DNA of 35,255 bases from contig JACQZB010000115.1 of assembly GCA_016207925.1 (NCBI GenBank), positions 1 through 35,255 of the forward strand, read 5' to 3'. Source of the stretch: Nitrospinota bacterium. Its GTDB lineage: Bacteria > Nitrospinota_A > UBA7883. The notes under the pieces are model-generated. The model had not been told where the DNA came from, did not search any database, and saw only the letters and a list, made by a program, of their open reading frames with translations. The stretch's first letter is position 1. Each line of letters opens with the position of its first letter. The position numbers and the translations under genes are program-made. This document shows positions 1-35,255 of the stretch, piece after piece.

Positions 1-16
1 GGAATCTGACATAGCC

Positions 17-544
17 ATGAAATGGGAACATTTGCGGGCCGATCTTAAAAGCGAATTTAAAAAACTTGATGCCTTTCGCCATGCGAAGAACTATTTGTTG
101 GCCATAGACCGGCTCAACGAACTCTTGAATGAATCTCATGATCCTGAAGAAATAGCCTGGATTCTTAGAGAACGTTCAAGCTATTATTTCTTGCTATCGG
201 ACGACGAAAAAGCGGTGGAAGATACTATCTATATAATTGAAAACCTAACGGCGGAAGTCAGAGACTATTTTAGTGTTGGGGATGCCCTTGTGAAATGGCA
301 TGAGTATGAAAAAGCGTTGGTGTATTTGAATTACGGAATAATCAAATCCTGCGATGATAATAATATGTACTACTACGACACGTTGCTGTTCCTTAAAGCA
401 TTTGCGTTAATTAAACTTCATCAATACGACCAGGCAAGTGAAGCGCTGGAAAACATGGATCCTACTTGCAAAGGTTGGATTGACAGGCCATGCAAGCCCT
501 ATACAAAGGAAGAATTGCTTCGGATGATGCAAGATTCCGTCTGA
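17..544 (+). CDS. TPR-like helical protein, possible immunity or accessory protein
   Basis: A 175-residue soluble protein with no signal peptide or membrane segment. The sequence is a run of amphipathic helices with TPR-like spacing, for example residues about 20-45 (AKNYLLAIDRLNELL), 60-80 and 95-130 (EYEKALVYLNYGII, then DQASEALENMD). Proteins of this size and style are common as partners or immunity proteins in accessory regions, but no family-specific motif is visible, so the function is unknown. Codon use is clearly richer in AT than the housekeeping genes further right, which fits recent transfer. It lies upstream of, and on the opposite strand to, the serine recombinase. The start at 17 is the first ATG in the window and no strong ribosome binding site precedes it, so a start upstream of the window cannot be excluded. 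Confidence 0.7.
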   Translation: MKWEHLRADLKSEFKKLDAFRHAKNYLLAIDRLNELLNESHDPEEIAWILRERSSYYFLLSDDEKAVEDTIYIIENLTAEVRDYFSVGDALVKWHEYEKALVYLNYGIIKSCDDNNMYYYDTLLFLKAFALIKLHQYDQASEALENMDPTCKGWIDRPCKPYTKEELLRMMQDSV

Positions 545-555
545 CAATTCTTCCC

Positions 556-756
556 ATGACCGCCGTAACTCTCGCCCATTACCGCAAACCCCGACACTCA
601 TTCCGGGCGCTATTTGTTCTGATCGGCGCGGCGCTGCTCCTCCTCACGGCTTCCACCTTCGTTAAATCCTCCCTGACCCGCGCCACCGCCTCGCCCACGC
701 GGGACAGGGAAAAACCGGAGGCGTTGGCCCTGCGGCACGGCGCCAACTTTTTCTGA
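556..756 (+). CDS. small single-span membrane protein, tentative
   Basis: A 66-residue ORF beginning 11 bases after the TPR-like gene. Residues about 16-37 (RALFVLIGAALLLLTASTFV) form a convincing hydrophobic segment after a short basic N-terminus, and the tail is rich in charged residues. The frame stays open upstream to 490, but that extension overlaps the TPR gene, so the ATG at 556 was chosen. No ribosome binding site is evident and the family is not recognised. The opposite strand is also open over much of this stretch, which lowers confidence. It could be a spurious ORF. Confidence 0.35.
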   Translation: MTAVTLAHYRKPRHSFRALFVLIGAALLLLTASTFVKSSLTRATASPTRDREKPEALALRHGANFF

Positions 757-781
757 GGTTTCCGATAAAAAATTGCCATGT

Positions 782-2362
782 CTATGAGGCTAGGCGCGCT
801 TTAAGTGCATCCCCGGCAGGTTCAAATGACCAGCCATCGGCGCCGGATTGACAACGAATCTCCGGGAGGCATTCCATCAGCAAAGCTTTGCCGACACGAG
901 GGTTGAGCTTAAGGGTATTGAGGAAGTATTTGAAATAGGGCTTAACCTCCTTCTCGCTTATCCTCATAATTGCCACATCCCTGTCTTTCCGGAGAATTTC
1001 CACGCGAGTGGTAAGTTCCCCGAATCGAATTGCGTTCTTGACGTTGTCCAATTCCCGCTGGGCGCGGCGGAGTTCCTTTTCGGAGGCCGAAAGTCTCCAA
1101 GTGGCGGAATCGTCCTCTCGCCGCTTTTCGAGAATCCAGTTAACCCGTACGGTCACTTCTGAAAGAGCATCCCTGGGTGCGATTGCACAGGATAAAAGTT
1201 CCACTATTTGCCGGTCTAGCTCACGGCGGGGAACCCGGTGATCATTGGGACAGATAGCATCCCCTTTGTGCCAGTTGTTGGAGCAGCCATATTTACCGTT
1301 TTCGCGGCCATAAACGACAACAATGTTGCCGCCACAATGGCCGCATCTTAACAGGCCGGTTAGCAGGTTGCCGGAGTAGAGCGCTTTTCCATTGGTGTAC
1401 TTTCCGCCGCAAAAGGCACGCGCTTTTTTGCGCCGTTCTTGGGCTTTCCGCCACAGATCATCCGGCACGATTTGCAGTTCAGGATGCAGGGCGAGCCGCC
1501 AATGCGACTTGTCCTTATAGAAAAGTTTCTTTGCGCCATGCGGGGATTTGCGGATCGTTGTCTTGTTCCAGTGGTACCTGCCGATGTACATTTCATTATT
1601 CAAAATGCCGCGCAAGCTGGATCGTCCGCCAAGGATCGTATTGAGCGTCCAACTTTCTCCATTCGGGGGCACAGGCGTGCCGGTATTCTTGAATTCGTGG
1701 TTCAACGTTTTTACGATCCGGGCGGCGCTTATCTTGTCGTCTGCGTACATGCGGAACACCTGAACCACTGTTTCCGCCTCATCGGGTTTAATGTTGAACT
1801 TGTAACCCTCCACTTCCGGGTTCCCATAGATATCCACCCTGCCGTTGTGCACGGGCTCCGTGCGATAGCCATACCTCCGCCCGCCGGCGCTATAACCCTT
1901 CAGAAATCGCCCTTCCATTCCGCGATGTGTTTCCTTGGCGATGACGCGGAGGAAGCGGGAGTCGGCCAACCCGTTGATCGTGATCAGATCCTCCGCGGAA
2001 TCCTGCGCGGTGTCTATCCCCTGGGCCACATAGCTTACATGGATGCCGTAATACGTAAGCAGGGCGAAAACCTCCAGCGCTTCGCGAGTGTTCCGGGCCG
2101 TTCGTGACGTGTCATCCACGAGAATACGCTGGAACGGAGCGGAGCCGCTGGTGGCGATGGCAAGCATCTGCTTGAGTCCTTCGCGGGGCGCGATAAAGGA
2201 CCCAGTAACGGCCTGATCCGTATAGATATGGTTTTCCAAAATTTCCCAACTCCGCTCCTGGGCGAAGCGTCGGCACACGCGGATCTGATCTTCGATCGAG
2301 GTGGCTCGCTGGCGTGTCGAACTGTACCGGGCATAAACGGCGCATGAGAATGATCCGCTCAT
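782..2362 (-). CDS. large serine recombinase
   Basis: A 526-residue site-specific recombinase of the large serine (resolvase/invertase) family, which cuts and rejoins DNA through a covalent phosphoserine. The catalytic N-terminal domain is present: YARYSS gives Ser14, followed by the SIEDQ helix and the VDDTSRTARN segment holding the active-site acid and arginine. A recombinase domain follows (about residues 160-290, with NEMYIGRYHWNK), then a zinc ribbon (LRCGHCGGNI, later GCSNNW and CPN), a coiled coil at about 400-460 and a short tail. Length is in the normal range for transposon or phage integrases. Its start overlaps the stop of a 57-residue ORF in an ATGA junction, so translation is probably coupled. 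Its attachment sites are not identified. The gene appears intact. Confidence 0.93.
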   Translation of the reverse strand: MSGSFSCAVYARYSSTRQRATSIEDQIRVCRRFAQERSWEILENHIYTDQAVTGSFIAPREGLKQMLAIATSGSAPFQRILVDDTSRTARNTREALEVFALLTYYGIHVSYVAQGIDTAQDSAEDLITINGLADSRFLRVIAKETHRGMEGRFLKGYSAGGRRYGYRTEPVHNGRVDIYGNPEVEGYKFNIKPDEAETVVQVFRMYADDKISAARIVKTLNHEFKNTGTPVPPNGESWTLNTILGGRSSLRGILNNEMYIGRYHWNKTTIRKSPHGAKKLFYKDKSHWRLALHPELQIVPDDLWRKAQERRKKARAFCGGKYTNGKALYSGNLLTGLLRCGHCGGNIVVVYGRENGKYGCSNNWHKGDAICPNDHRVPRRELDRQIVELLSCAIAPRDALSEVTVRVNWILEKRREDDSATWRLSASEKELRRAQRELDNVKNAIRFGELTTRVEILRKDRDVAIMRISEKEVKPYFKYFLNTLKLNPRVGKALLMECLPEIRCQSGADGWSFEPAGDALKARLAS

Positions 2363-2532
2363 TTGTTTGCACTCTGCGCGCGCAACAGGTCGTCGGCGAT
2401 AAGTTCGGCCAATAATTCAAGGGCGCGGCGCCTGCTGTCGCTGTCCAATTCGCGGACATAAGCGGTCAGCGGTTCCGTGATCAATACTCGCTTTTCCCTG
2501 CGTGGTTTGGCTTTATGTGTAAGGGATCGCAC
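2359..2532 (-). CDS. 57-residue ORF coupled to the recombinase
   Basis: A short reading frame from a GTG at 2532, ending in a TGA that overlaps the recombinase ATG by four bases (ATGA). The peptide starts with a basic stretch (THKAKPRREKR) and ends in an acidic amphipathic helix (RALELLAELIADDLL). It sits between the DnaQ-fold gene, whose stop is 13 bases upstream, and the recombinase, so all three look like one transcript. A weak CAGGA precedes the GTG. The ATGA junction and helix-forming composition are the arguments for a real gene; a small recombinase partner such as a directionality factor is conceivable, but that is speculation. It could also be only a leader that brings ribosomes to the recombinase start. 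Confidence 0.5.
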   Translation of the reverse strand: MRSLTHKAKPRREKRVLITEPLTAYVRELDSDSRRRALELLAELIADDLLRAQSANK

Positions 2533-2545
2533 GTCCTGAAACCGA

Positions 2546-3061
2546 TCAGGCGGCGGTGTGAAGGCGATTGTTGCTCTCCAGCCAGTTCCAGACCAGACGC
2601 ATCGCCTCTGCGGTGGTCAGCGTCCTGTAGGAATCGCTATCGTGTGTATGGCCAGCGTGGGCCAGCGCCTGTTCGAGCCAGCGCTGACCGGACACTTGGA
2701 AAAAGCCGCATCCGGCTTGCATACGCTCGATGAACCTTTTACGGATACAAATCAATTCGCCCGCGCCGTTCAATCCATCGGGGAAAAAATGGCGTGTAGC
2801 GTCGGCGTCGGGGACGATCACCCTGCTCCCTTTCAGAAAGCCGTGAATCTCCGGCCACAGGTCATCGAGGGTAGGCGACAGGGCGACCATGCCATTGGTT
2901 ATGCCATGCCTGGCGACTACTACGCCGGAGATGGAAGCCAGGGGATTTACCAACGTATCAAGGATGACATGGCCATCCGCGTCGAGAATCGTCAACTCTA
3001 TTATCCGGTCGAGATGCGGGTTGCGGCCCGTTGTAATGATGTTTAGGAAATAGCTGTTCAT
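2546..3061 (-). CDS. catalytically dead DnaQ-fold (DEDDh exonuclease-like) protein
   Basis: A 171-residue protein whose order of segments matches the DnaQ/ExoX 3'-5' exonuclease family: an N-terminal strand and TTG turn, LDRIIELTILDADG, LDTLVNP, then ARHGIT and PTLDDLWPEI. The catalytic positions are all changed. The DTETTG motif is NIITTG, so the Asp and Glu are Asn and Ile; the second-motif NAxFD reads DADAT, with Ala at the Asp; the H-x5-D of the third motif reads YRTLTTA, with Tyr and Thr. It should therefore lack nuclease activity and may act as a binding or regulatory protein. The start at 3061 has GGAGG five bases upstream; the ATG at 3085 has no such site. It is the first gene of the recombinase transcript. 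Confidence 0.72.
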   Translation of the reverse strand: MNSYFLNIITTGRNPHLDRIIELTILDADGHVILDTLVNPLASISGVVVARHGITNGMVALSPTLDDLWPEIHGFLKGSRVIVPDADATRHFFPDGLNGAGELICIRKRFIERMQAGCGFFQVSGQRWLEQALAHAGHTHDSDSYRTLTTAEAMRLVWNWLESNNRLHTAA

Positions 3062-3163
3062 GTGTTCCTCCAGTTTTTGAGTCATGATTGCAATAGCTCG
3101 GTTAGCAAATGTGGGTATTCATCCACCTACTTGCCTTGGTGGCCCTCGAATCGAGACTCCAAG

Positions 3164-3300
3164 AGCTTTGTGCTTAATGTTCACGTGACTATCAAATGCT
3201 CATAATGCTTATCTAGCGATCATTGTGCATGTCAAACGTGATTTTGTCAAGCATAATGTTCGTTTGGCGAGCATATTTTCTGCCGAAGAGGTATAATGGG
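3164..3300. promoter_or_regulatory. divergent promoter region with repeated operator-like sites
   Basis: This AT-rich gap separates the minus-strand recombinase operon from the plus-strand XRE gene. On the minus strand a perfect -35 TTGACA (3245-3250) lies 17 bases from CACAAT (3222-3227), and a second perfect TTGACA (3230-3235) lies 16-18 bases from AT-rich -10 candidates near 3206-3213. On the plus strand a perfect TATAAT sits at 3292-3297 with only a weak -35. Several copies of a CATAATG/CTTAATG core overlap these elements: 3171-3182, 3199-3210 and 3250-3261. The pattern is what a Cro-like repressor controlling both directions would use; the adjacent XRE protein is the obvious candidate. 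Confidence 0.55.
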
Positions 3301-3332
3301 CGAAGAAACAGCGGCATTTACATTATGGGGCT

Positions 3333-3542
3333 ATGATAAAAATCCACCTGTCCCGGCTCATGGGGGAGAGAAAAATCAAGACGGCGGAACTGGCCCGTGA
3401 GCTTGGGCTAAGCCGTGGGACGATCTCCGCCCTTTATTACGAACGGGCGCAGAAGATAGACGTGGCCGTTCTCAATAGCCTGTGCAAGTATTTCGGCTGT
3501 ACCCTGCAAGACCTCATCGAATACCGTCCGGAAAATAAATAA
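3333..3542 (+). CDS. small XRE/Cro-type DNA-binding regulator
   Basis: A 69-residue helix-turn-helix protein of the Cro/C1 (XRE, YozG-like) type. The core reads MGERKIKTAELARELGLSRGTISALYYER, with helix 2, turn and recognition helix at about residues 17-38, followed by the usual KIDVAVLNSLCKYFGCTLQDLIEY C-terminal helices. There is no other domain, so it is probably a dimeric repressor. It is divergent from the DnaQ-fold/recombinase transcript, with repeated CATAATG sites between them and one more exact copy downstream at 3692-3703. This suggests it controls its own expression and that of the recombinase operon. The start is the only reasonable ATG; GGGG lies just upstream. Confidence 0.88.
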   Translation: MIKIHLSRLMGERKIKTAELARELGLSRGTISALYYERAQKIDVAVLNSLCKYFGCTLQDLIEYRPENK

Positions 3543-3854
3543 GACCCCCTCAAGGGCGCTGGGTAGTATGAGAGCGTTTATCTGAACGCTGACGATCCTG
3601 GCCGGAGGCGAGGCCAAAATTTGGAAACGAGTATCGTTTAACAACGGTTCCCGCCCCCACTCAGGCTTTGACGACCTCGCCCAAGGAAAAGAGCATAATG
3701 TTCTACTGCGGGCTGGGCACTGGCAAAATAACTTGAACACGGTGATGCTGCCTAACCTGTTCGGACGAGAGGGAGATTCCCGCGCAACAGCTAGCCGCAT
3801 CGCTAGCCAAGCGATCACCGTGGGTTATAAAAATGCATTAATCCATTGATATAT
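3543..3854. other. intergenic stretch with one operator copy
   Basis: No convincing gene is visible. A minus-strand ORF overlaps this stretch but shows no family features and runs antisense through the XRE gene, so it is treated as a shadow. A small inverted repeat (AGCGTT at 3573-3578, AACGCT at 3585-3590) lacks a following T tract. The 12-mer AGCATAATGTTC at 3692-3703 is an exact copy of the site at 3250-3261. Confidence 0.4.
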
Positions 3855-3929
3855 TGGAGCCAGCGGTGGGGATTGAACCCACGACCTGCTGATTACGAAT
3901 CAGCTGCTCTACCACTGAGCTACGCTGGC
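3855..3929 (-). tRNA. tRNA-Thr (anticodon CGU)
   Basis: Read on the minus strand, the cloverleaf is complete: acceptor stem GCCAGCG/CGCTGGC, D arm GCTC-AGTGGTA-GAGC, anticodon stem GCTGA/TCAGC around loop TTCGTAA, short variable loop AGGTC, and T arm GTGGG-TTCAATC-CCCAC. The central loop triplet is CGT, giving a tRNA that reads ACG threonine codons. The 3' CCA is encoded in the DNA at 3855-3857 after a T discriminator. It marks the right edge of the first accessory segment, but no duplicated tRNA end was found. Confidence 0.95.
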
Positions 3930-4191
3930 TCAAAAGAGCTGATATTGTAGCATAAGGCATGAACCGGAATATCGGGATCATGCGTGGCTCAATGAAAAAT
4001 TGCAGGTTATATCATTAATCCCATCTGGCGCCACGATTTCACCTCACACAAAACATGCGCTACGTTTTCGTATCTATGAGATATGTGATTGATTTATATC
4101 GCATAACTCATTTGGGTGCTTTGGGTGTGAAGCGGGTGGGTAGCATTTTAGTCGGGCTTGGCGCTGGTTGGCGCATCAGCCGCAGTGAGTA

Positions 4192-4222
4192 TAATCATAT
4201 AAATCAAATACATATATGATTA
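4192..4222. promoter_or_regulatory. perfect 10-bp inverted repeat upstream of the sRNA promoter
   Basis: TAATCATATA (4192-4201) and TATATGATTA (4213-4222) form a perfect dyad separated by 11 bases. The right arm ends eight bases before the -35 of the candidate sRNA promoter, a usual position for an activator or repressor. The two arm centres are 21 bases apart, two helical turns, which suits a symmetric dimer on one DNA face. No regulator can be named from the sequence. Confidence 0.45.
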
Positions 4223-4229
4223 GATCGTG

Positions 4230-4258
4230 TTGGCATAAGTGATGCATAAACCTATATC
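4230..4258 (+). promoter_or_regulatory. sigma70-type promoter of the candidate sRNA
   Basis: The -35 is TTGGCA (4230-4235), followed by a 17-base spacer and a -10 TATATC (4253-4258). Transcription would start near 4265, immediately before the first hairpin. No reading frame of useful length follows before the terminator at 4342-4379. Confidence 0.5.
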
Positions 4259-4264
4259 AGCTAG

Positions 4265-4380
4265 CTAGGATGTAAGGACGCCTCCTCATCTCGCCCTTAC
4301 ATTTCGATAGCATTCGGATCAAATCCGGATAACTTAGGGCAACGGCCTCGAGAGCTCCTCCTCGAGGCCGTATTTTTTTG
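4265..4380 (+). ncRNA. candidate small RNA with three hairpins and C-rich loops
   Basis: An approximately 115-nt transcript is predicted between a sigma70-type promoter and a strong terminator, in a 590-base gap without genes. Hairpin 1 pairs ATGTAAGG (4270-4277) with CCTTACAT (4295-4302); its 17-base loop exposes CCTCCTC (4281-4287). Hairpin 2 pairs ATTCGGAT (4312-4319) with ATCCGGAT (4323-4330). Hairpin 3 is the terminator, whose 8-base loop carries CTCCTC (4355-4360). CCUCCUC is complementary to Shine-Dalgarno sequences, a design known for several bacterial sRNAs that block translation. I do not recognise a known RNA family (not 6S, SRP, tmRNA or RNase P). A cis-acting leader is less likely because the terminator ends the transcript before the next gene. 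Confidence 0.55.
4342..4379 (+). terminator. intrinsic terminator of the candidate sRNA
   Basis: A perfect 11-bp stem, ACGGCCTCGAG (4342-4352) with CTCGAGGCCGT (4361-4371), closes an 8-base loop and is followed, after one A, by seven T (4373-4379). This is the clearest rho-independent terminator in the window. Confidence 0.9.
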
Positions 4381-4409
4381 TATAAAAATTAAACTTACGA
4401 TTATTGTGA

Positions 4410-4438
4410 TTGACCGGGCCATTGGGTTTTGTTATTCT
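4410..4438 (+). promoter_or_regulatory. possible promoter of the 4525 gene and prfB
   Basis: TTGACC (4410-4415) lies 17 bases from TATTCT (4433-4438), giving a leader of about 80 bases before the ATG at 4525. It is downstream of the sRNA terminator, so the operon needs its own promoter. The -10 matches only four of six consensus positions. Confidence 0.4.
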
Positions 4439-4524
4439 TTCCTGCAAAATATCTGGAAATTCAGGGTTTTATAATCGCTTGGCGCGGGCGGCGGTTCAAG
4501 ACAGCACGAGGATAAAACAGCTCC

Positions 4525-5262
4525 ATGGGTGACCTTAAGAACCAGATTTTCCTTCAGCATATTGACGGAGCCTTGGCCAGAGTGCGCGAGGAAATGATCC
4601 GCAAATACACGCCCAAAAAAGAGAACCGTTTCCTCTTCAAGGACATAACTTATGAAATCGGTTCTTGCCACATTAATGCCAACGGCAAGTTCGAGTTTGA
4701 AATAAGCTCCAAAATTCCGCAGAACATTCTTCCCAATCAGGCGGGTATCAACCGCTATTTCCGGGAAGTGGTGCGGGTGATGAACAAATCCGCCAAGCGC
4801 CCCTTGACTTCCAAGATGGAAAACATCATTCATAACGCCGAGTTGGAGTACAAGGAACGCGATTACGTGAAGCTTGCCTTTGAGTACGATGAAGACGATC
4901 TGTATTCCACGCAGGAGGTGGAAAAACGGCTGCGGCATCACGTCGCCAAGCGCATTCCCGTGCCGGACATTCCGGGTGTGGCCACGCCGTTCGGCAAGCT
5001 GGTGATTGTCATGATGACGGAAAGCATGGAAGAATTCATCCGTCAGAACATAAACGACCTGATAAAAGCCAATGAATTGGTGAAGGCGAATTACAAAGCG
5101 CCGGCTCCCAAAAAGGCGGCGAAAAAACATGCGGCGAAAAAGCCTCACCGGCCCGCCAAACGTTCCGTGGCGGTTAAAAAACCCCCCAGAAAAAAAGCGG
5201 CCTCCCGCCCCGCGATGAAAAAGAAAAAAGGGGCGGGGTGGAAACCGGCGCGCAAACGATGA
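4525..5262 (+). CDS. protein of unknown function with histone-like basic tail
   Basis: A 245-residue protein. Residues 1-195 form a folded, mixed alpha/beta-looking domain with no signal peptide or membrane segment (for example FKDITYEIGSCHINANGKFEFEISSK and IPDIPGVATPFGKLVIVMM, approximate reading). From about residue 195 to the end it becomes an Ala/Lys/Pro/Arg-rich tail (PKKAAKKHAAKK, PPRKKAAS, KPARKR), like histone H1-type or ribosome- and DNA-associated bacterial tails. The tail suggests nucleic-acid binding; that is inference from composition. I do not recognise the N-terminal domain. Its TGA overlaps the prfB ATG in an ATGA junction, so prfB translation is probably coupled to it. Only a distant AGGA precedes its own ATG. 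Confidence 0.75.
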   Translation: MGDLKNQIFLQHIDGALARVREEMIRKYTPKKENRFLFKDITYEIGSCHINANGKFEFEISSKIPQNILPNQAGINRYFREVVRVMNKSAKRPLTSKMENIIHNAELEYKERDYVKLAFEYDEDDLYSTQEVEKRLRHHVAKRIPVPDIPGVATPFGKLVIVMMTESMEEFIRQNINDLIKANELVKANYKAPAPKKAAKKHAAKKPHRPAKRSVAVKKPPRKKAASRPAMKKKKGAGWKPARKR

Positions 5263-6381
5263 ACGAGGAGTTCAAGACCCAACTCGAGCGCGCCCGCCAA
5301 AAGCTGGCGCGGCTCCGGGGCCATCTTTGACATCCCCGGCAAACGCAAGGAACTAGCCTCCATAGAGGAAAAGGTGGCCGCGCCCGATTTCTGGGGCGAC
5401 CCCAACGCCTCCAAGCCCATCCTCAAACGCCGGGCGCAACTCGCCCGCGCCATTGACGGCTTTGACGGGCTGAAAAAGCGGCTCGACAACGTCGAGGAAA
5501 TCGCCGCGCTGCTGGCCGAGGAGGAGGACGCCGGGCTGGAGCGTGAAACCATGGCCGAACTGGGCGCCGTCTCCGCGGAAATCGAGAAGGCGGAACTTGC
5601 CGCCATGCTCTCCGGCGAGCACGACACCGCCAACGCAATTCTTGAAATCCATCCCGGCGCTGGCGGCACGGAAAGCCAGGACTGGGCGGAGATGCTGTTG
5701 CGCATGTACCTGCGCTGGGCGGAACGGCGCGGGTTCAAGGCGCAAGTGCTGGACTACTTGCCCGGCGAGGAGGCGGGGCTAAAAAGCGCCACCGTGCTGG
5801 TCTCCGGCGAGTACGCTTACGGCTACCTTAAAGCGGAGGCGGGCGTCCACCGGCTGGTCCGCATCAGCCCGTTCGACGCCAACAAACGCCGCCATACCTC
5901 GTTCTCCTCCGTGGCCGTGACGCCGGATATCGAGGAGGATATTGAAATTGACATCCGGCCCGAGGATTTGAAGGTGGACACCTACCGATCTTCCGGCGCG
6001 GGCGGCCAGCACGTCAACGTCACCGACAGCGCGATTCGCATCACCCACCTGCCCTCCGGCATCGTGGTGGCCTGCCAGAGCGAACGCAGCCAGCATAAAA
6101 ACCGCGCCTCGGCCATGAAAATCCTCAAGGGCAAGCTGTACGCGCTCGAAGAGCAAAAACACCAGGCCAAGCTACAAGGGATCACCGGCGAGAAAAAGGA
6201 GATCAAGTGGGGTAGCCAGATCCGCAGTTACGTGCTCCAGCCCTACCAGATGGTAAAGGATCTGCGGACGCGGATCGAAGTGGGCGACGTCAACCGCGTC
6301 CTCGACGGCGACCTGGACGGATTTATTGAGGGTTACTTGTTAAAAGGCCCTTCCACCGGCCCCGTGGAGGATCTGGAGTAG
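5259..6381 (+). CDS. prfB: peptide chain release factor 2, with programmed +1 frameshift
   Basis: RF2 recognises UGA and UAA stop codons and triggers peptide release on the ribosome. The reading frame opens at ATG 5259 and meets an in-frame TGA at 5328-5330 after 23 codons. Reading then continues in the +1 frame from GAC at 5329 to the TAG at 6379-6381, giving 373 residues against about 365 in Escherichia coli. The tripeptide anticodon SPF is at about residues 203-205 and the catalytic GGQ at 248-250 (SSGAGGQHVN), both at the family's usual positions. SPF rather than PxT identifies RF2 rather than RF1. The ATG overlaps the upstream gene's stop. Annotation pipelines that ignore frameshifting will start it at 5374 and lose the N-terminal 38 residues. 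Confidence 0.96.
5316..5331 (+). promoter_or_regulatory. prfB programmed frameshift site
   Basis: The sequence CGGGGCCATCTTTGAC contains the canonical slippery CTT followed by TGA and C, as in Escherichia coli prfB, with an internal Shine-Dalgarno-like GGGG (5317-5320) four bases before the CTT. Low RF2 slows termination at the TGA and favours a +1 slip, so RF2 autoregulates its own synthesis. The mechanism is established for prfB; its use here is inferred from the conserved site. Confidence 0.93.
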
Positions 6382-6423
6382 GCGGCGTCCCGTGAGGATG
6401 AACGCTTGCGCGCGTTGAAGTAG

Positions 6424-6597
6424 AAAGTTATTGGCGTCGCGTGGTCCAGAGATATCCCTCCGGCAGGGAGATCAGGGCGCATTATCGCTCTCAAGCCTCA
6501 TGTTTCCTCAGAAGATGCTTTGAATGCAGTTAAGGAAGTTGACCAAATGCTATCGCAGGCTAAGCATAATTTTCCTCATCAGCTTGCGACCAGGTAA
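6424..6597 (+). pseudogene. possible gene remnant between prfB and pit
   Basis: After a TAG at 6421-6423 a frame stays open for 57 codons to a TAA at 6595-6597, but it has no usable start codon before a late internal ATG. The translation looks protein-like, ending in a helical, charged stretch (SSEDALNAVKEVDQMLSQAK), and base composition is lower in GC than the flanking genes. It overlaps the 3' end of the convergent pit gene by 19 bases. I read it as the tail of a lost gene; it could equally be chance. Confidence 0.22.
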
Positions 6598-7598
6598 TTA
6601 AGACAACCGTACCCCGCCGCCCCCAACAAGACGCACGCCGGTATCGTCACCAGCCATGCGTTGAGGATCGAAAGAACCACCACGCGGGGCGCGCGGCCAT
6701 AGCTTTTCACCGCGCCGACACCCACCACGGAGGAGACCATCACGTGCGTGGTACTCACCGGCATCCCCGCCAGCGTGGCGCCCAGCGTCACCGCGCCGCT
6801 GGAAAGTTCCGCGCATAAACCCTGAACGGGTTGCAGGCCGGTCAGTTTTTTCGCCACGGTGCGGATGACGCGGAATCCGCCCGCCACCATTCCCAGGCTT
6901 ACCGCCAGCGCGCAGGACACCGTCACCCACAACGGCACATAAAATTCAGGAAGCGCGCCCGCATGGAACATCGCCAGGGCCATAAGGCCCATGGTTTTCT
7001 GCGCGTCGTTGGCGCCGTTGGCGAAGCTCATGGCCGCCGCGCTGAACACCTGCGCGCGCGCCGCCATCCTGTTCGGCTTGCGCGTGGCCACGCCCCTGCC
7101 GCCCATCAGCCGCGCCGCCAGCGTGAACAGCGCGTACGCGGCCACAAACCCCAGCGCGGGCGAAATAATCAACGCCAGCAGAATCGTCACCAGCCAGCCC
7201 CATTCCACCGGCGCCTGACCGCCGCCAAGCCACCCCTTGGCCAGCGCCGCGCCGGTCAGCCCCGCTACCAGCGAATGGGTGGAACTGGTAGGCAATCCCT
7301 GGCGCCACGTAACCAGATTCCACACGATGCCCGCCGCGCAGGCGGAGGCCAACAGCGGAGCGTCCACGAAGTCCGCCACGGCCACCGACTGCGCCATGGT
7401 GAACGCCACCTTGTGGGAGACAAACGCGCCCGCGAAACTCGCGGCGGCTCCCAGCATCAACGCGGCGGGTAGGGTAAGCGCCCGCGTGGCGATGGAGGTG
7501 GCCACGGTGTTGGAGGGGTCATGGAATCCGTTGACGAAGTTGAAAACCAGCGCCAGCGCCAGCGCCAATAACAGCGACGCGCTCCACGGGTCAGGCAT
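6579..7598 (-). CDS. PiT-family inorganic phosphate transporter
   Basis: A 339-residue integral membrane protein of the PiT family, which imports metal-phosphate in symport with protons or sodium. Both family signature repeats are present: GFHDPSNTVATSIATRAL near residue 24 and SFANGANDAQKTMG around residue 190, the duplicated halves that line the transport path. About ten hydrophobic segments surround them. Length is at the short end for bacterial Pit but typical for the DUF47-linked class. Its start overlaps the 3' end of the DUF47 gene by eight bases, so both come from one transcript. The 3' end overlaps a gene remnant on the other strand. Confidence 0.94.
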   Translation of the reverse strand: MPDPWSASLLLALALALVFNFVNGFHDPSNTVATSIATRALTLPAALMLGAAASFAGAFVSHKVAFTMAQSVAVADFVDAPLLASACAAGIVWNLVTWRQGLPTSSTHSLVAGLTGAALAKGWLGGGQAPVEWGWLVTILLALIISPALGFVAAYALFTLAARLMGGRGVATRKPNRMAARAQVFSAAAMSFANGANDAQKTMGLMALAMFHAGALPEFYVPLWVTVSCALAVSLGMVAGGFRVIRTVAKKLTGLQPVQGLCAELSSGAVTLGATLAGMPVSTTHVMVSSVVGVGAVKSYGRAPRVVVLSILNAWLVTIPACVLLGAAGYGCLNYLVAS

Positions 7599-8271
7599 GT
7601 TCTATGACCATGTCCTCCACCACCTGGATCACCGCCACCAGCCGGTCCAGCGTCCATTCCAGGTGGTCGAGGGTTTTCTCATCCATCGTGGCGCGGCGGA
7701 AATCGGCCAGCCTGCCGTCGCGCGCGGCGGCGTTGATCTCGGCGGCCAGCGCGCGTTTGTTGCGCCAGTAGATTTCATCGCCCCGCTTTTCGCAGTCGCT
7801 GATGGAGGCGACAAGGCTGGACAGCGCCTTGGCGTTGCGCCGCGGATCGCGCAACAGCGCCACCGTGCCGCGCGCGTATTCGATGCCGGCCGTCAGCGCG
7901 TCCAACTGTTCGGCCACAAACGGGGGGAAATCCTCCCGGTGCCCGGCGTGGACATGGGTTTTGGCGGCCTCGTCCAGCCCGTCGAGGATGTCGTCCAGCG
8001 CGTCGAACAGGCGGCGCAGTTCCAGCGGCGAGAACGGCGGCGTAAACGAGTGCTTAAGCCCGGTCACCACCAGGCGAACGATCTCGTCACCGGCGCTTTC
8101 ATGATTTTTCAGTTCGGTCACCAGCGTTTGCTTATCGTTGGGAGCCATCGCGCCGCGCTGCGCCGCCGCGCGGAACAGCCGGGCGCTTTCCAGGATCAGG
8201 GCGTACACCCGCTCCATGGGGGTGAAAAAATCCATCTCCTCCGGGTAGAGGAAGCGCGTCAGCCAGCTCAT
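7591..8271 (-). CDS. DUF47 (PhoU-like) partner of the phosphate transporter
   Basis: A 226-residue all-helical protein of the DUF47/PhoU-like family, usually encoded next to Pit transporters and thought to regulate them. Characteristic stretches include FFTPMERVYALILESARLF near the N-terminus, VTELKNHESAGDEIVRLV at about 50-70, LFDALDDILDGLDEAAK at about 85-105, SDCEKRGDEIYWRNKRAL at about 160 and the final DRLVAVIQVVEDMVIEHA. The paired E-x2-GDE motifs are metal-binding acidic motifs in this fold. It is promoter-proximal to pit and overlaps it by eight bases. Confidence 0.92.
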   Translation of the reverse strand: MSWLTRFLYPEEMDFFTPMERVYALILESARLFRAAAQRGAMAPNDKQTLVTELKNHESAGDEIVRLVVTGLKHSFTPPFSPLELRRLFDALDDILDGLDEAAKTHVHAGHREDFPPFVAEQLDALTAGIEYARGTVALLRDPRRNAKALSSLVASISDCEKRGDEIYWRNKRALAAEINAAARDGRLADFRRATMDEKTLDHLEWTLDRLVAVIQVVEDMVIEHA

Positions 8272-8313
8272 GTATCCATTGTAGCGGGAGCGGAACGCAG
8301 AACGCGACCCGCG

Positions 8314-8715
8314 TTAATGCGCCGGGCCGGGAGGCGGAGCGAAGCGCAGCGAAGTATCGCGCAGATGGTGGCGCAGGCGGGTCATTACCGGGTCGGGGAG
8401 CAGTTCATCCGATTCGTGCAGGTAGCGCAGCACGGACACGCTCCAGGCGGCCTCGTCGGGCGTTTCGATGATGGCGATGTTGCGTCCGCCGAATTCGGCG
8501 AACACCATGTCGCGCAGTTGATCCAGCGACTCGGCCTTTTCATTGCGTGTGATCTCGATGGGGCGCAGCGGGGCGACGTGGTACACCTCGAGGCCCGCCA
8601 GTTCGTCCGGGATGTCGCCGCCGGAAAGCTCCTCAATGGTCATCATGCCGGGGCCGCCCACCTGGTCCGGATCGCCCACGGCGGCCAGGTACACGGCGGC
8701 GCGCTGGATCATCAT
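8314..8715 (-). CDS. hypothetical protein, 133 residues
   Basis: A soluble alpha/beta-looking protein without signal peptide or membrane segment. It begins MMIQRAAVYLAAVGDPD and contains an extended middle (GLEVYHVAPLRPIEITR), a helix (AESLDQLRDMVFAEF) and a C-terminal helix ending in a Pro-rich tail. The frame stays open upstream to 8868, but the downstream ATG pair at 8715 is preferred because a short ORF with a good ribosome binding site ends across it. It lies 42 bases upstream of the DUF47 gene on the same strand, so it may join that transcript. I do not recognise the family. Confidence 0.6.
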   Translation of the reverse strand: MMIQRAAVYLAAVGDPDQVGGPGMMTIEELSGGDIPDELAGLEVYHVAPLRPIEITRNEKAESLDQLRDMVFAEFGGRNIAIIETPDEAAWSVSVLRYLHESDELLPDPVMTRLRHHLRDTSLRFAPPPGPAH

Positions 8716-8783
8716 CTGTTCGGCGGCTCCGCCACCTTGCGGCGGGCGCGCTCTTCTTGCGCGCGCAACGAAATTTTGCCCAT
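8712..8783 (-). CDS. 23-residue upstream ORF
   Basis: ATG at 8783 is preceded by AGGGAGC, the best ribosome binding site in this gap, and encodes a short basic peptide (MGKISLRAQEERARRKVAEP...). Its TGA overlaps the ATG at 8715 of the 133-residue gene. It may be a coupling leader for that gene. Alternatively a frameshift has split a slightly longer protein, with these residues as its true N-terminus. Confidence 0.35.
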   Translation of the reverse strand: MGKISLRAQEERARRKVAEPPNR

Positions 8784-8814
8784 GCTCCCTAGTGTGGCGC
8801 GCCGCGGCGGCGAA

Positions 8815-8826
8815 GTCAAATTTGAC
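8815..8826. promoter_or_regulatory. perfect 12-bp palindrome in a divergent gap
   Basis: GTCAAATTTGAC is a perfect palindrome lying between the minus-strand small ORF and the plus-strand permease operon, five bases upstream of the likely -35 of the latter. Its position suits an operator, but no regulator is encoded nearby. Confidence 0.35.
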
Positions 8827-8830
8827 ATGC

Positions 8831-8859
8831 AAGACAACCAATGCGCCGTGTACTACAAT
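8831..8859 (+). promoter_or_regulatory. likely promoter of the permease-ATPase-barrel operon
   Basis: AAGACA (8831-8836) is separated by 17 bases from TACAAT (8854-8859). The leader to the ATG at 8898 would be about 32 bases. The -35 is weak (four of six). Confidence 0.4.
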
Positions 8860-8897
8860 CAAACGCAATGGGAGCGGCCCGCGCGGGTGAAGTACGG

Positions 8898-9407
8898 ATG
8901 AAAGACACGAACCTGATCGTCATAACCCTGCTGTTCGGCCTGGCGGCGGCGGCGATGGTGGCCTATGGCTATGTCAAGGGCGGCGGGCAGGGCGCCTTGG
9001 GAATCAAACTGGCGGCCACCAACCTGGGCCGCGTGCTGCCCTTGCTGATTTTCGCCTTTATCATCGCGGGGATGGTGCAGGCGCTGGTACCGCAGGATCT
9101 GATAGCGCATTGGGTGGGCGAAGGCTCCGGTTGGCGCGGCATCATGGTGGGCACGGTGGCCGGGGCGATGACCCCGGCGGGGCCGTTTGTCAGTTTTCCC
9201 ATCGCCGCCGCGCTGCTGAAAGCGGGCGCGTGCGTCGGCCCGCTGGTGGCGTTTTTGACGGCGTGGATGCTGCTCTCCGTCTCGCGCATTCCCATCGAGC
9301 TTGGCATTCTGGGATGGAAGCTGACGCTTATCCGCGTGGCGTGCTGTTTCTTTGTGCCGCCCGTGGCGGGCTGGCTGGCGTGGCGGGTGTTCGGCTGTTA
9401 TGAGTGA
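8898..9407 (+). CDS. half-size permease of the YraQ/DUF318 (ArsP-like) type
   Basis: A 169-residue membrane protein with about five hydrophobic spans. The core GTVAGAMTPAGPFVSFPIAAALLKAGACVGPLVAFLTAW matches in style the P-x-G-P family signature of YraQ/DUF318 permeases, some of which (ArsP) export organoarsenicals; this copy is about half the usual length, a form also found in pairs elsewhere. The substrate is unknown. Start at 8898 chosen because the longer ORF from 8841 has no ribosome binding site and would run across the promoter. Its stop lies inside the first codons of the ATPase gene (8-base overlap), so the two are coupled. Confidence 0.75.
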   Translation: MKDTNLIVITLLFGLAAAAMVAYGYVKGGGQGALGIKLAATNLGRVLPLLIFAFIIAGMVQALVPQDLIAHWVGEGSGWRGIMVGTVAGAMTPAGPFVSFPIAAALLKAGACVGPLVAFLTAWMLLSVSRIPIELGILGWKLTLIRVACCFFVPPVAGWLAWRVFGCYE

Positions 9408-10104
9408 TGCCGCCGCCGCGCCCATCGTGTCGCTAACCAAAGTCACCCGCGTCTATGAACAGGGCGCCGCGCGGGTGACGGCGGTGGACAACCTTACGCT
9501 CCACATCAACAAAGGCGAGTTCAGCGCGCTGTGCGGCCCCTCCGGCAGCGGCAAAACCACCACGCTGAACCTAATCGGCGCGCTGGACGCCCCCACGTCC
9601 GGCGCCGTGACGGTGGAAGAGCGCGCGCTTTCCTCGCTCTCCCGTTCGGAGTTGGCCCGCGTCCGGCGTGACCGGATCGGGTTCGTCTTCCAGTCCTACA
9701 ACCTGGTGCAGACGCTCACCGCGTTTGAGAACGCGGAGTTCGTTCTGGCGCTGCAGGGCATGGCGGTGAAACAACGGCGCGCGCGCGTCATGGAGGTATT
9801 GGGGCAGGTGGGGCTTGGCGGATTGGAAGACCGGCGGCCCGACGAGCTTTCCGGCGGCCAGCAGCAACGGGTGGCCATCGCGCGCGCCATCGCGCCGCGC
9901 CCGGCCATCGTGCTGGCGGACGAGCCGACGGCCAACGTGGACTCCGCCACCGCCGACGCGCTGATGAACCTAATGGAAAGCCTCAACCGCGACAGCGGCG
10001 TCACGTTTTTGTTCTCCACCCACGATCCGCGCGTGATGGCCCGCGCCCGGCGCGTCATCACCATGCGCGACGGCAGGCTGGCCCATGACCACCATAAAAC
10101 TTAG
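9400..10104 (+). CDS. ABC transporter ATP-binding protein, LolD/MacB type
   Basis: A 234-residue cytoplasmic ATPase. Walker A is GPSGSGKT at residues 46-53, the Q loop lies in FVFQSYNLV near 98, the signature LSGGQ is at 150-154, Walker B IVLADE is at 170-175 and the switch His is in STHD at 208. The FQSYNLVQTLTAFEN segment and ADEPTANVDS are typical of the LolD/MacB/FtsE branch, which works with FtsX-fold permeases in lipoprotein release or efflux. No such permease is encoded beside it: upstream is a YraQ-type half permease, and downstream an outer-membrane barrel overlaps it by 20 bases. The protein looks fully active. Confidence 0.93.
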   Translation: MSDAAAAPIVSLTKVTRVYEQGAARVTAVDNLTLHINKGEFSALCGPSGSGKTTTLNLIGALDAPTSGAVTVEERALSSLSRSELARVRRDRIGFVFQSYNLVQTLTAFENAEFVLALQGMAVKQRRARVMEVLGQVGLGGLEDRRPDELSGGQQQRVAIARAIAPRPAIVLADEPTANVDSATADALMNLMESLNRDSGVTFLFSTHDPRVMARARRVITMRDGRLAHDHHKT

Positions 10105-11287
10105 CCTGCCGCTGGCGGTTGCGCTGTGGCTGATTTCTTCCGCCGCATGGGCTTTTTACGAAACCGAAACGCTGGACGCGCGCGGATCGCTGCGCGTCAC
10201 CGCTTCCGCCGCGCGCAATCCCGATAACCGCTGGCTGTTCCCGTCCGAGTATTCCGCCTCCACCGGCGCCGAGGGAAGGCTGTTGGTCAAATGGGAGGCG
10301 TCAAAGCTCCGATTCGACTTTAACGGCTACGCTATCGCCAGCCATGTATCCGTCGCGTCCGCATTGGCGGCGCCGCGCGGAGTGGACGACACGGAACGCT
10401 CGCCCTCGCTGTTCACCCGATGGATGAATGAGGAACGCAGCGGCGGCATGGCGGCGGTGGATCGTTTGAGCGCCGCGTATTCGGTGGACTGGCTGGATGT
10501 CATCATCGGCCGCCAGCCGGTGAGCCTGGCCACCTGCTTCTTTTTCACCCCGAACGACTTTTTCGCCCCTTTCGCCGCGCAGACCTTTTACCGGGTCTAT
10601 AAACCCGGCGTGGACGCGGCGCGGGTGGAGGCGCGGTTGGGCGAGTTAGCGCAGTTGTCATTAATCGGCGCGTTGGGCTACCGGCGCGATGCGGATGGCG
10701 GCTGGTCCGGCGATGTGGAGTGGGAGCGCGCGGCGGCAGTGGCGCGCGTGACGGCGGTGGTGGCCGGTTATGAGCTGGGCGCGTTGGGCGGCCGGGCGCA
10801 GGGGGAGGAGAAATACGGCGCGTCGTTGCAGGGCGAGTTGTTTATGGGCGTGGGCCTGCGGGCGGAGGGGAACCTTGCGCGCGGCGCCGGGGATCGAGTG
10901 GAAGCGGCGGTGGAGTTGGAGACACGCTACCCCAGTTCGCTCAATGCGCGGCTGGCGTATTTCTGGCACGGGGCGGGGGTGGATGATCCGGCGCGGTACC
11001 TATCGGTGTTGTCCGTCACCGGCGGTTATCTTGGCAAGAGTTATTCTGTGTTGGGGCTTGGTTACGAGTTCGGCCCTTTGACGGCGGGCGACGCCGCGCT
11101 GATCCGCAACATGAGCGACGGCTCGATGCTGCTGGCGTTGTACCTTGTCCGGTCGCTCTCCGACGAGTCGGAGCTTGCGTTGACGCTTAGCGCCCCCATG
11201 GGCCGCGAGCCGCGCGGCGTTGCGCTGGAGAGCGAATACGGCGCCGCGCCGTTGACGGCCGGGGTGGAGATGCGCGGATATTTCTGA
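10085..11287 (+). CDS. outer-membrane beta-barrel protein
   Basis: A 400-residue exported protein. Residues 1-23 are a signal peptide with an AWA-F cleavage region. The mature part is rich in alternating hydrophobic strands and ends in an aromatic residue (MRGYF), the usual signal for the BAM complex. The middle segment (VIIGRQPVSLATCFFFTPNDFFAPFA) resembles porin-like or export-associated barrels in which a GRQ strand is followed by a P-x-D-x-F loop, and GVDAARVE follows as in those families. Substrate unknown. Its ATG lies 20 bases inside the ATPase gene, so the permease, ATPase and barrel form one coupled operon that may span the envelope. Confidence 0.78.
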   Translation: MTTIKLSLPLAVALWLISSAAWAFYETETLDARGSLRVTASAARNPDNRWLFPSEYSASTGAEGRLLVKWEASKLRFDFNGYAIASHVSVASALAAPRGVDDTERSPSLFTRWMNEERSGGMAAVDRLSAAYSVDWLDVIIGRQPVSLATCFFFTPNDFFAPFAAQTFYRVYKPGVDAARVEARLGELAQLSLIGALGYRRDADGGWSGDVEWERAAAVARVTAVVAGYELGALGGRAQGEEKYGASLQGELFMGVGLRAEGNLARGAGDRVEAAVELETRYPSSLNARLAYFWHGAGVDDPARYLSVLSVTGGYLGKSYSVLGLGYEFGPLTAGDAALIRNMSDGSMLLALYLVRSLSDESELALTLSAPMGREPRGVALESEYGAAPLTAGVEMRGYF

Positions 11288-11291
11288 TCGC

Positions 11292-12404
11292 TTACACTGG
11301 CGCCAGCGTGTAGCTAACACTCCTGCCTCCGCCGGGGCGATGTACCAGTATTCCTTTGTCAACAAGGTCAGTGATCTCCCGGTACGCGGTCGCGCGGCTC
11401 ACCTTGGCCATGCTGACGAACTTTCGAGTGGTCAGCCCACCCTCAAATCCATCCGGCCCCGCATCAAGGAGCTTTACTATCACCTTGCGTTGGTGCGCGC
11501 TCAACGGAGCCGAATTGAACTTTGCCCAGAATCGGGCCTTATAAAATACGCCGCCCATGACGTTTTCAGAATGATCAATGGCGCGTTCAAGACACTCAAG
11601 GAACCACCGCAGCCAACTGGTTATATCGAGCGAGGATTTTTGCGCGCGCTCCAAGGTCTCGTAATAAGCGTTTCGCTCGGAAGCGATCTGGGCGGACATG
11701 CTGTAAAAGCGTTCCGGGCGCCGCTCATCCTGGGCGAGCGCCACATCGGTCAGGGCGCGCGCCAGACGCCCATTGCCATCTTCGTAGGGATGGATGGTGA
11801 CAAAATAAAAGTGCGCGACACCCGCCCGAAGCAGCCCGTCAAGGTTCTCGCGGCTGACATGCCACCAGCGCAAAAACCGCTTCATCTCGCCGGGTACCCG
11901 CCTTGGCGGCGGGGCTGAAAAATGAACCTTCTCCTTGCCTACCGGGCCGGAGAGCACATTGATTTCGCCAGGCCGGTATTTCCCCGCGGTGATTTTGTGC
12001 AATCCTGAATATCCGGACGGGAATAACGCGGCGTGCCACCGGTTGAGCCGGGATACGGATAACTTTTCATCAAATCGCGCCGTTCCGTCCAAAAGCAGTT
12101 CCACCAGACCATCCGCCCGGCGGTCGGTAAACGGTACGCCGGCATAAACAAGACCAAGCCGGTTGGCGACTGATGACCGGACCGCCGCAAGGTTTAACGG
12201 CGCGCCTTCGATCAGCGAGGTTTGGATCGCTTCAGTCACTAAAATCTCGGAGCGCGCCTCGGTGGCCAGTTCCAGCCCCATGGCGGACATGGCGCCAAGA
12301 AGCGTCCCTTGGCGTTTTCGGCATTGGCTTAGCGCCGGCATCAGGTCTTCGCCGCGCCAGGTCAAGGCCGGCCACCGCGCATGTTTCCAAATATAGCGAG
12401 GCAT
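11292..12404 (-). CDS. Fic-domain AMP-transferase with N-terminal DUF4172 and C-terminal winged helix
   Basis: A 370-residue Fic protein, which usually transfers AMP from ATP to a protein target. The N-terminal part (residues 1-85) resembles DUF4172 and contains the class II self-inhibitory motif TSLIEG at 62-67, whose Glu blocks the ATP site. The catalytic motif HPYEDGNGRLAR is at 205-216 with the essential His205, acid Asp209 and Arg213; Tyr replaces the more common Phe. The C-terminal 90 residues look like a winged helix (RKFVSMAKVSRATAYREITDLVDKGILV). A DNA-binding end fits autoregulation, and the promoter carries palindromes. It is convergent with the barrel gene, four bases apart. Confidence 0.92.
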   Translation of the reverse strand: MPRYIWKHARWPALTWRGEDLMPALSQCRKRQGTLLGAMSAMGLELATEARSEILVTEAIQTSLIEGAPLNLAAVRSSVANRLGLVYAGVPFTDRRADGLVELLLDGTARFDEKLSVSRLNRWHAALFPSGYSGLHKITAGKYRPGEINVLSGPVGKEKVHFSAPPPRRVPGEMKRFLRWWHVSRENLDGLLRAGVAHFYFVTIHPYEDGNGRLARALTDVALAQDERRPERFYSMSAQIASERNAYYETLERAQKSSLDITSWLRWFLECLERAIDHSENVMGGVFYKARFWAKFNSAPLSAHQRKVIVKLLDAGPDGFEGGLTTRKFVSMAKVSRATAYREITDLVDKGILVHRPGGGRSVSYTLAPV

Positions 12405-12411
12405 TATTCAG

Positions 12412-12465
12412 ATTATATGCTTCATGTAATGAAGCGATTATAGCGTGTATTCGCTTCACGCGCAA
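12412..12465 (-). promoter_or_regulatory. fic promoter overlapped by GAAGC palindromes
   Basis: On the minus strand TTGCGC (12460-12465) lies 17 bases from a perfect TATAAT (12437-12442). A second TATAAT (12412-12417) sits seven bases before the fic ATG with only a poor -35. Three copies of a GCTTCA half-site cover the region: GCTTCAT (12419-12425) and ATGAAGC (12429-12435) form a 17-base palindrome, and TGAAGCGA (12430-12437) pairs with TCGCTTCA (12451-12458). The sites overlap both promoters, which suggests repression, perhaps by the winged-helix end of the Fic protein. Confidence 0.6.
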
Positions 12466-12530
12466 GGGGCGTTCAAGGGATGGGAAGACTAACACAAGCA
12501 ACAATCAGGCATTCACAACTAGCTAAAGCT

Positions 12531-12926
12531 CTAGCCTACCCGTACCATCACCTGCCGTACCCGTGGCCCGTCGAACTCGCAGAAGTAAATCCCCTGCCAT
12601 GTGCCCAGCGCCAAACGGCCATGGCGGACGATGAAGGTTTGCGAGCAGCCCACCAGCGACGATTTTACATGCGCCGCGCTGTTGCCCTCGCCGTGACGGT
12701 AGGCCGGGTCGCGCCAGGGAACGGCGCGCTCCAATGAGTGCAGAAGATCGGCGACAACGGAGGGATCGGCGTTTTCGTTGACCGTCACGCCCGCGGTGGT
12801 GTGGGGGACGTACACGACGCACGTCCCCTCTTCCACTCCGCTTTGCGAAACGAATTTGCGAACCTCGCCCGTGATGTCTATCAACTCGGCGTGGTTACGC
12901 GAATGAACCGTAAACTCGCCGGTCAT
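12531..12926 (-). CDS. YjbQ/UPF0047 family protein
   Basis: A 131-residue protein of the YjbQ (UPF0047) family. The full-length family pattern is visible: VYVPHTTAGVTVNENADPSVVADLL at about 38-62, the histidine-containing RHGEGNSAAHVKSSL near 78-92 and the final GTWQGIYFCEFDGPRVRQVMVRV. Some members have a weak thiamine-phosphate-synthase-like activity; the physiological role is not settled. The conserved histidines and acids are present. It lies 12 bases from the downstream Fur-type remnant on the same strand. Confidence 0.93.
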   Translation of the reverse strand: MTGEFTVHSRNHAELIDITGEVRKFVSQSGVEEGTCVVYVPHTTAGVTVNENADPSVVADLLHSLERAVPWRDPAYRHGEGNSAAHVKSSLVGCSQTFIVRHGRLALGTWQGIYFCEFDGPRVRQVMVRVG

Positions 12927-12938
12927 ACGGGCGTATGG

Positions 12939-13242
12939 TTACGCGGCGCCCGCGCTGGCCGCAGCCATCGCCGAGGAGCGCACCCGCACGGTCACGTCCA
13001 CGCCCACCAATTCCATGCCTTCGGGGACGGAGGCCATTTCGCGCAAGGCGGGAAGCTCCGCCTCGAAGTCAATCAACTCGCCGGTGTCCACGTTGAAATA
13101 GTGGTGATGGTCGGTGGTCTTCGGCTCGTAGAACACCTTGGAGGGGTCCACGATGACCTCCTTGATCATCCCTTTTTCCCGTGATGCCGTGATCACGGAG
13201 CAGATTCGCCAGTTCCGTTGTGGTGCGTGGATGTACGTTCAT
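12939..13242 (-). pseudogene. Fur/PerR-type regulator with its DNA-binding domain deleted
   Basis: The C-terminal dimerisation and metal-binding part of a Fur/PerR/Irr-type regulator is clear: EKGMIKEVIVDPSKVFYEP, then DHHHYFNVDTGELIDF with the His cluster, and a VDVTVRVR strand. The N-terminal start survives in another frame from ATG 13242 (MNVHPRTTTELANLLRDHGIT). The roughly 60 residues expected between the GI-T stretch and the EKG helix, which form the winged helix, are missing, and the join is out of frame near 13170-13185. I read this as an internal deletion that killed the gene. A GTG at 13196 would allow the C-terminal part alone to be made, without DNA-binding ability. Confidence 0.62.
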
Positions 13243-13258
13243 GACAATACCCGTTCTT

Positions 13259-13278
13259 GTTAGCGTATTAACTGTAAC
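13259..13278. promoter_or_regulatory. imperfect dyad upstream of the Fur-type remnant
   Basis: GTTAGCGTATTAACTGTAAC has GTTA/TAAC ends and a partly symmetric centre (12 of 20 positions symmetric). It lies just upstream of the remnant's start and might be a left-over operator, but the match to any known Fur or Per box is weak. Confidence 0.2.
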
Positions 13279-13450
13279 ACAGGCGCCCGAATAAATCTAA
13301 CCGCCCGCATGGACTCAACAGCTTTGGTGTCCAACCATTGCCATCATACGCATGATTATTCTTGATCCGGGAATGACACAATGACAAAAGTCATGCTTTT
13401 TCCAGGCTCGATTAACGCCTTGAAACAGCATTAGCCACAATATGGTCTTA

Positions 13451-13486
13451 TGTCCTTTTTGGACACACGCCCTTCTGCTATATAAT
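13451..13486 (+). promoter_or_regulatory. promoter of the HEAT-repeat gene with overlapping dyad
   Basis: TTGGAC (13459-13464) lies 16 bases from a perfect TATAAT (13481-13486), about 30 bases before the ATG at 13517. A short dyad, TGTCC (13451-13455) and GGACA (13461-13465), overlaps the -35 and could be a repressor site. Confidence 0.55.
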
Positions 13487-13516
13487 GACAACTAGATATG
13501 GTGGGTAACAAAAACC

Positions 13517-14962
13517 ATGGGATTCTTTGGTTTCGGTAAAGACAAAATCCCGTCCCTGGTGGAAAAATTCCCCAAGGCCGACCCCGGCCGCCGCCGCGAA
13601 ATACTCTCCGAGCTTTCGCAATCATCGGAACGGGCGGTGGACGCCGTGGTGGAGTTGGCCCAAGGGGGATCGTTGACCGCCGCCGACGCCGAATTGATCT
13701 TAGGCTCCTTGCGCGACCGTCCGGCGTATGAGCGCCTGCTGATCCATCTGGGCAGCCGGTTCGAGGCGGTCCGCAACCTGGCGTTCAAGGTCATCCGGCA
13801 GAAGTGGGGTCCTATCGCCATGCCGGATTTCGCCAACCTATTGGGCAGCGACGACTCATTCGTGCGCGCCATGGCGGCGGATTTCATCCGCGAGTATCCC
13901 AAAAAAGCGCCCGTCCACAAGGTGGCGCAACTGCTCAAAAGCCAGGACCGGGGCAAACGGCGCAAGGCCATGGAGGTGCTGGCGGCCATCGGCGCGCGCG
14001 AAGCGGTGGCGGCGCTGGAGGAGGCGCTGGAAAGCGACGATCCCTGGATGCGCGGACGGGCGCTGGAGGCGCTGCGCGAGCTTGGCGGCAAGGAGGCCAT
14101 CGGCGGCATCCGCAAGCTGCTGGCCACGGAGACCGATCCGGGCGTAACCCAGCTTGCCATAGAGGCGTTGCGGGCGGTGGGCGCCCCGCAGGACGCCATG
14201 GCGCTGCTCGAACGGCTTAAATCCCCCGACCTAGTGACGCGCCAGCTCGCCGCGGACGCCATCGCCCATATCGGCGACGCCTCCGTGGTGCCCGCCGTGG
14301 TCAAACTTATGCGCGACAGCGACGTGAACACCCGCCGCATGGCCGCCGACGTGCTGCGCGGCCTGCGCGATCCGGACACGGTCACCACACTGGTAAGCGC
14401 GCTTAAAGACGCCGACTGGTGGGTGCGCGAAATCGCCGTTGAAGCCCTGGCCGGAATGAAAATGGAAGGGGTGCGCGACACCCTGCGTCAGCTTTTGTAC
14501 GACGGCGACCACTACACGCGGCGCATGGCCGCCGAATATTTTACCCACGTGGCCGAGCCTGCCGCCTTTGACCGGCTGGTGGAACTGCTCAAGGACGACG
14601 ACTGGTGGGTGCGGGAGAAAAGCGTGCTGGCCCTTGGCAAGTTGGGCGACCCGCGCGCCATCAAGCACATCGCCCCCTACGTGGAGGACCGCAACATCCG
14701 CCTGACGGTGCCGGAGGCGGTGGGAATGATCGGCGGCATGGAGTCCAAGCGCGCGCTGTTGGTCATGGCCGGCCACCGCGAAAGCGCCGTGCGGATAAAG
14801 GTTGTGCGCGCGCTGGAAGCCATTGGAGACTCCGACGCCGGAAAAATCCTGCGCCAGATGACGCGCGACCCCAGCCCCGACGTGGCCGAACAGGCCACCC
14901 GCGCGCTCGCGGTTGTCACCGCCGCCAATCCCGCGCCCCCCTCGTCGCGCGTCGCCACCTAG
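13517..14962 (+). CDS. HEAT-repeat (PBS-lyase-like) scaffold protein
   Basis: A 481-residue cytoplasmic protein made almost entirely of HEAT repeats of about 31 residues. Repeats are easy to see: LLGSDDSFVRAMAADFIREYP, LESDDPWMRGRALEALRELGGKEAIGGI, LKDADWWVREIAVEALAGM and LKDDDWWVREKSVLALGKLGDPRAI. The repeated D-x-W-(V/M)-R pattern is that of the PBS-lyase/HEAT subfamily, which mostly serves protein-protein binding. No catalytic domain or membrane segment is present. The partner is unknown. It is a single gene between a Fur-type remnant and the second accessory island. Confidence 0.88.
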   Translation: MGFFGFGKDKIPSLVEKFPKADPGRRREILSELSQSSERAVDAVVELAQGGSLTAADAELILGSLRDRPAYERLLIHLGSRFEAVRNLAFKVIRQKWGPIAMPDFANLLGSDDSFVRAMAADFIREYPKKAPVHKVAQLLKSQDRGKRRKAMEVLAAIGAREAVAALEEALESDDPWMRGRALEALRELGGKEAIGGIRKLLATETDPGVTQLAIEALRAVGAPQDAMALLERLKSPDLVTRQLAADAIAHIGDASVVPAVVKLMRDSDVNTRRMAADVLRGLRDPDTVTTLVSALKDADWWVREIAVEALAGMKMEGVRDTLRQLLYDGDHYTRRMAAEYFTHVAEPAAFDRLVELLKDDDWWVREKSVLALGKLGDPRAIKHIAPYVEDRNIRLTVPEAVGMIGGMESKRALLVMAGHRESAVRIKVVRALEAIGDSDAGKILRQMTRDPSPDVAEQATRALAVVTAANPAPPSSRVAT

Positions 14963-15101
14963 CGGCGGTAACCTGCAACGGGCACGGCAACCCCTGCCCT
15001 TACACTCGCGCCATCCGCCCCCTCGCCCCTCGCCCCTTGCGGGTGGCCTCCTTCGCATTCGCTCAGGATAAACTCCGGGCCGGGTGAGGGGGACACGGTA
15101 A
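14963..15101. other. intergenic gap with C-rich, repeat-like DNA
   Basis: No gene. The stretch is rich in CCCCTCGCCCCT-type tracts followed by GCATTCGCTCAGGAT and AACTCCGGGC, a composition common in dispersed intergenic repeats, but no second copy is seen in this window. Confidence 0.25.
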
Positions 15102-16925
15102 GTGATTAGGGAAAACCTATTTTCCGCGACATGGAAAGCGATCAGTTACAGGTTCCGCTTCTCTCTTTTGACAGGCATTGATTGCATAATTCTCCTGTGG
15201 TTGGTTTTGCGTCTCTTCCTGCCCACCGCCCTGTTCGGGCAGATTGCCATGGGGGTAATCGGATTGTACGTCTGGATATCCCTGTGGGGGGTGATAGACG
15301 TGCTGCTGCACCGCTTCGCCATGGACTACGCCTACCGGACCTTCGCCGAAGTCCGCAACCTGGGGCTGGGGTCCGCCGCCATCCAGACATTCTCCACCAG
15401 TTCGCTCAAGACACTCTCGAATTTCGCCACCATGCGGTGGCTGGCGGGCGGCATCGCCGCCGCGGTGGGCGGGATGATCGGGTTCAAGGGAGCCGCCGCG
15501 CTGACTTCCGTGGCCAACCGCATGACCTCCACGCAGGAAAGCGCCGCGCAGCGGGCGGGGGCCATGGCCTCGCCGGAAGGCCGGGCGCAGATGCTCACCA
15601 GCCAGGAAATGGCCGGCGCCACCCTGGGCAACCACCCGGAATTCGGCGCCGGGGCGTACATGGACCGCATGTTGGCCAAGCAGCGCGCCGATATGCGGGA
15701 ATTCGGCATGACGCGGGGCCATTTCGGCTCCACCGAGGCCATGACGGACGCGCAAGCGCATGCGGGCACGGCGAGAAGCATGGCATCCATCGAGGATGCG
15801 AGGATAACAGGCGTCGAAGGCGCCATGGAGATCGCCGGACGCGGAGCATCTCGCCGGCTGGACCACGCCATAGGCACCACGAATGAAGATATGAGCAAAC
15901 TTGGCGCGCTTGACGCCGCGAGAGACCGAATCACCGCGGATAAGATCACCCCCGATATGCAGGCCGAAATGACCGAGGCCCGGCTTGGCGCCGAATACGG
16001 CGCCGCGATCAAGCAGGGGAATTTCGAACAGGCGGCTGAACTTGCGTCCAAGAAAATGACCGCCGACGTGGAGCGATTCGGGCATCTCTCCGAAGGAGAA
16101 CTCCGCCAACTTGGGGCGCTTCAAGCGTCGGCGGACTCCGCCCGCGCCAAGCACGGCGACACGTCGAAGGAATATCACGCGGCGGCGGTTAAATTGGAAC
16201 AGGCGTATGGGGCCGCCGGCGTGTATTCCAGCCCGCGGGCCGCCGGCGCGGTCGCCGGGACACGGGAGCAGCAAAGCATCGCCGATACCATGGCGACCGA
16301 TAAGTTCTGGCGCGGCGACTACGGCAGCATGGGCGAAGCGAAACTCATCGATCATGTTTCCAAGAACGCGGGCTATCTCATTGGTCAGGGCGATGCCCGC
16401 CTTGGCGCCAGCATGCGGACCTCCGAAGGCGCCGAACGCGCCGGGCTGGTGGCTTCCGGCAAGGCTATTGGTGATTTCGTGCAAAGGTCGGGCATGACCT
16501 ACGATTCAAGCACGGGAGTGCTTCGCATCGAAGCCAAACAGGACACGGGGATTATCGGAACCGTTCTCGGAACTAAACTATCGGGCGCGGGCGCGGCAAC
16601 GATTGATATTGGCTCCAAGGACAGCAAGAACATTGATCTCAACACGGCGATGTCCACCGCGGTGTGGAATGCCGTCAACAAGGAAGCCTCCCAACATGCC
16701 GGAGGCGCGGAATGGGCGAACCAGGAATATGCCCGGCGGATGAACATGATGGTCGGCCGCGCGCAGGGGGAGGCAGCCTCAACCCAAGATAACCCCATGC
16801 AATCAAACCAGCCTTCCGGGGCGCACTATGGGGCCACCGGCCCCGCCCGGGCCGCAATTGGGGCGGCGGGCGACATCGCGCAATCAGTAATGGATGCCAA
16901 CAAGCATCCCTTGGAACGAAAGTAA
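15102..16925 (+). CDS. TraG-N-like membrane protein, possibly shortened
   Basis: A 607-residue protein. Three or four hydrophobic segments occupy residues about 18-60 and 110-140 (IDCIILLWLVLRLFLP, GVIGLYVWISLWGVIDVLL, WLAGGIAAAVGGMIGF). The remaining 450 residues are Ala/Gly/Met-rich, low-complexity helices with many Met and Gln, ending HPLERK. This layout resembles the last membrane spans and the long soluble tail of TraG-type mating-pair proteins of conjugative elements; the missing earlier spans suggest shortening. A TAA directly precedes the GTG start, so the frame cannot extend upstream. No other conjugation gene is nearby. Confidence 0.55.
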   Translation: MIRENLFSATWKAISYRFRFSLLTGIDCIILLWLVLRLFLPTALFGQIAMGVIGLYVWISLWGVIDVLLHRFAMDYAYRTFAEVRNLGLGSAAIQTFSTSSLKTLSNFATMRWLAGGIAAAVGGMIGFKGAAALTSVANRMTSTQESAAQRAGAMASPEGRAQMLTSQEMAGATLGNHPEFGAGAYMDRMLAKQRADMREFGMTRGHFGSTEAMTDAQAHAGTARSMASIEDARITGVEGAMEIAGRGASRRLDHAIGTTNEDMSKLGALDAARDRITADKITPDMQAEMTEARLGAEYGAAIKQGNFEQAAELASKKMTADVERFGHLSEGELRQLGALQASADSARAKHGDTSKEYHAAAVKLEQAYGAAGVYSSPRAAGAVAGTREQQSIADTMATDKFWRGDYGSMGEAKLIDHVSKNAGYLIGQGDARLGASMRTSEGAERAGLVASGKAIGDFVQRSGMTYDSSTGVLRIEAKQDTGIIGTVLGTKLSGAGAATIDIGSKDSKNIDLNTAMSTAVWNAVNKEASQHAGGAEWANQEYARRMNMMVGRAQGEAASTQDNPMQSNQPSGAHYGATGPARAAIGAAGDIAQSVMDANKHPLERK

Positions 16926-16992
16926 TTTCAGTTAAGCGGGGGCAACAAAAAGAAGAAGATTGAGTGGTATGGCGGTATTGCGCGGCTACTGA

Positions 16993-17229
16993 TCAATCAT
17001 CGAAGTGGGGACGATATCCAATAGCATGAGCAGAAGTGTCAGTGCCCGTATACGCATGAAGCACTTCATGAAGCCGCTCCGATTCTTCGTCGGAGCAACC
17101 GAGGTCGGCGCGGCCCTTGCAGGTCTTAACAACCACGGGGAATAGGACTACCGTGGCGGCGAACATCACCAGCGCCACCATCTTCCCGGGCTCCAACCCC
17201 ATCAAAAAGTTCAACGCCAAGTCCATCAT
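16993..17229 (-). CDS. small single-span membrane protein, PspB-like layout
   Basis: A 78-residue protein: a short N-terminus, one membrane span at about residues 17-35 (MVALVMFAATVVLFPVVV), then a charged tail with SDEESERLHEVLHAY. The size, the single N-terminal span and the S-x-x-E-x-x-R-L-x-E helix after it recall phage-shock protein B, but the match is too weak to name it so. A GAAGGA ribosome binding site precedes the ATG pair at 17229. It is convergent with the TraG-like gene and divergent from the Phd/RelE pair, each with its own promoter. Confidence 0.6.
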   Translation of the reverse strand: MMDLALNFLMGLEPGKMVALVMFAATVVLFPVVVKTCKGRADLGCSDEESERLHEVLHAYTGTDTSAHAIGYRPHFDD

Positions 17230-17279
17230 CGTCCTTCGCCTTCTCTCGAATTGCCATCATCATCGTTCATGCTGGATAT

Positions 17280-17309
17280 ACTATCGCACATTCCCCATCC
17301 CCTTGTCAA
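17280..17309 (-). promoter_or_regulatory. promoter of the 78-residue membrane protein
   Basis: On the minus strand a perfect TTGACA (17304-17309) is 18 bases from GATAGT (17280-17285), which is preceded by TGC as in extended -10 promoters. The leader is about 45 bases. Confidence 0.5.
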
Positions 17310-17334
17310 GAAATATTTACATATTTTCCGGCTA

Positions 17335-17363
17335 TTGATTAATCCATGGATTATGGGTATACT
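17335..17363 (+). promoter_or_regulatory. promoter of the Phd/RelE operon, implying a leaderless start
   Basis: TTGATT (17335-17340) lies 17 bases from TATACT (17358-17363). Transcription would start near 17370, exactly at a GTG in the antitoxin frame. The ATG at 17346 overlaps the promoter and cannot be the start. Confidence 0.55.
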
Positions 17364-17369
17364 GTCCCC

Positions 17370-17645
17370 GTGAATAACCACTCAAGGCGCGGCGGTATGA
17401 TCATCATTGACGCAACGGCCTTTCAAAGGAACGGCGGGCTGTATTTCCAGAAAGCGGCGGCGGAACCCGTCACCATCACCAAACACGGGCGCCCCGCCGT
17501 GACACTTATCAGCCACGACGAATACGAACGCCTGAAAGCCATGGAGGACGCCTATTGGGCCATCCGGGCAAAGGCCGCGGAATCCTCCGGCGCCCTGGGC
17601 CACAAGAAAGCCCTCAGGCTGATCGAGGAGGCGGCCAGGGGATGA
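17370..17645 (+). CDS. Phd/YefM-family antitoxin
   Basis: The antitoxin half of a type II toxin-antitoxin pair. It carries the Phd/YefM fold: a DATAFQRNGGLYFQKAAAEPVTITKHGRPAVTLISHDEYERLKAME core, in which the ITKHGRPAV strand and the SHDEYERL helix are typical, followed by the toxin-neutralising C-terminal helix. The start is uncertain. GTG at 17370 coincides with the predicted transcription start (91 residues, leaderless); ATG at 17397 gives 82 residues and has only a poor AAGGCG upstream. Its TGA overlaps the toxin ATG (ATGA). The operon probably represses itself, as usual for this family. Confidence 0.9.
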   Translation: MNNHSRRGGMIIIDATAFQRNGGLYFQKAAAEPVTITKHGRPAVTLISHDEYERLKAMEDAYWAIRAKAAESSGALGHKKALRLIEEAARG

Positions 17646-17869
17646 CCCTTTCGATCAGCCGCGCCGCCGCCGCCAGCCTTGCGGAGCTTGCGCCGGGCGT
17701 CCGGCGGGCGGCGGCGTACGCCATCCTAGCCCTGCTGGACGACCCTCACGGGCCTGGAACCGCGCGCATGACCAATCACCCGTACTGGTATAAGGACGCG
17801 GCGGGCGCCAGGATTGTGTATGCGGAGTCCCCCGGCGCCGTGAAGATAGTGGAAATTGGGTTGAAATAA
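17642..17869 (+). CDS. RelE/ParE-family toxin
   Basis: A 75-residue toxin of the RelE/ParE superfamily, coupled to the Phd-type antitoxin by a four-base overlap. The pattern fits: SRAAAASLAELAPGVRRAAAYAILALLDDPHGPG helices, then the short strands WYKDAAGARIVYAESPGAVKIVEIGLK. Members cut ribosome-bound mRNA (RelE) or poison gyrase (ParE); the sequence does not settle which. It is shorter than most RelE proteins, which average about 85-95 residues. Confidence 0.82.
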   Translation: MTLSISRAAAASLAELAPGVRRAAAYAILALLDDPHGPGTARMTNHPYWYKDAAGARIVYAESPGAVKIVEIGLK

Positions 17870-17919
17870 CCATCCGGCGGCATGGCATCGGTTCACTTTT
17901 ACGTGTACCATTTTAGCCA

Positions 17920-18096
17920 ATGAAATATCGCGAGTTAATCAGAAGAATCCGCGAATTGGGATACTACCTGCCGCGCGAAGGCGCAAATCATGAGATATGG
18001 ACCAATGGAGAACGGAGCCTCATCATCCCCCGCCATCCAGAGATCAGGGAAGGAACAGCGGCGGGCATCATCAAGAAAGCGGAAGGGAGGGATTAA
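17920..18096 (+). CDS. hicA: HicA-family mRNA interferase toxin
   Basis: A 58-residue double-stranded-RNA-binding-fold toxin. It shows the HicA pattern: MKYRELIRRIRELGYYL, PREGANHEIW with the catalytic His24, the GERSLIIPRHPEIREGTAAGIIKKA stretch. It cleaves mRNA until neutralised by HicB. It is one base upstream of hicB, which has GGGAGGG just before it. No Shine-Dalgarno sequence precedes its own ATG, so translation may be weak or leaderless. The gene is below 60 residues and easy to miss. Confidence 0.92.
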   Translation: MKYRELIRRIRELGYYLPREGANHEIWTNGERSLIIPRHPEIREGTAAGIIKKAEGRD

Positions 18097-18097
18097 G

Positions 18098-18523
18098 ATG
18101 TTCATTGCAGGCCATTTGATTAAACCGGATCGGACTGGTTATTGGGGCGTGGAGATTCAGGCCCTCGACATTCTTACCCAAGGGAAGACGAGAAGGAACG
18201 CCCACGCCATGGCGAAAGAAGCCGTGGAGTTATTAGCCGAAGCGGAGGGGTATGCCAACCTGAACGTTACCATCACGCCGGCGGAGGGAGATGTGTTTTT
18301 CGTCGGGTCGGACGATCCAAAAACACTCATTGCGTTTATACTCCGAAGGCTCCGGAAACGGCGCGGGTTGACCATTGAGCAAGTGGCTAACCGGATGGGG
18401 TCCGCGTCGAAGAATGCTTATGCCAGGTACGAACAGGGTAAATCAGCGCCGAGCTTTGAAAAGCTTGATGAGCTTCTTAACGCCATAGATCCGGGGTCAC
18501 GAATGTACCTCAACGTCGCCTAG
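18098..18523 (+). CDS. hicB: HicB-family antitoxin with XRE domain
   Basis: A 141-residue antitoxin. The N-terminal half is the partially degraded RNase-H-like HicB fold (GYWGVEIQALDILTQGKTRRNAHAMAKEAVELL), and the C-terminal half from about residue 85 is a Cro/C1-type helix-turn-helix (LRKRRGLTIEQVANRMGSASKNAYARYEQGKSAPSFEKLDELL), which represses the hicAB operon. The start at 18098 follows hicA's stop by one base and has GGAGGG upstream; the longer ORF from 17990 overlaps hicA out of frame and is rejected. Confidence 0.92.
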   Translation: MFIAGHLIKPDRTGYWGVEIQALDILTQGKTRRNAHAMAKEAVELLAEAEGYANLNVTITPAEGDVFFVGSDDPKTLIAFILRRLRKRRGLTIEQVANRMGSASKNAYARYEQGKSAPSFEKLDELLNAIDPGSRMYLNVA

Positions 18524-18576
18524 CCGCTCTCCCCCGTACCCCTTGGCGTACATTGACCGTCAAGATGCCATTGGGG

Positions 18577-18610
18577 CGAAAAATTCCGCCTTCCGTGGCG
18601 GAATTTTTCG
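18577..18610. terminator. perfect 14-bp hairpin, likely bidirectional terminator
   Basis: CGAAAAATTCCGCC (18577-18590) and GGCGGAATTTTTCG (18597-18610) pair perfectly around a six-base loop. The stem ends in A5/T5, giving a T-rich tail in either direction. It closes the hicAB operon. Confidence 0.8.
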
Positions 18611-18724
18611 AGCCTCCCCCTATTGCCCGAACCTGATCTTCAACCCCGCCCCCGCCCGCGGCGGATCATTGATGTCCAGGGGCAAGGCCGCCTCCCTATC
18701 CTCGCGGGGATTGGGGGGGATGGG

Positions 18725-18753
18725 TTGACACATCCCGATCATGCGCACATAAT
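18725..18753 (+). promoter_or_regulatory. higBA promoter, almost leaderless
   Basis: A perfect TTGACA (18725-18730) is 17 bases from CATAAT (18748-18753). Transcription would start at about 18760, only four bases before the toxin ATG at 18764, and there is no ribosome binding site. Confidence 0.62.
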
Positions 18754-18763
18754 GTAGCCACCG

Positions 18764-19072
18764 ATGAGAATTATATCCAAGCGGCGCATCAATGAATTCG
18801 CGGGCTTGCGTAGTGATGCGCGGGAACCGTTGGAACGATGGTACAGAATCACTAAACGCGCTGAATGGAAAAATTTTCCTGATATCAGGAAGGTGTTCCC
18901 CCACGCGGACTGGATTACCCTTGCAAGCGGGAAAACGGTCATCGTTTTCAACATCGCCGGGACAAAGTACAGGCTGGTGACAGCGGCGCATTTTAACATC
19001 GGAAGGGTATATGTGTTGGTGATTTTGACCCACGCCGAATATTCGCGTGAGTCATGGAAGGAGACATTATGA
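18764..19072 (+). CDS. higB: HigB-family mRNA interferase toxin
   Basis: A 102-residue RelE-superfamily toxin of the HigB type, encoded before its antitoxin as usual for hig loci. The diagnostic C-terminal half is present: GKTVIVFNIAGTKYRLVTAAHFNIGRVYVLVILTHAEYSRESWKET, with the KYRL strand and THAEY motif. The N-terminal part holds an ERWYRITKRAEWKNFPDIRKVFPHADWI helix-strand stretch. It overlaps the antitoxin by four bases (ATGA). The message seems almost leaderless. Confidence 0.93.
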   Translation: MRIISKRRINEFAGLRSDAREPLERWYRITKRAEWKNFPDIRKVFPHADWITLASGKTVIVFNIAGTKYRLVTAAHFNIGRVYVLVILTHAEYSRESWKETL

Positions 19073-19482
19073 AAACGGTTGCTGGCGATTTTCCTGACAC
19101 CTATCAGGAACTGGCGGGTATGTATATGCCCCGCCCCATCCATGGCGAAAAGGATTATAAGCGCGCGGCCAGGATCATTGACCGCTTGGCGGGGCATGAC
19201 TTGAGCCGTGACCAGGAGGACTACCTGTTGGCCGTTTCCCTATTTGTTGAGGCTTACGAAGACGATCATCACCCCATTAAACTCAAGCCAGTCACTCCCT
19301 TGGAAGCCCTGCGAATATTGGTTGAGGAACGCGGCATGAGCGCATCGGAACTTGGCCGGTTGTTGGGGAACAGAACCTTGGGGAGCGCGTTGCTGCGGGG
19401 GGACAGGGATCTAAGCAAGACGCACATACGGATTTTGGCTGATTACTTCAAGATCGAGCCGGGATATTTCATTACGGGTTGA
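19069..19482 (+). CDS. higA: HigA-type antitoxin with C-terminal XRE domain
   Basis: A 137-residue antitoxin. Residues 1-85 are helical and acidic (GEKDYKRAARIIDRLAGHDLSRDQEDYLLAVSLFVEAYE); from about 88 a Cro/C1 helix-turn-helix follows (EALRILVEERGMSASELGRLLGNRTLGSALLRGDRDLSKTHIRILADYF). The ATG at 19069 has a GGAG ribosome binding site six bases upstream and overlaps the toxin stop, so it is preferred to the ATG at 19054. It neutralises HigB and represses the operon. Confidence 0.92.
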   Translation: MKTVAGDFPDTYQELAGMYMPRPIHGEKDYKRAARIIDRLAGHDLSRDQEDYLLAVSLFVEAYEDDHHPIKLKPVTPLEALRILVEERGMSASELGRLLGNRTLGSALLRGDRDLSKTHIRILADYFKIEPGYFITG

Positions 19483-19484
19483 CC

Positions 19485-19584
19485 CATGCCGGGAAAGCGG
19501 AGCGCGCGGGCCTTCACAAGCCCGTGGTGACCGGGATATTGAGCGGGAGCCTGCGCAAGGTCTCATTGGACAGGATCATCTACC
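19485..19584 (+). pseudogene. fragment of an XRE antitoxin gene
   Basis: Directly after higA, a frame without a credible start encodes AGKAERAGLHKPVVTGILSG followed by SLRKVSLDRII, the recognition-helix half of a Cro/C1 regulator of the kind found in many toxin-antitoxin pairs. It lacks its N-terminus and runs into the 3' end of the PIN toxin gene on the other strand. I read it as a decayed antitoxin cut by the arrival of its neighbour. Confidence 0.5.
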
Positions 19585-19981
19585 CGTCTTTCAGCCGCTC
19601 CCAAAACGCTCTGGGCGTGAGGATTCTAACGGTTCGATGATGTTTCAACGTCAATAAATCGCCGTCGCCGGTTATGATAATTCCGGCTCCGCCGCCCATG
19701 GCCGTCCCGATTATTTTTATATCGTCCTTATCCCTGCATTGCGAGTGTTCAATCTTTGCGGGTTCTACTACTTCCGAAATCTCCTTTAAGTAGCTTATCG
19801 CGGATTCAACGGTGTCCTTGGGCAGCCGTAATTTCCTGATAAGGTTCCTTTCGACCTCGGAAAGAATGTGCCCGCTCATTACAATGGTATGGCGGGCAAG
19901 GCACACCTCCAATACGTCGGCGCAAAGCCCCCGGGCCGCAAACGCGGCGATGATGACATTCGTATCGAGAACAACCCTCAC
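19580..19981 (-). CDS. PIN-domain toxin (VapC-like)
   Basis: A 133-residue PIN-domain ribonuclease, the toxin of a VapBC-type pair. The acidic active site is present: VLDTN gives Asp6, SEVERN gives Glu42 or Glu44, CRDKDD gives Asp84-87 and TGDGDLL gives Asp106/Asp108. The DxDD pattern and the final ILTPRAFWERL match the COG1569 (PIN_3) subgroup, whose targets include tRNA or rRNA in other members. It overlaps the antitoxin gene by four bases. The 3' end abuts an XRE-type gene fragment on the other strand. Confidence 0.92.
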   Translation of the reverse strand: MRVVLDTNVIIAAFAARGLCADVLEVCLARHTIVMSGHILSEVERNLIRKLRLPKDTVESAISYLKEISEVVEPAKIEHSQCRDKDDIKIIGTAMGGGAGIIITGDGDLLTLKHHRTVRILTPRAFWERLKDG

Positions 19982-20196
19982 GAGATGGCCTTGAAAACGT
20001 CCTCATCCGAGATCAAACCCTGCGCCTCCGCGAATGGCAGGATGCGCTTCCTCAAATGGCGGAACCGTTTGATGGCAAGATAATGGGAGACCGCGTCCCT
20101 GATGATCTCGCTCCTTGACGTTCCCTCAGCCTTGACGGCGGCGGCCAACTCCTTGCGGAGTTTCCCGGTAAGCCTGATGGTGATGGTGTCTTTCAT
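19978..20196 (-). CDS. ribbon-helix-helix antitoxin (VapB-like)
   Basis: A 72-residue CopG/Arc-type antitoxin: an N-terminal strand (DTITIRLTGKLRKEL), the helices (AAAVKAEGTSRSEIIRDAVSHYLAIKRF) and a C-terminal toxin-binding tail. The ATG at 20196 has AAGGAG eight bases upstream, better than the start at 20247. It probably represses its own promoter and binds the PIN toxin that it overlaps. Confidence 0.9.
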   Translation of the reverse strand: MKDTITIRLTGKLRKELAAAVKAEGTSRSEIIRDAVSHYLAIKRFRHLRKRILPFAEAQGLISDEDVFKAIS

Positions 20197-20607
20197 GCGC
20201 CCGCTCCTTTTGTAAGACAATGTAACACAGCGGCGGGGACATGTCAAAGAGACGGCCCTTGGGCGCCCCCGGGGCGAATACGATCAAGGGGAAGGGAAAC
20301 GGCCGGAAAAGGGGGCAAGGCTGGTTCAGCCGGCAACGGATTGCCGCACGGTTCGCCGGAGCGGCTATGAAAAAATGGCAAACGGCCGTTTACACAAAAT
20401 ATCTGTCAGACTCACTCGCGTTGCGCTTAATCATTGAACTTGGGCGTCCGTCACTCAATAAGACAACACCTGCCTGCCAGTCTTTCTCTGGGCCTGTTCG
20501 CCAGTATGCGACCTGTTTTCTATGTCAACTGGCATATCATTGCCTTAACCATGCTTGCCAATTATAACAGCGGGCGCCAGGCCCGATATTGCCATTCGCG
20601 TATCAAT
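20197..20607. other. intergenic stretch without a recognisable gene
   Basis: The first 30 bases belong to the promoter of the PIN/RHH pair. In the rest I see no protein-like frame, no tRNA and no strong terminator; one frame open on the plus strand continues antisense through the receiver-TPR gene and is a shadow. Base composition drops near 20390-20600, compared with the operons on either side. Confidence 0.4.
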
Positions 20608-22152
20608 TTATCCCACCCCCACGGCGGCCAGTTGGCGCAGGTAGTCGTCGGCCTCGGCGAAACCGGGGTCAAGCTCCTTAACCTTTCTGAAATGCTTGAG
20701 GCTTTCCTTTTTGTCACCCGCCTTGAAGTGCGCCACGCCCAAGTTGAAAAACAGGCCGGAGTTGCTGGGATCCAGCGTAACCGCGTGGGAGTATTCGCCC
20801 AGCGCGCTGGTAAAGTCGCCCCGGTTGCGGAAAATGATGCCTTTAAGGTTGTAGGTGAAAATATCGCTGGGATTGATTTCCCGCGCGCGGTCTATATACG
20901 GAATCGAGTCGTCGTACATCCGGCGATCGAAATAGGCTTGGGCCATCTCCTCATACACGGCGAACCGGCCGTTGCCCAGCCCCTCGGCCTTGTTGAAGGC
21001 GAATTTTGCCTTGGCCTTCTCGCCGCGTTCCAGATACGCCTTGCCCATCGCGATCCAGCCTTCGGCGTCCTTTGGTTCCATGGACTGGATGCGTTCAAGC
21101 ACCTGCGCGGCCTCCCGCGCGTGGCCGGTGGATTTATACGCCACCATCAGGTTGTAGTGCGCCGCCACCAGCGACGGGTCCTGGCGCACCGCGTCGGTAA
21201 GGTCCTCCACCGCCGCGCGTTTCATCCCCTCGTCGTGGTCTTTTTCGCCCTTGGCCAATTTTGTCTGACCCAAGGCGTTTTTCGTGCGCGCCATGGACCC
21301 GTTGGCCGATTGCGCCTCCAGCAACTGGATCGCCTCGGTGAGCGTCAGCATCGCCTTGTCCAGCCGCCCCTCCTTGAGGTAGGCTTCGCCGAGACGCTGC
21401 TTGAGTTCGCCGGAATGGGGCCGCTCGATGAGGGCGATTTCCAACTCCTGCACGGATTCGGGGATTTTGCCCAACGACCGCAGTGTCATGGCCAACAGGC
21501 TATGCGCTTCCGGAGCGCCGAAATCAGTTGCCAAAGCCTTACGCAGCCACTTTTCCGCCTCCTCGTAATCGCCCGCGGTAAAATGCAGCCGTCCTATTTC
21601 AACGGGGATTATGGAACTCCAGACCGACATTTCCTGCAACTTGTTGAATCGTTGCCGGTATTCTTTCAACCCCCGTTCGCTTTCCTCGCGAACGGCCAAC
21701 TCGTCCAAGGCCCCCTTGGGGCGGCTGAAAAACTCCTCGTACTCCTTTCGCAGCTCCCGCGAGCGTTTGCGAATCAGGTTGTTTATTTTCTCCTTCACCA
21801 CCTTGGGGGTGAAGGGTTTGATGATGTAATCGTCCACGCCCGCTTGCAGGGCGGCTATGACGTTATCCTGCAACTGCTCCGCAGTGATCATTACAAACAC
21901 CATGTCGCGCGTGCGTTTTTCCTGCCGGATCATCTTGAGCAAATCAAGCCCCGTGACCGGGCGCATATTCCAGTCCACAAAACCTATTTCGATCTGTTTG
22001 CCGGGAATGTCGGCGAAGGCGAGAATTTTTTCGAAAGCTTCGCGGCCGTTTTTGGCTTCGTAAATATCGGTGAAGCCAAGGCTTTGAAGGGTAAGGGACA
22101 CAGTGCGCCGCATCGGCCCCATGTCATCAACAACGATGCAGCCTATGCCCAT
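20608..22152 (-). CDS. response regulator receiver fused to TPR repeats
   Basis: A 514-residue protein. Residues 1-125 form a CheY-like receiver: acidic pair at Asp9-Asp10 (VVDD), phospho-acceptor Asp60 (FVDWNM), switch Thr90 (VMIT) and Lys112 (IIKPF), all intact. A linker with a coiled-coil-like stretch follows, then tetratricopeptide repeats from about residue 200 to the end (for example LHFTAGDYEEAEKWLRKAL, AEGWIAMGKAYLERGEKAKAKFAFNKAE, SGLFFNLGVAHFKAGDKKESLKHFRKV). The receiver probably controls protein binding by the TPR part; no DNA-binding domain exists. It lies downstream of the flagellar FliK operon but has its own promoter, and a role in motility control is possible. Confidence 0.93.
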   Translation of the reverse strand: MGIGCIVVDDMGPMRRTVSLTLQSLGFTDIYEAKNGREAFEKILAFADIPGKQIEIGFVDWNMRPVTGLDLLKMIRQEKRTRDMVFVMITAEQLQDNVIAALQAGVDDYIIKPFTPKVVKEKINNLIRKRSRELRKEYEEFFSRPKGALDELAVREESERGLKEYRQRFNKLQEMSVWSSIIPVEIGRLHFTAGDYEEAEKWLRKALATDFGAPEAHSLLAMTLRSLGKIPESVQELEIALIERPHSGELKQRLGEAYLKEGRLDKAMLTLTEAIQLLEAQSANGSMARTKNALGQTKLAKGEKDHDEGMKRAAVEDLTDAVRQDPSLVAAHYNLMVAYKSTGHAREAAQVLERIQSMEPKDAEGWIAMGKAYLERGEKAKAKFAFNKAEGLGNGRFAVYEEMAQAYFDRRMYDDSIPYIDRAREINPSDIFTYNLKGIIFRNRGDFTSALGEYSHAVTLDPSNSGLFFNLGVAHFKAGDKKESLKHFRKVKELDPGFAEADDYLRQLAAVGVG

Positions 22153-22199
22153 GGGATGCTCTTTGCGCGTTACGTCAATGTTTGAACCACCAAGTTAAA

Positions 22200-22228
22200 A
22201 TTATATCAAAAATCAATGAAATTGTCAC
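22200..22228 (-). promoter_or_regulatory. promoter of the receiver-TPR gene
   Basis: On the minus strand GTGACA (22223-22228) lies 17 bases from a perfect TATAAT (22200-22205), in an AT-rich gap. The leader to the ATG at 22152 is about 40 bases. Confidence 0.65.
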
Positions 22229-22270
22229 TAATTACATTAAATTAATCATCATTAAGTATAATTCACATTC

Positions 22271-22543
22271 TTAACTATACTCCTTGTTCACCTTGTACAC
22301 CCAGGCCAGCACCTCGGCGATGACGCTATAAAGCTCCGGCGGGATGTCCTGATTCAAATCCAGCGCGCTTAGCGTTTCCACCAAATCGGCGTCTTCCTTG
22401 ACGGGAATTCCGTGGGCGCGCGCGATCTCCAGTATCTTTTCCGCGATAGGCCCCGCCCCCTTGGCCACCACGGTGGGCGCGGCCTGCTCCATGGGGCGGT
22501 ACTTGAGCGCCACCGCTTTCTTGCGCTTGTCCTGGCGTTTCAT
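22271..22543 (-). CDS. FlhB C-terminal-domain homologue (FlhX-like)
   Basis: A 90-residue cytoplasmic protein equivalent to the C-terminal half of FlhB, the export-gate switch of the flagellar secretion system. It has the family pattern KAVALKYRPMEQAAPTVVAKGAGPIAEKILEIARAHGIPVKEDADLVETLSALDLNQDIPPELYSVIAEVLAWVYKVN. The cleavage site NPTH of full FlhB is absent, as in stand-alone FlhX proteins, which can stand in for the cleaved FlhB tail. It overlaps the FliK gene stop by four bases (ATGA), so the substrate-specificity switch partners are made together. Confidence 0.92.
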   Translation of the reverse strand: MKRQDKRKKAVALKYRPMEQAAPTVVAKGAGPIAEKILEIARAHGIPVKEDADLVETLSALDLNQDIPPELYSVIAEVLAWVYKVNKEYS

Positions 22544-23706
22544 GCGCGCACGTCCACCATCCCCCGCGCCTGTACCAGCGGGCGCATTTCCAACTCCTCG
22601 GTGACAAAGCCGCGCTGGGCCGTGGACACCGTGAACCGCGCGGCGTAACCGAGCCGGTCCAACGGCGCCGCCAGCTCCGGCAGGCGGCCGCGCAGGTAGT
22701 CCGCGGTATCCGCCGCGGTGACGTACACCGCGCCTTCGATGGTTTTGCCTTCCATCCGCGCGTCCAGGCGCACGGGGCCAAGGGCGCTCATTTCCAGCAT
22801 GAACACCAGCGTGGGAGGTTTTCTCGTCCCTTTTCCTCCCTTGCCGCCGTCGCGCGGCGTCACGTACAGCCGCGCGGTTTTCGCTTCTTGCCCGTCCAGC
22901 CACGGAATCTGGAACAGTTGCGGCTGGTTCTCCGCGCCCCTCTCCTTCACCTGCGCGTTGAGCAGTTGGTTGAGTTCGATGACGTTCATCGCCTCACGCA
23001 ACGTTTTTGCCGCATTACCCAGCGCCCGCAGTTCCGCCGCGAATGGCTCGCCCTGTTTAGCCGATTCCGCGCGTTTGAGGGTCGCCGCGATTTCAGCCTC
23101 CACCGAGGTCAGCGTTTTGCCGAGCGCCGCCTTGCCGTCGGACGCAAGCGCCGCCGCCAGCCCCTCGCGCGTTAGGTTCCCCAACGCGGCCTGTTTGAGC
23201 GTAGACTCCAGGAACAGCCCGGAGCGCGACAACAATTCGCGCGCCTGATCCGGGGTGAGCTTTTCAAAATCAAGCGCCAGCGCCTGTTGGATGGTTTTAA
23301 CCAACAGCGCCAGCGTGTCACGGATTTTCGCCGGCGTTCCGCTGGTGTCCAGCGCCGCAAGGCGCGCCAAGGCCGCTCCCAACGGCTGCCGGGAAGGCAT
23401 CAACATCCGCATCAGCGCCGTTTCCTTTAAGTCCCTGGCCGACTCGCCGCGCAGAAGGCTGATGGTGATTTCCGGTTCCACCGACTCGATTTTGCCGACG
23501 ATGTTCTGCCCTTCGGCCAGCTTGGTGGGTGTGGTGGCGACCAGGTCCACCCCGCCCAGGCGCACCACCGCTTGGCTGCCGGAGAGAATCTTGAGCACCC
23601 TTCCTTCCACCATGTCCCCCTCGCGGAACACGATCTCGCGCTCGGCGGGGTTAAGGTACGCAAGCGCCGCGTGAAGCAAGGTGGAGGAAAGCTGTGGGGG
23701 GATCAT
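22540..23706 (-). CDS. FliK-like flagellar hook-length control protein
   Basis: A 388-residue protein whose last 130 residues match the FliK C-terminal domain (LVFMLEMSALGPVRLDARMEG, then AVYVTAADTADYLRGRLPELAAPLDRLGYA), the part that contacts FlhB to switch export from hook to filament. The N-terminal 90 residues look like a small beta domain (VEGRVLKILSGSQAVVRLGGVDLVATTPTKLAEGQNIVGKI), followed by a helical middle acting as ruler. It is shorter than enterobacterial FliK. It is followed by an FlhB-tail protein, which supports the assignment. Confidence 0.85.
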   Translation of the reverse strand: MIPPQLSSTLLHAALAYLNPAEREIVFREGDMVEGRVLKILSGSQAVVRLGGVDLVATTPTKLAEGQNIVGKIESVEPEITISLLRGESARDLKETALMRMLMPSRQPLGAALARLAALDTSGTPAKIRDTLALLVKTIQQALALDFEKLTPDQARELLSRSGLFLESTLKQAALGNLTREGLAAALASDGKAALGKTLTSVEAEIAATLKRAESAKQGEPFAAELRALGNAAKTLREAMNVIELNQLLNAQVKERGAENQPQLFQIPWLDGQEAKTARLYVTPRDGGKGGKGTRKPPTLVFMLEMSALGPVRLDARMEGKTIEGAVYVTAADTADYLRGRLPELAAPLDRLGYAARFTVSTAQRGFVTEELEMRPLVQARGMVDVRA

Positions 23707-23721
23707 GGCCGCCGCGCGGCG

Positions 23722-24156
23722 TTAGGTGGTGAGGTTGCGGATAAGGCTTATTTCGTTGGCGGGCAGGCCGACGCGCTTTTCGATTTCCTGATCGGACAGC
23801 CCTTTTTTGATCAGCTTGGTGGCGGCGGCGTACTTTTCCTCGTCGTAATCCGCCGGTTCAACGGATTGCGCGGGCGCGGGGACCTTGCGTTGAGGCGCGG
23901 CCTCCGGCGCGGCTGGGGCGGCTTGCGCCGCGCCCCGCTCCAGCTTGGCGGCGACTTTTTCCGCCCGCACGATCAGTTTGGCCAACTCGTCCATGAGCGC
24001 CTCGATCTGCGCGGTGTCCACCGGCTCCACCGGCGGGGGCGGGGTTTGGGCGAGGGCCTGCGCGCGGGCGGCGCGCCCGTCACGGAAAATGTAGGCGATG
24101 ACCAGCGCGAACAGCGCCACGTCCACCAGGAGTTGGAACAGTATCCACCCGCTCAT
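23722..24156 (-). CDS. single-span DUF2802-like protein of the FliK region
   Basis: A 144-residue protein with an N-terminal membrane span at residues about 5-23 (ILFQLLVDVALFALVIAYIF), a coiled or helical linker, a Pro/Ala-rich stretch and a C-terminal helix-turn-helix-like domain (KYAAATKLIKKGLSDQEIEKRVGLPANEISLIRNL). The same layout is found in DUF2802 proteins, which often sit in flagellar clusters. The role is not known. It lies 15 bases upstream of FliK. Confidence 0.75.
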   Translation of the reverse strand: MSGWILFQLLVDVALFALVIAYIFRDGRAARAQALAQTPPPPVEPVDTAQIEALMDELAKLIVRAEKVAAKLERGAAQAAPAAPEAAPQRKVPAPAQSVEPADYDEEKYAAATKLIKKGLSDQEIEKRVGLPANEISLIRNLTT

Positions 24157-24162
24157 GCGTGA

Positions 24163-24489
24163 CTACGCGACGATGTTGATGAGCGTGCCTTCGCCGGTTT
24201 CGGAGGCGGCGGGCTTGGGCGCCTCTTCCTCCTTGACGGCTTCTTCGGCGGGGCGCTGGCGGCGCGGCATGGCGTAATGCTTGCGCTTGCGCTGACCCTC
24301 GTCGCGGATTTTGGCTTCCTCGGTCTGCTGGGTTTCCTTGGCCAGGTCGCGGTCGTGGTCAACCTTTTTTTCCAGTTCGCGGTCGAATCCCCTCGCCTGC
24401 TCGGCGCCTTGGGCCTGCTGGGCCATCTGCACACGCTCCACCGTGCTGGAGAGCTGCAACACCTGCTGTAAACCAAGCGCTTCGACCAT
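24163..24489 (-). CDS. charged helical protein, first gene of the FliK-region operon
   Basis: A 108-residue protein, very rich in Glu, Lys, Arg and Gln, predicted to be one long helix (QMAQQAQGAEQARGFDRELEKKVDHDRDLAKETQQTEEAK) with a Pro/Ala tail ending in GTLINIVA. Small proteins of this kind often open flagellar FliK operons, but the family is not recognised. A sigma70-type promoter lies 37 bases upstream; AGGA precedes the ATG by nine bases. The next gene starts six bases after its stop. Confidence 0.72.
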   Translation of the reverse strand: MVEALGLQQVLQLSSTVERVQMAQQAQGAEQARGFDRELEKKVDHDRDLAKETQQTEEAKIRDEGQRKRKHYAMPRRQRPAEEAVKEEEAPKPAASETGEGTLINIVA

Positions 24490-24525
24490 GATTCGCTATC
24501 CTAAATCGCGCCTTCCACAACCCTA

Positions 24526-24553
24526 ATTATAACAATTTATTACGAATAGTCAA
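24526..24553 (-). promoter_or_regulatory. promoter of the FliK-region operon
   Basis: On the minus strand TTGACT (24548-24553) is 16 bases from a perfect TATAAT (24526-24531). No sigma28 or sigma54 flagellar-type element was seen, so expression may be constitutive. Confidence 0.68.
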
Positions 24554-24761
24554 GCCCATTCGCCGGTTTGGCTGAGCGGCTTGCCCATCCTCCAATTTCA
24601 TTATCGTCATCCGTTCGCTTTGGCTGTAACGAGAACGCGTTGAAATCATGGGAGGCGTGTGCGAATATGTCGGTGACTGGGCGTGAGGTGGTTTGTGGGC
24701 CATCGCCCGTGGGGAGGGCGCGGCTCCGTGGGAATGATCGTCATGGCGTGGAGGGGATCGC

Positions 24762-26849
24762 ATGAAGACGTACACACCCGATAAAATCCGCAACGTCGGC
24801 CTGTTGGGCCATAGCGGCGCGGGGAAGACCTGCATCGCCGAGGCCATGCTGTACGACTCCGGAGGCATCACCCGGATGGGGAAGATCATCGAGGGCAACA
24901 CCACGATGGATTTCGACCCGGAAGAGATCAAGCGCCAACTTTCCATCTCCGCCTCCATCGCCTCGTGCGAGTGGAAGAATCACAAGATAAACGTCATAGA
25001 CACGCCCGGCGACCAGAACTTCGTCTCCGAGGCGTTTTTGTGCATTCCCATCATGGACGCGGCCATCGTGGTTATCGCCGCCGACGAGGGCATCCGCGCC
25101 AACACCGAACGGTTGTGGAGGCGCGCGGCGGAACGCAAGCTGCCGCGCGTGCTGTTCATCAACAAGATGGACGCCGAGCGCGCCTCCTACGCCACGGTGA
25201 TTGACCATATCCACGACACCTTCCATCAAAAAATACTCCGCCTGACCATACCCATCGGGCATGGGGCCGCCTTCAAGGGCGTGGTGGACCTTCTCTACAT
25301 GCGCGCCTACATTTACGAAAAAGACGGCGAGGGCAAGTTCACCACCGAAGAGATTCCCGCGGACTTAAAAGACCTCGCCCAAAAGGAGCGGCAGGAGTTG
25401 GTGGAATCCGTGGCGGAGACGGACGAAAAACTGCTGGACCAGTTCATGTCCACCGGCGCCTTGAAAGACGAGGACCTGTACGCCGGATTCCGCCGCGCGG
25501 TACTGGCGGGCGATGTGTCGCCCGTGGTGGCCGGATCGGCCGCGCTGAACATCGTCATCCGCAAGACACTGGACCTGATCGTGAACTTCCTTCCCTCGCC
25601 GCTGGACGCCCCGCCGCGCCCGGCGGAGGATGAATCGGGCGCCGCCGTGGAGATCAAGCCCGATCCGGCCGGCCCCGCCGCCGCGTTTGTCTTCAAAACC
25701 ATCGCCGACCCTTACGCGGGCAAGCTTTCCGTGTTCCGCGTTTTCTCCGGCGTGTTCGCTTCCGACAGCAACGTGATCAACTCCCAGCGGGGCGAGAAGG
25801 AGCATCTGGGCCAGCTTGAGGCGCTGCAAGGCAAAAAACAGAATCCCGTCAAGGAAGCGGTGGTAGGCGACATCGCCGCGGTCGCCAAGCTAAAGTTGAC
25901 CACCACCGGCGACACCTTGACCGGCGGCAAGGAGCGGATCGTGTTCCCCAAGGTGGCGGCGCAGCAGCCGGTGATCTCCTACGCCATTGTCCCCAAGTCA
26001 AAAAGCGACGAGGACAAAGTCTCCGGCGCCCTGCACCGGCTGGAGGAGGAGGACCCCACATTGCGCGTGGGGGTGGACCGGCAAACCAAGGAGCGCATCC
26101 TGTCGGGCATGGGGCAGACCCATATTGAAGTGGTGGTCAGCAAGCTGCGCGACAAGTTCGGCGTGGAAGTGGACCTCAAGCCGCCGCGCATCGCCTACAA
26201 GGAGACCATCAAAACCAAGGCCAAGGGACACGGGCGGCATAAAAAACAGACCGGCGGCCACGGTCAATTCGCCGACTGCCACCTGGAGATCGAGCCGCTG
26301 CGCAACGGGCAGGAGTTCGAATTCGTCAACGGCATCGTGGGCGGCGTGATCCCGCGCCAATACATCCCCGGAGTGGAAAAGGGGGCGCTGGAGGCCATGG
26401 CCGACGGCGTGCTGGCGGGGTACCCCATCACCGGCGTGCGCGTGACGGTGTATGACGGCAAGTACCATGAAGTTGATTCGTCGGAGCTGGCGTTCAAGAT
26501 CGCCTCGCGGACAGCCTTCAAGGAGGCCTTCATGCAAGCCAAGCCGGCGCTGCTCGAACCGATGGCCAGCTTGGAAATCACGGTGCCCGACGAGTGCGTG
26601 GGCGATGTGATGGGCGACCTTAACCACCGGCGCGGCCGGGTGCAGGGGGTGGATTCGCGGGGGGGCGCGCAGGTTATCTCCGCCACCGTGCCGATGGCGG
26701 AAATCATGACCTACGCGCCTGATCTGCGCTCCATGACCGGCGGGCGGGGCCAGTTCACCATGCAGCCGGGCGCTTACGAGGAGGCCCCCGCGCATATCGC
26801 CCAAAAGATCATCGAAGCCGCCGCCAAGGAAAAGGAGGAGGGCAAATGA
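24762..26849 (+). CDS. EF-G paralogue (FusA2/EF-G-2-like translation GTPase)
   Basis: A 695-residue five-domain protein with EF-G architecture. G1 is GHSGAGKT (residues 16-23), G3 DTPGD (80-84) and G4 NKMD (134-137); EF-G domains II-V follow, ending with the EF-G C-terminal domain (TVPDECVGDVMGDLNHRRGRVQG). Differences from true EF-G: the switch I RGITI stretch reads RQLSISAS, and the catalytic His of DTPGH is Asp84. Similar changes define the EF-G-2 branch, whose members bind the ribosome but have slow or unknown function. The housekeeping fusA is presumably elsewhere. It has a 16-base-plus gap to the next gene with no terminator, so the SPOR gene probably shares its transcript. Confidence 0.92.
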   Translation: MKTYTPDKIRNVGLLGHSGAGKTCIAEAMLYDSGGITRMGKIIEGNTTMDFDPEEIKRQLSISASIASCEWKNHKINVIDTPGDQNFVSEAFLCIPIMDAAIVVIAADEGIRANTERLWRRAAERKLPRVLFINKMDAERASYATVIDHIHDTFHQKILRLTIPIGHGAAFKGVVDLLYMRAYIYEKDGEGKFTTEEIPADLKDLAQKERQELVESVAETDEKLLDQFMSTGALKDEDLYAGFRRAVLAGDVSPVVAGSAALNIVIRKTLDLIVNFLPSPLDAPPRPAEDESGAAVEIKPDPAGPAAAFVFKTIADPYAGKLSVFRVFSGVFASDSNVINSQRGEKEHLGQLEALQGKKQNPVKEAVVGDIAAVAKLKLTTTGDTLTGGKERIVFPKVAAQQPVISYAIVPKSKSDEDKVSGALHRLEEEDPTLRVGVDRQTKERILSGMGQTHIEVVVSKLRDKFGVEVDLKPPRIAYKETIKTKAKGHGRHKKQTGGHGQFADCHLEIEPLRNGQEFEFVNGIVGGVIPRQYIPGVEKGALEAMADGVLAGYPITGVRVTVYDGKYHEVDSSELAFKIASRTAFKEAFMQAKPALLEPMASLEITVPDECVGDVMGDLNHRRGRVQGVDSRGGAQVISATVPMAEIMTYAPDLRSMTGGRGQFTMQPGAYEEAPAHIAQKIIEAAAKEKEEGK

Positions 26850-26876
26850 GCGTTTCCCACCACGCCGGGAGAAGTG

Positions 26877-27887
26877 ATGCCAAGGGTCAACCTGCTGCGG
26901 GAGATTGAGAACATTCGCAACACCGTGACCCCGGATACGCGCGCGCCCCGGCGGGGGCGCGGGGGGGCGCGCACAACCGCGCTGCTGTTGGTCCTGCTGG
27001 GCGCGGGGGCCGTTTACGCCGCGCTGCAAATGGGGATCACCGTGGAACCCGGCCCCGCCTATTATGAACTTGCGGAGGCGGTGAAAGGTTTAACGGGAAC
27101 GCGGCAAACGGAAACGCCATCGCCCCCGGCGCCGAACATGGAACAGGAAGTGGCCGCCCTTGTGGAACAGACCGCTGTCCCCGCGCCCGATGAAAAGGCC
27201 ATGCCGGAATCGGCGGCTGCGCCATCCCTCCCGGCTCAATCAGCCAAACCAGAGCCGGTCTCCGCTTTGCCCGCCGCGCCGGAAGCTCAAGCCCCAGCCC
27301 CGGCGCCGGTGAAGGCCGCTCCCGCGGCGGCGCCGAAAACCACTCCTCCCGCGAAAACAGAACCGGTACCCGCCCCGGCGATAAAACACGAGGCCGCTCC
27401 AGTCCCGCTGACACCGGACCAAGCCGCGCCGGGCGGAGGATGGCGGCTGCGGTTCGGGGTGTGCATGCTCAAGCAAAGTTGCGAGGGCATCGTGTCGCGC
27501 CTGACCGGCATGGGTGTTCCGGTGGTCATGGAACGCGGCGCCGCCGAGATCACCACGCACCGGGTTACCGTGGGGCCGTGGACCGCGCGCGCCCAGGCTG
27601 AATCGGCGCAAGCGGCGCTGGCGGCGGCGGGCGTGGCCATATCACTCCAACCGGCGGGTTCGGGGTATCATGGGCAGGGCGGGCCGTTCGCCACCGCCGC
27701 GCTGGCGGAGCAGGCGGCCAAAACGGCGCGCGAGCGCGGCTACGCGGCCAACGCTGTCAAGGCGCGCGGCGTGGTGGAGGTGTACAAGGTGTACGGCGAA
27801 CGGTTCGATACCCGCGCCAACGCGGCGCGCGCCTGCGAGGGGCTGGGCCGCGGCGGGGTGGATTGTTTTGCCGAGGAGGCGCGCTGA
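26877..27887 (+). CDS. membrane-anchored protein with SPOR-like C-terminus
   Basis: A 336-residue protein. Short basic N-terminus, one membrane span at about residues 35-55 ([20 protein letters not shown]), a long Pro/Ala-rich periplasmic linker, and a C-terminal region with two SPOR-like modules ([30 protein letters not shown], and [32 protein letters not shown]). SPOR domains bind denuded peptidoglycan at division sites. The ATG at 26877 has GGGAGA upstream and is preferred to the GTG at 26874. It is 27 bases from the EF-G paralogue and one base ahead of the MerR gene. Confidence 0.7.
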
Positions 27888-27888
27888 G

Positions 27889-28233
27889 ATGAGCATGGGA
27901 ACACCGGCCCACGTGGAAATCCCGGACAAGATGTTTTTCAAAATCCGCGAGGTGGCCCAGATTGTGGGCGTAAAGCCCCATGTGCTGCGCTACTGGGAGT
28001 CGGAGTTTCCCACGCTGTCGCCCAAGAAAAACCGGAACGGCCAGCGCATCTATACCAAGAAGGACATCGAACATGCGTTGGAGATCCGGCGGCTTTTGCA
28101 CGTGGAGCGCTTCTCCATCGCCGGCGCCCGCCAGAGCCTGAAAAAACGCAAAGGCTCCGCCCCCCCCGGATCGCTGGCGGATATCCGCGCGGACCTGGAG
28201 GAACTGGTCCGCATGCTGGAACCCGCTTCATGA
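27889..28233 (+). CDS. MerR-family regulator
   Basis: A 114-residue winged-helix regulator. The MerR signature is clear: [70 protein letters not shown]. The C-terminal part is short, without the cysteine or drug-binding region, like MerR proteins often found beside ihfA in Proteobacteria; that neighbour is not in this window. GGAGG precedes the ATG at 27889, and the SPOR gene ends one base earlier. Confidence 0.92.
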
Positions 28234-28362
28234 CACTATAATCGCGCGGACACGGTTTAATCTGCTTCTTGGCGAAAGAAGGCGGTCATTTGCTGCTGTG
28301 AAAACACGGGATATTACTTTCCGGGCGGACGTGATGCCGCTTACGCGAAAACGGGAACACGC

Positions 28363-28391
28363 TTGACGCGCGTTAACCATTGGTTTACACT
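28363..28391 (+). promoter_or_regulatory. promoter of the second HigBA-type pair, leaderless
   Basis: TTGACG (28363-28368) lies 17 bases from TACACT (28386-28391). The predicted transcription start falls on the GTG at 28398. No ATG exists near the frame's beginning and no ribosome binding site is present. Confidence 0.58.
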
Positions 28392-28397
28392 TTACCC

Positions 28398-28676
28398 GTG
28401 ATACAGACAATACACCATAAGGCGCTGGAAGCCTTGTATCAGGAGGGCGCGGGCGGAAAGCTTCCCCAAAAACTTGTTAAGCGGATTACCGCCATGCTGC
28501 CGGTTCTGGACTCCGCGGAAAGCCTTGATGAAATGGATTTGCCTGGTTTCCGCCTTCACCGGTTGAAGGGTGAACTGAAAGGGTATTGGGCGGTGTCCGT
28601 ATCGGGAAACTGGCGGTTAATTTTCCGTTTCAAGGACAAGGGCGTATTTGACCTTGATCTTGTGGATTATCATTAA
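28398..28676 (+). CDS. HigB/GraT-type RelE-superfamily toxin
   Basis: A 92-residue toxin of the plasmid-maintenance killer (HigB/GraT) type. The core [45 protein letters not shown] is a near-perfect match in layout to this subgroup, including GNWRLIFRF and the final DYH with the catalytic-type residues. The start is a GTG at 28398 that coincides with the predicted transcription start. The antitoxin follows after 14 bases with a good ribosome binding site. Confidence 0.92.
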
Positions 28677-28690
28677 AGGGAGAGCGAGCG

Positions 28691-28975
28691 ATGCCAATGA
28701 AGAATCCGCCTCATCCGGGAGAAGTGATTCGGGAGCTGTGCTTGCGGCCGCTCAAGCTTTCCGTGACAGCGGCGGCGGCGGCCCTGGGCGTAAGCCGTGT
28801 GTCGCTTTCGGAGCTTGTAAACAGCAAGAATGGCGTTTCGCCGGAAATGGCCTACCGCCTATCCAAGGCGTTCGGCTCCACCCCGGAGTTTTGGCTTCGG
28901 CTCCAGATGGCCTTCGATCTGGCGCAGGTGAGAAAATCGGCCTCCAAATTCAAAATCAAACGGGTCGCGGCGTGA
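28691..28975 (+). CDS. HigA/VapI-type antitoxin
   Basis: A 94-residue antitoxin with a Cro/C1 helix-turn-helix: [75 protein letters not shown]. The HPGE-x-I-x-E-L and SLSELVN-x-K signatures and the F[11 protein letters not shown] segment are typical of the HigA/VapI subfamily. GGGAGAG precedes the ATG. It neutralises the toxin and represses the operon. Confidence 0.94.
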
Positions 28976-29073
28976 TCCACGACAAAAAAACTAGGGGTGG
29001 TTTGGTTCAAGGACTTCTTTTCCTGTTGCCCTCTCCAGGGAAACACGGTAACCTTCTTGAAGCATAAGCGCTT

Positions 29074-29102
29074 GTCATTGCGGGCGAAACGAAGCAATCT
29101 CA
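29074..29102 (+). repeat. REP-like 29-base repeat, copy 1
   Basis: This intergenic 29-mer beginning GTCATTGCGGGCGAA and ending GCAATCTCA recurs at 33116-33144 with one mismatch. ATTGC and GCAAT near its ends are inverted, so the unit can fold. Confidence 0.7.
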
Positions 29103-29114
29103 CTATTCACGTCC

Positions 29115-31112
29115 ATGCATTCTAGATTCCTGCGCATCTTGATTCTGGCGATAGTGTCGCTGGGGCTGTTTCCCAGCCGGGCGCTGGCGTTCTCCATGGG
29201 CGAAATCCGCGTGATGTCCGCCTACAACCTGCCTTTCCGCGCGGAAATACCCGCGCTAACCGACGGACGGCGCGACCTGGACGCTTCCCTGGGCGACGAT
29301 TTGGACTATGAACGGGTGGGCGTGGAGCGTCCGGCGTTCCTGAAGGATTTCAAGGTCGCGGTCGCCGATCACCCCACCATGGCCGGCCAGATGCTTATCA
29401 CCATCACCAGCGCCGCGCCGGTGAGTCTTCCCTCGTTCAACCTGGTGGTCAAGGCGCGGCTGGGCGGCGGGGTGATACTGGAGAATTATTTTTTGGCGCT
29501 CGACCTCAAGCGTAACGTGGGGCTGGAACTGCCCGCGCCCAGCGAGGACGAAAAACAGGCGATGACGAAAATCGCCGAGGAGCTTTCCGCGCTCAAGCCG
29601 GGCGCGCCGCCGCGCAAGGAGCAACCCGCCGCGCCCCCGGTTGATGAACTGGATCGCATCCGCCGCGAGGAGCAAGAAGCGGCCGCCAGCGAACAAGCCG
29701 CTCCGGCGTCCGCCGCGCCCGCGCCCCCGGTTGAAGAAAAAATCGTGGCGCAGGACATCGTTCCCCCGCCCCCGCCGGTGGTGGCGGCAACTCCCGCGCC
29801 CGCCGTGGAGGAGAAGAGAATCGAAACGCCACCGCCCGCGCCCAAGATTGAGTGCGCCGCGCCCGTGGCGGTGGCCGCGCCGGTTACGGAGGAAGGGTTG
29901 TACCTGGTGCGCGGCGGCGACACGCTGTACCGCGTGGCGGGCGGGTTCGCCTCCGGCGCGGAGCGCGACCGCGTTGTAGTGGCGCTCTGGCGCGACAATC
30001 CGGACGCCTTTATCAAGGGCAACCTGCATGGGCTTAAGGCGGGCGCGCGGCTGGACACCTCGCGTCTTGACGAAACGGTAAAGACGATTTCCCCGGAGGA
30101 GGCGCGCCGCATCATCGCCGGACAGTGGCCCGCGTGGAGGGATAAAGCGCCATCCGCCGCCGCGGCCGCCGTGGCCGCTGAAAAGAAACCTTCCTCCCCC
30201 GCCGCCGCGCCCGTGGGGGAGACGCGCGTGGCGCTGGGCAAACCGTTGGTGGACGTCAAGGCGCCGGTGGACAAGCTGCCCTTCAAGAACGCCATCATGG
30301 CCGCGCTGGCGGGGTGGAAAGCAAGCCACGACAAGGGCGACCTTGCCACGTATCTGGAGAGTTACGCCGCCGCGTACCGGACGGGGAACGAAGACCGCAC
30401 GGCGCTTGAAACACGCGCCCGCAAGGAAGGCGTGGGCCAACAGCCGCTGCCCGTGGATCTGGCCGGCGCGGTGATCACCCAGCGCGACGGTTATGTGGAG
30501 GTGGTATTGCCCGCGCCGCCCGGCGCCAAAACCGGCGCGCGCACGCTGTACCTGGTACAGGAAAAGGGGCAGTGGCGCATTGCGCGCGAGGAGGCCGCGC
30601 CCGTCCGCGCGGAAGTGAAACAGGCGGAGGCCGCCGCGCCTTCGCGGCCCGCGGCGGGCCGCCCGTTCGTGGTGCATGTGGCCTCGTTCAAAACCGCCGA
30701 ACCGGCGGCGCGGCTGGTGGAACTGCTGCGGCTCAAGGGCTATAACGCCTTCGAGGTGTACAGCCACGTGGCCGGGTCCGGAGAGTGGCGGCGCGTGGTC
30801 ATAGACCGGTTCCCCACCGCGCGGGAGGCGGACGCCTTCGCGCAGGAGGTCAAGGTCACCGGCCTGGCACGGTATGCCCGCATCCTGCGTCTGCCCTACG
30901 CCATCCGCCTTGGCCCGCCCACCGATGAAACCCAGGCGAAGGCGGCCGAGCGCGCGTTCGCGGCGATGGGCATACCCGCCTACGTGGCGGTGGATGAAAA
31001 GAGCGGCGCCGCCATCACCCTGGTGGGCGCCTATGAAACGGAGGCGCAGGCGCGCATGGCCATGGGCAAGCTGCCCGGCGTGGGCGCGCAGGCAGAAGTT
31101 GTGGCGCCGTAA
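29115..31112 (+). CDS. FimV-like LysM/SPOR cell-envelope protein
   Basis: A 665-residue exported protein. Residues 1-26 are a signal peptide (IVSLGLFPSRALAF). The N-terminal module (FSMGEIRVMSAYNLPFRAEIPAL, VGVERPAFLKDF, LDLKRNVGLELP) matches the FimV/TspA N-terminal domain. A Pro/Ala linker is followed by a LysM-like segment (YLVRGGDTLYRVAGGFASGAERDRVVVALWRDNPDAFIKGNLHGLKAG), an NTF2-like domain (IMAALAGWKASHDKGDLATYLESYAAAYRTG, WRIAREEAAP) and two SPOR-like repeats at the end (FVVHVASFKTAEPAARLVELLRLKGYNAF, later GAYETEAQARMAMGKL). Such proteins bind peptidoglycan and organise polar or division structures. Confidence 0.82.
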   Translation: MHSRFLRILILAIVSLGLFPSRALAFSMGEIRVMSAYNLPFRAEIPALTDGRRDLDASLGDDLDYERVGVERPAFLKDFKVAVADHPTMAGQMLITITSAAPVSLPSFNLVVKARLGGGVILENYFLALDLKRNVGLELPAPSEDEKQAMTKIAEELSALKPGAPPRKEQPAAPPVDELDRIRREEQEAAASEQAAPASAAPAPPVEEKIVAQDIVPPPPPVVAATPAPAVEEKRIETPPPAPKIECAAPVAVAAPVTEEGLYLVRGGDTLYRVAGGFASGAERDRVVVALWRDNPDAFIKGNLHGLKAGARLDTSRLDETVKTISPEEARRIIAGQWPAWRDKAPSAAAAAVAAEKKPSSPAAAPVGETRVALGKPLVDVKAPVDKLPFKNAIMAALAGWKASHDKGDLATYLESYAAAYRTGNEDRTALETRARKEGVGQQPLPVDLAGAVITQRDGYVEVVLPAPPGAKTGARTLYLVQEKGQWRIAREEAAPVRAEVKQAEAAAPSRPAAGRPFVVHVASFKTAEPAARLVELLRLKGYNAFEVYSHVAGSGEWRRVVIDRFPTAREADAFAQEVKVTGLARYARILRLPYAIRLGPPTDETQAKAAERAFAAMGIPAYVAVDEKSGAAITLVGAYETEAQARMAMGKLPGVGAQAEVVAP

Positions 31113-31146
31113 CCCCCAGCGCGGCGCGAAATCTTGAAAGGAATCC

Positions 31147-32460
<1,314 letters not shown>

Positions 32461-32479
32461 GCCGGGTGGCTGATATTTC

Positions 32480-33076
32480 ATGAAGGTCACCGGCGCGCGT
32501 TTTATCTCCTCCGCCGTGGCGCCGGGACATTACCCCGCCAGCCGCGCGCCGGAGATCGCCATTGCTGGCCGCTCCAACGTGGGCAAGTCGTCGCTGATTA
32601 ACCTGTTGCTGGGCCGCAAGGGACTGGTGAAAGTCAGCCGCACGCCCGGCAAAACCCGCGCGCTCAACTTTTTCCTGGTCAACGAGTCGCTGATGTTCGT
32701 GGACCTGCCCGGCTATGGTTTCGCGGCCGTGTCCCAGACCGAACGGCGGAGTTGGCGAAAAATGGTGGAAACCTACCTGGCCATGCGCGAACCGCTCAAG
32801 GCGGTGGTGACGCTCATTGACCTGCGCCGCGGCTTTAATGACGACGATCTGACGCTGTTGGGCTGGCTGGCCCATCACGGCGTGCCTTCCATCATCGCCT
32901 TCACCAAGTGCGACAAACTGCCCAAATCGCGCCGCGCGAATGCGCTGAAGGAAGCGCTGGCGCAGGCGGGGATCCCGGAGGACGCGCCGCGGGCGCTCAC
33001 CTCGGCGCACACCGGCGAGGGCAAACGCGAACTGTGGGCGATGATTGCCCGCGCGGTTGAATCCCAACGGCCATGA
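32480..33076 (+). CDS. engB: ribosome-biogenesis GTPase EngB (YsxC/YihA)
   Basis: A 198-residue GTPase of the TrmE-Era-EngA-EngB class, needed for late assembly of the large ribosomal subunit. G1 is GRSNVGKSS (30-38), G2 lies in RTPGKTRALNFF near 57, G3 is DLPGYGFA near 78, G4 is TKCD near 147 and G5 lies in the ALTSAHTGEG stretch near 172. Length is typical. The gene is complete. Confidence 0.96.
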   Translation: MKVTGARFISSAVAPGHYPASRAPEIAIAGRSNVGKSSLINLLLGRKGLVKVSRTPGKTRALNFFLVNESLMFVDLPGYGFAAVSQTERRSWRKMVETYLAMREPLKAVVTLIDLRRGFNDDDLTLLGWLAHHGVPSIIAFTKCDKLPKSRRANALKEALAQAGIPEDAPRALTSAHTGEGKRELWAMIARAVESQRP

Positions 33077-33115
33077 GGGAATCCGGTTCACGGAGCGCCA
33101 CTGGCAAGCCATTCC

Positions 33116-33144
33116 GTCATTGCGGGCGAAGCGAAGCAATCTCA
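33116..33144 (+). repeat. REP-like 29-base repeat, copy 2
   Basis: Second copy of the intergenic repeat at 29074-29102, differing at one position (GCGAAG for ACGAAG), just after engB. Confidence 0.7.
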
Positions 33145-33221
33145 TAGCCCAAAAAATCAAAGTCACCACCTTCAAACCCGAAGCAGACGCGGTACTGGCC
33201 GTGGCATGGGGCCGGCGGCTG

Positions 33222-33227
33222 TATAAT
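33222..33227 (+). promoter_or_regulatory. -10 element upstream of the Sel1-repeat gene
   Basis: A perfect TATAAT with only a poor -35. It overlaps the ATG at 33226, which is therefore not the true start of the Sel1 gene. Confidence 0.4.
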
Positions 33228-33258
33228 GTCCTCAACAAACGCCTTTTTCCATGAATAC

Positions 33259-34173
33259 ATGAAACTTTCGCGCTTCCGTTATGTCACTCTTCTCGCCGCC
33301 TCCGCGCTCATCTCATTATTGTCGGTGACCGCGTCGTCGGATAATTGCGAAAACGCCTTCAACCTGCAGCGCTATGCGGAGGCGCTCACCGCCTGCCAGG
33401 AGCGCGCGGCCCGCGACGATCCGCACGCCATGTACCTGCTGGGCGTGATGTATTCCGGGGGCCTGGGCGCCCCCGCGGATCCGGCGGAGGCCGTAAAGTG
33501 GTTCACCATGGCAGCCGGAAAGGAACACGGCGCGGCGCAGTCCCGGTTGGGCGACGCCTATTACTTTGGCGAGGGCGCGCCCCAAAGCTATTCCGACGCC
33601 GCCTGGTGGTACCTGCCCGCCGCCCAAAAGGGCGACGCCCACGCACAGGCCCAACTCGCCGGAATGTACGAGTACGGATTCGGCGTCTCCTTCAGTTATG
33701 AGGAGGCGATGGAGTGGTACAAAAAATCCGCGGCGCGGGGCTACGCCGCCGGCCAGTACGGCCTCGCCGTGATGTACGGCGAGGGGCGCGGAGTTCCCGT
33801 GGACAAACCGCAGGCCGTCACATGGTACGCCAAGGCTTCCGACCAGGGTTATGTCGCCGCCACGCTGGCCCTCACGGACATCTACCAGCGCGGCGACGGC
33901 GTGGAAGCAGACATGGCGAAAGCCGCCCATTATCTCCAACGGGCCGCCGAATGGGGCCACCGCGACGCGCAATTCGCGCTGGGCCGGCTGCATGAAACCG
34001 GCCAAGGCGCCGCTCAGGACGTTTCGCAAGCCCTGATGTGGTACAACCTTGCGGCCGAGCGCGGATCCGCCCCGGCGGCGGAGGCCATCAAATCCCTGAC
34101 GCCACACCTGACCCCGGCGCAAAAACTGACCGCGGAACGCATGGCAAAAGAATGGCGGCCCGCGGAGCAGTGA
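33259..34173 (+). CDS. secreted Sel1-repeat protein
   Basis: A 304-residue protein. A signal peptide (RFRYVTLLAASALISLLSVTASS) is followed by about six Sel1-like repeats of 36 residues, for example DPHAMYLLGVMYSGGLGAPADPAEAVKWFTMAAGKEHGAAQSRLGDAYYFGEGAP and AAGQYGLAVMYGEGRGVPVDKPQAVTWYAKASDQG. Sel1 repeats act as protein-binding solenoids; periplasmic location is likely. The start was moved to ATG 33259 because the ATG at 33226 overlaps a TATAAT. The stop is 10 bases from the convergent deacetylase gene. Confidence 0.9.
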   Translation: MKLSRFRYVTLLAASALISLLSVTASSDNCENAFNLQRYAEALTACQERAARDDPHAMYLLGVMYSGGLGAPADPAEAVKWFTMAAGKEHGAAQSRLGDAYYFGEGAPQSYSDAAWWYLPAAQKGDAHAQAQLAGMYEYGFGVSFSYEEAMEWYKKSAARGYAAGQYGLAVMYGEGRGVPVDKPQAVTWYAKASDQGYVAATLALTDIYQRGDGVEADMAKAAHYLQRAAEWGHRDAQFALGRLHETGQGAAQDVSQALMWYNLAAERGSAPAAEAIKSLTPHLTPAQKLTAERMAKEWRPAEQ

Positions 34174-34183
34174 GCTACCCCGG

Positions 34184-35122
34184 TCAATCCCGCGCAAGCT
34201 CGCCCACGTGCGCCACCACGGACTTCGCCAGCGCCTCAAGATTGTAACCCCCTTCCAGCGCCGACACCACCCGCCCATGCCCCAATTCGCGCGCCAGCGC
34301 CACCAGCATCGCCGTCATGCCCGCGTAGCCCCGCTCGGTCAGGTCCATGCCGCCCAGGGGGTCGTCGCGGTGAGCGTCAAATCCCGCGGACACCAGAATC
34401 AACTCCGGCGCGAACTTGCGCACGGTGGGGATGATGGTGGCGTCGAACAGCGCCATGAACTCGCGGTCGCCCGCGCCCGCCTCCAGCGGCAGGTTCAGGT
34501 TGGTTCCCTCCCCCGCCCCGGCGCCGCGCTCCTCCGGCCAGCCGGTGCCCGGATAATGATGTATCTGGTGCGTTGAAATGTACAGCACGGCAGGATCGTC
34601 ATAAAACGCCTTCTGCGTACCGTTGCCGTGATGCACGTCGAAGTCCACAATGGCGGCCCGCCGGGCGCCGCGCCCGTTGATGGCGTGGCGCGCGGCGATG
34701 GCGATGTTGTTGAGCAGACAAAACCCCATCGCCCGGCCCGGTTCGGCGTGGTGCCCCGGCGGACGCACGGGGCAAAAGGCCGTGGCGTAGCGCCCCTCGT
34801 ACACCCCATCCACCGCGGTGACCGCCGCGCCCGCGGCCATCACCGCCGCGTCCCACGACTCGTGACACACCGGCGTATCCCTGTCCAGCGCGCCCGCGCC
34901 GGACAGGATGCGCTCCTCCAGCCAGCGGACGTAATCATGGGCGTGAACGGCTTCAATTTGCTTGATCGTGGCGGGCTGGGGTTTCTCCCATTCAAGCTGA
35001 TTGGCGAAGGGCGCCTCCGCCAGCGCCCGGGTGATTGCCCGCAACCGGTTGGGATGTTCGGGATGATCGCCGGTGTCGTGGAGAAGGAAAATGGAGTTGT
35101 AGATGATGCCGGTCCGGCCCAC
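34184..35122 (-). CDS. histone deacetylase/AcuC-family deacetylase
   Basis: A 312-residue protein of the zinc-dependent deacetylase superfamily (histone deacetylase, AcuC and polyamine amidohydrolase). Characteristic stretches: PVRPPGHHAEPGRAMGFCLLNNIAIAARHAI with the catalytic His pair at about 137-138, IVDFDVHHGNGTQ with the zinc-binding Asp and His near 170, and LVSAGFDAHRDDPLGGMDLT with the second Asp, near 255. The catalytic residues are intact. The substrate is unknown: acetylated proteins, acetylpolyamines or small molecules are all possible. It is convergent with the Sel1 gene. Confidence 0.95.
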   Translation of the reverse strand: MGRTGIIYNSIFLLHDTGDHPEHPNRLRAITRALAEAPFANQLEWEKPQPATIKQIEAVHAHDYVRWLEERILSGAGALDRDTPVCHESWDAAVMAAGAAVTAVDGVYEGRYATAFCPVRPPGHHAEPGRAMGFCLLNNIAIAARHAINGRGARRAAIVDFDVHHGNGTQKAFYDDPAVLYISTHQIHHYPGTGWPEERGAGAGEGTNLNLPLEAGAGDREFMALFDATIIPTVRKFAPELILVSAGFDAHRDDPLGGMDLTERGYAGMTAMLVALARELGHGRVVSALEGGYNLEALAKSVVAHVGELARD

Positions 35123-35194
35123 GTCCGCTACTCCCGCTGTGTCACCCCCAAGAATATCATCCCGCGCCCGGCGGGACTAGCATCCGCCCGGCCG

Positions 35195-35255
35195 TCAACC
35201 ACCGCCGCGCAGGAACAACGCCGCATAGGCCACCAAAAGCAGAATGAACGCAATG
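35195..35255 (-). CDS. C-terminal end of a membrane protein, cut by the window edge
   Basis: On the minus strand the last 20 codons before a TGA at 35195-35197 read as a hydrophobic end (IAFILLLVAYAALFLRGGG), which would be a final membrane helix. The rest lies outside the window. Confidence 0.4.
   Translation of the reverse strand, partial: IAFILLLVAYAALFLRGGG

Follow-up and report, generated by a model that had tools for sequence, protein, structure and literature searches.

In DEDDh exonucleases, the Asp and Glu of motif I and the Asp residues of motifs II and III bind two metal ions, and the His acts as general base. Eukaryotic pseudo-nucleases are well known, and so are those that form part of polymerases. 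The polymerases PolA2 and PolB2 carry inactivated DnaQ-like domains (PMC12926913), and fungal RNase II pseudonucleases are reported to act as RNA-binding proteins (PMC8097288). In these cases the exonuclease fold was kept and the catalytic site lost, as in the protein described here. However, the PolA2/PolB2 cases represent polymerase domains and RNase II belongs to a different nuclease family, whereas the present protein is free-standing and element-borne. Inactive DnaQ-like domains are already known, and this protein would add a free-standing, element-borne variant to them.

The proteins most similar in sequence are plasmid-encoded and P2/186-like phage 3'-5' exonucleases (PF00929, phrog_192), such as WP_015282539 of Thioflavicoccus pTHIMO01, which belong to the same fold family and share approximately 30% identity over the full length as well as TTG, HGIT, C105, W128-L129 and R146. 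In contrast to the protein described here, they have kept the D-E-D-H-D residues, and none of those examined is located in a recombinase operon of this type. Escherichia coli Pol III epsilon (DnaQ) has the same fold but only 15% identity, and its catalytic residues are absent from the 171-aa protein, for which, unlike Pol III epsilon, no sign of a polymerase partnership was found.

Regarding the recombinase, SCC cassette elements encode a serine recombinase together with accessory proteins for ssDNA binding and replication (PMC7581432), and XisF, the fdxN element recombinase, works with XisH/XisI (PMC4874684). Both systems feature a large serine recombinase and small accessory proteins of the element, as proposed here, and show that helpers of this sort do occur in serine-recombinase elements. 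The recombinase of the window (the whole analyzed stretch of 35,255 nucleotides) scored 58.1 bits against the CcrB NCBIfam equivalog model (cut-off 900) and 55.6 bits against the XisF model (cut-off 375), remaining below both cut-offs.

Fold and catalytic positions of the 171-aa protein

Features of the locus are summarized in Table 1. Codon-position GC values of the ORF at 2546-3061 (-) amounted to 57.6/43.6/69.2 and were similar to those of the recombinase gene; an overlapping ORF on the opposite strand (2558-3046 (+), 162 codons) was without support and was rejected. The deduced protein matched the Pfam family RNase_T (PF00929) above the cut-off (E 1.8e-6, 29.1 bits, cut-off 24) and phrog_192, annotated as 'DNA polymerase exonuclease subunit' (E 3.7e-11). 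Plasmid exonucleases aligned with approximately 30% identity over 90-95% of the length (best E 2e-13), and phage 3'-5' exonucleases also matched at approximately 30% identity, near-full-length coverage applying to the best plasmid matches. Furthermore, an AlphaFold (AF2) model calculated with 50 relatives from viral contigs as input reached a mean pLDDT of 92.8. When overlaid on the Pol III epsilon exonuclease domain of E. coli (2gui), the model gave a Z-score of 19.9, with 155 residues superposed at 1.8 A, and Foldseek reported an E-value of 1.5e-8 for the same pair. The homology to DEDDh exonucleases along the whole length, which the preliminary description had proposed, is borne out by these matches, and a full-length DnaQ (RNase H-like) fold is well supported by the model.

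Table 1. Features of the DnaQ-like gene, its operon and flanking region (window coordinates), and micro-ORFs of related loci.
Feature	Position	Strand	Basis and remarks
Large serine recombinase, 526 aa	782-2362	-	Pfam; phrog_95 integrase, E 2e-69
Micro-ORF, ~57 codons, C-terminal LLAELIADDLL	2359-2532	-	GTG start assumed (a guess); TGA overlaps recombinase ATG
Gene of putative DnaQ-fold pseudo-exonuclease, 171 aa	2546-3061	-	RNase_T Pfam, phrog_192, AF2 model, Pol III epsilon overlay
Stop codon of DnaQ-like gene	2546-2548	-	
Start codon (ATG) of DnaQ-like gene	3059-3061	-	
Strong RBS GGAGG, 5 nt 5' of the ATG of the DnaQ-like gene	3067-3071	-	Sequence
Motif III codons	2612-2629	-	Tyr145 (for His) 2627-2629, Thr150 (for Asp) 2612-2614; Arg146 kept
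Motif II codon	2795-2797	-	Thr89 for Asp; alignment, motif tables
Motif I codons	3035-3043	-	Asn7 (for Asp) 3041-3043, Ile9 (for Glu) 3035-3037; alignment; TTG after motif I kept
Putative divergent control region	3201-3274		Consensus scans only
Divergent Cro/CI-type regulator (HTH_26), 69 aa	3333-3542	+	Pfam, E 8.5e-21; homologue likewise divergent at this position in L115 (Thermodesulfovibrio)
tRNA-Thr (CGT)	3855-3929	-	ARAGORN; putative island on its 3' side
Micro-ORF in L115	~5650-5765		
Micro-ORF in L123	~8470-8590		
Micro-ORF in L114	~1400-1560		
Micro-ORF in L116	1-265		

According to alignments and motif tables, all five DEDDh positions are replaced (D7N, E9I, D89T, H145Y and D150T), leaving N7, I9, T89, Y145 and T150 where DEDDh enzymes possess Asp-Glu-Asp-His-Asp. 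Judged by these residues, the protein is a homologue within the PF00929 family and not a DEDDh enzyme. The replacements Asn/Ile in motif I and Tyr/Thr in motif III had been recognized in the preliminary description, which had placed an Ala at the motif II position; this last assignment has to be corrected, as Thr89 aligns with the motif II Asp (VPDADATRHFF versus VIYNAPFDAGFL). Other motif II residues were changed as well, namely Asn at position 85 to Asp and Tyr at position 84 to Pro.

The motif table covered approximately 105 relatives of plasmid, phage, viral-contig and genome origin, in which the classical residues were kept wherever the alignment covers them, with the exception of one relative featuring Glu in place of the motif II Asp; the protein described here is the only one in the motif table departing at all five positions. 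Relatives from viral contigs were partly retrieved by means of a D-x-E pattern, and the intactness of motif I is biased in that part. Plasmid, phage and whole-genome relatives (L003-L026), obtained by tblastn or whole-genome search and involving no D-x-E pattern, were intact wherever aligned. Since metal ligands and general base are gone, the loss of all five residues should abolish cleavage, and we infer that the protein is unable to cleave, both metal sites having been lost.

The recombinase operon and its relatives

On the minus strand, the DnaQ-like gene is followed by the micro-ORF and the recombinase gene. The recombinase operon postulated in the preliminary description is a real arrangement, with all three genes on one strand and the micro-ORF and recombinase genes overlapping at ATGA. 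The recombinase comprises Resolvase, Recombinase and zinc ribbon domains in this order, all three above the Pfam cut-off; for the micro-ORF of the window, no Pfam match was obtained. Promoter-like sites were located at 3250-3222 (-) for the operon (TTGACA-17-CACAAT) and at 3229-3257 (+) for the regulator, framed by imperfect repeats at 3201-3223 and 3252-3274. These repeats are possible operators, with promoter-like and repeat matches in 3201-3274 occurring at about the background number and not above it.

In three family members, the tRNA-Thr gene neighbours a 245-aa gene, and in one of these the far side of tRNA-Thr holds a chromosomal kinase-like gene instead, a pattern consistent with an island at the present locus. 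Convincing att repeats or a tRNA duplication were not found near the element. The window begins at the contig end on the recombinase side, where a TPR-like protein is encoded at 17-544, to the left of the recombinase; its GC content is clearly lower (approximately 41%), and it probably represents island cargo too. Moreover, the genome contains a second large serine recombinase (G000:C12:3647-4909; L028, L133) with 33% identity, which is preceded by a different small ORF.

Recombinase relatives at 48-50% identity were identified in a Nitrospinales MAG (L109 and L116, carrying the same sequence), a Nitrospirae MAG (L114), a Thermodesulfovibrio MAG (L115) and another genome belonging to the same phylum as L115 (L123). 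A conserved short ORF of the AE[IL]IAxD type is located directly before, or overlaps, the recombinase start in 5/5 loci. The L115 locus shares the layout including the homologous divergent regulator, except that the place of the DnaQ-like gene (the slot) is taken by a gene for an OB+HD protein (YhaM model, E 3e-52); L123 likewise encodes an OB+HD protein in the slot (YhaM model, E 4e-56). In L114 the slot encodes a lone OB fold of 86 aa matching the start of YhaM, and the L116 contig ends before the slot. The HD domain of the L115 protein was above the cut-off (E 1.4e-12) and its OB fold slightly below (E 5e-5, 23.5/27 bits). Matches to the YhaM model were full-length in L115 and L123; with 177.5 and 190.3 bits against an NCBIfam equivalog cut-off of 460, these proteins are classed by sequence as YhaM-like only. 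YhaM/Cbf1-like OB+HD exoribonucleases thus take the same position before micro-ORF and recombinase and likewise are of the 3'-5' exonuclease type, but their fold is unrelated to that of the DnaQ-like protein.

Based on the four informative loci, the slot tends toward proteins that are of the 3'-5' exonuclease type or bind nucleic acids and are unrelated in fold, which is a lead and not a rule; the differing slot proteins could be unrelated passengers. The preliminary description had named homologues with intact DEDDh residues in this operon as a refuting finding; none was found, the relatives of the operon carrying a lone OB fold or YhaM-like OB+HD proteins. A search of the window's own genome, run without positive control, yielded no OB+HD homologue, and a literature link between YhaM and serine-recombinase elements was not found either. 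Recombinase relatives on alphaproteobacterial plasmids (approximately 30% identity) had no DnaQ-like neighbour where annotated.

Several further arrangements were observed. On a Pseudomonas aeruginosa plasmid (L018 2566-4025), a motif-intact 3'-5' exonuclease gene directly precedes genes for a Tn3-type transposase and a 'recombinase family protein'. This candidate for the same association was rejected because the exonuclease gene lies beside a Tn3-type transposase and its resolvase, and the arrangement probably reflects a transposon insertion beside the exonuclease gene. In L115, the sister recombinase operon is adjoined by a gene (702-4148) for an SNF2-type helicase with similarity to HmaA (Hachiman) and DrmD. 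Two of the Nitrospirota genomes also encode a second, more distant recombinase with 38-43% identity and no OB-HD neighbour (L122 7141-8931, L124 929-2692), which in L122 is located on one contig with the first recombinase.

Decay or retention of the gene

In order of support, the first alternative to a retained function is relaxed decay, in which the element had ceased to need its exonuclease and the gene drifts with its frame open by chance. Regarding columns conserved in at least 90% of sequences (n=24), the protein lost 5/5 catalytic residues versus 5/19 others (Fisher p=0.006) and kept the remaining 14/19, which speaks against drift; three of the five non-catalytic losses (Y84, N85, A147) adjoin catalytic residues of motifs II and III. 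At least 10 nucleotide changes are needed to account for the five catalytic codons, and the frame contains neither stop nor frameshift behind an intact RBS. In neutral simulations at the catalytic-codon load, not counting indels, a stop-free frame remained in approximately 1% of runs (approximately 4% with the lower 95% bound as load), a result that is indicative only and not a formal test because the five codons were picked for having changed. Simple neutral decay of the gene appears unlikely, and the confident, complete fold and the coding-type codon GC likewise argue against a drifting gene.

Other observations fit relaxed decay, among them the end branch of the protein, the longest in the tree (3.66 versus a median of 0.42). 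The placement of the protein inside a clade of mostly plasmid-borne intact exonucleases (support 98/100) makes descent from an active exonuclease ancestor most likely, although long branches can be misplaced, and counts in favour of the preferred reading given below. Single-protein scans of viral contigs and genome contigs, which use exact short peptides and reach close relatives only, returned no close DnaQ-like relative, and none was detected phylum-wide in 24 genomes of the own phylum and 395 of that of L115. No homologue sharing the N/I/T/Y/T replacements was found in these scans and searches or among the approximately 105 relatives, i.e., an orthologue is missing from the material covered. 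Furthermore, the OB-HD gene was apparently shortened to OB alone in L114, and therefore the slot can erode. Weighing both sides, we consider relaxed decay possible, if rather unlikely.

The preliminary description had deduced a new, non-catalytic role from the coordinated losses. The intact fold, the loss focused on the active site and the open frame with RBS despite the changes agree with this idea; homologues with the same substitutions, which could show selection for such a role, did not turn up. Neither DNA binding nor control of the recombinase, the two functions it had suggested, was directly tied to the protein by any computed result.

Possible roles within the recombinase element

The preferred reading, for and against which the chances appear balanced, is that of a dead plasmid/phage DnaQ-like exonuclease residing in a small serine-recombinase element as a non-cutting binder or scaffold. 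The protein would be made together with the recombinase and, lacking both metal sites, would not cleave. It may bind a 3' end or single strand of DNA or RNA without cutting it, or serve as a protein scaffold, and in this form would help or control recombination of the element or its replication after excision. The gene has its place in a layout of regulator, accessory gene, micro-ORF and recombinase. Binding is considered because the slot in relatives holds YhaM-like OB+HD proteins, one of them with the OB (binding) part only; by analogy, this suggests, but does not prove, that the gene was kept for binding and not for cutting.

Alternatively, the protein could be passenger or defence-type cargo acting independently of the recombinase, e.g., by inhibiting exonucleases of host or phage or serving as a decoy for them. 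The kind of protein in the slot varies, the protein was matched by DEDDh models of a defence library (E 6e-10, as for any DnaQ relative), and the L115 operon lies beside the HmaA/DrmD-like helicase, which is of defence type; however, location on the same strand, tight spacing and the divergent regulator indicate co-expression with the recombinase, and independent cargo appears improbable. An active enzyme with a metal site rebuilt from Asp85, Asp87, Asp140, Asp142 or Glu22 is very improbable: Asp85, in place of the motif II Asn, could in principle form an altered site with Asp87, acidic residues occur near motif III, and an active-site switch in a DnaQ-like fold was reported for Maelstrom (PMC2628886), but motif I retains neither of its metal ligands, the five classical residues have all been replaced, and the alternative residue set occurs in no relative of the motif table (approximately 105).

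The reading as a non-cutting binder can be extended, quite doubtfully, to a whole family of serine-recombinase elements in which interchangeable 3'-end-binding proteins (YhaM-like OB+HD, lone OB, dead DnaQ) and the conserved micro-protein would serve as accessory factors or control directionality, and in which recognition of 3' ends, and not cleavage, would count. If the preferred reading is true, the protein is a bacterial DnaQ homologue that stands alone on a mobile element, has lost its active site entirely and offers an instructive example of a nuclease fold put to new use in binding. The occupation of the slot by YhaM-like or OB-only proteins in other loci, together with the micro-ORF conserved before the recombinase, provides a testable hint that little-studied serine-recombinase elements need nucleic-acid-binding helpers.

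Follow-up and report, generated by a model that had tools for sequence, protein, structure and literature searches.

The stretch at 4265-4380 of this Nitrospinota contig, whose full 35,255 nt were analysed and are called the window here, raises the question of whether a terminated run of hairpins exposing anti-Shine-Dalgarno (aSD) motifs is a small RNA (sRNA) gene and, if so, what switches it on and what its product does. A preliminary description had proposed a transcript of about 115 nt starting at 4265, with a sigma-70 promoter, three hairpins and two loops complementary to Shine-Dalgarno (SD) sequences. The two motifs are indeed where they had been placed, CCTCCTC at 4281-4287 and CTCCTC at 4355-4360 (the latter continuing as CTCCTCCTC up to 4363), and the fold of 4265-4380 is considerably more stable than that of shuffled sequences (z = -4.5). 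The features of the locus are as follows.

4027 to 4043, plus strand: upstream site A of a pair of enhancer-like motifs, GGCGCCACGATTTCACC
4056 to 4074, plus strand: upstream site B, TGCGCTACGTTTTCGTATC (consensus GGCGCCACGTTTTCGTGGC), ~29 nt from site A
4231 to 4245, plus strand: sigma-54 -24/-12 box, TGGCATAAGTGATGC, with GG at 4232-4233 and GC at 4244-4245
4257 to 4379, plus strand: predicted sRNA of ~123 nt, from the start suggested by the sigma-54 box (+/- 2) through the terminal T run
4268 to 4304, plus strand: hairpin 1, stem 4268-4277/4295-4304, CCTCCTC in the loop
4312 to 4330, plus strand: hairpin 2, ATTCGGAT / ATCCGGAT
4331 to 4341, plus strand: single-stranded linker, AACTTAGGGCA (consensus AACTTAAGGCA)
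4342 to 4379, plus strand: terminator hairpin, stem 4342-4352/4361-4371, CTCCTC in the loop, T run at 4373-4379

As a discrete unit the element held up, while its 5' end had to be moved: placing the start 12 nt past the GC of the sigma-54 box gives a probable start near 4257. A transcript folded from there (z = -4.07) forms all three of the hairpins that had been described, with CCUCCUC looped out by a stem of 8-10 bp (mean unpaired 0.96) and CUCCUC by that of the terminator (mean unpaired 0.84); when folding began at 4265 instead, the first hairpin was mispaired. The terminator, with 11 pairs, 8 of them G-C, followed by seven T, is strong, and no other was found in 3850-4530. In agreement with the earlier claim that the stretch is non-coding, no reading frame within the predicted transcript reaches 8 aa. 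The linker that stays unpaired between the last two hairpins is strongly conserved (alignments A3 and A5), and could be a seed or a protein site.

A DNA search of 60 genomes matched the 3' 70 nt of the element in seven others, all from the same family or order. A covariance model of this 3' part (R1) matched 10 of the order's 12 genomes; the remaining 12 genomes of the phylum, whose sample comprises only 24 species, gave no match. An eleventh copy (locus L051) was assigned to genome G011 on the strength of an upstream site matching G011:C139, so that the element is present in 11/12 genomes of the order. The exception is G004 (1.7 Mb, 99% complete), which has no R1 match and matches the upstream-site pattern only twice, and loosely. 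R1 also found nothing around other loci labelled Nitrospinota or Tectomicrobia in 17 genomes, a set that held no positive control. A second R1 match in G009 (L131) was set aside as a chance terminator with no promoter box at that place. One close relative, L052, has no R1 match upstream of the same downstream gene and carries a transposase-like remnant there, at the contig start (1-130, read by eye).

The stems change with compensation among these relatives. Across the 11 copies as aligned, standard pairs fill 93% of pair cells and 11/19 pairs show changes on both sides (22 cells); the covariation score was 0.411 compared with 0.198 for shuffled alignments. On none of five measures did any of 500 shuffles come up to the real alignment, and slid controls were far lower. 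This alignment was fitted to the model and thus leans to structure, and 8 of the 11 copies had first been aligned without a model. In the terminator stem 7/11 pairs changed on both sides with 99% of cells paired (11 copies), and in hairpin 2 the figures were 4/8 and 84% (11 sequences). The loops behave differently: CTCCTC of the terminator is invariant (11/11), and that of the 5' hairpin keeps CCTC in 10/11 relatives and the full CCTCCTC in only 6/11. Three relatives (L003-L005) have an additional hairpin with a CCCCCC loop, which the window does not have, and others have C-rich variants. The predicted transcripts of the relatives fold with z of -2.2 to -7.3, and no reading frame common to them as a whole was found. 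Judged by this comparison, the element is a real sRNA-type gene and not a product of chance.

Upstream of it, the conserved promoter-type sequence has the form TGGCac-N5-wTGC. TGGC and TG are invariant in all 11 regions and the final C is present in 10, and the GG-N10-GC spacing is kept in 10/11. When 70 nt were aligned on GG in the 11 regions, the only columns above 1.2 bits were TGGC, the next A, C (9/11) and TGC 8 nt on. Since these columns match the sigma-54 -24/-12 consensus, we read the box as a sigma-54 promoter. TGGC-N8-TGC occurs in 10/11 upstream regions against a shuffled mean of 0.1; this and the shuffle figures for the upstream sites describe a contrast and are not test P-values, since the motifs were chosen after viewing the sequences. 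The gene for sigma-54, rpoN, is present in G000 and in 22/24 genomes of the phylum. Altogether, the sequences suggest that the sRNA gene is very probably switched on by regulated sigma-54 rather than by an ordinary promoter.

Sites A and B fit this reading. Counting upstream from the GG of the box, all 11 relatives have a half-site of the GGCGCYAC type at a distance of 100-260 nt (shuffled mean 0.3/11, maximum 3), and two copies or halves of the palindrome are found ~155-205 nt upstream of the box in 11/11, usually 28-31 nt apart. In the near-complete genome G007 the sole match without mismatch to the upstream-site pattern is the sRNA locus, and elsewhere total match counts are near those of the reversed-pattern control. 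The two sites would thus be activator-binding sites, placed like enhancers. An NtrC-type site was rejected, as the NtrC consensus spaces its half-sites differently. Neither the upstream-site pattern nor the sigma-54 pattern outlined a regulon, counts being mostly near the reversed-pattern controls. G000 has many candidates for the enhancer-binding protein (27 AAA+ matches, some weak), and comparing its AAA+ activators with those of G004, which lacks the sRNA, left too many to narrow down.

What might the RNA do? The invariant CTCCTC loop is a perfect complement of the SD core, and the element shares the general features of aSD sRNAs, with no reading frame, aSD motifs in conserved unpaired loops and covarying stems (the transcript itself being predicted). 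No Hfq was found in 23 genomes of the class, with five control genomes positive, and no ProQ in the 12 genomes of the order. Our preferred reading, to which we give a probability of about 0.72, is a stand-alone sRNA gene triggered by sigma-54 and an activator, whose product represses translation through its aSD loops independently of Hfq. Comparison of genomes supplies the gene, stems, loops, promoter box, upstream sites and RpoN gene of this picture, with Hfq and ProQ genes undetected; transcription, the activator, pairing with mRNAs and the targets are predicted parts of it. Sigma-54 RNA polymerase would sit at the -24/-12 box until an enhancer-binding protein on the paired palindromes ~155-205 nt upstream activates it upon a signal. 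The RNA of ~123 nt would stop at its own terminator and display C-rich aSD loops on its 5' and terminator hairpins, and these loops may then pair in trans with GGAGG-type ribosome-binding sites of several mRNAs, blocking translation without Hfq. In the window 10/33 genes carry a 4-nt SD core compared with 15% expected (P ~0.02, many starts being uncertain); this is no more than a modest excess over background, so that targets may be few. We also entertain, as a speculation that we hold to be somewhat improbable, a bolder version: in a lineage where neither Hfq nor ProQ is detectable, an enhancer pair serving one sRNA gene alone would govern an RNA with two to three loops that imitate the aSD tail of the 16S rRNA. 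Such an RNA would be a translation switch thrown by a signal, needing no chaperone, gated by sigma-54 alone and perhaps broad in reach.

The same RNA could act as a sponge, its C-rich loops sequestering an RNA-binding protein or a second sRNA instead of base-pairing with numerous mRNAs. Sigma-54-dependent sponge sRNAs are known in CrcZ and CrcY (PMC6292655), and several repeated C-rich loops, including the CCCCCC loops of relatives, would suit such a role. We consider it unlikely, as Hfq, the obvious known partner, was not found in the class and the invariant loop fits the SD core exactly.

Still less probable is that the element is a cis-acting leader or attenuator of the gene at 4525-5262, which begins ~146 nt past it and is followed by prfB. 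In most relatives, too, the element lies upstream of this gene (220-295 aa), with prfB next. However, a transposase-like gene takes its place in L006 and a von Willebrand A-like gene in L008, and the sRNA is kept in both, which indicates that the element is probably autonomous. Furthermore, the spacing to the downstream gene varies from 146 to 317 nt across loci, and no alternative antiterminator was seen to the terminator with its seven T. Nor is the neighbour an obvious target of the sRNA, since it has no strong SD in most relatives. Its product gave no Pfam match at E 0.001; the protein has a K/A-rich tail and relatives in at least 80 loci, mostly labelled Nitrospinota or Tectomicrobia. Near the start of the window, a serine-recombinase gene at 782-2362 (Resolvase, Recombinase and Zn-ribbon domains) suggests a mobile element nearby.

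The preliminary description had given the locus a sigma-70-type promoter, which would make it a housekeeping sRNA. The letters for this do exist in the window (TTGGCA-N17-TATATC), but at the same position the relatives match only 0-4 of 6 letters of the -10 consensus, and their best sigma-70 scores are at the level of shuffled sequence except in the window and L006. As the -10 hexamer is not conserved and the sigma-54 box is the sole conserved promoter-type sequence, we abandon the sigma-70 promoter and regard a housekeeping sRNA as very improbable. Finally, the terminator is the most strongly conserved part, yet there is hardly any chance that the element is only a conserved terminator or a chance GC-rich palindrome, as no plus-strand gene ends just upstream and the promoter box, the upstream sites, two more hairpins and the loop sequence are conserved as well.

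The sRNA predicted by our preferred reading was then set against known families. At gathering thresholds, the Rfam scan of the window found only a tRNA (tRNA-Thr(CGT), 3855-3929, minus strand, by ARAGORN), which bears out the earlier impression that no known family is represented. The best-scoring Rfam model, ar14/NfeR1 of the alphaproteobacteria (RF02344), aligns end to end with the window across the loops at 25.1 bits (E 0.0044 on 221 nt), far short of its gathering cut-off of 58.8, and it scores 25-32 bits also at unrelated C-rich terminators elsewhere in these genomes. It gave no match at E <= 1 in L003-L009, L030, L031 and L051, and none over the cut-off in 23 genomes of the class. Membership failed by motif as well, as ar14 needs an identical CCUCCUCCC unpaired in each of three hairpins and the window has it in part (CCUCCUC, CUCCUC) with none in hairpin 2, and by promoter, as ar14 requires a sigma-70 CTTAGAC-N17-CTATAT and here a sigma-54 box is conserved instead. 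The failed ar14 test and the absence of an Rfam match lead us to call the element a new sRNA family. The resemblance is nevertheless in kind: ~123 nt, aSD-loop hairpins including one in the terminator, and stems that diverge while loops are kept. NfeR1 (ar14) of Sinorhizobium is an Hfq-independent aSD repressor whose loops occlude the SD; its promoter is of the sigma-70 type and lacks a sigma-54 signature (PMC10746234). For the element studied here, Hfq independence would be consistent with finding no hfq gene in the class. The differences are the phylum and the loops, CCUCCUCCC throughout in NfeR1 and CUCCUC in the window. SmelA075 and SmelA099 of Rhizobiales likewise repeat aSD loops on variable stems (PMC3927594), but have CCUCCUCCC in every loop and belong to a different phylum. 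According to the same authors, covariance models discriminate poorly for multi-loop aSD sRNA families (PMC3927594), so remote kinship to ar14 is possible.

For control, the closest parallels are RNAs of other structure. Qrr RNAs work together with Hfq and are not known to depend on aSD loops; CrcZ is longer, has CA-rich motifs and titrates Hfq and Crc, whereas Hfq was not found here; and Campylobacter, too, is not known to have Hfq. The Qrr RNAs of Vibrio are ~100-nt sRNAs under LuxO control with a sigma-54 promoter and enhancer sites (PMC10162802), an arrangement and a kind of sRNA similar to ours, and Rfam showed no sequence relation between Qrr and the window element. In Pseudomonas and Azotobacter, sigma-54 together with an enhancer-binding protein controls the sRNAs CrcZ and CrcY (PMC6292655). 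CJnc230 (FlmE) of Campylobacter jejuni is RpoN-dependent and carries an aSD motif, but it is processed from flgE mRNA to 98 nt with CCUU in a single-stranded stretch (PMC11187230), whereas here an autonomous sigma-54 promoter is predicted and the aSD motifs are in loops. Qrr, CrcZ and CJnc230 thus share RpoN control with the element, not structure. The sRNA is probably an autonomous, Hfq-independent repressor in trans with NfeR1-like action and Qrr/CrcZ-like control, and we rate the family as new, with a known mode of action in a new control arrangement.

In the open-access literature searched, we found no paper pairing Nitrospinota with small regulatory RNA, and the family is a comparatively well-supported riboregulator for an uncultured Nitrospinota lineage. 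It would place aSD-loop sRNAs well outside the alphaproteobacteria and join one to sigma-54/enhancer control in cells without recognisable Hfq or ProQ. As this combination occurs in a small, clearly bounded gene, chaperone-free SD targeting becomes directly testable.

Other C-rich hairpins were seen in passing. In the sister order (family f6), six loci (L033, L037, L040, L041, L042 and L047) have a different CU-rich hairpin with the loop TAACTCCTCCTCCTCTC, located at a gene stop codon and followed by a GC-rich terminator (e.g. L037 ~1530-1620); where read, the product of that gene has a CxxCH haem-type motif. This hairpin is possibly a 3'UTR-derived aSD RNA. Furthermore, L032, L038, L039 and L044 have post-gene terminators whose loops hold runs of ~6-11 C and match ar14 weakly, those in L038 and L039 coming after peroxiredoxin-like genes.
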